Positions 1 through 47,426 of a stretch of DNA of 47,426 bases are shown here, piece by piece. Origin of the DNA: Patescibacteria group bacterium (GTDB taxonomy: Bacteria > Patescibacteriota > Patescibacteriia > Patescibacteriales > GWC2-42-12). The position numbers were made by a program, and so were the translations under genes. The stretch is from contig JAQVNC010000002.1 of assembly GCA_028703305.1 (NCBI GenBank), forward strand, positions 1-47,426, written 5' to 3'. Position 1 is the stretch's first letter, and every line of letters begins with the position of its first letter. The notes under the pieces were generated by a model. It ran no database searches, was not told the DNA's origin, and worked only from the letters and a program-made list of their open reading frames with translations.

Positions 1-1105
1 CGATTAGGCCGCCAATAATGTTAAACTGTTTAGGCAGGCTTAAAGTTTTAAATTCGTCGCTGGCATAGACGACCCCGTTAATATTTATATTGCCGGTACA
101 GGGGTCAAAATTTATTTTTCTCTTGGCCAGCAGCCCTGAAGCTACCCCTTCGGCGTGATTCACCGTAATATTGTTTTGTCCGCATTGCAGCAGGCAGGGT
201 ATGGATAATTTGCCGATATTTATATCTCGGCTTGAAACCAGTAGGCCGCTAACCGTTAATTTGCGGTCGCACTTTAATTCAATATCTCCATCCACGTAGG
301 TAATCGGTCCGGCCAAGGTTAAGTTTTCGTTCGCCGCGACCAGCGCGTCAAATTGCGCTTTAGTATAAACCACGGTAGCTTTATTTTCCAAAGAGCCGGG
401 GTCGCTAGAATCAAAGTCAATCGCCGGCATAGCGATGGCTGGCGCGGCCGGAGGGTACTCTTTGGAGTGTATGTCTCCGCCGACGTTAACAGTTGAAAAA
501 GCGCTTTTATTAAAATTATTTACCGCGTTTAAATCTTGATCTATATTTATCGTGCTGATTAAATTTACAATGAGATTTAAATTTGAATGCAAGCTGCCGT
601 CATAAAAATTAACCAAGCTGGCTGAAATATTAATATCTCCGTCCGCGTAGCCGGCGCTATCCTCAACCCCGGTCTGCCCCATGGCGCGATAAACGTAAGT
701 TCTAACGATTCTTTGGCTGGTTTTACCGTTGCCCAAATCTATGGTGCCGGTGGAAGTTATCATGCCGTGAGCCAGGCCAGTGTTAGTGATGCTCACCGTG
801 TAAGAGCCGTTTTCCGCGCCAAAAGGAAGGTCGCGGCTGAAGCTGGCGGTCCAAGCCGGGTCGGTTTCAAAATTATTTTTGTAAATGTCATCGTTTTTTA
901 ATTTCCAAACCATATCTTGGATTCCGGCCTCGGCCAGATAGTAAGTCTTGGCGCCCCAGGCTTGGCTTCGGGAAATGCGATCTTCGGTCAGAGTAAAGCT
1001 TAATAAGTATAATGATAAAAATAAAACCAGAGACATTAGAAAAATCGTTAAAATAAGCGCTATGCCTTTATTTTTTTTAAAATTTATAAATAGTTTATTT
1101 ATCAT
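1..1105 (-). CDS. PilX-like type IV pilus assembly protein, 3' end outside window
   Basis: Read on the minus strand from the ATG at 1105, the frame stays open for 368 codons to the window edge, so the C-terminus is missing. Residues about 14-37 form one hydrophobic helix, followed by YYLAEAGIQD, which resembles the conserved post-helix motif of PilX-type minor pilins (AFYLAEAG). The rest is Gly/Asn/Ile-rich with repeated GDI(N/H)I-like strands, suggesting a beta-rich extracellular region. Its start lies 4 nt beyond the stop of the PilW-like gene, so it is the last visible gene of the pilus operon. No canonical prepilin Glu at +5 is seen. Inferred role: minor pilin or adhesin-like tip component exported by the pilus machinery. 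Confidence 0.75.
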   Translation of the reverse strand, partial: MINKLFINFKKNKGIALILTIFLMSLVLFLSLYLLSFTLTEDRISRSQAWGAKTYYLAEAGIQDMVWKLKNDDIYKNNFETDPAWTASFSRDLPFGAENGSYTVSITNTGLAHGMITSTGTIDLGNGKTSQRIVRTYVYRAMGQTGVEDSAGYADGDINISASLVNFYDGSLHSNLNLIVNLISTINIDQDLNAVNNFNKSAFSTVNVGGDIHSKEYPPAAPAIAMPAIDFDSSDPGSLENKATVVYTKAQFDALVAANENLTLAGPITYVDGDIELKCDRKLTVSGLLVSSRDINIGKLSIPCLLQCGQNNITVNHAEGVASGLLAKRKINFDPCTGNININGVVYASDEFKTLSLPKQFNIIGGLI

Positions 1106-1109
1106 GCTG

Positions 1110-1688
1110 TTAACGGTTACGGCTGTAAATTGAAGTTCTTAAGTTAAAATTATGTTGGTTTTTATTTAAATTAAAAGAAATATTAATCAAGCCATCGGCC
1201 CCCCAAAACTCCAATTCAGTAAAAAATTCCCCAACCGTCAGTTTATTAATAATTGTTTCCTCGGGCGGTTCGCCGCTTTGGTCCAGAGCGTTATAGGCCA
1301 CGTAGACCGTCGGCTCCTCGTCAAAATAATAGGCTTTGAGTTCGCGCGTTAAATTTCCGCCATCAAGATAATATCTAAGATAGGTTATTTGGCTGATGTC
1401 ATGGCCGTCCTGAAAGGATATTTGATCAACCGGAGGATTGTCGGGGTCGTCATCGGTTTCCGGCAAAGTTGTAATTATATTGGTTGATTGCCTTAATTCG
1501 CGCGTGATTCTGTCCAGCGAAACTCTGGCATTTTGCGTTAGCTCCGCCGTATCGGAATTTTTATTATAAGCGCGCTGTGTCACCAGGTAAATTTCGCTGA
1601 CCAGAAGAATAATAATCGTGAACAGGGTAATGCTTACGATAATTTCCAATAAAGTAAAGCCCGGTTGTTTATATTTGAATTTTTTCAT
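1110..1688 (-). CDS. PilW-like type IV prepilin
   Basis: This 192-residue protein begins with a short basic leader and the class III prepilin motif G10-FTLLE-IIVSI, with Glu at +5 of the mature form and a hydrophobic helix to about residue 35. That is the site recognised by the prepilin peptidase/N-methylase PilD. The remainder (Asn-Ala-Arg-hydrophobic heptads, then beta-rich) fits PilW/PilV-type minor pilins. It overlaps the preceding gene by one base (stop and start share 1688), indicating translational coupling. Known for the family: minor pilins prime fibre assembly in the inner membrane. The exact minor pilin type is uncertain. Confidence 0.8.
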   Translation of the reverse strand: MKKFKYKQPGFTLLEIIVSITLFTIIILLVSEIYLVTQRAYNKNSDTAELTQNARVSLDRITRELRQSTNIITTLPETDDDPDNPPVDQISFQDGHDISQITYLRYYLDGGNLTRELKAYYFDEEPTVYVAYNALDQSGEPPEETIINKLTVGEFFTELEFWGADGLINISFNLNKNQHNFNLRTSIYSRNR

Positions 1689-2377
1689 TATTTAAAAAAT
1701 TTAAAAGTTAGTAAAGCTTTATTAACCTGGCTGATGAAATCAGCCGATTCTTCGCTGTATTTAATGATGTAATTTAAATTTGATTTTTTTAATAAAATAT
1801 TTATGGTTTTAGTTTTAGCCAAAAGATTATTTATGGTTATCTTATCACCTTTAATTCCCGCTAAAGTTATCGGCTCCTCGGTAATTGATATCATGCCCGG
1901 ATATTTTTTAGCTTCCGCTTTAGCCTGCTCAATCTCGTTGGTTCCGCCTGGCGATGTTTCTATAGTGATGGCGCCCAGGCCGTTTTTAGGCGGCACCATG
2001 CCTAACGAAACATTGGCTTCAGATCTAACTCTAATCGGCCAGCCTTCGGGAAAACTGATTTCGTAAAAATAAGTGTTATTTTTGTAATAGCCTTTTTTAA
2101 CCGTTGGCGAGGCCGCCGGCTTTTCCGCCGGAGCTTTGGCCGGTTCGGGTGTTATGGTTTTCTGCTCGGGTTGAGCCTTCTCCGGCAAATTAGGCGAGGC
2201 CGCCGGGCTTATCGCCGGTTTGGGAAAATAATTTGAGCTATTTAAAATTTGTTCAATTTTTTGATCCAAATATTTCGTATAGCCCAAATAGGCCAAGAGC
2301 ATGAGGCCTAATATTAATATTATATTTGTTGGAGAAATGACGCGACGCATAGTTTTTTGGCCGCCCCTTATTACCAT
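1688..2377 (-). CDS. membrane-anchored PsbP-like protein in pilus operon
   Basis: A 229-residue protein with one N-terminal membrane helix (about residues 16-34), a Pro/Ala/Glu-rich linker (about 50-92) and a C-terminal globular domain starting near KGYYKNNTYFYEISFPEGW. The F-x-I-x-FPxGW pattern followed by ITIETS and ITLAGIKGDKI resembles PsbP-like/DUF1795-like lipoprotein domains that are common in pilus loci of CPR genomes, but this is pattern recognition only. It overlaps the upstream gene by 7 nt; a second in-frame ATG at 2350 (MRRVIS) is an alternative start that would remove the overlap. Function unknown; an extracytoplasmic pilus accessory role is inferred from position. Confidence 0.7.
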   Translation of the reverse strand: MVIRGGQKTMRRVISPTNIILILGLMLLAYLGYTKYLDQKIEQILNSSNYFPKPAISPAASPNLPEKAQPEQKTITPEPAKAPAEKPAASPTVKKGYYKNNTYFYEISFPEGWPIRVRSEANVSLGMVPPKNGLGAITIETSPGGTNEIEQAKAEAKKYPGMISITEEPITLAGIKGDKITINNLLAKTKTINILLKKSNLNYIIKYSEESADFISQVNKALLTFKFFK

Positions 2378-2814
2378 TGGCTGATTAAAGTTACGGTGCT
2401 GTAATTTTTTTCAGTTTTTGACAGGGCGTTGGTGTAATAAATGGTAACAGTAATTTTTTTCAGGCCGGTGTCCGACTCGCTGTCGGCTAAATTACCGTCA
2501 ACATAGCTTACCGCGGTTTGCCTTTGAAAATAATATAAATAATTTGACGTATCGTCGGACAGGCGATGCTTGGCTTCAATCGTTCCCGTAGAAATATTCG
2601 CGTAACCCAGCGAATTTAATTCCTCCAATTTTTCTTGAACTAAATAAGAAGCTTTGGTGGCGTTTTCCGAGGTTTTATTAATGGTCATGCTTACAGGGAA
2701 AGATTGCATTAGGGCGATAAAAGTTAGCATTAAAATAGAGAAAGCTACCATGACTTCCAAAAGAGCCATGCCGCCCGAGCAGGTTAATTTTTTTTTCATG
2801 TTGAGATAGTCCAT
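2371..2814 (-). CDS. PilV-like type IV prepilin
   Basis: A 147-residue protein with a leader ending in Gly15 and the mature start M-A-L-L-E20-VMVAFSIL, keeping Glu at +5, followed by a hydrophobic helix to about residue 38. The downstream KASYLVQEKLEELNSLGY motif is typical of PilV/GspI-type minor pilins. The ATG lies 2 nt after the stop of the GspH-like gene, so the two are co-translated or closely coupled. A start at the internal Met6 is possible. Function by family: minor pilin of the type IV pilus or pseudopilus. Confidence 0.8.
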   Translation of the reverse strand: MDYLNMKKKLTCSGGMALLEVMVAFSILMLTFIALMQSFPVSMTINKTSENATKASYLVQEKLEELNSLGYANISTGTIEAKHRLSDDTSNYLYYFQRQTAVSYVDGNLADSESDTGLKKITVTIYYTNALSKTEKNYSTVTLISQW

Positions 2815-2816
2815 AA

Positions 2817-3269
2817 TTATTCCGCCAACTGTATGTAGCCGGAGGGTTTAATATTTATGGTAGCGGTTGAATCGTTAATGTTGGTTAAAACGACTTGTCC
2901 GGAATGGCTGACGCCGCCGTAAAAATTAAAAACTACTTGATTATCCGGTAGGTCGGTGATTTCTTTAAAAGTTACGTCAGAATCAAAAATAACCGTTTTA
3001 ACAGTGGTGGTGGCGGTGTCAATTTTTAAAATATCATATTTATCTTGGTCGTAATTAAAGTTGATTATATGAATTTTTTGTTCAGTCACGGTTAATTGCT
3101 GGGCGTATCTTAAGTCGGTCGTTAAGCCGCGGGCGGCGGCGTTAAGCTTTAAATTCGGCTGGTATTTTCTTAGATAAGGTATGGCTAAAGTTGATAGAAG
3201 CGCGATAATGCCAACGACCACAATCAAATCCATCAGCATACTGCCGCGATGGCTTTTATAAAAAATCAT
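2817..3269 (-). CDS. GspH/FimT-like pseudopilin
   Basis: A 150-residue pilin-like protein. After Gly9 the mature sequence would begin S-M-L-M-D14-LIVVVGI, so the usual Glu at +5 is replaced by Asp, while the helix and the following motif (LNAAARGLTTDLRYAQQLTV) match GspH/FimT pseudopilins. The C-terminal two thirds is beta-rich with IxIKPSGYI at the end, also typical. It follows pilC by 11 nt. Expected role: minor (pseudo)pilin inserted in the membrane and processed by PilD. The +5 Asp is unusual because Glu5 normally drives N-methylation and subunit registration. Confidence 0.8.
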   Translation of the reverse strand: MIFYKSHRGSMLMDLIVVVGIIALLSTLAIPYLRKYQPNLKLNAAARGLTTDLRYAQQLTVTEQKIHIINFNYDQDKYDILKIDTATTTVKTVIFDSDVTFKEITDLPDNQVVFNFYGGVSHSGQVVLTNINDSTATINIKPSGYIQLAE

Positions 3270-3280
3270 AAAAATTTAAA

Positions 3281-4465
3281 TTAGATGGCCGATGTCAAAG
3301 AATACATCGGCATAATTACGGCTACGGCCATACCGCCGACAACCAAGCCGAGGGTTAAAATTAAGATCGGTTCAATTATGGCCGGCAGATTATTCATGAT
3401 TTGGTCGATTTCGCCTTCGTAGAATTCGGCCAATTCTTCAAGAATATAATCAAGTTCGCCGGTTTCTTCGCCGACGGCGATCATTTGGGTGACGATCGGC
3501 GGAAACAGTTTTTGGTAATTAGCGATAACTTCATTTATCGTGCCGCCCTTTTTAATTTTATTGCTCATTTCGTTTAAGGCGTCGCGGTAATAGACATTGC
3601 CTAAAATGCTGGCCGTAATCTGAAAGCTTTTTATGATCATGATGTCGGTTTTTAAAAGCGAGCTAATCGTGCGCGCGAAACGGGCCAGGTTTATTTTTTT
3701 AATAATCGGCCCGAAAATTGGCGTTTTTAAAAGCAGACCGTGAAAAATGTAGGTTCCTCTTTTTGTTTTAATCAGCTTGACTAAAATTATGATAAAAACA
3801 ACCAGGCCGACAAGATAAAGTATGCCGTTGGCGACCAAGCTATCGGAAAATTTAATTAATATCTTGGTAGGCAAAGGCAGCTCGGCGTTAAAATCTTTAA
3901 ACATGACGGTTATTTTCGGCACGACGGCTACCATCATAAAAATGCCGATGCCGCCCATAGCGACTAAGATTACCGCCGGGTAAGTAAGCGCGCCTTTTAC
4001 TTTTGAAATCAGCTCATGATTTTTTTTAAATTGGATATATAATCTCTTAAGCACTTCTTCCAGTTTACCGGAAACCTCGCCTGATTCAATCATGTTAATG
4101 AATAATTGGCCGAAGATTTTTTCATGTGGCTTTAAGCTTTCGGTAAAACTTATGCCTTTTTCCACGTTTTTGGAAACGTCATTAATAATATTGGCAAAAC
4201 GTTTATTGCCAGTCTGCTTGGCCAAAGTTTTTAAGGCTACCGACAAAGAAATCCCGGCTTTAAGCATAATGCTTAGATGCTGGACAAAAAATAATTTTTC
4301 CGAGATTGGGATGGAAGAAAATTTTGCCAAAAAACCGTTGATTGAGCCCATAATATTTTTAGGCTTTTGAATCGGCTCATCCGCCGGAGCGGCAGTCGCG
4401 ATTTTTTCCGGTTGATTAACCGGCTGATCGGCCGGTTCGTTTTGCGGCGGTAAATTTACAGACAT
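3281..4465 (-). CDS. pilC: type IV pilus inner-membrane platform protein PilC
   Basis: 394 residues, close to the usual family length of about 400. An N-terminal Pro-rich tail (about 1-40) precedes two repeated T2SSF domains (about 55-180 and 255-380), each beginning with the FxxxLxxMLxAGxxL-type pattern: FVQHLSIMLKAGISLSVAL and then FARTISSLLKTDIMIIKSF. Three hydrophobic segments are visible (about 162-186, 213-232, 366-388). In the family PilC recruits the motor ATPases and passes pilins into the fibre. It lies downstream of pilB, separated by 120 nt that hold a structured repeat element (4474-4582). Confidence 0.92.
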   Translation of the reverse strand: MSVNLPPQNEPADQPVNQPEKIATAAPADEPIQKPKNIMGSINGFLAKFSSIPISEKLFFVQHLSIMLKAGISLSVALKTLAKQTGNKRFANIINDVSKNVEKGISFTESLKPHEKIFGQLFINMIESGEVSGKLEEVLKRLYIQFKKNHELISKVKGALTYPAVILVAMGGIGIFMMVAVVPKITVMFKDFNAELPLPTKILIKFSDSLVANGILYLVGLVVFIIILVKLIKTKRGTYIFHGLLLKTPIFGPIIKKINLARFARTISSLLKTDIMIIKSFQITASILGNVYYRDALNEMSNKIKKGGTINEVIANYQKLFPPIVTQMIAVGEETGELDYILEELAEFYEGEIDQIMNNLPAIIEPILILTLGLVVGGMAVAVIMPMYSLTSAI

Positions 4466-4473
4466 AAATTATA

Positions 4474-4582
4474 ATCAAATAAAAATTTTATGGCCGTAGA
4501 GCTTTGCTCGCTATAAAATTTTTATTTGATACATTATATTTTTTGAAAATATTAAAAACTTTTTTAGAAAAAGTTTTTAAAG
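4474..4582 (-). repeat. three-hairpin element, copy 1 (downstream of pilB)
   Basis: Read in the pilB direction it begins 3 nt after the pilB stop. It holds an A/T hairpin (about 4554-4577), a short AT dyad, and a hairpin with a perfect 18-bp stem (4474-4491 with 4513-4530) around a 21-nt loop that itself contains GAGCtttGCTC. A second copy at 18352-18458 follows mrdA in the same orientation. The 21-nt loop is identical in both copies, while the stem sequence differs at several positions with pairing kept. It could be a terminator, an mRNA 3'-end stabiliser, or a small non-autonomous mobile element. Confidence 0.8.
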
Positions 4583-4585
4583 TCT

Positions 4586-6319
4586 TTATTCTTTAGTTAC
4601 TCTCATAATTTCTTCAATCGTGGTAATGCCGTTTTTGGCCTTGATAAAGCCGTCTTCAATAATCGTCAGCATGCTTTGTTTTTCCGCTTGCTTTTTAAGC
4701 TCGGCCGGCGAAACTTTTTTTAAAATCAGTTCCGACATCTCGTCGGTAACTTCCAAAACTTCATAAATGCCCAGCCTGCCTTTATAACCTGAATTGGAGC
4801 ATTGTTTGCAGCCTTTGCCCCGGTAAAATAGCAAAGCTTCTATGCCTTGCTTGGCGTTAACAATAATTTTCTTTTCCTCAAGCGTTTTCATGATGTTTTC
4901 CAAATCAAGGCTTTGGTTTAATTCAGCTATTGTCTGTTTGTCTAATTTATAACTTTGGATGCAATTGGGGCAGATTTTTCTGACTAATCTTTGGGCGATT
5001 ATAATATTGGTGGTTGATGCCACTAAAAAGGCCGGTACGCCCATATCGGACAGGCGGGGCAAGGTAGTTACGGCGTCATTGGTATGAAGAGTTGATAGCA
5101 CTAAGTGGCCGGTCATGGCGGCATGAATGGCGATTTCCGCGGTTTCCTGGTCGCGGATTTCTCCCACCATGATAATATTCGGGTCTTGCCTTAAAAAGGC
5201 CCTTAAACCGGCGGCGAAAGTATAGCCGATCTTCGGATTGACTTGAGATTGGTTAACGCGGGGCATGCGGTATTCAATCGGGTCTTCAATCGTCATGATA
5301 TTGACTTCCGGCGTGTTTAAAATATTTAAAACCGTGTAAAGCGTGGTGGTTTTTCCCGAGCCGGTCGGCCCGGTTACTAAAATCATGCCATGCGGCTTAG
5401 AAATATTTCTTTTAATAGTTTCCAGGGCGGAAGGCTGCAGGCCTAATTGTTCCAAGGTTAAAACCTGGGCTTTTTCAGTTAATAAGCGCATAACGATTTT
5501 TTCTCCGTCAAAAGTCGGAATAATGGAAACTCTGAAAGAAACTTTATATTCTTTGGCGCTTATTTTAAAGCGGCCGTCCTGGGGCAGGCGATGCTCGTCA
5601 ACTTTAAGGTTGGCCAATATTTTTATGCGGGCGATAATTCCCGGCTGGACATTTTTCGGCAAAGTCATAACCGTCCTTAAAATGCCGTCAACGCGGTAGC
5701 GCGCGATAACATCTTTTTCTTCCGGCTCAATATGGATATCCGAAGCGCCTTCAAAAATCGCGTATTCCAAAAGCGTATCAACGATTCTAACAATTGGCAG
5801 ATTTTCCGCCATTTTTTTTAGATTTTCATCACCCGTGTCCGGGTTTTCATCGGCTAAATCTTTGAATTCGGCTTTTAAGCTTTTGTGGTATTGCTTAATG
5901 GTTTCATTAAGGCTGTCCGGGCTAGTTAAATAAATTACCGGCTTTAGATTGGTTTTTTTCCTGATGAATTCAAAAATTTCTATATTCTCCGGGTCTAAAG
6001 TGGCGATTTTTATTTCCTTGTCGTCGGCGGCAAAAGCAACTATTTGGTGGGTGGTGGCAATCGGCTCCGGGATATTAAATAAAACATCTTTTCTTATAAC
6101 TTGATCTTTTAGGTTGATAAAAGGTATTTTAAAGTAGCCGGCCGCGCTTTCATAAAGAGAGTTTGAAGTTATTATTTTTTTTTCAATTAAATAATTTTCC
6201 AGAGTTTTGCCGGATTTTTCCGCCTCTGTGGAAAATTTTTCAAATTCTTGCGGCGGTATGATATCTAATTTTCCTAATATTTTTTTTAGCTGTTGATTTG
6301 ATAACATGTTATTTTTCAA
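4586..6319 (-). CDS. pilB: type IV pilus assembly ATPase PilB
   Basis: 577 residues, the normal size for PilB/GspE. An N-terminal T2SSE_N-type domain (about 10-150) leads to the ATPase core with Walker A GPTGSGKTT (317-325), Asp box (IEDPIEY, 344-350), Walker B NIIMVGEIRD (381-390) and the His box containing TGHLVLSTLHTND (403-415). A zinc site is supplied by C450/C453 and C504/C507. It powers pilus extension at the cytoplasmic face, working with PilC. It is the first gene of the minus-strand operon. No retraction ATPase PilT is visible in the window. Confidence 0.95.
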   Translation of the reverse strand: MKNNMLSNQQLKKILGKLDIIPPQEFEKFSTEAEKSGKTLENYLIEKKIITSNSLYESAAGYFKIPFINLKDQVIRKDVLFNIPEPIATTHQIVAFAADDKEIKIATLDPENIEIFEFIRKKTNLKPVIYLTSPDSLNETIKQYHKSLKAEFKDLADENPDTGDENLKKMAENLPIVRIVDTLLEYAIFEGASDIHIEPEEKDVIARYRVDGILRTVMTLPKNVQPGIIARIKILANLKVDEHRLPQDGRFKISAKEYKVSFRVSIIPTFDGEKIVMRLLTEKAQVLTLEQLGLQPSALETIKRNISKPHGMILVTGPTGSGKTTTLYTVLNILNTPEVNIMTIEDPIEYRMPRVNQSQVNPKIGYTFAAGLRAFLRQDPNIIMVGEIRDQETAEIAIHAAMTGHLVLSTLHTNDAVTTLPRLSDMGVPAFLVASTTNIIIAQRLVRKICPNCIQSYKLDKQTIAELNQSLDLENIMKTLEEKKIIVNAKQGIEALLFYRGKGCKQCSNSGYKGRLGIYEVLEVTDEMSELILKKVSPAELKKQAEKQSMLTIIEDGFIKAKNGITTIEEIMRVTKE

Positions 6320-6337
6320 TTATTTTTAATTGTTTAT

Positions 6338-6366
6338 ATTATACCATAATTCATCTTTTCTTGGAA
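6338..6366 (-). promoter_or_regulatory. candidate promoter of the pilus operon (extended -10)
   Basis: On the minus strand TATAAT (6338-6343) is preceded by TGG, forming an extended -10 (TGnTATAAT). A weak -35 TTCCAA lies 17 bp upstream. Transcription would start near 6331, leaving a leader of about 12 nt before pilB. Confidence 0.55.
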
Positions 6367-6396
6367 AGCGCTTTTTGTTGTGCCGCGGGTTATGAG

Positions 6397-6425
6397 TTGC
6401 GAGATACGGGAAAAGTATGTTAAAT
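6397..6425 (+). promoter_or_regulatory. candidate promoter, probably leaderless, for the gene at 6433
   Basis: TTGCGA (6397-6402), a 17-bp spacer and TTAAAT (6420-6425) lie 7 nt before the ATG at 6433. The predicted transcription start coincides with the start codon. It is divergent from the pilB promoter. Confidence 0.45.
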
Positions 6426-6432
6426 TATAGTT

Positions 6433-6846
6433 ATGGCGGTTCTAGACCATAAAATATTGAATTATTTATATCTTAGCCGAGAAAAGCTGGCTCAAGCCGT
6501 TTTGTCTTTAGTCAGTTTTATGTTTGTTAAAATATATTTGTTGCTTTTATTGGCTTTAAATGTTATTAACTGGCTGTTGGCATATTATGTTAATATTAAT
6601 GTAAGCCAAAATTTAGTAGTTTTGCATTATAATGTAAATTTAGGCGTGAATTTAATCGGTGACGCCGAAGACATCTATATTATTCCGACTTTAGGCCTGG
6701 CTTTTATCGTGATAAATTTTCTTTTGCTGTTGAATATTTTCGGGAAAAATAAATTTTTAATTCATCTGCTTCTGGGTTTTTCCCTGTTGATTAACTTTTT
6801 TTTAATCGCCGGCACGATCGCCATATATTTAGTTAATTTTAGATAA
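6433..6846 (+). CDS. small three-helix membrane protein upstream of mraY
   Basis: 137 residues with three strong hydrophobic segments (about 29-52, 84-101 and 108-133) joined by a hydrophilic stretch containing NVNLGVNLIGDAEDIY. I do not recognise the family. It precedes mraY by 14 nt on the same strand and is probably the first gene of the wall-synthesis operon. No Shine-Dalgarno sequence is seen; the ATG sits 7 nt after a possible -10 box. A role beside MraY is only positional inference. Confidence 0.65.
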   Translation: MAVLDHKILNYLYLSREKLAQAVLSLVSFMFVKIYLLLLLALNVINWLLAYYVNINVSQNLVVLHYNVNLGVNLIGDAEDIYIIPTLGLAFIVINFLLLLNIFGKNKFLIHLLLGFSLLINFFLIAGTIAIYLVNFR

Positions 6847-6860
6847 CACGCGAAAATAGT

Positions 6861-7910
6861 ATGTTTGATTTTTATATAATTAAAATTTTATTTTTAACCG
6901 CGCTGGCTTTTATCGTAGCTATTCTTTGGACGCCGCTTCTAACGCATTATTTGTATAAATATAATTTGGGAAAAAAAATAAGAGCTAACGGCTCAACGCC
7001 GATTTATACTAAAATGCACGCCCATAAAGACGGCACGCCGACCATGGGCGGCATTTTAATTTGGCTGACGGTTTTAATCCTGGCGGTGGTGTTTTATTAT
7101 TTGCCGAAAATTTTTTCCGCGGATATTTTTAATCATCTTAATTTTTTATCACGCAAGGAAACTCTTTTGCCTCTAGGCGTTTTAGTGGCGACCGCGTTAA
7201 TCGGTTTGGTTGATGACTGGCTGGACGTTCGCGGCAAAGGTATTCTGGGCGGCGGCGGCTTGCGGGTTAAGCATCGTTTATTGATTTATACTATTATTGC
7301 CGCCTTTGGCGCTTGGTGGTTTTATTTTAAATTAAGCTGGGATGTCTTTCATGTGCCATTTTTAGGCGACTTTCAAATGGGCTGGCCATATATGCTGATT
7401 TTTGTTTTTGTTTTAGTAGCGACGGCTTTTTCAGTCAATGAAACCGACGGTTTAGACGGTTTGGCCGGCGGCGTTCTACTTTCTTGTTTTGCCGCTTTCG
7501 GCGTGATTGCTTTTTCCATGGGTAAGTATGATTTAGCCGCTTTTTGCGGCGTTATTACCGGCGCTTTATTGGCTTTTTTGTGGTTTAACATCAATCCGGC
7601 CAGATTTTACATGGGCGATACCGGAGCTATGAGCTTAGGCATCACTTTAGGCGTGATCGCCATGCTGACCAATTCGGCCTTAATTTTGCCCATCATCGGC
7701 CTGGTTTTTGTCATAGAATCTTTTTCGGTCATCATTCAGCAATTATCCAAGAAGATCAGAGGAAAAAAAATATTCATTTCTTCGCCGATACATCACCACC
7801 TTGAAGCCAGCGGCTGGTCCGAGCCTAAAATCGTTATGCGCTTTTGGGTTATCGCCGGCGTCAGCGCGGCTATGGGGTTAGTGGTATTTTTATTGGACAA
7901 GACAATATAA
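6861..7910 (+). CDS. mraY: phospho-N-acetylmuramoyl-pentapeptide transferase MraY
   Basis: 349 residues with about ten membrane helices. It moves phospho-MurNAc-pentapeptide from UDP to undecaprenyl phosphate, making lipid I at the inner face of the membrane. Visible family motifs are KDGTPTMGGI near the N-terminus, the Asp pair in LVDDWLD, NETDGLDGLAGG, NINPARFYMGDTGAMSLG with the catalytic Asp, and the cytoplasmic HHHLEASGW near the C-terminus. The protein is full length. It is followed 10 nt later by the SEDS polymerase gene, the common mraY-ftsW order without murD. Confidence 0.95.
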   Translation: MFDFYIIKILFLTALAFIVAILWTPLLTHYLYKYNLGKKIRANGSTPIYTKMHAHKDGTPTMGGILIWLTVLILAVVFYYLPKIFSADIFNHLNFLSRKETLLPLGVLVATALIGLVDDWLDVRGKGILGGGGLRVKHRLLIYTIIAAFGAWWFYFKLSWDVFHVPFLGDFQMGWPYMLIFVFVLVATAFSVNETDGLDGLAGGVLLSCFAAFGVIAFSMGKYDLAAFCGVITGALLAFLWFNINPARFYMGDTGAMSLGITLGVIAMLTNSALILPIIGLVFVIESFSVIIQQLSKKIRGKKIFISSPIHHHLEASGWSEPKIVMRFWVIAGVSAAMGLVVFLLDKTI

Positions 7911-7920
7911 AAATAAAATT

Positions 7921-9054
7921 ATGTCTTCGCTGATAAGCTGGTTTAATAAAATATTATCTTATAAAGGCGAGCGGGAGGCGGACGGACCGCTTATTTTTAT
8001 TGTCGGAGCGATTATCGTTTTCGGCTTAATTATGCTTTCCAGCGCCTCTTCGGTTATCTCCTATAATACTTATCATGACAGTTATTATCTTTTTAAACAC
8101 CAGTTATTCGGCTTGATCGTGGGCCTTATGGCTTTTTGGTTTTTTTCGCGCGTTGATTATCACGTTTGGCGCAAATACGCTTTATGGATGCTGATTGCTT
8201 CTATCGGGTTGCTTTTATTGGTTTTTATTCCCGGACTGGCCGGGACTTGGGGAACTTCCCGAAGCTGGATTAATGTTTTCGGCTATTCGCTGCAGCCCTC
8301 GGAATTCGTTAAAATTACTTTTTTAATATATTTGGCGGCTTGGCTTGAAGGCAGAAAAAAGCAGCTGGCCGAAGTGTCGCGGGGCATCGGGCCGTTCGTC
8401 GCTATTTTAGGCTTGATTGCCTTATTGATGATGCTGCAGCCGGATATGGGCACTTTAACCATTATTGGCTTGGCATCGTTAATGGTTTATTTCGTTGGCG
8501 GCGGCAGTGTTAAGCATCTAGCAGGTTTGATTCTGCTTGGCTTAGTGGCTTTAATTATTATGGTAAATATTTATCCTTATCAGGCCAATCGTTTTAAATG
8601 CATGCTGGATCCGTCTTTTTCAAAACAAGAAATTTGCTATCAAGTTAATCAATCTTTAATCGCGGTTGGTTCGGGCGGTTTTTTCGGCCGCGGCCTGGGC
8701 GCTTCCAGACAGAAATTTTCCTATTTGCCGCAAGCGCAGAATGACGCTATTTTTCCCATAATCAGCGAAGAAACCGGTTTTATTTTTTCCGTTGGCTTAA
8801 TTTTATTATATTTAGCCTTATTTTATAGAGGCGTCATGATCGCCAGGCGCGCGCCGGACGATTTTGGAAAAATTTTAGCTATCGGCATAGTTAGCTGGAT
8901 CATTATGCAGGCCTTGATAAATATCGGCGGCATGGTTAACATTATGCCTATGACCGGCGTGCCTCTGCCCATGATAAGCTACGGCGGCTCGGCCATATTG
9001 GTTGCCTTAGCTTCTATCGGCATATTGGTTAATATAAGCAAGCAGATTAGGTAA
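7921..9054 (+). CDS. ftsW: SEDS peptidoglycan polymerase, FtsW/RodA
   Basis: 377 residues with about ten membrane helices. Signature segments are SLQPSEFVKITFLIYLAAWL, QPDMGT, VGSGGFFGRGLGAS and the C-terminal GVPLPMISYGGSAIL. SEDS proteins polymerise lipid II glycans together with a class B PBP. Position between mraY and murG favours FtsW, but the only class B PBP in the window (16411) sits next to an MreD-like gene, so RodA cannot be excluded. After its stop comes a long hairpin repeat (9090-9180). Confidence 0.85.
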   Translation: MSSLISWFNKILSYKGEREADGPLIFIVGAIIVFGLIMLSSASSVISYNTYHDSYYLFKHQLFGLIVGLMAFWFFSRVDYHVWRKYALWMLIASIGLLLLVFIPGLAGTWGTSRSWINVFGYSLQPSEFVKITFLIYLAAWLEGRKKQLAEVSRGIGPFVAILGLIALLMMLQPDMGTLTIIGLASLMVYFVGGGSVKHLAGLILLGLVALIIMVNIYPYQANRFKCMLDPSFSKQEICYQVNQSLIAVGSGGFFGRGLGASRQKFSYLPQAQNDAIFPIISEETGFIFSVGLILLYLALFYRGVMIARRAPDDFGKILAIGIVSWIIMQALINIGGMVNIMPMTGVPLPMISYGGSAILVALASIGILVNISKQIR

Positions 9055-9089
9055 GCGCGTGTATATTATTGTAAAAGTAAAAACAGCAA

Positions 9090-9180
9090 TTGAAGTGTGG
9101 GGTTAGTGATTTTTCTTCGCTGCGGAACTCGCTACGCTCAAACAGTCCTCGCTTGAAAAATAACCAACCCCACACTTCAA
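9090..9180 (+). repeat. long-stem repeat with conserved core, copy 1 (before murG)
   Basis: Arms at 9090-9115 and about 9155-9180 pair at 24 of 26 positions (TTGAAGTGTGGGGTT on the left, its complement on the right). The core contains CTGCGGAACTCGC and GCTCAAACAGTCCTCGC. The same core, with unrelated arms, recurs at 19256-19357. The right end is exactly 26 nt before the murG ATG, and copy 2 ends exactly 26 nt before the grpE-fusion ATG. Confidence 0.85.
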
Positions 9181-9206
9181 GAGCAAAATTGTCTTAAAAT
9201 AAATTT

Positions 9207-10298
9207 ATGGAAAGTGAAAATAAAAAACATAAAATCCTTTTAACCGGCGGGGGAACCGGCGGGTCGGTGGCGCCTTTGCTGGCAGTGGCGGAAGAACTTA
9301 ACCCCCTCCTAACTCCCCTTTATAAGGGGGGCAAAGGTGAGTTTGAATTTTTATGGCTGGGCACGAAATTCGGACCGGAGCGGGAGATGGTGGAAAAAGC
9401 CGGCATTGAATTTAAAGCCATTAGCGGCGGAAAGTGGCGCCGGTATTTTTCTTTTAAAAATTTAGCGGATATTATTAAAATTAAATTAGGTTTTTTTCAG
9501 TCGCTATGGCAGATGCTAAAATGGCGGCCGGATTTGGTGATAAGCGCCGGCAGTTTTATCAGCGTGCCAATAGTTTGGGCGGCCTGGGTTTTGCGCGTGC
9601 CAATTTTAATCCATCAGCAGGATATAATAGCCGGCCTGGCCAATAAGCTAATGGCGCCGTTTGCTAAAGTTATTACTGTAACCTTTGAAAAATCTTTAAA
9701 AGATTATGGTAAAAAGGCGGAGTGGACCGGAAACCCGGTGAGGCGTAGCCTGACGCTCGCAACGGAATTTAAAAATAATTTGCCGGTTATATTAATCGTG
9801 GGCGGAGGCACTGGAGCTGTGTTTTTTAATAAATTAACGGAAGATAGCATAGGCGAATTAACTAAATTTTGCCAAGTGATACATATAACGGGGAAAGATA
9901 GGGGGATATTGAATAATGAATTACGAATTATGAATTATGCAAAATACGAGTTTTTAAATATCGATGAGATGGCGGGCGCATTGAAAATGGCGGATATCGT
10001 AGTGACGCGAGCCGGGCTGGGAATTTTGTCCGAGTTGTCATATTTAAAGAAGCCGGCTATAATAATTCCCATGCCGGATTCGCATCAAGAAGCCAACGCG
10101 GAATATTTTAAAGGTAAAAAAGCAGCCATCGTGATCGGCCAAAAAGATTTAACGGCGGCCGGTTTTACCCATATGATAAAAGATTTGCTGGCTGATGAAA
10201 AAATGCTCGGTAATCTGGCGGCAAATATGAAAAACGCCATGAAGCCGGGATCGAGCCGGGAGATGGTAAAAATTATAAATAAAATTTTAGATTTATAA
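9207..10298 (+). CDS. murG: UDP-GlcNAc:lipid I N-acetylglucosaminyltransferase MurG
   Basis: 363 residues, GT-B fold, converting lipid I to lipid II on the inner membrane face. The first glycine loop is LTGGGTGGSVAPLLAVAEEL; most MurG proteins have GGTGGH, so the usual His is Ser20 here. The C-terminal UDP-GlcNAc site is seen as TRAGLGILSEL and IPMPDSHQEANAEYF. Residues 32-45 (NPLLTPLYKGGKGE) have no counterpart in ordinary MurG and are encoded by a palindromic repeat inserted in frame between AEEL and FEFLWLGT. The core elsewhere is intact, so I expect a functional enzyme. Confidence 0.92.
   Translation: MESENKKHKILLTGGGTGGSVAPLLAVAEELNPLLTPLYKGGKGEFEFLWLGTKFGPEREMVEKAGIEFKAISGGKWRRYFSFKNLADIIKIKLGFFQSLWQMLKWRPDLVISAGSFISVPIVWAAWVLRVPILIHQQDIIAGLANKLMAPFAKVITVTFEKSLKDYGKKAEWTGNPVRRSLTLATEFKNNLPVILIVGGGTGAVFFNKLTEDSIGELTKFCQVIHITGKDRGILNNELRIMNYAKYEFLNIDEMAGALKMADIVVTRAGLGILSELSYLKKPAIIIPMPDSHQEANAEYFKGKKAAIVIGQKDLTAAGFTHMIKDLLADEKMLGNLAANMKNAMKPGSSREMVKIINKILDL
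9300..9342 (+). repeat. palindromic repeat inserted in frame in murG
   Basis: Contains CCCCTT-tat-AAGGGG (9315-9329) preceded by CCCCCTCCTAACT. It is the same family as the intergenic copy at 13698-13726 (CCCCCTTT-aat-AAAGGGGG). It encodes murG residues 32-45. Length is a multiple of three, so the frame is kept. Confidence 0.8.
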
Positions 10299-10316
10299 AA
10301 TTTAATAAGTAAATGG

Positions 10317-10336
10317 ATTCCCGCTTTCGCGGGAAT
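10317..10336 (+). repeat. ATTCCCGC hairpin repeat, unit 1
   Basis: Perfect 8-bp arms ATTCCCGC and GCGGGAAT around a 4-nt loop, with flanks TGG and GACA. Related units lie at 20869, 23446 and 35037, all in the same orientation and just upstream of plus-strand genes. This type of short repeat is widespread in bacteria. Confidence 0.85.
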
Positions 10337-10349
10337 GACAAGGAGATAT

Positions 10350-11630
10350 ATGCAATGCGATTTAATTATTAAAGGAAAATATATTTTGCCCATGGACGAT
10401 AAGCTAACCGTGATAAAAAACGGCTTTGTCGCCGTGCTTGAAAATAAAATTGTTGGCTTAGGAGCCGGCGATGAAATTAAAAATTATCAGGCTAAAGAAA
10501 CTATTGACGTTGGCAATTCAATCGTCATGCCGGGCTTAGTTAATACTCATACTCACGCGGCCATGGCTTATTTTCGAGGGCTGGCCGACGATTTGCCTTT
10601 GGATATTTGGCTTAATCAGCATATTTGGCCGGCGGAAGCTAAATATGTCAATGCCGAATTTGTAAAACAAGCCGGCGAGCTGGCTTGCCTGGAAATGATA
10701 AAAGCCGGCGTGACAACTTATAATGATATGTATTTTTTCGGTAAGAGCATGGCCGAGCCGGCTATAAGAGCTGGCTTAAGGGCTTTAATTGGTATTACGA
10801 TTTTAGATTTTAAAAATCCAACAGAAGGAATAGGCGAGGCCGTTAGCTTGGCCAAACAATATAAAAATAATGAGTTCGTAAAAATTATTTTGGCGCCGCA
10901 CGCCATCTATACTTGTTCAAAAGAAAATTTGCTTAAAATTAAAGCTGTGGCTGATGCTGAAAATATGCGCTTGCATATTCATGTTAGCGAAACAAAAAAG
11001 GAGGTTGATGATTGCTTGTCGGCTCACGGCAAAACGCCGGTTGAATATTTGGACGAACTGGAAATGCTGTCGGATAGGCTGATGGCCGCGCACAGCGTTT
11101 GGCTTAATGACAATGATTTAGAAATTTATAAAAATAGGGGAGTTAAAGTCGCGCACTGCCCGATTAGCAATATGAAATTAGCCTCGGGCGCGGCGCCGCT
11201 TAAACGCATGCTGGAAATGGGCATAACGGTCGGTTTAGGTACGGACGGCGCGGCCAGCAATAATACTTTGGATTTATTTTCCGATATGCGCGCTTGCGCT
11301 TTAATGCATAAAGTGAATAATTTTGATCCCACGGCGATTAGCGCCAAAGAGGTGGTAAAAATGGCGACTATCGGCGGCGCCAAAGTTTTGGGTATGGACA
11401 AAGAAATCGGTTCGCTCCAAGCCGGTAAAAAAGCTGACATTATTACCATAAATTTAAACAAGCCGCACCTAGCGCCGGTTTATAATCCTTATTCTCATTT
11501 GGTTTATTGCGTTAGCCACGATGACGTGGAAAATGTAATTGTTAATGGAAAAGTTATTATGAAAAATAGAGAAGTTAAAACTTTAGATGAAGAAAAAATA
11601 TTAAAGCGAACTAGCGGATTTACGGTATAA
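10350..11630 (+). CDS. amidohydrolase, MTA/S-adenosylhomocysteine deaminase-like
   Basis: 426 residues from the ATG at 10350, which has AAGGAG just upstream; an ATG at 10335 lies in the hairpin repeat and adds only MTRRY. The protein is a metal-dependent amidohydrolase: VMPGLVNTHTHAAM carries the HxH pair (H67, H69), LHIHVSE and MAAHSVWLN supply further His ligands, and GLGTDGAASNN the metal-binding Asp. The FRGLADDLPLDIWL segment and overall length fit the 5'-methylthioadenosine/S-adenosylhomocysteine deaminase (MtaD) and TrzA/AtzA-like group, which deaminate purine nucleosides. Substrate is not settled by sequence; other deaminases of the group remain possible. Confidence 0.85.
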   Translation: MQCDLIIKGKYILPMDDKLTVIKNGFVAVLENKIVGLGAGDEIKNYQAKETIDVGNSIVMPGLVNTHTHAAMAYFRGLADDLPLDIWLNQHIWPAEAKYVNAEFVKQAGELACLEMIKAGVTTYNDMYFFGKSMAEPAIRAGLRALIGITILDFKNPTEGIGEAVSLAKQYKNNEFVKIILAPHAIYTCSKENLLKIKAVADAENMRLHIHVSETKKEVDDCLSAHGKTPVEYLDELEMLSDRLMAAHSVWLNDNDLEIYKNRGVKVAHCPISNMKLASGAAPLKRMLEMGITVGLGTDGAASNNTLDLFSDMRACALMHKVNNFDPTAISAKEVVKMATIGGAKVLGMDKEIGSLQAGKKADIITINLNKPHLAPVYNPYSHLVYCVSHDDVENVIVNGKVIMKNREVKTLDEEKILKRTSGFTV

Positions 11631-11656
11631 AAAATTGCTATCGCGCCAATTGGTTT

Positions 11657-12247
11657 TTAAAATAGCCCCGGCCTTGTGTTGAGGCTGTTTTTTAAATAAT
11701 TTATCGCCTGGCTAACCCTATCTAAAACCGATCCGGAGACTTCACGATATTTTATATCATGATAACGCAATAAATTTATAAGCAGTTCATCAACTTTTAC
11801 GCGCAAATCTTCATCCATAGGGCGATAATTATCATCTTCCAATTCAATTTCCGGCGGCAGATAAATTATATGAGTATAAATATTTTTGGTCCGCTTAACG
11901 CATAAATCCAAAAATTTAATATATTTTTCCTCTTCCAATAATTCAGGGTTCATTAAGCCAAGATAAATCGGGCTTAGAATAAAGCCGCCGTCAGTGACAA
12001 AAGCCTCATTTCTTACGGCCACTTCCAGTTTTTTCAGGTAATGCGATAATTCCATATTAAAAAATTCCTTTTTAGTCAGTTCTTGGAGCTTTTTGCCATT
12101 AAATTTTTCCTTGGTTATTTCGCGAGCAAAGTCGCTTTTTATATGGGAAATTTTTAATTTTTTTGACAAGGCTTTGGCTAAGGTGGTTTTGCCAGTGGAA
12201 TGGGCGGCGATGATGGCGATTTTTATTGAAGATAAATTAGTAGTCAT
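11657..12247 (-). CDS. P-loop ATPase/kinase, AAA_28 (NadR-like) family
   Basis: 196 residues with a nucleotide-binding loop AAHSTGKTTLAKAL (about residues 14-27), where the first Gly of the Walker A motif is Ala. The downstream pattern (FAREITKEKF, TDGGFILSPIYL, IIYLPPEIELEDDNYRPMD) matches small AAA_28 proteins related to the kinase domain of NadR. Those proteins phosphorylate small substrates or nucleosides; the actual substrate here is unknown. It is a lone minus-strand gene, convergent with the amidohydrolase. No partner gene is nearby. Confidence 0.75.
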   Translation of the reverse strand: MTTNLSSIKIAIIAAHSTGKTTLAKALSKKLKISHIKSDFAREITKEKFNGKKLQELTKKEFFNMELSHYLKKLEVAVRNEAFVTDGGFILSPIYLGLMNPELLEEEKYIKFLDLCVKRTKNIYTHIIYLPPEIELEDDNYRPMDEDLRVKVDELLINLLRYHDIKYREVSGSVLDRVSQAINYLKNSLNTRPGLF

Positions 12248-12303
12248 GCTGTATAAATATTTTTATCACACAATTATAGCAGAAAATTTTTAGAAAGTAA
12301 TCA

Positions 12304-12332
12304 TTGACAATATTATGATTTTATAGTATTTT
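12304..12332 (+). promoter_or_regulatory. promoter of the DHH phosphoesterase gene
   Basis: Consensus -35 TTGACA (12304-12309), 17-bp spacer and a weaker -10 TATTTT (12327-12332). An AAAGGAGGAAT ribosome-binding site follows at about 12356-12366. Confidence 0.6.
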
Positions 12333-12372
12333 AAAATGAAAAACAAAAAAATAATAAAGGAGGAATAGGACA

Positions 12373-13440
12373 TTGAAAAATTATGTGGTAACACACAGGG
12401 ATGATGTTGACGGCATTATTTCCGCGGCTTTGCGAGTAAGATTTCTAAAGACTTGCGGAGAAAAGGCTAAGTTGATTTTTTGCTCTTACTTGGAGCAGGA
12501 GCAAGTGTTTGCTAAATTGGCCAGATTAAAGCAGGGCTACGCAATCTATGTCAGTGATATTGATGCTAAGGATTATCCGCTGCCGAGTGGATCGGGAACG
12601 GTTTTAGGCCAGATCGCGGCCAAGGCGGAAAAGCTGGAGTGGGATGACCACCACTCAAGCACTAAGGATTTTATTGGCCTGCTTAAAATATGCGGCCATG
12701 AAGTATTTCTGGGTGATAAGGGAAAAATTTGCGCGTCCAAGCTGATTCAGGGACGAATATTGCCAAAAGACCCATACGCGGAGTTTCTGGCGCAAATTGC
12801 CCAGGCGCAGGATTATGATCCAGCCCCCGGCAGGCCAGAGGCAATTATCGGGTTTGGCGAAAATTTTCAAAACGCCATATCTTACCTTAATATTAAAAGT
12901 GATATCGGCGGTTTAACCCATTTGGTAAATCTCCTGGCCAGGGGTCGTCTTTTGCGGCAAGACAAATGGTTGAGCGGGATAATTTCTGTGTCCGGTGCTC
13001 TGGTCGAGCAGGCGCGGGAAGAAGCTTTCAACAATTATACCTTTTTGAATGTCAGGGGCCTGAAGTTTGTTTTAATCAGTGCCGACGCGATTTTGCCGGA
13101 GAAAAAAATCCTGGCCGAGTTGCGCGATAGATTCGCCGGCGAGGTTGACGGCATAGCGGTTTATTTTATGCCGCCGTCTTGCCACGTGCTATTTTATAAA
13201 GGTACGGGGAACGATTTTGATGCCGAAAAGTTTTGCGTCTTTGTCGGCGGCGGCGGTCGAGAGGGTAACGGCGGATTCACGCCGCCAGAGCAAATTGTCC
13301 AGGAGGGCTTTAAATCGCTGTTGACCTTCCTAGGTGAAAAGTTGTATGAATTTATAAACTTAAGGAGGCGCGCCCATGCTTATGGAGGATTTAACAGCTT
13401 TAACGGTCGAGGAGACAATCACAGAGCTAGAAGCTCCTGA
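12373..13440 (+). CDS. DHH-family phosphoesterase (TTG start)
   Basis: 355 residues starting at TTG (12373), chosen because a strong AGGAGG sits 8-13 nt upstream and because the product then begins directly with the core strand MKNYVVTHRDDVDGIIS. DHH motifs: H8 with D11/D13-G14, a second Asp cluster DIDAKD, and the eponymous WDDHHSS. Near the C-terminus FVGGGGREGNGGF resembles the GGGH loop of DHHA1 domains, with Arg-Glu replacing the usual His. Family members cleave short oligonucleotides, cyclic dinucleotides or other phosphoesters using Mn. The last 22 codons overlap the next gene in another frame, so the natural tail is dispensable or the overlap reflects drift. Confidence 0.82.
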   Translation: MKNYVVTHRDDVDGIISAALRVRFLKTCGEKAKLIFCSYLEQEQVFAKLARLKQGYAIYVSDIDAKDYPLPSGSGTVLGQIAAKAEKLEWDDHHSSTKDFIGLLKICGHEVFLGDKGKICASKLIQGRILPKDPYAEFLAQIAQAQDYDPAPGRPEAIIGFGENFQNAISYLNIKSDIGGLTHLVNLLARGRLLRQDKWLSGIISVSGALVEQAREEAFNNYTFLNVRGLKFVLISADAILPEKKILAELRDRFAGEVDGIAVYFMPPSCHVLFYKGTGNDFDAEKFCVFVGGGGREGNGGFTPPEQIVQEGFKSLLTFLGEKLYEFINLRRRAHAYGGFNSFNGRGDNHRARSS

Positions 13441-13600
13441 TGTCGGTCCCCGCTATACTAGAGCGGGCTTGATAGTCCACCTGGTAGTTATAGCCAGGAT
13501 GGAAAGGCAGGGCTGGCAGGCCGCTCGCCGGTTTCTTGAGGAGTTAAAGAAAATCGGCGGTGACAGGGATAAAGAACTGCTGGCAGTGTATTTTAAATAA
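13376..13600 (+). CDS. small hypothetical protein coupled to the DHH gene
   Basis: 74 residues, starting at an ATG with a perfect AGGAGG (13363-13368) 7 nt upstream and followed 10 nt after the stop by a rho-independent terminator. It overlaps the end of the DHH gene by 65 nt. The protein is mostly helical and charged (ARMERQGWQAARRFLEELKK). I do not recognise it. Its own ribosome-binding site and terminator support it being real. Confidence 0.65.
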   Translation: MLMEDLTALTVEETITELEAPDVGPRYTRAGLIVHLVVIARMERQGWQAARRFLEELKKIGGDRDKELLAVYFK

Positions 13601-13610
13601 GGAGACAACA

Positions 13611-13645
13611 GGGTTGGATAAATATAAATCCAGCCCCTTTTTTTA
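13611..13645 (+). terminator. rho-independent terminator
   Basis: GGGTTGGAT and ATCCAGCCC form a 9-bp stem (one G-T pair) followed by a run of T. It ends the DHH-small protein unit. Confidence 0.85.
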
Positions 13646-13697
13646 TTTGTTTTTTTTAGTTGAATGGGATAAGATGGGAGTAGAGAAATAAGGTAAA

Positions 13698-13726
13698 ATC
13701 CCCCTAACCCCCTTTAATAAAGGGGG
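13698..13726 (+). repeat. CCCCCTTT hairpin repeat (same family as in murG)
   Basis: CCCCCTTT (13708-13715) and AAAGGGGG (13719-13726) pair perfectly with a 3-nt loop and are preceded by CCCCCTAA. It lies 12 nt before the murC start and may form a hairpin in its leader. Confidence 0.8.
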
Positions 13727-13738
13727 TAAAATACTAAT

Positions 13739-15187
13739 ATGGATTTTAGTAAGATTAAAAAAATTTATTTAATCGGCGCTAAAGGAGTCGGCATGACCAT
13801 GCTAGGCCAGTTTTTGGCGGCCAACGGGGCGGAAGTTAGCGGTTCGGACGGGCCGGAAAAATACATGACCGACGCGGTGCTTAACAATTGTGGCATTAAA
13901 GTTGTAGAGAAATTTGACGTGAAAAATATTCCCGCGGACGCGGATTTAATAATTTATTCCACGGCCTATAACGCGCAAACCAATGTTGAAGTGGCCGCCG
14001 CCTTCGCTAAAGCTTCGGTGGCCAAGGCGGCAGTGAAGGTATTAACTTATGCTCAAGCTCTGGGCGAAATTTTTAACCAAAAATACGGCATCGCCGTAGT
14101 TGGTTCGCACGGCAAAACCACGACTACGGCTTGGCTTGGTTATGTTATGAAAATGGCCGAGCTTGAGCCGAGCGTAATGGTCGGCGCTAAAGTACCGCAA
14201 TTTGACGGCTGCTCTTTAATCGGCGGCTCCGACTATTTGGTAATTGAAGCTGATGAATATCAAAACAAGCTGGAAAATTATCAGCCTAAAGCCGTGATTT
14301 TAAATAATATTGACTATGACCACCCGGATTTTTTCGCGACCGAGGAAAATTATAAAAATGTTTTTATTGAATTTATAAAAAAGATACCGGCTAAAGGATT
14401 TTTAGTGGCGAATTTTGACGATCCGATAATTAGAAAAACCGCGCAGGTAAATTGCAGAGGCGAAGTTATAACTTATGCCATTAACGAAGCGGCCGATTAT
14501 GTAGCTTATGACATAAAAGGCGACGGGCAGAAGCAGTATTTTAAAGTGAAATTAGGCATTGAAGATGTTGATGAAATTGATGATGAAATAAAAGCCGAGG
14601 AGCTGGGCGATTTTTCCATTCAGCTCGGCGGCCAACATAATATTTATAATGCCTTGGCAGTGATCGCCACTTGCGTTGAACTAAATGTTGAATTATTTAA
14701 AGTCAGAAAATATTTGGAAGAATTTTCCGGCACGGCGCGGCGGATGCAAGTTTTAGGCGAATTCAAAGGTGCGGTAATAATTGACGATTATGCCCATCAT
14801 CCCACGGAAATAAAAGCCACGGTAGAAGCAATCCGGCAGAAATATGGAAATAGAAATTTAATTGTGGCTTTTCACCCGCATACGTTCAGCCGCACTAAGG
14901 CTTTGTTTGACGACTTTACTAAAAGTTTCGGTAATGTTAATGAACTGATTATTATAGATATTTACGGTTCGGCCCGCGAACAGCAAGGCGGCGTGCATAG
15001 CCGAGATTTGGTGGAAAAAATAAAAAGCAATAATCAGCTGGCTGGCGTTAAACAAAAAGTAGAGCATATTCCAACCCTGTCTGAATGTGAAAAATATTTG
15101 CGTGAGCATGCCGAAAGAGGTGATGTTATAGTATTAATGGGCGCCGGCGATATTTTTAGGGTGGGGGAGAATTTAGTTAAGGAATAA
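13739..15187 (+). CDS. murC: UDP-N-acetylmuramate--L-alanine ligase MurC
   Basis: 482 residues in three Mur-ligase domains. The N-terminal Rossmann part begins IYLIGAKGVGMTMLGQFL; the ATP loop is GSHGKTTTT (122-130); the central domain has IEADEYQN and NIDYDHPDFF; the C-terminal domain has IDDYAHHPTEIKAT and FHPHTFSRT, all diagnostic of MurC/Mpl. It adds L-Ala to UDP-MurNAc in the cytoplasm. Residues about 89-97 (FAKASVAKA) are extra compared with the usual short link before VLTYAQALGE and come from a palindromic insert at 13997-14031. No Shine-Dalgarno is evident. Confidence 0.93.
   Translation: MDFSKIKKIYLIGAKGVGMTMLGQFLAANGAEVSGSDGPEKYMTDAVLNNCGIKVVEKFDVKNIPADADLIIYSTAYNAQTNVEVAAAFAKASVAKAAVKVLTYAQALGEIFNQKYGIAVVGSHGKTTTTAWLGYVMKMAELEPSVMVGAKVPQFDGCSLIGGSDYLVIEADEYQNKLENYQPKAVILNNIDYDHPDFFATEENYKNVFIEFIKKIPAKGFLVANFDDPIIRKTAQVNCRGEVITYAINEAADYVAYDIKGDGQKQYFKVKLGIEDVDEIDDEIKAEELGDFSIQLGGQHNIYNALAVIATCVELNVELFKVRKYLEEFSGTARRMQVLGEFKGAVIIDDYAHHPTEIKATVEAIRQKYGNRNLIVAFHPHTFSRTKALFDDFTKSFGNVNELIIIDIYGSAREQQGGVHSRDLVEKIKSNNQLAGVKQKVEHIPTLSECEKYLREHAERGDVIVLMGAGDIFRVGENLVKE
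13997..14031 (+). repeat. palindromic repeat inserted in frame in murC
   Basis: Perfect 8-bp arms GCCGCCTT (13997-14004) and AAGGCGGC (14024-14031) flank a partly palindromic centre with AAGCTT. It encodes the Ala/Lys-rich extra segment of MurC. The centre resembles that of the dnaK insert (AAGCTTCGG). Confidence 0.75.
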
Positions 15188-15207
15188 AAAGCGAGGATCC
15201 GCGATAG

Positions 15208-15236
15208 TTGACAAATTAACAAAATTAAGGTATATT
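15208..15236 (+). promoter_or_regulatory. sigma70-type promoter of the gene at 15340
   Basis: TTGACA (15208-15213), 17-bp spacer, TATATT (15231-15236). Predicted start near 15243, giving a leader of about 97 nt that holds an unused-looking AAGGAGG at 15251-15257 and the real AAGGAAGG before the ATG. Confidence 0.8.
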
Positions 15237-15339
15237 AAAATGTTTTAAGAAAGGAGGGGCGATCTTTAAAAAAGCGGCGCGTTGTTTGGTGAATGTAAAT
15301 AAAACAAATCATAACAGCATAAAAGAAAGGAAGGTAAAG

Positions 15340-15681
15340 ATGAATGAAGTACCGAGATTAAAAATTGGCCGTGGAGTGATGGGGAATGCATATGTTTGCA
15401 AAGACGTGCAGGCCATGTGCAAAAAAGAGGTCGAGGTGACGCCCATAGAGCTGATTGTCATCGGAACCGCAGGAAAAAAATCAGACGGTCATGCCATCGT
15501 CGTCTTTGAGAATGGCTCAAGCATCAGTTACCAATTGGCCTTGAGTCTGTTTGAGAACCCCCCGGCCATTGATGACCTGAAAAAGGTTCTCCCATTCACT
15601 GAGAGGATGGGCGTTCAGAGTAGGCCAACGGCAAGGCGGGGACGGTTATCCCTGCTGAGCGAATTCCGAGCCGAAAATTAA
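15340..15681 (+). CDS. small hypothetical protein with own promoter and structured 3' region
   Basis: 113 residues from the ATG at 15340, chosen over the upstream GTG at 15286 because AAGGAAGG lies 7-14 nt before it. The protein has a beta-rich middle (IELIVIGTAG, HAIVVFENGSSISYQLALSLF) and a basic tail (RPTARRGRLSLLSEFRAEN). No family is recognised. It has a consensus promoter and a strong terminator at 15808, so it is a single-gene unit. Base use is richer in GC than the flanking wall genes. Confidence 0.7.
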   Translation: MNEVPRLKIGRGVMGNAYVCKDVQAMCKKEVEVTPIELIVIGTAGKKSDGHAIVVFENGSSISYQLALSLFENPPAIDDLKKVLPFTERMGVQSRPTARRGRLSLLSEFRAEN

Positions 15682-15685
15682 CCAC

Positions 15686-15768
15686 GCCGCGTTATGCCCT
15701 TTAGGCAAGAGTGCCCAGTCCGGACCTGGGCCAGTAAAGATTTAGCCTAAACAGCATAGCCAACGGCC
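15686..15768 (+). ncRNA. structured RNA region downstream of the gene at 15340 (candidate)
   Basis: Nested stems can be drawn by eye: GCCG (15686-15689) with CGGC (15764-15767); GTTATGC (15691-15697) with GCATAGC (15754-15760); TTTAGGC (15700-15706) with GCCTAAA (15745-15751); GCCCAG (15713-15718) with CTGGGC (15726-15731). Together they form one long irregular rod just after the stop codon. It may be a 3'-UTR element or a processed small RNA. It matches no RNA family I can name. Confidence 0.5.
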
Positions 15769-15807
15769 AAACTTCTGTCGGAGCTTTACCCGGTAGGGGC
15801 GAGGCTT

Positions 15808-15842
15808 GGGGGTAAGTAGCAATACTTGCCCCCTCTTTTTTT
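15808..15842 (+). terminator. rho-independent terminator with GCAA tetraloop
   Basis: An 11-bp stem GGGGGTAAGTA / TACTTGCCCCC closed by GCAA and followed by TCTTTTTTT. It ends the transcription unit starting at 15243. Confidence 0.92.
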
Positions 15843-15887
15843 ATTTGCATGGCTTTTTTATCGGTAATTTGTTAAGATATATTAAAT

Positions 15888-16409
15888 ATGATAGTAAAAA
15901 TAATTACTAATATCATTTTAATAATCGGTTTGGGGGTCATGCAAATCGCTTTAGTTGGCGATTTGCCGGGCATGGCCAGCAACTTGAATTTAATTTTGGT
16001 GGTTTTAATTTTTATTTTGGGCTTTTTAAGTTTTAATTTTGCCATTTGCTGGGTAATCGGCATTGGTTTTTTATTTGAAGTTTTTTCTTTTTTGCCTTTC
16101 GGAGTTTATTTAATCAGCTTAAGCCTGACGATTATAATCGCTAATTTTTTGCTAAATTATTTTTTTACCAACCGTTCGCTCTATTCATTTTTAGCCTTAA
16201 CCGCGCTAGCCACTATTATTTATGAATTGGTAATTAATTTATTTGTTTTAATTTTCATGGAAACAAGTTCAACCGCCTGGCTGGCGGCCGGTAATTTTTG
16301 GTTTTCCCTATTGGAGCAAATCGGCTTGAATCTTCTGCTGGCATTTATTATTTATTATGTAATTTATTTCTTAGGCAGAAGCTTTAAGCCGGTATTTTTA
16401 AGGCGCTGA
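15888..16409 (+). CDS. mreD: MreD-like rod-shape membrane protein
   Basis: 173 residues with about five hydrophobic segments and almost no soluble part. The pattern (N-terminal helix, PLGVYLISLS-like FGVYLISLSLT segment, NRSLYSFLALT, C-terminal basic end) and its place directly before a class B PBP fit MreD, part of the elongasome with MreC and RodA. No mreB or mreC is in the window. Sequence conservation in MreD is low, so the call leans on topology and context. The ATG is close to a possible -10 (TATATT at 15878), so the leader is very short. Confidence 0.7.
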   Translation: MIVKIITNIILIIGLGVMQIALVGDLPGMASNLNLILVVLIFILGFLSFNFAICWVIGIGFLFEVFSFLPFGVYLISLSLTIIIANFLLNYFFTNRSLYSFLALTALATIIYELVINLFVLIFMETSSTAWLAAGNFWFSLLEQIGLNLLLAFIIYYVIYFLGRSFKPVFLRR

Positions 16410-16410
16410 T

Positions 16411-18357
16411 ATGACTTCTCTGTTTAAAAGAAAATTTAAAAAAAGCCACCCTTTCACTATAAGAGAAGGCGATCTTAAGCTTGGCAAATTAAACCGAGGT
16501 TCGGCCGAGGATTGGCTGGAAGAGACTAAAGGCACCAAAGAAACCATTGGCAAGAATTTTGATATCAACAAAGTCTTTAAAATAAATTTAGTTCTGTTTT
16601 TATTTATGGGGGTTATTATCGCCCGCGCCGCCTGGCTGCAAGTAGTTAAGGGCGGCTATTATTATGAATTGGCTGAAGGTAATCGCATTAGGGTTGAGCG
16701 GCTAGAAGCTAAAAGAGGCGTTATTTATGATAGAGAAGGACGGCCTCTGGTTAGAAATTCAGCTAATTTTTTATTATATTTCGTGCCGGCCGATTTGCCT
16801 AAAGACAGCCTGGCGCGGCAAGCTATTATTCAAAGGGTAAGCGAGAATTTGGAAAATTTAAAGCCGGAAGATATTTTAAATTTGCTGTCTAAAATTGAGC
16901 CGGGTTCGCTGGAGTCATATCAGCCGCTTTTTATCGCCGATAATATTGAATATGATAAAGCCATGATGCTTTATTTGGAATCGGATAATATGCCGGGCGT
17001 GGTCATAACCAATAAGACCAGGCGGGAATATAATTTATACAGCTTGTCTTTATCTCATGTTTTAGGCTACACGGGTAAAATTAATGATAAAGAATTGGTT
17101 AAATTCGGCTCTGAATATCTGCCGATTGATTATATCGGAAAATCAGGCATGGAAAATTTTTGGGAAAATGAAATGAAAGGCACTAACGGCAAAAAACAAA
17201 TTGAAGTTGACGCTTTAGGCAAAGAAAAAAAGATTATTAATCAGGAGGCCGGCGAAGACGGGCATAATTTAGTATTATCAATTGACGTGGAGTTGCAAAA
17301 AAAATTGGAAGAATCAATAATAAAAAGCCTGCAAAAAGCTAATCTTAATAAAGCTTGCGCCATAGCGCTTGATCCGAATAATGGAGAAATTTTAGCTATG
17401 GTCAGTTTTCCTTCATATAACAATAATGACTTTGCCCATGGCATGACGCAGGCGGAATATGAAAAAATCGCTAATCATCCGGATCGGCCCTTATTTAACC
17501 GCTGTATTTCCGGCGAATATCCTTCCGGCTCGGTAATCAAGCCGGTGATCGCGGCCGCGGCGCTTGAAGAAAATGTCATAAATGAAAATACCAGTTTTTT
17601 AAGCTCCGGCGGCATAAGAATCGGCCAGTGGTTTTTCCCTGACTGGAAAGCCGGCGGCCATGGCACGACTAATGTCAGGAGAGCGCTGGCCGAGTCGGTC
17701 AATACTTTTTTTTATTATATCGGCGGCGGCTACCAGGATTTTCAAGGCCTCGGCTTGGACCGCATGGTAAAATATGAAAAATTATTCGGCCTGGACACTC
17801 AAACCGGCATTGATATGCCGGGCGAAGCCAGCGGATTTTTACCGACCGAAGAATGGAAGAAAAAAACCAAGGGCGAACCCTGGTATATCGGCGACACTTA
17901 TCATTTGGCCATCGGGCAAGGGGATACCTTAGTCACGCCGCTTCAGGTTGCTGATTATACGGCCGTATTCGCCAACGGCGGCTCGCTTTATCGGCCTCAT
18001 ATAATTAAGCAAGTTTTAAATAGCAAAGATCAACTAATCAGCGAAGTTGATAATCAGCCGATTAAATCTAAGATAATAAGCTCTAAAAATATAAATATCG
18101 TTAGAGAGGGCATGAGGCAGACGGTAACGGCCGGCAGCGCGCGCAGCTTGCAGTCAGTGCCGGTAGAAGTAGCCGGAAAAACCGGCACGGCGCAATGGTC
18201 AACGACTAAGCCGACCCATGCCTGGTTCACCGGCTTCGCGCCTTATGATAAGCCGCAAATAGTTATAACCGTTTTGATTGAGCAGGGCGGCGAAGGCAGT
18301 AGCGTCGCCGTGCCGATCGCCAATGAAGTTTTAACCTGGTATTTTAGAAAGCCTTAA
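16411..18357 (+). CDS. mrdA: penicillin-binding protein 2, class B transpeptidase
   Basis: 648 residues. One membrane anchor (about 56-75) follows a basic cytoplasmic tail. The PBP dimer domain contains RGVIYDREGRPL; the transpeptidase domain has SVIK (S374-K377), SVN (S429-N431) and KTG (K590-G592), all intact. It cross-links peptidoglycan outside the membrane, as partner of the SEDS polymerase. It starts 1 nt after the mreD-like stop (TGA-T-ATG), so the two are coupled. Segment YIGKSGMENFWENEMKGTNG is typical of PBP2/MrdA rather than FtsI. Confidence 0.93.
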   Translation: MTSLFKRKFKKSHPFTIREGDLKLGKLNRGSAEDWLEETKGTKETIGKNFDINKVFKINLVLFLFMGVIIARAAWLQVVKGGYYYELAEGNRIRVERLEAKRGVIYDREGRPLVRNSANFLLYFVPADLPKDSLARQAIIQRVSENLENLKPEDILNLLSKIEPGSLESYQPLFIADNIEYDKAMMLYLESDNMPGVVITNKTRREYNLYSLSLSHVLGYTGKINDKELVKFGSEYLPIDYIGKSGMENFWENEMKGTNGKKQIEVDALGKEKKIINQEAGEDGHNLVLSIDVELQKKLEESIIKSLQKANLNKACAIALDPNNGEILAMVSFPSYNNNDFAHGMTQAEYEKIANHPDRPLFNRCISGEYPSGSVIKPVIAAAALEENVINENTSFLSSGGIRIGQWFFPDWKAGGHGTTNVRRALAESVNTFFYYIGGGYQDFQGLGLDRMVKYEKLFGLDTQTGIDMPGEASGFLPTEEWKKKTKGEPWYIGDTYHLAIGQGDTLVTPLQVADYTAVFANGGSLYRPHIIKQVLNSKDQLISEVDNQPIKSKIISSKNINIVREGMRQTVTAGSARSLQSVPVEVAGKTGTAQWSTTKPTHAWFTGFAPYDKPQIVITVLIEQGGEGSSVAVPIANEVLTWYFRKP

Positions 18358-18458
18358 AAACCTTTTTAAAAAAGGTTTTTAATATTTTCCAAAAATATAC
18401 TGTATCAAATAAAATTATATAGCGAGCAAAGCTCTACGGCCATATAATTTTATTTGAT
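18352..18458 (+). repeat. three-hairpin element, copy 2 (downstream of mrdA)
   Basis: It starts at the mrdA stop codon. It holds a hairpin AAAAACCTTTTT / AAAAAGGTTTTT, an AT dyad, and a perfect 17-bp stem (18404-18420 with 18442-18458) around the same 21-nt loop as copy 1. Relative to the gene upstream its orientation matches that of copy 1 after pilB. Compared with copy 1, the stem bases change in pairs. Confidence 0.82.
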
Positions 18459-18492
18459 AAAATTTTTAATTTTAGCCATTTTTGTAGTATCT

Positions 18493-18519
18493 TTAGCACT
18501 CTCTTGACAGGAGTGCTAA
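18493..18519 (+). promoter_or_regulatory. CIRCE operator (HrcA binding site)
   Basis: Perfect match to the CIRCE consensus TTAGCACTC-N9-GAGTGCTAA. It overlaps the -35 box and spacer of the hrcA promoter, so bound HrcA would block RNA polymerase. This supports autoregulated heat-shock control of the cluster that follows. Confidence 0.97.
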
Positions 18520-18531
18520 ATGTTATATAAT
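18504..18531 (+). promoter_or_regulatory. sigma70-type promoter of hrcA, probably leaderless
   Basis: TTGACA (18504-18509), 16-bp spacer, TATAAT (18526-18531): both boxes match consensus. The ATG is 8 nt after the -10 box, so the transcript likely begins at or within 1-2 nt of the start codon. Confidence 0.9.
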
Positions 18532-18539
18532 AGTAATAT

Positions 18540-19226
18540 ATGGACGAAAGAAAGGCTTTGATTTTAAATACCATTGTTAAAGAACATATAAAAACCGGCG
18601 CTCCCGTAGGGTCGGAAGTTTTGGTTGATAAGTATAATCTAGATATATCATCGGCCACGGTCAGAAACGAAATGGCCAATCTTGAAGAAGCCGGTTATAT
18701 CGCCCAGCCGCACACTTCGGCCGGCCGCATACCGACCGAGAAGGCCTATAATTTATACATTGAAAATTTGGCGGAAAAGAAATTAAGCGCCGCGGAAATT
18801 AAAATTTTTTCCAAAATATTGAAAGATAAGGACGAATTAAGCTTTAAGCAAGCGGCCAAAGAGCTGGCTAAAGTTTCCGGCAACGCGGTTTTTTGGGCTT
18901 TTCACCGCAATAATTTATATTACACCGGCATCTCCAATTTATTGTCCCAGCCGGAATTCAGCCAGACCGAATTGATTTATGACATTTCGCAGATTATTGA
19001 TCGGGTGGATGAAATAATTGACAATATTTACAATAAGCTTGAAACCGGCCCGCGGATTTTTCTCGGCGTTAATAATCCTTTCGGCGATTTTTGCGGCACG
19101 ATTTTGGCCAAATATAAATTAGATGACAATATCGGCTTATTCGGAATTTTAGGCCCGATGAGGATGGATTATGAAAAAAACCTGGCTTTGATAAAATTTC
19201 TTAATAATATATTAATGGAAAAGTAA
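18540..19226 (+). CDS. hrcA: heat-inducible transcription repressor HrcA (short form)
   Basis: 228 residues against roughly 340 in typical HrcA. The winged-helix part is intact (ERKALILNTIVKEHIKTGAPVGS, SSATVRNEMANLEEAGYI, PHTSAGRIPTEKAY), and the C-terminal part keeps the GAF-like end (FLGVNNPFGDFCGTILAKYKL, GILGPMRMDYEKNLALIKFL). The missing portion is the central insert/dimerisation region. It represses heat-shock genes by binding CIRCE, one copy of which lies in its own promoter. It probably needs GroE-type chaperone feedback as in other bacteria, but no groEL is present here. Confidence 0.93.
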   Translation: MDERKALILNTIVKEHIKTGAPVGSEVLVDKYNLDISSATVRNEMANLEEAGYIAQPHTSAGRIPTEKAYNLYIENLAEKKLSAAEIKIFSKILKDKDELSFKQAAKELAKVSGNAVFWAFHRNNLYYTGISNLLSQPEFSQTELIYDISQIIDRVDEIIDNIYNKLETGPRIFLGVNNPFGDFCGTILAKYKLDDNIGLFGILGPMRMDYEKNLALIKFLNNILMEK

Positions 19227-19255
19227 TAATATTGATTGTGCCATTAACTACATGG

Positions 19256-19357
19256 TGATTGGGCTGAATTTATAAAATTTTCTACTGCGGAACTCGCCCG
19301 AGAATACTCGGGCTCAAACAGTCATCGCACGAAAATTTTACAAATTTAGCCCAATCA
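19256..19357 (+). repeat. long-stem repeat with conserved core, copy 2 (before the Nudix-grpE gene)
   Basis: Arms (TGATTGGGCTGAATTTATAA and its near complement at 19331-19357) pair at about 25 of 27 positions. The core repeats CTGCGGAACTCGC and GCTCAAACAGTCATCGC seen at 9120-9152, with an extra perfect hairpin GCCCGAG-aata-CTCGGGC between them. The arms are unrelated to those of copy 1. The right end is exactly 26 nt before the next ATG. Confidence 0.85.
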
Positions 19358-19383
19358 ACAGGCATGAATCATTTGGTAAATTT

Positions 19384-20250
19384 ATGAACGAAGAAAAAAA
19401 TGATTATGGCCAAAAATATCCGGAGCCAACGGTTGGTCCGGTTATATATAATGAAAATGGAGAAATTTTATTGGTTCAACTGCCTAAATGGGGCGACTAT
19501 TGGGTTATCCCAGGCGGACACATAGAATTAGGTGAAACCAGCGAGCAGGCTTTAAAGCGGGAAATTATGGAAGAGACCGGCCTGGAAATAGATAATATTG
19601 AATTTATTGGTTTGCAAGATGCAATTGATCTAAAAAACTTTTATAAAAAGAAACATTTTATTTTCTTGGATTATTGCGCCAGAGTATCTGGCGGAAAAAT
19701 TACCAAAAGCGATGAAATGGAGGAATATATTTGGATAAAACCAGGAGAGGCTTTGAAAACATTAAAAATAGATCCAGCGACAATTAAAACCATTAATTTT
19801 TATTTAGAGCATCTTAAAAATAAATCCGATAGTTTTGAAGACAAGTATAAGCGTGCTTTAGCCGATTATCAGAATTTATTAAAGCAGACGGCCAAGGAAA
19901 AAATGGAATTCGCGGTCTACGCCAATGAGCAGATGCTAAAGGAAATTTTACCGGTTTATGATAATTTGAAAATGGCGCTGGAACATCACAACGGTGAGAC
20001 CACGGACGACTGGCTTAAGGGCGTAGAGCATGTAGTTAAGCAATTTAAAGATGTTTTAAATAAAATCGGCGTGGAAGAAATAAAGGTTAAAGATAAAAAA
20101 TTTGACCATAATTTAATGGACGCTTTATCAAGTGAAGAAACCGAGGATGAAAATTTGGACGGGCAAGTGGCTAAAGAAGTAAAGGCCGGTTATAAGCTGA
20201 ATGGAAAAGTGATTGAGCCGGCGAAAGTGATAGTTTATAAAAAGAAATAA
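19384..20250 (+). CDS. grpE: Nudix hydrolase-GrpE fusion protein
   Basis: 288 residues. Residues about 10-145 are a Nudix domain with a complete Nudix box: G45-x5-E51-x7-R59-E-I-M-E63-E64-T-G-L. Residues about 150-288 are GrpE: FEDKYKRALADYQNLLKQTAKE (helical dimer segment), LPVYDNLKMALEHH, then the beta-wing FDHNLMDALSSEE and GYKLNGKVIEPAKVIVYKK. GrpE releases ADP from DnaK. The acidic N-terminal tail usual in GrpE is replaced by the Nudix domain. No ATG, GTG or TTG in frame lies between the domains, so GrpE can only be made as part of the fusion. Its neighbours hrcA, hsp20, dnaK and dnaJ support the GrpE call. Confidence 0.9.
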   Translation: MNEEKNDYGQKYPEPTVGPVIYNENGEILLVQLPKWGDYWVIPGGHIELGETSEQALKREIMEETGLEIDNIEFIGLQDAIDLKNFYKKKHFIFLDYCARVSGGKITKSDEMEEYIWIKPGEALKTLKIDPATIKTINFYLEHLKNKSDSFEDKYKRALADYQNLLKQTAKEKMEFAVYANEQMLKEILPVYDNLKMALEHHNGETTDDWLKGVEHVVKQFKDVLNKIGVEEIKVKDKKFDHNLMDALSSEETEDENLDGQVAKEVKAGYKLNGKVIEPAKVIVYKKK

Positions 20251-20257
20251 TTTTAAT

Positions 20258-20397
20258 TGTCATTGCGAGCGACCGGAGGAAGCGAAGCAATCCCACAAAT
20301 GTAAAGTTTAGATAAAAGATTAATGTTCGTGAGATTGCGAAGCCTGTCCCGAGTATAAGCGAGGGATCCGCGTTCGCTAGCGCTCCTCGCAATGACA
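20258..20397. mobile_element. MITE-like element, GTCATTGCGAG family, copy 1 (140 bp)
   Basis: Terminal inverted repeats TGTCATTGCGAG and CTCGCAATGACA bound an AT-rich middle with GAAGCGAAGCAATCCCAC and GTGAGATTGCGAAGC near the ends. A related 115-bp copy lies at 42649-42763 and fragments at 22836 and 39845-39990. No ORF inside; a non-autonomous mobile element is inferred. Confidence 0.7.
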
Positions 20398-20407
20398 CAA
20401 CAAAAAT

Positions 20408-20836
20408 ATGCCAATTATAAAATGGATGCCATCCCTTGAGTCTTTCGAGGATATGGATAAAATGTTTGAAAATTTCATGCCTGCCAGAACCGGTTTTACC
20501 GGTTATATGCCGGCGGTGGACGTTTATCAGGATAAAGATAAAGTCTATATTGAAACTCAACTTGCCGGCATTGACCCGGAGAAAGTTGATATTTCCATTG
20601 AAAATGATGTTTTGATTATTAAGGGTGAAAATGAGAAAAAAAGCGAAGTGGAAGATAAAAATTATTACCGCAAAGAAATCAGGCGGGGAAGTTTCTATCG
20701 GAGCGTGCCGCTGCCGTCCCATGTTTTAGGCGAAAAAGCTTCGGCCGAAGCGGTCAACGGCATTTTAAAAATCGCCGTGCCGAAAGCGCCGGAAACCAAG
20801 CCGAAAACGATAAAGATAAAAACCGGAAAAAAATAA
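20408..20836 (+). CDS. small heat-shock protein Hsp20
   Basis: 142 residues with an alpha-crystallin domain at about 35-128: MPAVDVYQDKDKVYIETQLAGI, VDISIENDVLIIKGE, and the conserved NGILKIAVPK near the end. A short N-terminal arm (about 30 residues with several Met/Phe) and a Pro/Lys-rich C-terminal tail complete it. Hsp20 holds unfolding proteins in oligomers and passes them to DnaK. It lies between the Nudix-grpE gene and dnaK on the same strand. The start is 10 nt beyond a MITE-like element, and there is no clear Shine-Dalgarno. Confidence 0.93.
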   Translation: MPIIKWMPSLESFEDMDKMFENFMPARTGFTGYMPAVDVYQDKDKVYIETQLAGIDPEKVDISIENDVLIIKGENEKKSEVEDKNYYRKEIRRGSFYRSVPLPSHVLGEKASAEAVNGILKIAVPKAPETKPKTIKIKTGKK

Positions 20837-20868
20837 ATTAATAATTAATAAATTTAAATAATTTCTGG

Positions 20869-20888
20869 ATTCCCGCCTGCGCGGGAAT
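20869..20888 (+). repeat. ATTCCCGC hairpin repeat, unit 2
   Basis: Perfect 8-bp arms with loop CTGC, 21 nt before dnaK. Same flanks (TGG, GAC) and orientation as the units at 10317, 23446 and 35037. Confidence 0.85.
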
Positions 20889-20909
20889 GACGGAAATGTA
20901 AAAAATATT

Positions 20910-22826
20910 ATGTCAAAAATACTAGGAATTGATTTAGGCACTACCAATAGTGCTATGGCCATTATTGAAGGCGGCCAGCCGAAAATTTTGGAAAACGCCG
21001 AAGGCAATCGGACCACGCCTTCTATTGTGGCGATTTCCAAAAACGGCGAAAGATTGGTCGGCCAGACCGCTAAAAGGCAGGCTGTCACCAACCCGGAAAA
21101 CACGGTCTACGCGGTTAAGCGATTAATCGGCCGCAGTTTTGAGTCTGACGAAGTCCAGCGCGATATTAAAATTTCGCCCTATAAAATAGTTAAGGCTAAC
21201 GGCGGAGTTAAAATAAAAATGTCAGATAAAGAATACACGCCGCAAGAAATATCGGCCATGATTTTATCTAAATTAAAAGCCGATGCCGAAGCTAAATTGG
21301 GCGAGAAAATTACCGAAGCGATTATAACTGTGCCGGCTTATTTTGACGATTCGCAGAGGCAAGCCACTAAAGACGCGGGAAAAATCGCCGGTTTGGACGT
21401 TAAGCGCATTATTAACGAACCGACAGCCGCGGCTTTAGCTTACGGCTTTGAAAAAAAGAAAGGCGAGCAAATCGCGGTCTATGATTTAGGCGGCGGAACT
21501 TTTGATATTTCCATTTTAGACGTTAGCTCTGATACGGTTGAAGTTAAGTCAACCAACGGCGACACTCATCTGGGCGGCGAAGATTTTGACCAAAGGATTA
21601 TTAATTGGATAATTGAAGAATTTAGAAAAGACCAGGGCATTGATTTATCTAAGGACACTTTGTCTTTACAAAGAATCAAGGAAGCGGCGGAAAAAGCCAA
21701 AATTGAACTTTCCACTACCATGGAAACGGAAATCAATCAGCCTTTTATAACGACCGATGCTAACGGGCCAAAACATTTAGTTATGAAAATGACGCGCGCC
21801 AAGCTTGAAGAATTGGTGGGCGATTTGGTTGAAAAAACTATCGCGCCTTGCCAGTCGGCCTTAAAAGACGCGGGCTTTACGGTTTCCGATATTGAAGAAG
21901 TGATTCTAGTCGGCGGCATGACCCGTATGCCCTTAGTCCAGAAAAAAGTTAAAGAATTTTTTGGCAAGGAGCCGAATTTAACGGTTAATCCGGATGAAGT
22001 CGTGGCTTTGGGCGCGGCCGTGCAAGCCGGAGTTTTGCAAGGCGACGTTAAAGACGTGTTGCTTTTAGACGTAACTCCGTTGACTTTAGGCATAGAAACC
22101 TTGGGCGGCGTGGCGACGCCTTTGATTGAACGCAATACCACTATCCCGACTTCAAAATCGCAAATATTTTCCACCGCGGCCGACGGCCAAACCAGCGTGG
22201 AAATTCATGTGCTTCAAGGCGAGCGCCCGATGGCGGCGGATAATAAAACCTTAGGCAGATTTATCCTGGACGGCATACCGTCGGCGCCTCGCGGCATTCC
22301 GCAGGTTGAAGTAAGCTTTGACATAGACGCTAATGGTATCTTAAATGTTAAAGCTAAAGATAAAGCGACCAATAAAGAGCAAAAAATTACCATCACCGCG
22401 TCTTCCGGCTTAAGCAAGGATGAAGTTGAAAAAATGAAAAAAGAAGCTGAACTCCATGCCGAAGATGATAAAAAGAAAAAAGAGCAGGTGGAAATTAAAA
22501 ATCAAGCCGAAGCCGTAATTTTCCAGACGGAAAAATTAATTAAAGACGCGGGCGATAAAGTAAAACCGGAAGAATTAAAAGAATTGCAGGATAAAATTGA
22601 AGATTTAAAAAAAGCCAAAGACAGCGATAATTACGACAATACAAAAAAGAAGCTTGATGAATTAAATCAAGCGGCGCAAAAAATCGGCGCGGCTATGTAC
22701 CAGTCCGCCTCCGCTGAAGCTTCGGCGGATAAACAAGCTGGAGGTGAAACTGGCGGTGATGCCGGAACAGGCGAACCGAAAAAAGACGAAGGGCCGATTG
22801 AAGGCGAATTTACGGAAAAGAAATAA
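20910..22826 (+). CDS. dnaK: chaperone DnaK (Hsp70)
   Basis: 638 residues, normal length. The nucleotide-binding domain has [49 protein letters not shown] and [13 protein letters not shown]; the linker is [19 protein letters not shown]; the substrate domain and helical lid follow, ending in an acidic tail with EGEFTEKK. It binds exposed hydrophobic peptides under control of DnaJ and GrpE, both encoded here. Residues about 599-607 (SASAEASAD) after GAAMYQ come from a palindromic repeat in the disordered tail. Confidence 0.97.
22704..22729 (+). repeat. palindromic repeat in frame in the dnaK tail
   Basis: TCCGC and GCGGA arms around a GAAGCTTC centre (22710-22729), with an extra TCCGCC half at 22704. 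It encodes Ser/Ala/Glu residues in the variable C-terminal tail. The centre resembles that of the murC insert. Confidence 0.7.
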
Positions 22827-22836
22827 TTTACTTTTG

Positions 22837-22857
22837 TCATTGCGGGCTTGACCCGCA
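22837..22857. repeat. ATTGCGGG hairpin repeat
   Basis: Perfect 8-bp arms ATTGCGGG and CCCGCAAT with a 5-nt loop, flanked by TGTC and CC. It is a short relative of the GTCATTGCGAG family, placed between dnaK and the HD gene. Confidence 0.75.
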
Positions 22858-22878
22858 ATCCAGGAGCAAGCGGCAGGG

Positions 22879-23430
22879 ATGAAAAAACAATACAAAAAAA
22901 TTTGGCAGTTAGCCTTGCCTCATATAAAAGCCGGAAGAGAAAAAGACCTTACGCATGTTAAGGGCGTGGTTAAGGCCATGGAAATGATAATTAAATCGGG
23001 CATAGGCGAGGAAGATTTGCTTGTACCTGCTGCGATTTTGCATGATACTGGCTGGTCCAGAGTCCCGAAAAAATTACAAACCGCTAATGATAAAAAAGGA
23101 AGAATTAAAGCTTTAAAGTTGCATATTAAATATTCCGCCGAGATTGCCAGTGAGGTTTTATCGCGAATCGGTTATGAAATAAAAAGGATAAATAAAATAA
23201 TAGAAATAATAAGAGCGCATAAATTTCATAATCCTAGGAATATAAACAAAAGAATAATGATTGACGCAGATGCTTTATCAGATTCTTTTAAAGAGCAATT
23301 TGAATGTGACTTAAATTATTATAAATCTGATCGGCTTTCTATGTGCAATTTCAGAAAGAAAAATAACAAGTTTTATACGAAAGTTGCTAAATCTATTTTT
23401 AACAAAGAAATAGAAAAAAGATTGAAATAA
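22879..23430 (+). CDS. HD-domain phosphohydrolase
   Basis: 183 residues. HD metal-site residues are visible in order: THVKGVVKAM (first His), AAILHDTGW (the HD pair), a later RAHKFHN, and DADALSD. This is the layout of small HD hydrolases that remove phosphate from nucleotides or related substrates. It sits between dnaK and dnaJ without any known functional link to them. Substrate unknown. The start ATG is 52 nt after dnaK and follows a hairpin repeat. Confidence 0.8.
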   Translation: MKKQYKKIWQLALPHIKAGREKDLTHVKGVVKAMEMIIKSGIGEEDLLVPAAILHDTGWSRVPKKLQTANDKKGRIKALKLHIKYSAEIASEVLSRIGYEIKRINKIIEIIRAHKFHNPRNINKRIMIDADALSDSFKEQFECDLNYYKSDRLSMCNFRKKNNKFYTKVAKSIFNKEIEKRLK

Positions 23431-23445
23431 AATAAATAATTCTTG

Positions 23446-23465
23446 ATTCCCGCCTGCGCGGGAAT
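23446..23465 (+). repeat. ATTCCCGC hairpin repeat, unit 3
   Basis: Perfect 8-bp arms with loop CTGC, 13 nt before the dnaJ ATG. Flank GACA as in the other units. Confidence 0.85.
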
Positions 23466-23478
23466 GACAATACTCAAA

Positions 23479-24558
23479 ATGTCCAAAGACTATTACAATA
23501 TACTCGGCGTAAATAAAAATGCTTCGGCGGATGATATTAAAAAAGCTTTTCGCAAGCTGGCGCATGAGCATCATCCGGATAAAAAGAGCGGCGACGAAGC
23601 CAAGTTTAAAGAAATTAACGAGGCTTATCAAGTTTTAAGCGACTCTAAAAAGCGATCCCAATACGATCAGTTCGGTTCGGCTTTTCAAAATGGCCAAGCC
23701 GGCGGCGCGCAAGGCTCCGGCGGCTTTGGTGATTTCTCCGGCGGCTTTAATGTTAATATGGAAGACTTAGGCGATATTTTTGGCGGGTTGGGCGATGTCT
23801 TTGGTTTCTCCGGCGGCGGTTCGCGATCGCGCGGCCAAAGGCGCGGCAGTGATATTCAAGTGCTTTTAAATATTAGTTTTAGCGAAGCGGTTTTTGGCGT
23901 GGAAAAAGAAATTAATTTAAAGAAAACGGTAAAATGTTCTAGATGCCACGGCGAGGGCAAGGAACCGGGTACGGAAGTTATAACCTGCAAAACCTGCGGC
24001 GGCAAAGGGCGGGTCGTAAGAGTCCAGCGCACTATTTTAGGCAATATGCAGGTGCAGATGGAGTGCGATACTTGCCACGGCGAGGGTAAAATTTTTAAGG
24101 AAAAATGTTCAGCCTGCCGCGGCGCCGGGCTAGCCCAGCAAATAGTTAATTTAAAAGTTAAAATTCCGGCCGGCATTGATAACAATGAGACCATAAGATT
24201 ATCCGGCCAAGGCGAAGCGGCGGCCAAAGGCGCCCCGGCCGGCGATTTATATTTAAAAATAAGGGTTAATTCTGATAAGCGTTTTGAGCGCGACGGCTTT
24301 AACATAAAATCCCGCGCGGAAATCAGTTTTTCTCAAGCCGCTTTAGGCGATAAAATTGAAGTGGCGACGGTCGACGGATTGGTTGATTTAAAAATTCCCG
24401 AAGGCACGCAATCGGGCAGAGTTTTTATTCTACGCGGCAAAGGCGTGCCTTATTTAAACGGCCGCGGCCGCGGCGATCATTTGGTGGAGGTGATCGTTAA
24501 AACCCCGACCGGGCTGTCAAGAAAGCAGAGAGAGCAACTTAAGGAGCTTGGCATATAA
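23479..24558 (+). CDS. dnaJ: chaperone DnaJ (Hsp40)
   Basis: 359 residues from the ATG at 23479 ([11 protein letters not shown]); the open frame continues upstream only into the hairpin repeat. The J domain carries HPD in [11 protein letters not shown] Gly/Phe-rich region (about 70-125) leads to four CxxCxGxG zinc repeats: [24 protein letters not shown] and CSACRGAG. The C-terminal peptide-binding domains end in [14 protein letters not shown]. It stimulates the ATPase of DnaK and delivers substrates. It is full length and the last heat-shock gene of the cluster. Confidence 0.96.
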
Positions 24559-24559
24559 T

Positions 24560-25597
24560 ATGAAAAGTAAAACTTATCACATTATCACCATCGGCTGCCA
24601 GATGAATAAGTCGGACAGCGAAAGAATGGCAAGCCTCCTGGAACAGCACGGCTATAAAAAGACTGATAAGAATCGGGCCGATTTAGTGGTGGTTAATACT
24701 TGCGGCGTCAGGCAGATGTCGGAAGATAGAGTCTACGGTTTAATTCCGGCAATAAAAAGAAAAAGTAAAAAAACAAAAATAATTTTAACCGGCTGTCTAG
24801 TAAATAGAAAAGACGTCAGGGGCAGATTAAAAAATTACGTGGATATTTGGCTGCCGATAACACAAATGATAAATGCTAAACGCCCCGATGATTATCTAAA
24901 AATAAAGCCAAATTACGAATCTAAATTTTCCGCCTATGTGCCGATTGGCAACGGCTGCGATAATTTTTGCTCTTATTGCGTCGTGCCTTACGCGCGGGGC
25001 AGGGAAGTCTATCGGCCGGCTAAAGAAGTGATAATTGAAGTTAAAGGCTTAATTAAAAAAAATTATAAAGAGATTATTTTAATCGCGCAAAACGTTAACA
25101 GCTATAAATCGGGCAAGACCGATTTTGCCGATTTATTGAAAATGGCGGATAATATTAAGGGTGATTTTCAGATCAGTTTTTTAACCAGCCATCCCAAGGA
25201 TATGTCGGACAGATTGATTAAAGCCATAGCGCGATGCGAAAAGGTGATAAAAGAAATCCATCTGCCGGCGCAAAGCGGCGACAATGAAATTCTTAAGAAG
25301 ATGAACCGTAGATATACGATTGAGCATTATAAAAAAATAATAAAAAAAATCAAGCGGCTAATGCCTGATGCTAAAATCAGTACGGATATTATTGTGGGTT
25401 TTCCGGGCGAGACCAAGAAACAATTTAATAATACGGTTAAACTTTTTAAAGAAATCAAATTTCATAAAGCCTATATCTCCAAATACAGCCCTCGTCCGGG
25501 CACAGCGGCTTTTAAATTGGCCGATGACGTTTTGCCGGCGGAGAAAAAAAGACGCTGGCTTAAGCTGAATTTTTTATTAAAATATGGCAAAGAATAA
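24560..25597 (+). CDS. miaB: MiaB-family tRNA methylthiotransferase, lacking TRAM
   Basis: 345 residues, about 90 shorter than usual. The N-terminal UPF0004 domain has TIGCQMNKSDSERM, VVNTCGVRQ and LTGCLVNR, giving three Cys ligands; the radical SAM site is GCDNFCSYC, followed by VPYARGRE. The protein stops soon after the radical SAM barrel, so the TRAM RNA-binding domain is missing. MiaB adds a methylthio group to i6A37 of tRNA, and the next gene, miaA, makes that i6A. The ATG is 1 nt after dnaJ with AAGGAG upstream; a TTG at 24548 is less likely. MtaB-type substrates cannot be excluded. Confidence 0.88.
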   Translation: MKSKTYHIITIGCQMNKSDSERMASLLEQHGYKKTDKNRADLVVVNTCGVRQMSEDRVYGLIPAIKRKSKKTKIILTGCLVNRKDVRGRLKNYVDIWLPITQMINAKRPDDYLKIKPNYESKFSAYVPIGNGCDNFCSYCVVPYARGREVYRPAKEVIIEVKGLIKKNYKEIILIAQNVNSYKSGKTDFADLLKMADNIKGDFQISFLTSHPKDMSDRLIKAIARCEKVIKEIHLPAQSGDNEILKKMNRRYTIEHYKKIIKKIKRLMPDAKISTDIIVGFPGETKKQFNNTVKLFKEIKFHKAYISKYSPRPGTAAFKLADDVLPAEKKRRWLKLNFLLKYGKE

Positions 25598-26486
25598 AGT
25601 CATTGTTATTTTAGGGCCGACGGCCAGCGGCAAAACCAAATTGGCCGTAGAATTAGCGTCTAAGTTCAACGGCGAAATCGTTAGCGCTGATTCGCGCCAG
25701 GTTTATCGCGGCATGGATATTGGTACCGGCAAAGATTTAAGCGAATATAGCGTGCCGTATCATTTAATTGACGTGGCCAACCCTAAGGTTAGGTTTGATT
25801 TGGCTAAATACCAGGCTCTGGCGTTTCAAGCCATTGACGATATTTTAAAACGCGGCAAATTGCCGATTTTAGCCGGCGGTTCGGGGCTTTATCTTCAGGC
25901 CGTAGTGGATAATTATAAATTGTCGGAAGTAAAAAAAGATTTAGCCTTAAGAAAAAAGATGGAGAAGTTAAGCGTTGAAGAGCTGTTTGATAAAATTAAA
26001 AAGCTGGCGCCGAAAATATCGGCTAAGTTAAATGATAGCGATAAAAAAAATAAGCGCCGGCTAATAAGATATTTGGAAATTTTAGGGCAAGACAAAAATT
26101 TTAAAAATCGCCAAGGCAAAAGAAAGTACGAGGCTTTAATTATCGGCGTTAAAGTAAGCAAAGATTCATTAAAACAAAGGATTTTTAAAAGATTGCTGGA
26201 TCGGGTAAAAGAGCAAAATATGATAGGGGAGGTGGAAAATTTACGCCATCAAGGTTTAAGTTGGAAGAAATTAGAGGAGTTTGGCTTGGAATATAAATTT
26301 ATTGCCTTATATTTGCAAAAGAAATTAACCTATAATGAGATGTTGGAAAAATTGAATGTCGCTATTTATCAATTCGCCAAGCGCCAGCTAACTTGGTTTA
26401 AGCGCTGGGAAAAGCAAGGCGCGAAAATAAATTGGCTTAAGGATATTAAAAAAGTTGAAAAGCTGATAAGTGAATTTTTGGAATAA
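25584..26486 (+). CDS. miaA: tRNA dimethylallyltransferase MiaA
   Basis: 300 residues, standard length. The P-loop is GPTASGKTKLAVELA, followed by SADSRQVYRGMDIGTGK and LAGGSGLYLQAVVD, which are family signatures. The C-terminal part has the KRRLIRYLEI and YQFAKRQLTWFKRW segments that contact tRNA. It transfers a dimethylallyl group to A37 of UNN-decoding tRNAs. It overlaps the end of miaB by 14 nt, so the two successive modification steps are translationally coupled. Confidence 0.96.
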   Translation: MAKNKVIVILGPTASGKTKLAVELASKFNGEIVSADSRQVYRGMDIGTGKDLSEYSVPYHLIDVANPKVRFDLAKYQALAFQAIDDILKRGKLPILAGGSGLYLQAVVDNYKLSEVKKDLALRKKMEKLSVEELFDKIKKLAPKISAKLNDSDKKNKRRLIRYLEILGQDKNFKNRQGKRKYEALIIGVKVSKDSLKQRIFKRLLDRVKEQNMIGEVENLRHQGLSWKKLEEFGLEYKFIALYLQKKLTYNEMLEKLNVAIYQFAKRQLTWFKRWEKQGAKINWLKDIKKVEKLISEFLE

Positions 26487-26492
26487 AAAAAG

Positions 26493-26517
26493 AAGGGTTG
26501 CTTTATTAGCAACCCTT
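26493..26517. terminator. bidirectional rho-independent terminator
   Basis: Perfect 9-bp stem AAGGGTTGC / GCAACCCTT with a 7-nt loop. A long A run on the left gives a T tail for the minus-strand gene at 26542; it also closes miaA. Confidence 0.9.
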
Positions 26518-26541
26518 TGTTGATTAGCGCGCCGTCCTTAA

Positions 26542-26838
26542 TTAGGCGGCGGAGAAAGCCGCCGTGATTGAGGCCGGATCCGTTATTTTTTGAATTTGTA
26601 CTTGCACCGGCCGATATTTTCTGGGTAAACAATCTTGGCCTTCGAAGCATTTTTTTTCGGCCGGCCATAATTTCCTGATCTGCGGAATATCGCAGGCGCA
26701 GTTTATCTTGGCGACACCGGCAACGGCCAACAATGGGCATAAGCTCGCGTACAAATCGATTGCATCGGGGCAATTATCCTCATCTTCCGCGTTGCATCCA
26801 CCGCCAGGAAATTTACAATAATTTTTGTATCGGCACAT
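26542..26838 (-). CDS. small Cys-rich hypothetical protein
   Basis: 98 residues from the ATG at 26838, chosen because AGGAGG lies 5 nt upstream; a longer frame begins ten codons earlier but has no ribosome site. The protein has about nine Cys, spaced as C-x5-C-x6-C-x7-C in the first 25 residues (MCRYKNYCKFPGGGCN...) and again as CACD and KKCFEGQDC later, which suggests metal or disulphide binding. No signal peptide is seen. No family is recognised. It has its own terminator. Confidence 0.7.
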   Translation of the reverse strand: MCRYKNYCKFPGGGCNAEDEDNCPDAIDLYASLCPLLAVAGVAKINCACDIPQIRKLWPAEKKCFEGQDCLPRKYRPVQVQIQKITDPASITAAFSAA

Positions 26839-26901
26839 ATTTTCCTCCTTTTTTCTTCTAAAGATCAAACAGTTTTAGTTTATATAATATTATTACGCCC
26901 T

Positions 26902-26939
26902 AAAAAAATTCCCCGTTCTTTGGAACGGGGAATTTTTTT
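26902..26939. terminator. bidirectional rho-independent terminator
   Basis: CCCCGTTC / GAACGGGG stem extended by AATT, with A7 on one side and T7 on the other, so it works in both directions. On the minus strand it follows the 26-codon minigene directly. Confidence 0.93.
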
Positions 26940-27018
26940 AAAAAATAATTTTCTGCCTTGGGTCATAACCCAAGTCCATATAGATAAATTTTTTTTTGTT
27001 GATAATATTTTTTTGCAT
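26938..27018 (-). CDS. candidate leaderless 26-residue minigene
   Basis: ATG at 27018 to TAA at 26938-26940. The peptide is Lys/Ile-rich at its start and has the central segment MDLGYDPRQ. The ATG lies 7 nt after the -10 box of a good promoter (27026-27053), and the stop codon abuts the stem of a strong terminator, so promoter, reading frame and terminator form a compact unit of about 115 nt. It is separate from gatB, which ends at 27117. No homologue is known to me. A small RNA with a chance frame is the alternative. Confidence 0.5.
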   Translation of the reverse strand: MQKNIINKKKFIYMDLGYDPRQKIIF

Positions 27019-27025
27019 TGCCCTT

Positions 27026-27053
27026 ATTCTACCATACCGCCAATATCTGTCAA
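27026..27053 (-). promoter_or_regulatory. sigma70-type promoter of the minigene
   Basis: TTGACA (27048-27053), 16-bp spacer, TAGAAT (27026-27031) on the minus strand. Predicted start is at 27018-27020, the ATG itself. Confidence 0.75.
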
Positions 27054-27116
27054 ATTAGCTAATATTAAATAAAATTTAATAATTAAGTCGGTTTAAAAAT
27101 TATTTATGCACAGGTA

Positions 27117-28625
27117 TTATTTAGTTAGAGAGTTCTTTAATAATTCAATAACGGTTTTAGGGTTAGCCTTGCCTTTGGTGGTTGACATAACCTGGCCGAT
27201 CAAGAATTGCAGGACATTGGTTTTGCCGGCTTTATACTCGTCGGTTTGTTTCTGATTTCTAAGCATGACTTCGGCGATAATTTTTTCCAAAGCCGCTTTG
27301 TCGTCTAACTGTTCCAGCCCTAAATCAGCCATAATATTTGTCGGGTCGCCGCCTTTTTTAAACATTTGTTTTAATATTGTTTGGGCGGCCGAAGAGTTAA
27401 CTTTATCCTGGTAAATTAAACAAATAAGTTCGGCAAAATTTTCCGGCGTAATTTTAAGCCGGCTGATACTCTTGCCATCGGCCTTAAGATGCTTAAATAG
27501 CTCGTTAATCAGCCAGTTGGCCGCGGCTTTAGCTAATTTATGTTTTTGCCTTTCCCAATCGTCGCCGGTTGATTCAATCCAGGCCCTAAGTTCGGAAATT
27601 ACTTTTTCGGCATAATCGGCCAAGTCTTTATCGCCGGCTAAAATTTCCGCTTCTTTATCGGTAAATAAATATTCGTCTTTAAAGCGTTTAATTTTTTGCG
27701 CCGGCAGTTCGCCCATGCCGCCTTTAATTTTATCAATCCATTTTTGGCCGATCTTTAACGGTGGAATATCCGGCTCGGGAAAATAGCGATAATCGGCCGA
27801 AGTTTCTTTTACTCTTTGGCTAAAAGTTATGCCTTTATCGTTATTCCAGCCGCGCGTTTCCTGAATTAATTTTTCGCCGTCCGCCAAAGCTTTAATCTGC
27901 CGCTTGATTTCATAATCAACGGCCTTTTCCATGTATCTAAAAGAATTTATATTTTTTAGTTCAACTTTTGGGTTTAATTTATAATCGCCAATCGGCAGAA
28001 TTTGCCCATTCTCATATTTCCATTTGCCTTTTTCCTGCACGCTGATATTGGCTTCGCATCTCATTTCGCCTTTTTCCATGTCAGCGTTGGAAATATCTAA
28101 AAATCTTAGAATTTGCTGGTAATTTTGCGCGAATTTTTTGGCCGTAGCCGCGTCTTTAATAACCGGTTCGGTTACCAGCTCAATTAAAGGGGTGCCGGCG
28201 CGATTGCAATCTACCAGAGAATATTTTTTTCCGGCCGGGTGGATTAATTTGCCGGTGTCTTCTTCCAGATGAATTCTGGTTACTAAAATCGGCTTGCCTT
28301 CAACATCCAAAAAGCCGTCGTAAGCGATTGGCAAATCATATTGGGAAATTTGATAGCCCTTAGGCAAGTCGGGATAAAAATAGTTTTTGCGGTCAAATTT
28401 TGAAAGCTCGTTGATTTTGCAATTTAAAGCCAGGCCTATTAAAATCGTCCATTCAATCGCCTGCTTATTGGGCAGGGGCAAAGTTCCGGGATGCGCCAGG
28501 CAGATCGGGCAAACCGTAGTGTTGGCTTCTTTATTCTGGGCGTCGTTATCGCATTCGCAGAACATTTTGGATTTGGTTTTTAACTCGGCATGGATTTCCA
28601 AGCCGATGATGACATCATATTTCAT
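27117..28625 (-). CDS. gatB: aspartyl/glutamyl-tRNA amidotransferase subunit B
   Basis: 502 residues, slightly longer than the common 475-480. The kinase-amidotransferase core begins YDVIIGLEIHAELKTKSKMFC with CxC/CPIC zinc ligands (C23, C25, C39, C42), then FDRKNYFYPDLPKGYQISQYD, HLEEDTGK, DCNRAGTPLIELVTEP and ADYRYFPEPDIPPL. The C-terminal GatB/YqeY tail ends NPKTVIELLKNSL. It converts misacylated Glu-tRNA(Gln) and Asp-tRNA(Asn) with GatA and GatC, neither of which is in the window. A leaderless promoter lies just before it, although it also follows the thymidylate operon by 26 nt. Confidence 0.96.
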   Translation of the reverse strand: MKYDVIIGLEIHAELKTKSKMFCECDNDAQNKEANTTVCPICLAHPGTLPLPNKQAIEWTILIGLALNCKINELSKFDRKNYFYPDLPKGYQISQYDLPIAYDGFLDVEGKPILVTRIHLEEDTGKLIHPAGKKYSLVDCNRAGTPLIELVTEPVIKDAATAKKFAQNYQQILRFLDISNADMEKGEMRCEANISVQEKGKWKYENGQILPIGDYKLNPKVELKNINSFRYMEKAVDYEIKRQIKALADGEKLIQETRGWNNDKGITFSQRVKETSADYRYFPEPDIPPLKIGQKWIDKIKGGMGELPAQKIKRFKDEYLFTDKEAEILAGDKDLADYAEKVISELRAWIESTGDDWERQKHKLAKAAANWLINELFKHLKADGKSISRLKITPENFAELICLIYQDKVNSSAAQTILKQMFKKGGDPTNIMADLGLEQLDDKAALEKIIAEVMLRNQKQTDEYKAGKTNVLQFLIGQVMSTTKGKANPKTVIELLKNSLTK

Positions 28626-28631
28626 ATTACT

Positions 28632-28660
28632 ATTTTAGCCTAAAGTAAGTTTTAAAACAA
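28632..28660 (-). promoter_or_regulatory. candidate leaderless promoter of gatB
   Basis: TTGTTT (28655-28660), 17-bp spacer, TAAAAT (28632-28637), only 6 nt before the gatB ATG. It overlaps the end of the thymidylate kinase-dUTPase gene. Confidence 0.5.
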
Positions 28661-29827
28661 CCCTGATGACCCGAATCTGCCATCTTTTCTTTCCGTATCA
28701 TTGGCGACGCGCCCTTCAATTATTTCCGGCGCTTCAATTTTCTGGATTAGTAATTGGGCGATTTTTTGACCGGGCGCGATATGATAAATATCCTGACCCA
28801 GATTTATCACGTTAATAATTATTTCTCCGCGGTAGCCGGCGTCTATCACCCCGCCGATTACATGAATGCTGTTCTTCGCCACGCCGCCCTTATCCCAGAC
28901 TAAGCCGACATAGCCTTCGGGTATGGCGATTTTTATGCCGATATGTATATCGTCCCGGCCACCCGGAGCCAAAGAGCAGTAATCGGCCGAATATAAATCC
29001 AGGCCGGCATCATGTTCGTAGGCGCGGGTAGGCAATTTAGCCCAGGAGGATATGCGTTCAATTTTTAATTTTAATGTGTTTTCTTTAACTCCGGCCGATG
29101 ATATTTTATGGCGCGGTTTTTCCGTGTTGGCTATACCGGCCGTTGGCGAAAAAAGTTTTATTATTTCTTGCCAGATTAAATTACCGATGTCTTCGCGGTT
29201 TAGTATTTGTCCGTCCGCCACGCATTCAATTAGCGAGAAATTGGGGAAGTTCCGCGCGATTTGCAAATAGGTCTGTTCGGCTTTTTTAAGGTGGTCTAAG
29301 CTGTTCTGATGGATGTCATTAATTTTACCAATCCAATCTTCTTTCTGTCTTTGCCTCGCCAAGGCTTGGGAAATTTCCGCCGGAACATGAAGAATGATAT
29401 TTAAATCAGGGCGGGGGATATTAAAAATTTCATATTCCAGCTGATAGAGCCAATCAAAAAAATGTTTTTGCTCCAAGGGGTTTTCAATTTTGCCGCCTTG
29501 ATGGCCCATGTTGGCCGTAACATAGCGGTTGGAAATTACGATTTTCCCCTCGGCCAGCCAGGTTTTTATTTTAAAGCTGGCATCATAGCGGTCGGCCGCG
29601 TAAAAAATAGAAGCTCGGTATGGCCCGACTTTTTCCGGCGAACCGTATTTGCCGCTTAGATATTCTTCAACCAAGCCGGCCGATTTGGTGTTATATTGCG
29701 GAAAGTCGGCGATAGCCACGCTAAAACCGGCTCGGCTAAGCCTTTCAGCTAAAAGCTGGGTCTGGGTGGCTTTGCCCGAGCCGTCAGTACCATCAACCAC
29801 GATAAATTTTCCGCGTGTTTTTTGCAT
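28652..29827 (-). CDS. thymidylate kinase-dUTPase fusion
   Basis: 391 residues. The N-terminal part (about 5-225) is a thymidylate kinase: P-loop GTDGSGKATQ (13-22), the dTMP-site segment ADRYDAS (78-84) and SNRYVTANMGHQG (99-111). After a linker (about 226-250) comes a trimeric-type dUTPase with motif 1 DAGLDLYS (273-280), motif 2 WDKGGVAKNS (311-320, divergent from the usual RSG/RSS), motif 3 GGVIDAGYRGE (325-335), motif 4 GQKIAQLL (353-360) and motif 5 RKDGRFGSSG (380-389). One chain could therefore make dUMP from dUTP and phosphorylate dTMP. It is the last of the thymidylate genes. Confidence 0.93.
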   Translation of the reverse strand: MQKTRGKFIVVDGTDGSGKATQTQLLAERLSRAGFSVAIADFPQYNTKSAGLVEEYLSGKYGSPEKVGPYRASIFYAADRYDASFKIKTWLAEGKIVISNRYVTANMGHQGGKIENPLEQKHFFDWLYQLEYEIFNIPRPDLNIILHVPAEISQALARQRQKEDWIGKINDIHQNSLDHLKKAEQTYLQIARNFPNFSLIECVADGQILNREDIGNLIWQEIIKLFSPTAGIANTEKPRHKISSAGVKENTLKLKIERISSWAKLPTRAYEHDAGLDLYSADYCSLAPGGRDDIHIGIKIAIPEGYVGLVWDKGGVAKNSIHVIGGVIDAGYRGEIIINVINLGQDIYHIAPGQKIAQLLIQKIEAPEIIEGRVANDTERKDGRFGSSGLF

Positions 29828-29841
29828 GTTAGAGACGATAA

Positions 29842-29863
29842 AGGAGCGCGATTTTGCGCTCCT
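29842..29863. other. hairpin between kinase gene and tmk-dut
   Basis: 8-bp stem AGGAGCGC / GCGCTCCT with a 6-nt loop. On the minus strand it is followed by only TTTATCG, so it is a weak terminator at best. It could tune expression of the downstream fusion gene. Confidence 0.55.
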
Positions 29864-29882
29864 CCTTTGTTATATTATCAAT

Positions 29883-30437
29883 TTAGCTATTTAAGATGAT
29901 TTGGTCAACCTGCTTATATAAGTCTTCCAGACTGCCATTGTTGCTGATTTCCAAATCAGCTTGCGCCATAACTATGGGTACCTGCGCGTCGGCTTCTTTT
30001 TTATGGTCGGCTAAAAATTCTTCGTAAGTTTTAGTTTCGTCGCCCGGATTTTCTTTTCTTAAAATCAGTCTTTTAAATCTTGTCTCCGGCTCGGCCGTAA
30101 TGCGAGCCAATTTAAAGCCGGGTATTTCTTTAAGATATTTAATATCAGCCAGCCGGCGTACGCCGTCAACTATAATAATATTGTTTTTATCATTTTTAAC
30201 GTCCTCGGCGATTACTTTTGCCATAATATCTTCACCAAAATTTTGTCTTATAAACGTAGAAATGTTTTGCAGATTTTCTCTGGAGACGGGCACATAAATA
30301 CGATTCAACAAATCCCTAAGCATGGTGGAAAAGCGATAAGAAGCGGCGCCGTGCTTTTCCGCCAGGTATTTTACAATTGTGCCTTTGCCGGCGCAAATTT
30401 CTCCGGTCAGACCGAGAATGATTTTTTTGTCAGTCAT
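29883..30437 (-). CDS. P-loop nucleotide kinase-like protein
   Basis: 184 residues with Walker A GEICAGKGT (about 11-19) near the N-terminus, a NIIIVDGVRRLADIKYL segment (Walker B-like), and FKLARITAEPETRFKRL typical of the lid of dephospho-CoA kinase/AAA_18-like nucleotide kinases. The location in a deoxynucleotide operon suggests a (d)NMP kinase, but the substrate cannot be read from sequence. Its start overlaps the Nudix gene end by 4 nt (ATGA), so they are coupled. Dephospho-CoA kinase is an alternative. Confidence 0.75.
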   Translation of the reverse strand: MTDKKIILGLTGEICAGKGTIVKYLAEKHGAASYRFSTMLRDLLNRIYVPVSRENLQNISTFIRQNFGEDIMAKVIAEDVKNDKNNIIIVDGVRRLADIKYLKEIPGFKLARITAEPETRFKRLILRKENPGDETKTYEEFLADHKKEADAQVPIVMAQADLEISNNGSLEDLYKQVDQIILNS

Positions 30438-30934
30438 AAATTATTTATTTTTTTAAAAGCTTGTTTTATTATTTTAATGTTATCGTGCTGGCTTAGGGTA
30501 TTATAAAATTTTATTTTTTTAAGTTTATTAAAATCAATCCACTCTGCCATATCGGCATATTCTTTTTCAAACTCATCAAAATTTTCTTTAGATAATTTAC
30601 CCCCGATTTTTTTGACTAAAAAATAAAATAATTGGCAGTTCCAATATTGTTTTCTCAGGGTTGAATACCAAAAAGAGCTGTCGACATAAATAATTTTACC
30701 CGGTTTAATTTTAAAACCGGTTTCTTCCCAAAACTCTCTTTTTAAGGTTTCTTCTATAGTCTCATGGATGTAGGCGCCGCCGCCCGGAAAATCATAACCG
30801 TCAAATTGTTTAGACAATAAAATTTTATTTTTTTCTATTAAAATTCCGTAAATTGACGGTCGGAAAATTAATTTTTTAGAATCTACTTTATATAACCGGC
30901 CGGCCATATCACGGCAAACGACTTGCTTTTTCAT
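30434..30934 (-). CDS. Nudix hydrolase
   Basis: 166 residues. The Nudix box is complete: GGAYIHE-TIEETLK-REFWEETGF fits G-x5-E-x7-REUXEEXGU. The preceding strands (IYGILIEKNKILLSKQFDGYDFPGG) are typical. Nudix enzymes hydrolyse nucleoside diphosphates linked to another group; in this operon a nucleotide-cleansing role (for example on non-canonical dNTPs) is plausible but unproven. It starts 1 nt downstream of folA and overlaps the next gene by 4 nt. Confidence 0.88.
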   Translation of the reverse strand: MKKQVVCRDMAGRLYKVDSKKLIFRPSIYGILIEKNKILLSKQFDGYDFPGGGAYIHETIEETLKREFWEETGFKIKPGKIIYVDSSFWYSTLRKQYWNCQLFYFLVKKIGGKLSKENFDEFEKEYADMAEWIDFNKLKKIKFYNTLSQHDNIKIIKQAFKKINNL

Positions 30935-30935
30935 A

Positions 30936-31415
30936 TTATCTGGTTAATTCTAAAAATGTTATTTTAAAACCGCTGGCGCTTAAGGTCTGCTCGAAAATTA
31001 TTTTTTTAAATTCCGAATAATCAGGGAAAAAAGTATCGGCCTCAGCCGGTTCGTCGTCAACCACGGTTAAATATAGTTTATCCGCTAAAGGTAAGGCTTG
31101 TTTATAAATTTGCCCGCCGCCGATAAAAAATATTTCGCCCTTGTTTTGCGCTTTACCCAATTCTATTGATTCTTCTAAAGAATGGGCGGCTAAGCAATTT
31201 TCAGCTTTAAAATTTTTATCTTGAGTTAAAATAATGTTAGTCCGGTTGGGCAAGGGGCGGTCTTTCATGGAATGAAAAGTATTTTCACCCATTATAACAA
31301 CGTGCCCGGTGGTAATATCTTTAAAATGCTTCATGTCTTCAGGAATATCATAAAGCAGTTTATTATTAAAACCGATGGCCCGGTTTTTAGCGACAATGGC
31401 AATTATGGCAATCAT
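30936..31415 (-). CDS. folA: dihydrofolate reductase
   Basis: 159 residues, normal for bacterial DHFR. Signatures are IAIVAKNRAIGFNNKLLYDIPEDMKHFK with the catalytic acidic residue in PEDM, GHVVIMGENTFHSM, LPNRTNIILTQ and EIFFIGGGQIYKQALPLADKLYLT. It regenerates tetrahydrofolate from the dihydrofolate released by thymidylate synthase, so its presence fits a ThyA that uses methylene-THF as both carbon donor and reductant. It begins immediately after the deaminase stop. Confidence 0.96.
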   Translation of the reverse strand: MIAIIAIVAKNRAIGFNNKLLYDIPEDMKHFKDITTGHVVIMGENTFHSMKDRPLPNRTNIILTQDKNFKAENCLAAHSLEESIELGKAQNKGEIFFIGGGQIYKQALPLADKLYLTVVDDEPAEADTFFPDYSEFKKIIFEQTLSASGFKITFLELTR

Positions 31416-31964
31416 TTATTTGTTATTTAAATTTTTATTTGGGCGAGAGTTGAATAGAGTCCAAGAATTATCTAATAGGTAAACGTTTTTTATTCCGGCT
31501 TTTATCATAGCGTCCCAGCATGGTTTGCAGCACCACCAATGGCCGTAAAGATATAAATCGGCGTCTTTTACTTTCTCGGCGCCCGCCTTGTTTATTGCGT
31601 CGCGTACAGCGCCGCTCTCGCCATGGTCGGCATGAGTAGAACAACCTGGGCAAAGCCAATATTTAGTGCCTGATTTTACTTTAAGTATTCTGCGAATGCA
31701 CCAGCCCTTAGCATGGATCGCGATTAATTTTGGATGTTTAAAGCCGGCCTGGTTTGCCGATTGGCCGATTATCACCCCGTCTTTTACTATAACCGCTCCG
31801 GTTGGGTGCTGATTATCTGTGCTTTGCGTATTTCTAATATGCGCCGCTTCAGCCATAAACGGATTATCCGCCGATACGTATTTGATTATTTTGCCTTCCG
31901 GCAGATATGGGTATTCAATTTTTTCATTTTTAACTATCGGCTGTTGTCGCAAAATTTCCGGCAT
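31416..31964 (-). CDS. dCMP deaminase-like zinc enzyme
   Basis: 182 residues of the cytidine/deoxycytidylate deaminase fold. The zinc/catalytic pair appears as H114-G-E116 (HAE in most relatives) and the Cys ligands as C145-C-K-P-C149 in place of PCxxC. An earlier TGAVIVKDGVIIGQSANQ matches the dCMP deaminase N-terminal strand pair. Extra residues C89, C105, C108, H111 may bind a second structural zinc, as in some dCMP deaminases. It would convert dCMP to dUMP, or a 5-substituted dCMP to the uracil form. It lies between dcd-like and folA genes. Confidence 0.82.
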   Translation of the reverse strand: MPEILRQQPIVKNEKIEYPYLPEGKIIKYVSADNPFMAEAAHIRNTQSTDNQHPTGAVIVKDGVIIGQSANQAGFKHPKLIAIHAKGWCIRRILKVKSGTKYWLCPGCSTHADHGESGAVRDAINKAGAEKVKDADLYLYGHWWCCKPCWDAMIKAGIKNVYLLDNSWTLFNSRPNKNLNNK

Positions 31965-31969
31965 ATAAT

Positions 31970-32632
31970 TTAAATTTTGTATTTTTCTTTAAGTTGGTCT
32001 AATTGGCCGCTTTTAATTAAATTCATTTCTTCTTCTCCGTCGGATCGGCTTTCTAATCCATAAGGCGTGGACTCTAAATATTTAGCGTCTTTCAGGCCGT
32101 GCATTTTAGCGTCTTCATCGGAAATCGGGGAAGATAAAGTTTCAAAGATTAAATGAGAAATTCTTTCGCCCGGATATAGCTTAATGATTTGCGTGTCAGT
32201 ATTATTGACGATAGGGAAGGTAAGCGTACCCTGATATTTTACGTCAATCGTGCCGTTGGCGATAAATAAGCCGCGGCGCAAAAGCGAACTGCGGGCGTTA
32301 AGTTGGGCCATAATCTGATCGTCGCGCAAAGTGATTTTTTCCAGAGATGAAGCGATAATGAATTCTTTGGGCAATAATTCAAAATATTGTCCGGGTTTTA
32401 ATTTTATCAAATCAAAATTATCCTGGGACGATTCTTTGGCGTTAAAATAATCAAAATTTATGGCAATCCGGCCGTTCTCGGATAGTTTCCATTTTTTAGG
32501 GATATAAAAACTATAACCCAGCCTTAAATCAACGGCATGAGGTTGGATTTGGCATTGGTCAAGCGGAGGCTCAAAGCTGATTTTATCATTTTTCAGATAG
32601 TCTAAAATTTCTTTTTTAGTTAATAGCGACAT
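31970..32632 (-). CDS. dcd: dCTP deaminase-family protein, catalytic Glu missing
   Basis: 220 residues. Family features: IQPHAVDLRLG, ARSSLLRRGL (Ser115, Arg119), GTID130 and DAKYLESTPYG, which matches the C-terminal EDAKY motif of Dcd. Where dCTP deaminases have LEF/LEL with the catalytic Glu, this protein has G-TLTFP140-IVNN, so Pro occupies the Glu position in my manual alignment. The fold shared with dUTPase is otherwise intact. It may be a non-deaminating relative, a dUTPase-like or nucleotide-binding form, or use another residue. Spacing of 16 nt after thyA supports one operon. Confidence 0.82.
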   Translation of the reverse strand: MSLLTKKEILDYLKNDKISFEPPLDQCQIQPHAVDLRLGYSFYIPKKWKLSENGRIAINFDYFNAKESSQDNFDLIKLKPGQYFELLPKEFIIASSLEKITLRDDQIMAQLNARSSLLRRGLFIANGTIDVKYQGTLTFPIVNNTDTQIIKLYPGERISHLIFETLSSPISDEDAKMHGLKDAKYLESTPYGLESRSDGEEEMNLIKSGQLDQLKEKYKI

Positions 32633-32648
32633 ATTTTTATGTTAATGG

Positions 32649-33479
32649 TTAGAGGACGATTTGTAAATTTTTAATCGGCGGCGATGGTCGGTATTGGCTG
32701 GACAATTTGCCGACGATTTCTTCAACTAAAGTATCATCGGCTTTTTCCGCCCTTTCAAACCAATTTTCCTGAGGCTCTAGAGTAATTTTCGGGTGGTCGT
32801 TAGTTCTCTCTAAAATTTCCCAGGCGGCTTTATAATGAATGTCATAAATATGGGCGTTGCTGATAGAGTGAGTTAACCGGCCCGGTTTAACGCCTAGTTT
32901 AGCGGCTAAGATATATTGCAATAAAGCAAAACCGGCAACGTCATGAGGGCAGCCCAATATCATATCGTTTGACCTGACTATGCTATGGATATGCAGGCGA
33001 TTGCCGATAATGTTGACCGTGAAAGTATAAGGGCAGGGAACATTCTTCTTTTTAGTGCCGGTGCCCAGCCCATCGTCGGACGGATCCCAGGTTACGATAA
33101 CGGCATGGCGAGAGCCGGGTTGTTCAGCCAAATGTTTAACCAATGATGCGATCTGATCGCGGCCGAAATGGTGGCGCCATCTATAGCCATAAGCCGCGGC
33201 CACAGTACCGTCTTCTTCAGTGAAATCATCCCAAATTTTAGTATATTTTTTTAAAAATTCATCCGGCCGGTTAGACCCGGTTAAAAACCAAATTTGTTCA
33301 GCTACGAAGATTCTTATGGGAATTTTACGTAGAGTTAACAAGGGAAAACCGTCGTCAAGGTGAAAAGTAATTCCGGGGACGATTCTGGTTTTATGGCCGG
33401 TCCTTTCGTTTAATTCTTCGTAGCCATTATTCATTATTTCCCAGATCGCTTCTTTGTATTTTTGGTCAAATTGAGTCAT
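32649..33479 (-). CDS. thyA: thymidylate synthase ThyA family, Asp at the base-recognition site
   Basis: 276 residues. Catalytic Cys149 lies in NVPCPYTF; the phosphate/base region is R169-S-N-D172 and LGCPHD180VAGFALLQ; the ribose contacts are H210 and Y212 in SNAHIYDIH. Uracil-specific ThyA has Asn in the PFN motif (E. coli N177); here it is Asp180. In T4 dCMP hydroxymethylase the same position is Asp and gives cytosine preference. It may therefore act on dCMP, though a broad PHD-type subfamily is annotated simply as thymidylate synthase. It is the first gene of the operon. Confidence 0.93.
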   Translation of the reverse strand: MTQFDQKYKEAIWEIMNNGYEELNERTGHKTRIVPGITFHLDDGFPLLTLRKIPIRIFVAEQIWFLTGSNRPDEFLKKYTKIWDDFTEEDGTVAAAYGYRWRHHFGRDQIASLVKHLAEQPGSRHAVIVTWDPSDDGLGTGTKKKNVPCPYTFTVNIIGNRLHIHSIVRSNDMILGCPHDVAGFALLQYILAAKLGVKPGRLTHSISNAHIYDIHYKAAWEILERTNDHPKITLEPQENWFERAEKADDTLVEEIVGKLSSQYRPSPPIKNLQIVL

Positions 33480-33542
33480 GGTTTTGCCTGTGAATAAGTG
33501 TTAGAGGTTATTACATTTTATCAAATCATTTGGAATAGGGCA

Positions 33543-33574
33543 AATAAAAAAATACCCCGCAAATGCGGGGTATT
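33543..33574 (-). terminator. rho-independent terminator of the slipin gene
   Basis: Perfect 10-bp stem AATACCCCGC / GCGGGGTATT with loop of 4, followed on the minus strand by a T run. Confidence 0.92.
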
Positions 33575-33587
33575 CCGGTATGCTAAT

Positions 33588-34358
33588 TTAATTTTTTGTT
33601 GCCTGTTCTTTGTTAATAAACTTTTTTATATCTTCCACCGTGCTCATAAGCTGGGCCGGGAAAATAATAGTGGAATTTTTTTCCACACTGATTTCGGCCA
33701 TAGTCTGCAAGTTCCTTAGCTGCAGGGCAATCGGATGCGCCGCCATGACGTCGGCGGCCTGGCCTAATTTTTCCGAAGCTAAAAGCTCGCCTTCGGCCGC
33801 GATAATTTTAGAGCGCTTTTCTCTTTCGGCTTCGGCCTGCTTAGCCATGGCGCGCTGCATATTTTCCGGCAGTTCAATATCCTTAATTTCCACCAAACTG
33901 ACGACCACGCCCCAAGGTTCGGTATGGGCGTCTAAAACCGTGCCAATCTCTTTATTGATGGCGTCGCGCTCGGATAAAACTTCATCCAGCTGGAAGCGGC
34001 CGACAATATTTCTGACCGTGGTTTGCGCGATCTGGTCAATCGCCTGGCGCACGTTTTCAATCGCCACGATGCTTTTTATGGCGTCGGTAATTTTAAAATA
34101 AGCCACGGCCGAGATATCCACCGAGACATTGTCCTTGGTGATAATTTTCTGCGGCGGAATTGGCATAGTTAAAGTTCTGAAATCAACTTTTCTCATCCAT
34201 TGAAAATAGGGAATAATCCAAGTCAGTCCCGGCTCTTTAACCGAGATAATTTTACCCAGGAAAAAGACCACGCCTTTTTCATATTGCTGGACGACTCTAA
34301 AACCGGGGAAGATAATAAAAACAGCGATGAAAAATAGAGGGTAATAAAGCGTAGTCAT
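33588..34358 (-). CDS. SPFH/band 7 protein, slipin (stomatin-like)
   Basis: 256 residues. One N-terminal membrane helix (about 5-23) precedes the SPFH core: [51 protein letters not shown], and [25 protein letters not shown] helical segment ([21 protein letters not shown], then [11 protein letters not shown]) ends the protein. Slipins form membrane microdomain scaffolds; an NfeD protease partner is common elsewhere but absent here. It is a single-gene unit with its own terminator. Confidence 0.93.
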
Positions 34359-34423
34359 AGATTTTGAAGTTAATTATAATAGCTTAATATTAGCAGAAGA
34401 TAATGAAAAAAGCAATGATAGAA

Positions 34424-34452
34424 TTGCGTTTATGCCGCTTTTCAGTTAAAAT
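34424..34452 (+). promoter_or_regulatory. candidate promoter of the ECF sigma gene
   Basis: TTGCGT (34424-34429), 17-bp spacer, TAAAAT (34447-34452), giving a short leader of about 11 nt. Confidence 0.55.
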
Positions 34453-34469
34453 TGGAGTTTAGAAATAGT

Positions 34470-35027
34470 ATGGATAATTATTCCGATGAACAATTAGTAG
34501 AGGTTTATTTAAAAGGCGAACGGGAAGCGCTTAATATTTTAATTAAGCGCTATTTAACGCCGATTTTTAATTATGCTTTAAGTTTTGTAAAAGATCAGGC
34601 CGCGGCCGAAGATTTAACCCAAGAAGTTTTCGTTAAAGTTTGGCGGAAGATAAAAAAATTTGACAATAAATATAAATTCAAAAATTGGCTCTACGCTATC
34701 GCTAAAAATATCTGTTTGGATTATTTTAAAAAAAATAAAACCATAAATTTCTCCGAGCTTGATTTAACCGATGATAATTTATTATTTGAAAATTTGATTA
34801 AAGAGGCTGCAATTTCGCCGCAAGAGGAACTGGAATCAATCCAGGCGGCCGACCTGGTAAACGCGGCGGTTGATAAGTTGCCGGAAAAATATAAGCAAAC
34901 CGTTAAACTTCATTATTTGGACGGTTTTAAATTCAGGGAAATCGCGGACATGCTGAGTGAATCAATTGAAACTATAAAGAGCAGGGGCAGAAGAGGGCTG
35001 GAGCTTTTAAGGAAGATGATGAAATAA
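34470..35027 (+). CDS. ECF-type RNA polymerase sigma factor
   Basis: 185 residues from the ATG at 34470; an upstream TTG at 34452 overlaps the -10 box and is unlikely. Region 2 (about 8-85) has FVKDQAAAEDLTQEVFVKVWRKI and FKNWLYAIAKNICLDYFKK; region 4 (about 130-182) has LPEKYKQTVKLHYLDGFKFREIADML and ESIETIKSRGRRGLELLRK, a helix-turn-helix. Length and the two-region layout fit an ECF sigma factor. The next gene is a small membrane protein that could be its anti-sigma, but it has no recognisable anti-sigma motif. Downstream genes encode an efflux system. Confidence 0.92.
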   Translation: MDNYSDEQLVEVYLKGEREALNILIKRYLTPIFNYALSFVKDQAAAEDLTQEVFVKVWRKIKKFDNKYKFKNWLYAIAKNICLDYFKKNKTINFSELDLTDDNLLFENLIKEAAISPQEELESIQAADLVNAAVDKLPEKYKQTVKLHYLDGFKFREIADMLSESIETIKSRGRRGLELLRKMMK

Positions 35028-35036
35028 ATAATCTGG

Positions 35037-35056
35037 ATTCCCGCTTTCGCGGGAAT
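35037..35056 (+). repeat. ATTCCCGC hairpin repeat, unit 4
   Basis: Perfect 8-bp arms with loop TTTC, identical to unit 1. It lies between the sigma factor gene and the next membrane gene. Confidence 0.85.
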
Positions 35057-35105
35057 GACAAAAGTGGTGATGCACCAAAATAGCTAATTCAATCGTATTA
35101 AATAT

Positions 35106-35489
35106 ATGCTAACACAGCCAAAAATCGATCTTTACGATCGCGTAATCAATAGAATAAATCATGAAGAGAGATTAATAATATTAAGGAAAAAGCTAATATT
35201 AGAGTCTTTTAGTTTAATTATGTCAATTTTTATTTTTATTCCATTGAGCTTGAGGCTGTTGTCTGATATAGCCAAATCCGGCTTAACGCAGTTTTTATCT
35301 CTTTTAATTACTGATTTTTCCATTGTTATGTCCAATATCGGCGATTATGTCTTAAGTTTATTGGAAACCACTCCGGCCTTAAGTTTGTCATTAACGCTCG
35401 CCATTTTGCTGGTTTTAGTATTTAACTTGGCTAAATTGGCTGATTGTTATGGCGATTATAAAAAAATAATTATTAACCCCGTTAAATAA
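35106..35489 (+). CDS. small membrane protein after the sigma factor gene
   Basis: 127 residues: a charged cytoplasmic start (about 1-30) with NRINHEERLIILRKK, then hydrophobic segments at about 33-54, 61-83 and 92-110. The family is not recognised. The order sigma factor followed by a membrane protein with a cytoplasmic N-terminal part is that of ECF/anti-sigma pairs, so an anti-sigma function is a reasonable guess. A zinc-type HxxxCxxC is absent. Confidence 0.6.
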   Translation: MLTQPKIDLYDRVINRINHEERLIILRKKLILESFSLIMSIFIFIPLSLRLLSDIAKSGLTQFLSLLITDFSIVMSNIGDYVLSLLETTPALSLSLTLAILLVLVFNLAKLADCYGDYKKIIINPVK

Positions 35490-35495
35490 AATTAT

Positions 35496-35963
35496 ATGAG
35501 CTTCAAAGAAATTTTTAAACCGGTTCATTTTAATAAATTACTGATAGTTTTAGCGGCTATAGTAATTTTGGTTTTTGTATTTTCTCTTGGCCTGTTTATT
35601 GGCCATGGTAAATCCAGATTTTCTAGAAACTGGGGAGAAAATTATTGCGGTAATATCATGGGGCCGGGCCGCCCGGGCATGATGGAGTTTGATCGGCCGG
35701 GATTTAACGCCCATAGCGGCTTGGGCCAAATTATTAAAATTGATCAGAGCAGTTTAGTGATTAAAGACCAAGCCAATATAGAAAAAACCATTTTAATAAC
35801 CGATAAGACCGCGATTATCAGAGATAACCAAAATATTAAAATAACCGACCTTAAGGTTGATGATAAAATAGTAGTTATCGGCCGGCCGAATGATCAAGGC
35901 CAAATTGAACCTAACTTAATTAGAGTTTTGCCGGCCCAGGCGCCTGTTATACCTAGCCGATAA
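35496..35963 (+). CDS. membrane-anchored DUF5666-like protein
   Basis: 155 residues with an N-terminal helix (about 17-36), a Gly/Pro/Met-rich linker, and a C-terminal beta domain with GLGQIIKIDQSSLVIKDQ, TILITDKTAIIRDN and LKVDDKIVVIGRPNDQGQIEPNLIRVL. The same order of strands appears in the gene at 40026 ([55 protein letters not shown]). Both resemble DUF5666/YdeI-like OB-type domains. The two paralogues flank the efflux genes. Function unknown; probably on the outer face of the membrane. Confidence 0.75.
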   Translation: MSFKEIFKPVHFNKLLIVLAAIVILVFVFSLGLFIGHGKSRFSRNWGENYCGNIMGPGRPGMMEFDRPGFNAHSGLGQIIKIDQSSLVIKDQANIEKTILITDKTAIIRDNQNIKITDLKVDDKIVVIGRPNDQGQIEPNLIRVLPAQAPVIPSR

Positions 35964-35988
35964 TAAACCATCTTAAATATAAATCAAT

Positions 35989-37863
35989 ATGTTTCAGCTA
36001 ATTAAAAAACATAAAATTGTTTTTTTGGTTGTCGCGCTCTTAATCGTAGGCGGGGGCTACTATGGTTATAATAAATTTAAGAGCAATAATATCAAAACAA
36101 GTTATATTACCGCGGCGGCTGAAAAAGGCACTATTGTAACATCAGTTTCTTCCAGCGGCCAGATTTCTGCCTCTAACCAAGTTGATATCAACGCGAAAGT
36201 TTCAGGCGAGATTAAAAAAATCGCGGTAGCAAGCGGCCAAGAAATAAAAGAAGGGGAGCTAATCGCGCAGATTGACGCCGCCGATGCTTACAAAACGGTT
36301 AGAGACGCTCAAGTAAGTTTGGCAAGCGCCCAACTTTCCATGGATAAATTAAAGCAAGCGGCCAGCGCCGATTCTATTTTACAAGCTGAAAATGCCGTAG
36401 CCAGCGCTAAAACAAATTTGGAAAAACTGAAATTGTCCCAACCGGAAGATTTTCAAACCGCTTTGGAAACCAAGCAAAAGGCCGAGGATGCTTTAGATAA
36501 AACCTATGAAGATACTTTCAGCGCTATTTCCGACGCCTTTGTTGATTTTCCGACGGTCATGGCAAAATTAAACGATATTCTTTACAGCGACGAGATTAGC
36601 TCGAGCGAAACTTCGGTCTCGTCCGGGCAGTATAATATGATGGCTTTGCTAAATTCTTCGGATGTTACCGATTTGGTTACTGACCGATCCAAAATATATT
36701 CAATGCAAGCCGGCGTTGAGGCGGATTATAAAACGGCCGATACGAAATATGACGACTGCTTGGCCGATTATAAAAATATTAACCGTTATTACAGCGATGC
36801 GGAAATAGAAAATTTATTAAATAAAACCGCGGCAACGGCCAAAGCGATTGCCCAGTCAATAAAAAATACCAGAAGTTATTTGGATGCCTGGTCGGATTTT
36901 AGGACTGCCAGAGACCGATCAGTCTTTTCCAAAGTAACGGAATACAAAAACAGCCTCATAACCTATTCAGATCAAATAAATAGCCATTTGTCCGGCTTGC
37001 AAACCTTAACTACCACTATAAAAAATAATAAAATTTCTATTACCGCGGCTGATAATGATTTAAAAGCGCTGGCAAAAAATCAGCCTTTGGATTTAGCCGC
37101 GGCCGAAGCCGGCCTTAAAGAAAAGGAAGCGTCTTTAGCCGACCTTAAAGCCGGCGCGGACTCGTTAGATATTAAATCCCAAGAGCTGTCCCTTCAGCAA
37201 AAGCGAAACTCGCTTTATGACGCGCAATCGGCTTTGGCTGATTATACCATAAAGGCGCCGTTTGACGGCGTGATCGCCGCGGTTAATTTAAAAGTAGGCG
37301 ATTCGGCCGGCAGTACGGCTATCGCCACTATAATTACCAAACAGCAAATCGCCGAGATCTCCCTAAATGAAGTTGACGCGGCCAAGATTAAGGTCGGCTT
37401 AAAGGCTAATATGACCTTTGACGCCATTGAGGGTTTGGAGATAACCGGCAAAGTGGCGGAAGTTGACGCCGTCGGTACGGTTAGCCAAGGCGTGGTTACT
37501 TATAATATTAAAATTGTTTTTGACGCGCAAGATGATCGCGTTAAACCCGGCATGAGCGTTAACGCCGCTATTATAACCAACTCAAAGACCGATGTTTTAA
37601 TGGTGGCCAGTTCGGCCGTAAAAACCGATAATTCCGGCGCTAATTATGTCCAAATTCTTGACTCTAGCAACAAGCCCGTAGATCAGATAGTTGAGATAGG
37701 CATAACCGATGATACTAATACTGAAATAATCAGCGGATTAAGCGAAGACGATAAAGTTGTAACGCAAACCGTAGACGCTAGTGCCAGCACTAACAAAACT
37801 ACGACCGGCACTACGCAAAAATCAAACAGCGTCGGCGGCTTTATGATGGGCGGGGGAAGGTAA
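35989..37863 (+). CDS. periplasmic-adaptor-like protein (HlyD/MacA family)
   Basis: 624 residues with an N-terminal anchor (about 11-28), a lipoyl-like half (SGQISASNQVDINAKVSGEI, GQEIKEGELIAQIDAADA), a very long helical hairpin (about 100-410) and the returning half TIKAPFDGVIAAVNLKVGDSAG. After it come the beta-barrel and membrane-proximal parts (AEISLNEVDAAKIKVGLKAN, VKPGMSVNAAIITN). The hairpin is much longer than in ordinary MacA. The adaptor links the MacB-like transporter encoded just downstream. If the cell lacks an outer membrane, as is likely in CPR, it must act within the cell envelope in another way. Confidence 0.88.
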   Translation: MFQLIKKHKIVFLVVALLIVGGGYYGYNKFKSNNIKTSYITAAAEKGTIVTSVSSSGQISASNQVDINAKVSGEIKKIAVASGQEIKEGELIAQIDAADAYKTVRDAQVSLASAQLSMDKLKQAASADSILQAENAVASAKTNLEKLKLSQPEDFQTALETKQKAEDALDKTYEDTFSAISDAFVDFPTVMAKLNDILYSDEISSSETSVSSGQYNMMALLNSSDVTDLVTDRSKIYSMQAGVEADYKTADTKYDDCLADYKNINRYYSDAEIENLLNKTAATAKAIAQSIKNTRSYLDAWSDFRTARDRSVFSKVTEYKNSLITYSDQINSHLSGLQTLTTTIKNNKISITAADNDLKALAKNQPLDLAAAEAGLKEKEASLADLKAGADSLDIKSQELSLQQKRNSLYDAQSALADYTIKAPFDGVIAAVNLKVGDSAGSTAIATIITKQQIAEISLNEVDAAKIKVGLKANMTFDAIEGLEITGKVAEVDAVGTVSQGVVTYNIKIVFDAQDDRVKPGMSVNAAIITNSKTDVLMVASSAVKTDNSGANYVQILDSSNKPVDQIVEIGITDDTNTEIISGLSEDDKVVTQTVDASASTNKTTTGTTQKSNSVGGFMMGGGR

Positions 37864-37888
37864 GCGCGGTTATTATTAAATTAAAAAC

Positions 37889-38611
37889 ATGATTGAATAT
37901 AAAAATATTTCTAAGTCATATTTTTCCGGCGATCTGGAAACCGAAGTATTAAAGGGGATTAATTTTAAAATTAATAAAGGCGAATTTATTTCCATTATCG
38001 GACCGTCCGGATCGGGAAAATCCACTTTAATGCATATTCTGGGAGCGCTTGATAATCCGACCGGCGGCCAATATTTTCTTGACGGCCGGGATGTTTCTTC
38101 TTTTTCCGAAGATGAGCTGGCGAAAGTAAGACAGGAAAAAATCGGTTTTGTTTTTCAGTCTTTTAATTTATTGCCGCGCGCCACGGTTATGCGCAACGTA
38201 GTTTTACCCATGATTTACGCCGGTACACCAAAGGCAGAGCGGGAAGAAAAAGCCAAGCGAGCATTACTACTGGCCGGCTTGACTGAATCTCATTTTTACC
38301 ATTTATCCAATCAGCTGTCCGGCGGCCAGATGCAGAGAGTCGCCATCGCCCGTTCTTTAGTTAATGATCCGGCGATAATTTTAGCCGATGAGCCGACCGG
38401 TAATTTAGATTCTAAAACCGGTGATATCGTTTTGGCGACTTTTCAGGATTTGCACACCAAGGGTAAAACCATTATTTTAATTACTCATGAGCAGTACGTG
38501 GCCGAGCATACCGACAGAATCATATTTATAAAAGACGGCCGTATAGTCAGCGATAGGAATAACGACAAAAAGATATTAATTAATGGCTATAATAATGGCA
38601 AACGCATATGA
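37889..38611 (+). CDS. ABC transporter ATPase, MacB/LolD type
   Basis: 240 residues. Walker A is GPSGSGKST (38-46), the Q-loop is [10 protein letters not shown], the signature [15 protein letters not shown], Walker [15 protein letters not shown] and the switch His in ILITHE. This matches the MacB/LolD/FtsE branch ([16 protein letters not shown]). It energises the permease encoded next, overlapping it by 4 nt (ATGA). It is 25 nt downstream of the adaptor gene. Confidence 0.95.
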
Positions 38612-39834
38612 TGTTTAGCGATTTATTTCAAGAAAGCTATAGCGCCTTATCAGGCAATAAAGTAAGGTCTTCCTTAACTATTTTAGGCATAGTTATCGGC
38701 ATTGCCTCGGTTATCGCCATGGTTTCAATCGGTCAAGGCGCGCAAAGTTCGATTGAGTCAAGCATCCAGTCAATCGGTTCAAATCTGATTATGGTTATGC
38801 CCGGCGCCCAGCGCGGTTTTGGCGGCGGCGCCAGGTCCGCTCAAGGCAGTTCCCAAACTTTAACCAACGCTGACGCCAAAGCTATTGAAAGCGGAATTAC
38901 TTCAATCAAAGCGGTGGCTTCAAGTTTGTCGTCAAGATATCAGGTTACAGCCAAAGGGACTAACACCAATACCTCAATCAACGGAGTAACATCCGCCTAT
39001 GCTCAAGTCAGAAGCGTAACAGTGGGACAAGGTTCGTTTATAACCGACCAGCATAATACCAGTTTATCCAAAGTCGCTGTTTTAGGTCCGACTACGCGCG
39101 ATGATTTATTCGGCGAAGGCGCCGCTAACGTAATCGGGCAAGCGATTAGAATCAATAAAATAGAATTTAAAGTAATCGGCATTACGGAAGCTAAAGGCGG
39201 CAGCGGTTTTTCCAATCAAGATGATATAATTTATATTCCTTTGTCTACCATGCAGAAATATTTAGTCGGAGCCGATTATGTTTCCACTATCAGTATTGAA
39301 GCCGAAAGCGCTGATGTTATGACTGCGGTCCAGGAGCAGGTTAGCAATTTGCTTTTAAGCAGGCATAAAATCGCTGACGCTGCCTCGGCTGATTTTAGCA
39401 TTATGAACCAGTCGGATATCGTGGCCACGGCTTCAAGCGTGACTAATACTTTTACCATGCTCTTAGCTTCCATTGCCGGAATTTCTTTAATCGTCGGCGG
39501 CATCGGCATTATGAATATGATGCTCACAACCGTTACCGAGCGGACTAAGGAAATCGGTTTGCGCAAAGCCATCGGCGCCGCTAGGCAGGATATTAGCGGG
39601 CAATTTTTAACCGAAGCGGTTATGCTGACATTGCTGGGCGGGGTTATTGGAATTTTATTGGGCTGGCTGGCATCCGTGCTAATTACTAAGTTTTCCGGAA
39701 CGGCGACTACAGTTTCATTGTATTCAATAATTTTAGCTTTTGGAGTATCAGCGGCTATCGGTTTGGTTTTTGGCTATTATCCGGCGCGCCGAGCCTCCAG
39801 GCTGAATCCGATTGAAGCATTAAGGTTTGAATAA
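38608..39834 (+). CDS. ABC transporter permease, MacB/FtsX type
   Basis: 408 residues with one N-terminal helix (about 22-42, LTILGIVIGIASVIAMVSIG), an external MacB periplasmic-core domain (about 45-275) and three C-terminal helices (about 287-312, 333-362, 366-388) separated by the FtsX motif NMMLTTVTERTKEIGLRKAIGA. It ends PARRASRLNPIEALRFE, a strong family signature. This class works mechanically, moving peptides, lipoproteins or antimicrobials across the envelope with the adaptor and ATPase genes before it. Confidence 0.94.
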   Translation: MMFSDLFQESYSALSGNKVRSSLTILGIVIGIASVIAMVSIGQGAQSSIESSIQSIGSNLIMVMPGAQRGFGGGARSAQGSSQTLTNADAKAIESGITSIKAVASSLSSRYQVTAKGTNTNTSINGVTSAYAQVRSVTVGQGSFITDQHNTSLSKVAVLGPTTRDDLFGEGAANVIGQAIRINKIEFKVIGITEAKGGSGFSNQDDIIYIPLSTMQKYLVGADYVSTISIEAESADVMTAVQEQVSNLLLSRHKIADAASADFSIMNQSDIVATASSVTNTFTMLLASIAGISLIVGGIGIMNMMLTTVTERTKEIGLRKAIGAARQDISGQFLTEAVMLTLLGGVIGILLGWLASVLITKFSGTATTVSLYSIILAFGVSAAIGLVFGYYPARRASRLNPIEALRFE

Positions 39835-39844
39835 TTAAATTAAC

Positions 39845-39990
39845 TGTCATTGCGAGGAGCGAATTTTTATTGTCATTGCGGGCTCCGACCTCGTCATCGC
39901 TACGCGAGATCTGGCGAAGCCACGACAATCCAGAAACTTGTTTAAGCGTTTAAATCTGGATCCCGGGTCAAGCCCGGGATGACGAAAGGG
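39845..39990. repeat. cluster of GTCATTGCGAG/GTCATTGCGGG fragments and a CCCGGG hairpin
   Basis: TGTCATTGCGAG (39845) and TGTCATTGCGGG (39871) are followed by a hairpin ATCCCGGG / CCCGGGAT (39960-39980). These look like degraded or nested MITE-type repeats. The interval 39835-40025 contains no gene that I can see. Confidence 0.7.
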
Positions 39991-40025
39991 GATTTGTCGC
40001 CCGAGAGTGACAGAAGAATAATTCT

Positions 40026-40490
40026 ATGAAAAATAAAATGTTGATTGGTTTTATTGCCGCCTTAGTTATCGTTGGTGCCGGTTCTTTTTACGGCGGCCTG
40101 CTGTATGGCAAAAGCAAAAGCGGAGCGCAAAATTTTTCTGTTCAGGAGCGCCAGAAAAGATTTGGTCAAATGAGCCAAGGGCAGGCTGGGGGTGGCAATA
40201 GGGTTGCCGGCGGCCTGCCTGCGCAGGCAGGCGGCTTTGTAAATGGCAATGTTATTGCCAAAGACGATAAAAGTATAACGATTAAATTAGGCGACAGCGG
40301 TTCAAAGATAATTCTTTTATCAAGCAGCACGCAGATAACTAAATCAGTTGATGGCGCGTTATCGGATTTGGAAGTCGGCAAGAACGTTATGGTAGCCGGC
40401 AGCGCTAATTCAGATGGCAGTTTAACCGCCCAGTCAATCCAGCTGCGTCCGGCCGCTACCGCGAACGCGACTTCAACGCCGAAACAATAA
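40026..40490 (+). CDS. membrane-anchored DUF5666-like protein, paralogue of 35496
   Basis: 154 residues with a membrane helix (about 7-27), a Gly/Gln-rich linker and the same C-terminal beta domain as the gene at 35496. Within the linker, residues about 62-70 ([11 protein letters not shown]) are encoded over a perfect 20-bp palindrome (40213-40232). It ends in a strong terminator. Being on the other side of the MacAB-like genes suggests it belongs to the same system. Function unknown. Confidence 0.72.
40213..40232 (+). repeat. perfect palindrome in frame in the gene at 40026
   Basis: GCCTGCCTGCGCAGGCAGGC, fully self-complementary over 20 bp, encoding GLPAQAG in a flexible linker. Confidence 0.85.
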
Positions 40491-40504
40491 AATACTTATA
40501 AATA

Positions 40505-40538
40505 AAAACCGCTCGCCGAATTGGCGAGCGGTTTTTTT
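40505..40538. terminator. bidirectional rho-independent terminator
   Basis: Perfect 9-bp stem CCGCTCGCC / GGCGAGCGG with loop GAATT and a T7 tail on the plus strand and A run on the other. It separates the efflux unit from the convergent rplA. Confidence 0.94.
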
Positions 40539-40556
40539 ATATGAAGCTTACTTATC

Positions 40557-41219
40557 TTATAAGGCTAACTTTATGCCGGGACCCATGGTTGAACTGATAC
40601 TGACTTTTTTTATGTAAATGCCCTTGGAAGTCGCCGGTTTGGCTTTTTTAACCGCTTCTAAAAGCGTCTCAAAATTTTGCGCTAACTTTTCCGTGTCAAA
40701 AGAAACTTTGCCGATAGCCACATGCACGTTGCCGGTGTCATCATTTTTCAAGCTGACTTTGCCTTTTTTTAATTCAAGCACGGCCTTGGCCGGATTAGGG
40801 GTGACCGTTTCGTTTTTAGGCGAAGGCATAAGCCCGCGAGTGCCTAAAATTTTAGCGATAACGGCTAAATTTTTCATCATGGCCGGTTCGGCTACGGCTA
40901 CTTGGAAGTCGGTTTTTTCGGTTTTTTTGATTTCATTGATTAATTCTTCACCGCCGGCATAATCAGCCCCGGCCTCGCGAACTTCTTTTTCTTTGTCAGG
41001 GGTTACAAAGGCCGCCACTTTAATGGTTTTGCCAGTGCCGTGAGGCAACGAGACTGCCAATCTAACCTGCTGTTCGCCTTTTTTGGTATCAATGCCCAAG
41101 CGGAAATGAACTTCCAGAGAAGCGTCAAATTTTGTTTTGGACAATTTTTTAGCCAATTCAACGGCTTCGGCGATCGGATAAGCTTTATTTTTATCAAATT
41201 CAATTATTTCTTTTTTCAT
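40557..41219 (-). CDS. rplA: 50S ribosomal protein L1
   Basis: 220 residues of L1 (usual 230). Typical segments are FDASLEVHFRLGIDTKKGEQQVR, VSLPHGTGKTIKVAAF, ILGTRGLMPSPKNETVT, KGKVSLKNDDTGNVHVAIGK and KGIYIKKVSISSTMGPGI. L1 binds the 23S L1 stalk and helps tRNA release; as a free protein it represses its own operon. A short hairpin resembling the 23S site lies directly before the start (41230-41256). Confidence 0.97.
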   Translation of the reverse strand: MKKEIIEFDKNKAYPIAEAVELAKKLSKTKFDASLEVHFRLGIDTKKGEQQVRLAVSLPHGTGKTIKVAAFVTPDKEKEVREAGADYAGGEELINEIKKTEKTDFQVAVAEPAMMKNLAVIAKILGTRGLMPSPKNETVTPNPAKAVLELKKGKVSLKNDDTGNVHVAIGKVSFDTEKLAQNFETLLEAVKKAKPATSKGIYIKKVSISSTMGPGIKLAL

Positions 41220-41229
41220 AATTTATTTC

Positions 41230-41256
41230 GTGGTATTAACGCTTGAAAGCTCCCAC
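41230..41256 (-). promoter_or_regulatory. probable L1-binding mimic in the rplA leader
   Basis: On the minus strand GTGGGAGCTTT...AATACCAC folds as GTGG/CCAC with an inner GCTT/AAGC hairpin. From memory, the L1 site of 23S rRNA has GUGGGAGGCUUUGAA paired with GAAAUACCAC, so both sides are closely mimicked. It lies 10 nt before the rplA ATG. Binding of excess L1 would block translation. Confidence 0.65.
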
Positions 41257-41266
41257 AATTAATTAA

Positions 41267-41689
41267 TTATTTAATTTCCACTCCCATTTGCCTGGCGGTG
41301 CCGGCGATAATCTTCATGGCCGCTTCAATGTCATTGGCATTAAGGTCAGGCATCTTAATCTCGGCGATTTCCTTAAGCTGGGCGCGAGTTATTGAGCCGA
41401 CTTTTTCCGACAATGGCTTGCCTGAACCTTTGGGAATTTTCGCGAATTTTTTAATTAACTCCGCGGCCGGAGGAGTTTTTAAGATAAAAGTATAGGTTCT
41501 ATCCTCAAAAACGGTAATTTCCACCGGCGTGATATCTCCCATTTTATCTTTAGTCCGGTCGTTAAAGTCCTTGCAGAATTGGGCGATGTTTAAGCCGTGC
41601 TGGCCCAAAGCCGGACCAACCGGAGGCGCGGGATTAGCCTGGCCGGCTGGAATTTGCAATTTGATTTTAGTCAATATTTTTTTTGCCAT
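41267..41689 (-). CDS. rplK: 50S ribosomal protein L11
   Basis: 140 residues, canonical: [55 protein letters not shown], and the C-terminal RNA-binding part ending [19 protein letters not shown]11 holds the GTPase-associated centre of the 23S rRNA. It sits between nusG and rplA in the standard order, with leader hairpins on both sides. Confidence 0.97.
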
Positions 41690-41701
41690 ATTTATTATAT
41701 T

Positions 41702-41739
41702 TATCTCGTAGAAGCTCCCAATTATCAGGGAACGAGATA
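41702..41739 (-). promoter_or_regulatory. hairpin with GGGAGC motif in the rplK leader
   Basis: Perfect 8-bp outer stem TATCTCGT / ACGAGATA encloses CCC...GGGAGCTTC. The GGGAGCTT segment is shared with the rplA-leader site. It begins 12 nt before the rplK ATG. A second L1 target is likely but less clear than the first. Confidence 0.5.
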
Positions 41740-41745
41740 GTTATT

Positions 41746-42291
41746 TTATATTTTTTTAATTTGTAAGAAATCAAGTTCAACCGGGGTTTCCCGTCCGAAC
41801 ATGCTGACTACGACTTTAATTTTGCCTTTAGCTTCGTCAATATCGGCCACTTTGCCTTCAAGGTTTTTAAACGGGCCGTCAACGATGCGAACCGGTGAAT
41901 TAACCGAGACGTCAATTTTAAATTTAGGCTCTTCCACGCCCATGCGCTTTTGCAGATCTTTTATTTCATGCTCCGAAATCGGCGTCGGGATGGTGCCGGT
42001 ACCGATAAAGCCGGTGACGTTAGGCGTATTTCTGACCACATACCAAGAATCGTCGTTAACAATCATTTCCACCAGAACATAGCCGGGAAAGATTTTTTCT
42101 TCAACGATTTTCCGTTTGCCGTTTTTAATTTTAATCTTTTTTTCCGTGGGAATCAAAATATTAAAAATCTTGTCTTCCATGTCCATGGATTCAATTCTTT
42201 GTTTTAAATTTTGCGAAACGTTTTCTTCATAGCCGGAATAGGTATGCAGAACGTACCAGCGCCGGCCTTGATTTAATGTTTGCTTAGCCAT
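41746..42291 (-). CDS. nusG: transcription elongation factor NusG
   Basis: 181 residues. The NGN domain begins WYVLHTYSGYEENVSQNLKQRI and includes FPGYVLVEMIVNDDSWYVVRNTPNVTGFIGT; the KOW domain is VRIVDGPFKNLEGKVADIDEAKGKIKVVVSMFGRETPVELDF. It binds the RNA polymerase clamp and links transcription to ribosomes or Rho. It is the normal neighbour of secE and rplK. Full length. Confidence 0.97.
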   Translation of the reverse strand: MAKQTLNQGRRWYVLHTYSGYEENVSQNLKQRIESMDMEDKIFNILIPTEKKIKIKNGKRKIVEEKIFPGYVLVEMIVNDDSWYVVRNTPNVTGFIGTGTIPTPISEHEIKDLQKRMGVEEPKFKIDVSVNSPVRIVDGPFKNLEGKVADIDEAKGKIKVVVSMFGRETPVELDFLQIKKI

Positions 42292-42303
42292 ATGAGGATA
42301 AAA

Positions 42304-42492
42304 TTATTTATTGATAATTAATAATTCCAAGCCTTTGGTAAAGACGAGGTCTAAAAGGCCTAAAAACAAGGCCACGCCCAAGCTAATAAAGATAACCAAT
42401 AAAGTGTAATTATAGGTTTCTTTTTTAGTCGGCCAAGTAACTTTTTTCATTTCCTCAATTGAGGCTTTAATGTAATTGATAATTTTTTGCAT
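42304..42492 (-). CDS. secE: protein translocase subunit SecE
   Basis: 62 residues: an amphipathic cytoplasmic helix with EEMKKVTWPTKKET, the SecE hallmark, and one membrane helix (about 28-52). It clamps SecY in the Sec translocon. First gene of secE-nusG-rplK-rplA, after a promoter 74 nt upstream. The leader is about 67 nt. Confidence 0.95.
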   Translation of the reverse strand: MQKIINYIKASIEEMKKVTWPTKKETYNYTLLVIFISLGVALFLGLLDLVFTKGLELLIINK

Positions 42493-42565
42493 ACTAATAT
42501 TATACGTTATATTTTTTAAAAGTTTTAAAAAACAGCCCTGGCGGGCGGCGTTTATTGATATTCAT

Positions 42566-42594
42566 ATAATACACAATAGTTAAATCGCTGTCAA
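42566..42594 (-). promoter_or_regulatory. sigma70-type promoter of secE-nusG-rplK-rplA
   Basis: TTGACA (42589-42594), 17-bp spacer, TATTAT (42566-42571) on the minus strand. Start predicted near 42559. Confidence 0.85.
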
Positions 42595-42598
42595 GCGC

Positions 42599-42628
42599 TT
42601 GGTGAAATTAAAGGTAATGTGGTATAAT
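42599..42628 (+). promoter_or_regulatory. candidate divergent promoter for the genes at 42773 and 43145
   Basis: TTGGTG (42599-42604), 18-bp spacer, consensus TATAAT (42623-42628). The leader would run through the MITE-like element at 42649-42763. Confidence 0.6.
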
Positions 42629-42648
42629 AAAAATGAAAAAATCATTTA

Positions 42649-42763
42649 TGTCATTGCGAGCTTCTGAAAGAAGCGAAGCAATCTCAGGGATGATAAATTA
42701 GGGAAAAAGTTTATTTTTTGTGAGATTGCTTCGTCGTCCGAGTACGGACTCCTCGCAATGACA
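42649..42763. mobile_element. MITE-like element, GTCATTGCGAG family, copy 2 (115 bp)
   Basis: Terminal inverted repeats TGTCATTGCGAG and CTCGCAATGACA; internal GAAGCGAAGCAATCTCA and GTGAGATTGCTTCG match copy 1. The centre is AT-rich and differs. It supplies an ATG (42758) to the gene that follows, but that start is probably not used. Confidence 0.75.
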
Positions 42764-42772
42764 GATAAATTT

Positions 42773-43135
42773 ATGTCTAATAGCTTTATCTTCTACAGCC
42801 TGCAAATATTTGCCGAATTAATTCGGGATGTTTTGTATTTTCCTTTGTGGTGGTATGGCCGAGGGCTGGTAAATCTAGTAAAAGGCGTAGGGCATTTTTT
42901 AGCCGATAAGCAAAAAGCTTTGGCGCTTTACGTCTGGATAAAAAATATTTTTCGCCCCATGTACGCCCAATATGATTGGCAGGGAATGCTAATCAGTTTT
43001 TTTATGCGCCTGGTCCAGATTATTTTCAGAAGCATAGTTATGCTGTTTTGGCTGATTCTTTCTCTGGCCATAATTATTTTTTGGATCTTATTCCCGGTGC
43101 TTGTCATTTATGAAATAATTTTTCAGTTTATATAA
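42773..43135 (+). CDS. small membrane protein upstream of the Clp-type gene
   Basis: 120 residues from the ATG at 42773 (MSNSFIFYSLQIF); an ATG at 42758 lies inside the terminal repeat of the mobile element. An amphipathic aromatic region with FPLWWYGRGLVNLVKGV is followed by one or two long hydrophobic segments at about 75-118 (FFMRLVQIIFRSIVMLFWL...). It ends 9 nt before the Clp-type gene, so they are probably expressed together. No family recognised; a membrane partner of that ATPase is a guess from position. Confidence 0.65.
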   Translation: MSNSFIFYSLQIFAELIRDVLYFPLWWYGRGLVNLVKGVGHFLADKQKALALYVWIKNIFRPMYAQYDWQGMLISFFMRLVQIIFRSIVMLFWLILSLAIIIFWILFPVLVIYEIIFQFI

Positions 43136-43144
43136 TATACCTTG

Positions 43145-45901
43145 ATGCCGCAAGAAGAAAATAAAAAATCAGACATTCAATTTATAACCTGCCCAACTTG
43201 CGCCGGCAGCGGCAAGGCGGGCAAGGGCTCGGCTTGTAAAAATTGCTCGGGCGCCGGCGTGATAGCGATTTACGAAGGCAGATTTTTTTATTCCAATCTG
43301 CTTTTGACCGCTCCAGCCATAAAACTAAGGCATTTAAAAAAAGGCTTGAATTTAGTTTTGAATTTAGCGGCCTATATTATGGGGCTAATCGGCTTAATGG
43401 CTTTGGCTTATTGGGTCTATGCCGCCGGCCAAAGTAAAGCGGCCTTGGAAGCTTTTTCTTTTTGGCGGCTAAAAAGCCCGTTGATTTTAACTTTTTGGAT
43501 TAGTTTATTGGCCGACATGTTTGTAATCTACCGCTTGAGCCAAGAAGAAGCGGCTAGGCAAAAAATAACCAAGCTTAAATACGGCCATAAGTTAAAATAT
43601 AATTCTCCGAATAACTGGTCTGAATTTAATAAAATAAAAGGCAAGCATAAAATTGAAGTTTCCGGCGGCTTTAGCCTCTCGGCGCTTAAAGCGGTTGAGC
43701 AAGCTTTTAGCTTGGCCGATTACGCCAAACATGGCAAGGTCAGGCCGATTCATTTATTTTTTAATTTGCTTAAAGACAGGGGGTCGGCGGCGATTTTTTC
43801 CCGCCTGAACGTTGATTCGGCCGAGCTAGTCGCTAAATTAAAAAATCAATTATTGGCCGTTGAGGCCGTGGCCGAGCCGACCGAAATATCGCCGGAAATT
43901 AAGGAGATTTTTTTTGAAAGCTATATCAGCGCTTTAAAATCAGGGCAAAAAAAAGTGGAGCCGATTCATTTTATTCTGCCGATTCTGGCCCGGGATAAAA
44001 ATCTAAGCGAATTGCTTTATGATATGGAAATTGACCATGACAAAATAAATAATGTTATCCAGTGGTTTGTTATCAGCGAGCGCTTAGTGGATAATTATCG
44101 TTTATATCGCAAAGCCTCGCGCTTTAAGCCGGCCAACGCCATGGATCGAGCTTACACGGCCGTGGCTACGCCCATCTTAAATCATTTTGCCTACGATTTA
44201 ACTTTAGCCGCTAAATGGGGCCGGCTGGAATTATGCGTTGGCCGAGAGGCGGAAGTCAAAGCGATTTTTCAAGCTTTAGAAAGCGGTAAAAATGGCGTTT
44301 TGCTTGCCGGGCCTTTAGGCGTCGGTAAAAATATGATTATCGGGCAGATCGCCCGCCAAATGGTTGAAGAAGACGTGCCGAAAATGCTGAAAGACAAACG
44401 GCTTTTAGAATTGGATATTTCCCGGCTTTTAAGCGGAGCTTCGCCGGCCAAAGCCGAAGAAAGGCTTCTGGTTATAATTGACGAAGTGGCTCGGGCCGGC
44501 AACATTGTTTTGTATATTAATGACATTGAAAATTTAATGGGCATAACCGCCGGCAACGAAGAAAGCCTGGAGCTGTCAGAAGTTTTAGTTAATGCTATCA
44601 ATCGGCATAATCTTGTTTGCTTGGCCAGCGTCAGCCAAGATAATTATGTGAAATATATTGAGAATAAGCCCTTGGGCGATGTTATGGCCAAAGTGGAAGT
44701 GGAAGAGCCGGATAATAATTTAGCCATTCAGATGATTGAAAGCAAAATCGGTTTTTATGAAGCAAAATTTAAAGTTTATTTTACTTATGCCAGTATCGCC
44801 AAGGCCGTGGAACTATCGGCTAAATATATTTATGATAAATACTTGCCGGCCAAGGCGGTTGATATTTTGGAAGAAATAGCGGCTAAAGTTTCCAAGGACA
44901 AAGGCATAAACAGCCTGGTTGACGTTGAGGACGCGGCCGCGATTATTAGCCAGAAAACAAAAATTCCTTTAACGAAAATTACCGAAAAAGAAAGCGAAGT
45001 TCTGCTCGGCCTGGAAGAAAAAATCCATAGCCGGATGATCGGGCAGGAGGAGGCTGTAAAAATGGTGGCGGCCAGCTTAAGGCGGGCGCGCACGGAATTA
45101 AGGGAGCAAAAGCGGCCGATCGCCAGCTTTTTGTTTTTAGGCCCGACCGGAGTCGGTAAAACTGAATTGGCGAAAACCGTGGCCGAAGTTTATTTCGGCG
45201 ACGAGGATTATATGGTAAGAATTGATATGAGCGAATACCAGCGGCAGGAATCTCTGGAAAAAATGATCGGTTCGCCAGACGGGGTTTTAGGCTATTTGAC
45301 CGAGGCCGTGCGCAAGGCGCCGTTTTCTTTGATCTTGCTTGACGAATTGGAAAAAGCGCATCCGGATATCTTGAATTTATTTTTGCAGGTAATGGACGAC
45401 GGCCGGCTAACCGACGGGCAAGGCCGAACCATTAATTTTACCAATTGTATTATTATCGCTACTTCAAATATCGGCGCGGTATATATTCAGGATCAAATTA
45501 AAGCCGGCGTTCCCTTAGAGCAGATTAAAGAGTCGCTTATAAACGACCAGCTTAATAAATATTTAAAGCCGGAATTCATAAATCGTTTTGACGGCGTGGT
45601 GGTCTTTAAGCCTTTAGGCATGCCGGAGGTTGAAAGTATAACAAAATTAATGTTAAATAAAGTTAAGCGCCTTTTAGAAGCTAAAGGCATTGGCTTAAAG
45701 TATGATGAAGCGGGCATCAAAAAATTAGCTTCTCTGGGTTTTGACCCGAAATTCGGCGCTCGGCCTTTGCGCCGGCTAATTCAGGAAAAGATTGAAAATG
45801 AAATCGCCAATAAAGTTTTAGCCGACGGATTAAAAAGAAGGGATACGGTAATAATTGGCGCGGAAGCGGATGTAAAAGTGGAGAAGGGGAGGAAGTTGTA
45901 A
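43145..45901 (+). CDS. membrane-anchored Clp-type AAA+ ATPase with DnaJ-like zinc motif
   Basis: 918 residues from the ATG at 43145. Order: CxxC pair C16/C19 and C31/C34 in DnaJ-like CPTCAGSG and CKNCSGAG; two membrane helices (about 69-93 and 112-129); Clp-N-like repeats (about 175-310); AAA1 (about 360-560) with Walker A GPLGVGKN (389-396) and degenerate Walker B IVLYINDI; AAA2 with intact Walker A GPTGVGKT (666-673), Walker B LILLDE and Sensor 2 GARPLRR. The D2 part matches ClpC/ClpB. I see no IGF/IGL-type ClpP-docking loop after IIATSNIG, so a ClpP link is doubtful. It may unfold or remodel proteins at the membrane. Confidence 0.88.
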   Translation: MPQEENKKSDIQFITCPTCAGSGKAGKGSACKNCSGAGVIAIYEGRFFYSNLLLTAPAIKLRHLKKGLNLVLNLAAYIMGLIGLMALAYWVYAAGQSKAALEAFSFWRLKSPLILTFWISLLADMFVIYRLSQEEAARQKITKLKYGHKLKYNSPNNWSEFNKIKGKHKIEVSGGFSLSALKAVEQAFSLADYAKHGKVRPIHLFFNLLKDRGSAAIFSRLNVDSAELVAKLKNQLLAVEAVAEPTEISPEIKEIFFESYISALKSGQKKVEPIHFILPILARDKNLSELLYDMEIDHDKINNVIQWFVISERLVDNYRLYRKASRFKPANAMDRAYTAVATPILNHFAYDLTLAAKWGRLELCVGREAEVKAIFQALESGKNGVLLAGPLGVGKNMIIGQIARQMVEEDVPKMLKDKRLLELDISRLLSGASPAKAEERLLVIIDEVARAGNIVLYINDIENLMGITAGNEESLELSEVLVNAINRHNLVCLASVSQDNYVKYIENKPLGDVMAKVEVEEPDNNLAIQMIESKIGFYEAKFKVYFTYASIAKAVELSAKYIYDKYLPAKAVDILEEIAAKVSKDKGINSLVDVEDAAAIISQKTKIPLTKITEKESEVLLGLEEKIHSRMIGQEEAVKMVAASLRRARTELREQKRPIASFLFLGPTGVGKTELAKTVAEVYFGDEDYMVRIDMSEYQRQESLEKMIGSPDGVLGYLTEAVRKAPFSLILLDELEKAHPDILNLFLQVMDDGRLTDGQGRTINFTNCIIIATSNIGAVYIQDQIKAGVPLEQIKESLINDQLNKYLKPEFINRFDGVVVFKPLGMPEVESITKLMLNKVKRLLEAKGIGLKYDEAGIKKLASLGFDPKFGARPLRRLIQEKIENEIANKVLADGLKRRDTVIIGAEADVKVEKGRKL

Positions 45902-45944
45902 GTAGGTAAATTATACAAGTAAGTCGTTGGTGAAATAAAAAAAG

Positions 45945-46003
45945 AAGGACGGATGCTTCTATAAATTCTTCACGTGTTAGAATTTATATAACATGCCGTC
46001 CTT
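45945..46003. terminator. long-hairpin terminator
   Basis: Outer stem AAGGACGG / CCGTCCTT and inner perfect stem TATAAATTCT / AGAATTTATA form a nearly continuous hairpin. On the minus strand a T7 run follows, ending the gene at 46017; it also lies behind the plus-strand Clp-type gene. Confidence 0.85.
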
Positions 46004-46016
46004 GAGTTGGTGGGTT

Positions 46017-46277
46017 TTACGCGATTATATCAATCGTGTTTTTCCCGCTAAGTTTTAAGAATAAATTTACGCATTCCGGGTCAATTTGCGGTGACCTACC
46101 CGAGGTTTTTATGAAGCATCGGATATCCGCCGCCTTAACCCCACCGTTTTCCAAGAAAGATCGGGCCGCCTGCTTGTAGCAATTCCTTTGCGGCCATTGG
46201 TTTCTTTTGAGCCCAAAATAGGCCTTCACCGGCTGATTCGGCGGGATTAAGCCCAATAGAGAATTGCTTATTGACAT
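46017..46277 (-). CDS. small hypothetical protein with strong promoter
   Basis: 86 residues. The ATG at 46277 follows a run of eight G (46282-46289) that could serve as ribosome site. The protein contains SLLGLIPPNQPVKAYFGLKRNQWPQ and later FLENGGVKAADIRCFIKTSG, mixed helix and loop, with two or three Cys. No family recognised. The unit has a consensus promoter (46348-46376) and a long-hairpin terminator. A competing frame from 46359 starts inside the promoter and is less likely. Confidence 0.6.
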   Translation of the reverse strand: MSISNSLLGLIPPNQPVKAYFGLKRNQWPQRNCYKQAARSFLENGGVKAADIRCFIKTSGRSPQIDPECVNLFLKLSGKNTIDIIA

Positions 46278-46288
46278 TATTCCCCCCC

Positions 46289-46312
46289 CTACTTAGAATG
46301 AGAAAGTTCCAA
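46289..46312 (-). CDS. possible 7-codon leader peptide
   Basis: TTG at 46312 has AAGGAGG about 7 nt upstream, the best ribosome site in this leader, and opens a frame MELSHSK ending at TAG just before the G run. It may couple translation to the next gene or be chance. Confidence 0.3.
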   Translation of the reverse strand: MELSHSK

Positions 46313-46347
46313 ATTTTTACCTCCTTTTTCATTGAATTTGATAATTT

Positions 46348-46376
46348 ATTATAGAGCACTCTTTTGTAAAAGTCAA
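46348..46376 (-). promoter_or_regulatory. sigma70-type promoter of the gene at 46017
   Basis: TTGACT (46371-46376), 17-bp spacer, TATAAT (46348-46353) on the minus strand. Start predicted near 46341, giving a leader of about 64 nt. Confidence 0.85.
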
Positions 46377-46412
46377 TGTGGATAAATTTTTTGCCATTAA
46401 AATAAACATATT

Positions 46413-47426
46413 ATGCCATTTTACCTGCAAATTTTTATAATTACCTTTTTGCTGTCGGCCGGGCTGACTTTTTTGGTAATGAAGCTGGCTGTGAGACTAA
46501 ATATTACCGATAAGCCTGATAAGGGCAGAAAAATTCACGCGCGAGAAACTCCGCTCTTAGGCGGATTAGCCATTTTCGCGTCGTTTTTTATAATTTTATA
46601 TTTTGTCCATGACAAACTTTTAACAGGCCAGCTTGAGCCGCGGCATTGGCTGGGTTTTTTTATTGGCGCCGGTTTTTTAATGATTGGCGGCTATTTGGAC
46701 GACAAATATAATTTAAAACCGGTTTATCAGATTATCTGGCCGATTCTGGCCATAATTTGCGTTATTGCCGGAGGCGTGCAAATTGAAAAAATTACCAATC
46801 CGTTCGGCGGGTTTATCTATCTTGGCGCGGCTTCGGCCATTTTAATCGCTCTCTGGCTTTTGGGCATGATGTACACGACTAAACTTTTAGACGGGCTGGA
46901 CGGCTTGGTTTCCGGCATGACCGCGATTGGCGCTTTAGTGATTTTTTTGTTTACCATGAGCGAGAAATATTATCAGCCGGACATCGGCTTGGCCGCGTTA
47001 ATTTTGGCGGCCTCTTGCCTCGGGTTTTTATTTTTTAACTGGCATCCGGCAAAAATATTTTTAGGCGAAGGCGGGTCGCTGTTTTTAGGCTATGCCCTAG
47101 GGGTGCTCTCAATTATCTCGGGCGGTAAAATCGCTATCGCCTTGCTCGTTATGGGCATACCGATTTTGGACGTGGCCTGGACGATCCTAAGGCGTTTGGC
47201 TTCTGGCAAAAATCCTTTTAAATTCGCGGACAGAAAGCATTTGCATTTTCGGCTTTTAAATATGGGCTTAAGCGTTAGAAAATCGGTTTTATTTTTCTAT
47301 TCCGTTTCCATTATTTTCGGCCTGTCGGCCTTGTTTTTACAAAGCAAAGGCAAAGTTTTGGCCTTGGCCGCGCTATTGGTAATTATGATATTGGTGGTCA
47401 TGTTTTTTGCTTATCTTGACAGAAAG
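46413..47426 (+). CDS. WecA/TagO-like polyprenyl-phosphate sugar-1-phosphate transferase, 3' end outside window
   Basis: 338 codons are open to the right edge, so the C-terminus is missing. It has about ten membrane helices and MraY/WecA family motifs: KGRKIHARETPLLGGLAIF, MIGGYLDDKYNL, TTKLLDGLDGLVSGM, and NWHPAKIFLGEGGSLFLGY, where the usual GD(S/T)G has Glu for Asp. HLHFRLLNMG follows, in place of the HHHxxxxG of MraY. Such enzymes start wall-polymer or glycan synthesis by loading a HexNAc-1-phosphate onto undecaprenyl phosphate. The Glu substitution should be checked, as this Asp is considered catalytic in MraY. Confidence 0.88.
   Translation, partial: MPFYLQIFIITFLLSAGLTFLVMKLAVRLNITDKPDKGRKIHARETPLLGGLAIFASFFIILYFVHDKLLTGQLEPRHWLGFFIGAGFLMIGGYLDDKYNLKPVYQIIWPILAIICVIAGGVQIEKITNPFGGFIYLGAASAILIALWLLGMMYTTKLLDGLDGLVSGMTAIGALVIFLFTMSEKYYQPDIGLAALILAASCLGFLFFNWHPAKIFLGEGGSLFLGYALGVLSIISGGKIAIALLVMGIPILDVAWTILRRLASGKNPFKFADRKHLHFRLLNMGLSVRKSVLFFYSVSIIFGLSALFLQSKGKVLALAALLVIMILVVMFFAYLDRK

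What the first reader, a model, noticed from the sequence alone, without database searches (positions are those of the whole stretch)
26938..27053. Candidate leaderless minigene of 26 codons
Promoter TTGACA-16-TAGAAT, ATG at the expected transcription start, 26 codons, and a stop codon touching a strong terminator: nothing is wasted in about 115 nt. It is too short for normal gene calling. It could encode a small regulatory or toxic peptide, or be a small RNA.
Basis: seen in the sequence. Interest (0 to 1): 0.65.

Follow-up and report, generated by a model that had tools for sequence, protein, structure and literature searches.

The report
Translated attenuator leader in a Patescibacterium
The 26-codon mini-gene is real and its reading frame is kept in related genomes, but it looks less like a free-standing peptide gene than like a small translated switch that decides whether transcription stops at a terminator or runs on into the next gene.

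Summary
TTGACA-16-TAGAAT (11/12, extended -10) precedes an ATG by 7 nt; 26 codons end at a TAA that abuts a 17-bp terminator. It is not chance: the unit recurs at the same place (gatB, unit, small gene, convergent miaA) in relatives, 21 loci in all, one of them in another order.

In 20 of 21 loci the frame is open from a start codon to a stop overlapping the terminator's A-tract. Lengths change by whole codons, and the terminator stem is rewritten with compensation between families. Inside the family, differences are equal at the three codon positions (187/206/205): translation is kept, the inner amino-acid sequence is not. A gene with a ribosome-binding site always follows, and in 20 of 21 loci it has no promoter above 8/12 of its own.

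Best explanation: a leaderless, translated transcription attenuator. A ribosome at the stop codon covers the terminator's 5' arm and lets RNA polymerase read on into a Cys-rich protein gene (here and in most loci) or a PyrB-type gene (8 loci). A pause-like hairpin and U-rich run recall E. coli pyrBI, but the signal is unknown. Function is inferred from sequence only. A toxin or a known RNA family is not supported.

The parts
27026..27053 (-). promoter TTGACA-16-TAGAAT with extended -10 (TG)
   Evidence: 11/12; 10-12/12 at the same place in 16 of 21 homologous loci
26938..27018 (-). leaderless leader ORF, ATG to TAA, 26 codons
   Evidence: frame open in 20 of 21 loci
26957..26974 (-). hairpin 1 inside the ORF (CUUGGGU-UAUG-ACCCAAG), possible pause hairpin
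   Evidence: pairs kept through two-sided changes in relatives
26940..26948 (-). U-rich run UUAUUUUUU just before the stop and terminator
   Evidence: sequence; 5-11 U in the 14 nt before the stop in all 20 ORFs
26902..26939 (-). intrinsic terminator, 17-bp stem, loop CAAA, 7 U; its A-tract overlaps the stop codon
   Evidence: stem rewritten with compensation between families
26856..26866 (-). boxA-like GATCTTTAGAA, role unproven
   Evidence: GNTCTTT in about 10 of 21 loci; not found in the genome's own rRNA leader
26844..26849 (-). ribosome-binding site AGGAGG of the downstream ORF
   Evidence: sequence
26542..26838 (-). 98-aa Cys-rich protein, presumed regulated gene
   Evidence: no Pfam or NCBIfam match

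Best explanation
This is a translated transcription attenuator for the gene that follows it (26542-26838, a Cys-rich protein; a PyrB-type gene in some relatives). Shown from sequence: a strong promoter is placed so that the RNA should begin at or within 1-2 nt of the AUG; an ORF of 19-33 codons runs to a stop that overlaps the A-tract of an intrinsic terminator; a gene with a ribosome-binding site follows, almost never with its own promoter. Inferred: a ribosome loads at once on the leaderless AUG and follows RNA polymerase. Where hairpin 1 is present, the polymerase pauses 11-12 nt after it, in the U-rich run, until the ribosome catches up. A ribosome at the stop codon covers the first 10-15 nt after it, which is the terminator's 5' arm, so the hairpin cannot form and the downstream gene is transcribed. 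Without a close ribosome, the terminator forms and only a leader RNA of about 115 nt is made. What is sensed is open: UTP or polymerase speed as in E. coli pyrBI, general translation capacity, or slow release at the common Ile-Phe-stop.
For: Same place (gatB, unit, gene, convergent miaA) across the order, and unit, Cys-rich gene, miaA in another order. Frame open in 20 of 21 loci; with dinucleotide shuffles and a one-third phase factor, one draw per family, the product is about 7e-11. Within the close family, a substitution-only simulation gives 1.3e-3 for all six relatives staying open, before indels, which are all multiples of three. Terminator 5' arm lies within 0-14 nt after the stop. Stem rewritten with compensation between families. 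No promoter above 8/12 between terminator and downstream start in 20 of 21 loci, against 10-12/12 before the ORF in 16. Flat codon-position differences fit a leader whose translation, not product, matters. Strong matches at one site per genome.
Against: No expression, ribosome-profiling or termination data. No classical antiterminator stood out in the folds and there is no run of one regulatory codon. Downstream genes are not uniform. The near-invariant stem sequence inside the family is not required by this model. Two close relatives (G003, G011) have gatB next to miaA without the unit, and G001 has a 132-aa ORF in the leader's place. Hairpin 1 is weak or absent in several loci. One locus (G023) has lost the stop at the terminator.
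Confidence: 0.66

Rival explanations
1. pyrBI-type UTP sensor in the strict sense: low UTP makes RNA polymerase pause in the U-run, the ribosome catches up, and read-through rises.
For: U-rich run directly before the terminator in all 20 ORFs and hairpin 1 about 11-12 nt before it in many; PyrB-type gene in 8 of 21 loci; precedent that a ribosome on the pyr leader blocks the terminator (PMC5021804).
Against: The window's genome has no PyrB and no dihydroorotate dehydrogenase; most loci control a Cys-rich gene; two PyrB copies (G007, G023) lack the STRTR motif.
Confidence: 0.25
2. Nascent-peptide arrest: the C-terminal (R/K)-(K/N)-x-I-F stalls the ribosome at the stop codon in response to a ligand and so blocks the terminator.
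For: 13 of 20 peptides end in Ile-Phe; the last four codons are nearly unchanged in the family.
Against: The same codons are unchanged at the nucleotide level too, so the U-run explains them equally well; C-termini differ elsewhere (TIS, IRF, IGN, DLYF, IYI).
Confidence: 0.15
3. Free-standing leaderless minigene or dual-function small RNA; its position before the downstream gene is incidental.
For: Near-invariant terminator stem inside the family; the attenuator RNA of Sinorhizobium trpL acts in trans as well (PMC7298713).
Against: Peptide sequence drifts; a gene without its own promoter follows in nearly every locus; terminator sequence changes completely between families.
Confidence: 0.17
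4. Chance open frame over a non-coding leader or terminator.
For: Flat codon-position differences; a TAA arises almost automatically where a U-run meets an A-tract.
Against: Frame open and in phase in 20 of 21 loci; other frames carry stops; indels are whole codons.
Confidence: 0.08

Closest known systems
E. coli pyrBI attenuator (pyrL leader)
   Same: Promoter, short translated leader, U-rich run before an intrinsic terminator; a ribosome close behind RNA polymerase blocks the hairpin (PMC5021804). PyrB-type gene downstream in eight relatives.
   Different: Leaderless start without Shine-Dalgarno; the stop abuts the terminator, whereas pyrL (from my own knowledge) runs through it; mostly Cys-rich genes downstream; no PyrB in this genome.
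Sinorhizobium meliloti trpL attenuator (rnTrpL/peTrpL)
   Same: The attenuator RNA begins with the ATG of the leader ORF: a leaderless translated attenuator (PMC7298713).
   Different: No Trp or other regulatory codon run, no trp genes, no antiterminator pairing found.
Leaderless Cys-rich upstream ORFs of mycobacteria
   Same: Conserved upstream small ORFs proposed to attenuate the downstream operon (PMC4633059).
   Different: There the leader is Cys-rich; here the leader has almost no Cys codons and the downstream protein is Cys-rich.

Membership tests
Leader-peptide transcription attenuator (general) | promoter, short ORF, intrinsic terminator, then the regulated gene on the same strand | tested here: met
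Leader-peptide transcription attenuator (general) | leader ORF kept open by selection | tested here: met
   open in 20 of 21 loci, length changes in whole codons
Leader-peptide transcription attenuator (general) | translation of the leader changes terminator read-through | not testable with these tools
   needs a reporter or RNA data
trp/his-type amino-acid attenuator | run of codons for the regulated amino acid | tested here: not met
   no shared run except Lys, which the A-richness explains
trp/his-type amino-acid attenuator | mutually exclusive antiterminator hairpin | tested here: inconclusive
   hairpin 1 and terminator coexist; no competing pairing stood out
pyrBI-type UTP attenuator | U-rich run before the terminator inside the translated leader | tested here: met
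pyrBI-type UTP attenuator | pyrimidine biosynthesis gene downstream | tested here: not met
   PyrB in 8 of 21 loci but absent from the window's genome
Leaderless mRNA | start codon at the 5' end of the RNA | tested here: inconclusive
   ATG 7-8 nt after the -10 in 10 loci; the 5' end is not mapped; 5' leaders of about 20-55 nt in G027-G030, G047, G049, G055
Known RNA family (Rfam 15) | match at gathering score | tested here: not met
   none; only sub-threshold matches
Type I toxin | short hydrophobic peptide | tested here: not met
   basic hydrophilic peptides

The most novel reading that the evidence does not exclude
An undescribed family of leaderless, translated transcription attenuators in Patescibacteria, with the stop codon built into the terminator, that reads transcription-translation coupling or UTP directly and controls Cys-rich proteins or carbamoyltransferases.
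Probability: 0.5. Interest if true: 0.65.

Novelty: new variant of a known kind. Interest (0 to 1): 0.5.

Why it matters
Almost nothing is known about gene regulation in Patescibacteria, which lack most classical regulators. A compact switch of about 115 nt conserved between families, with a leaderless start and a stop fused to the terminator, would show that transcription-translation coupling is used for regulation there, and it can be tested by reporter fusion in a laboratory strain. It also warns that short leaderless ORFs beside terminators should be read as possible leaders before being called peptide genes.

Tried and rejected
Rfam: no family at gathering score; sub-threshold hits are terminator look-alikes. 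Peptide search alone found only G002, at E = 0.04: the sequence diverges too fast. Class-wide RNA model search: nearly all weak hits outside the order are the ends of ordinary genes, often rplL, with a terminator; only G176 held up on inspection. Genome pattern scan hits in Sphingobacterium, Opitutae and Ruminococcus records were set aside as likely chance without close inspection. Type I toxin and small ribosomal protein: rejected for lack of peptide conservation or hydrophobicity. PyrB regulation as the sole purpose: rejected for this genome, which has no PyrB and no dihydroorotate dehydrogenase. A true boxA downstream: not established, because the genome's own rRNA leader lacks the same motif. 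The Cys-rich protein has no Pfam, NCBIfam or solved-structure match. Literature on Patescibacteria with leader peptides: one passing mention only.

Full report
What is there. On the minus strand, downstream of gatB (27117-28625), stand TTGACA-16-TAGAAT with an extended -10 (11/12), an ATG 7 nt after the -10, 26 codons, a TAA at 26940-26938, and a 17-bp terminator whose A-tract overlaps the stop (26939-26902, z = -5.2). Inside the ORF lies a 7-bp hairpin (26974-26957), and a U-rich run separates it from the stop. After the terminator come a GATCTTTAGAA motif, AGGAGG and a 98-aa Cys-rich ORF (26838-26542). The convergent miaA (25584-26486) closes the locus.

Conservation. A DNA search found the element in seven of 13 family genomes. 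An RNA model then found G012, G023, G027, G030 and G055 in the order. A class-wide search gave mostly ordinary gene ends, but also G176 of another order. The miaA 3' flanks of 39 order genomes gave eight more loci. The order is gatB, sometimes an extra ORF, unit, gene, convergent miaA. In G176 the upstream gene differs but unit, Cys-rich gene and miaA are kept. Named public records of these loci are Candidatus Falkowbacteria and unnamed Parcubacteria or Patescibacteria.

Is it translated? In 20 of 21 loci the frame is open from ATG (15), GTG (4) or CTG (1) to a stop overlapping the terminator. Start choice was free in the GTG and CTG cases, so these count for less. Shuffling each body leaves the frame open in 7-44% of cases; with the one-third phase factor and one draw per family the product is about 7e-11. 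Within the close family a substitution-only simulation gives 1.3e-3 for all six relatives, and lengths differ only by whole codons. Differences fall equally on codon positions (187/206/205; 46 synonymous to 300 non-synonymous codon differences over all pairs). So the inner peptide sequence is not conserved while the frame is. The last four codons are nearly fixed, but at the nucleotide level as well.

Is it a leader? In all 21 loci a gene with a ribosome-binding site begins 61-149 nt after the terminator key sequence used. In 20 of them no promoter above 8/12 lies between (G098: 9/12), while 10-12/12 promoters precede the ORF in 16. The terminator stem differs completely between families yet always pairs (UUCCCCGUUC/GAACGGGGAA; UAUCCUGUCC/GGACAGGAUA; ACCUCCC/GGGAGGU). 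The 5' arm begins right at the stop and ends within 14 nt of it, inside the footprint of a ribosome at the stop (footprint size from general knowledge). This is the layout of a ribosome-controlled terminator.

What is regulated and sensed? The next gene is a Cys-rich protein in most loci (motif CP-x-M ... C-[DH]-x-P ... C ... C, without Pfam or NCBIfam match), a PyrB-type carbamoyltransferase in G005-G008, G028 and G029, a Cys-rich head fused to PyrB in G047, and Cys-rich followed by PyrB in G023. The U-run, the hairpin about 12 nt before it, and the PyrB cases resemble E. coli pyrBI, where tight coupling across the leader prevents the terminator from forming (PMC5021804). But this genome has neither PyrB nor dihydroorotate dehydrogenase, so UTP sensing is a lead and not a finding.

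Novelty. Leaderless translated attenuators are known: the Sinorhizobium trpL attenuator RNA begins with its ATG (PMC7298713), and leaderless uORFs are proposed as attenuators in mycobacteria (PMC4633059). I found no description of one in Patescibacteria, within the limits of an open-access library. Hence: new variant of a known kind. All functional statements are inferences from sequence; no RNA or protein data were available.

Noticed in passing
26856-26866 (-), and relatives G001, G002, G012, G014, G027-G029, G098, G176: A boxA-like GNTCTTT motif lies about 25-41 nt before the downstream ATG in about 10 of 21 loci (87 nt in G029), but the genome's own rRNA leader does not carry the same motif.
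   Followed up: partly
L017 (G007), L039 (G023): PyrB-type proteins beside the unit have lost the STRTR carbamoyl-phosphate motif (SPCTR, DELTR), so they may not be active enzymes.
   Followed up: no
L132 (G047): A Cys-rich N-terminal head is fused to a PyrB-type domain right after the leader.
   Followed up: no
26542-26550 (-), also G004, G021, G049: Several downstream Cys-rich proteins end in -AA (FSAA, HSAA, LEAA, QKAA), like degradation tails.
   Followed up: no
28652-29827 (-): The ORF looks like a thymidylate kinase fused to a dUTPase; seen by eye, not searched.
   Followed up: no
L093 (G001): In a same-genus genome the leader ORF is replaced by a 132-aa ORF, while the AGGGAGTAA after the terminator, CGATCTTT and the Cys-rich gene are kept.
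   Followed up: partly
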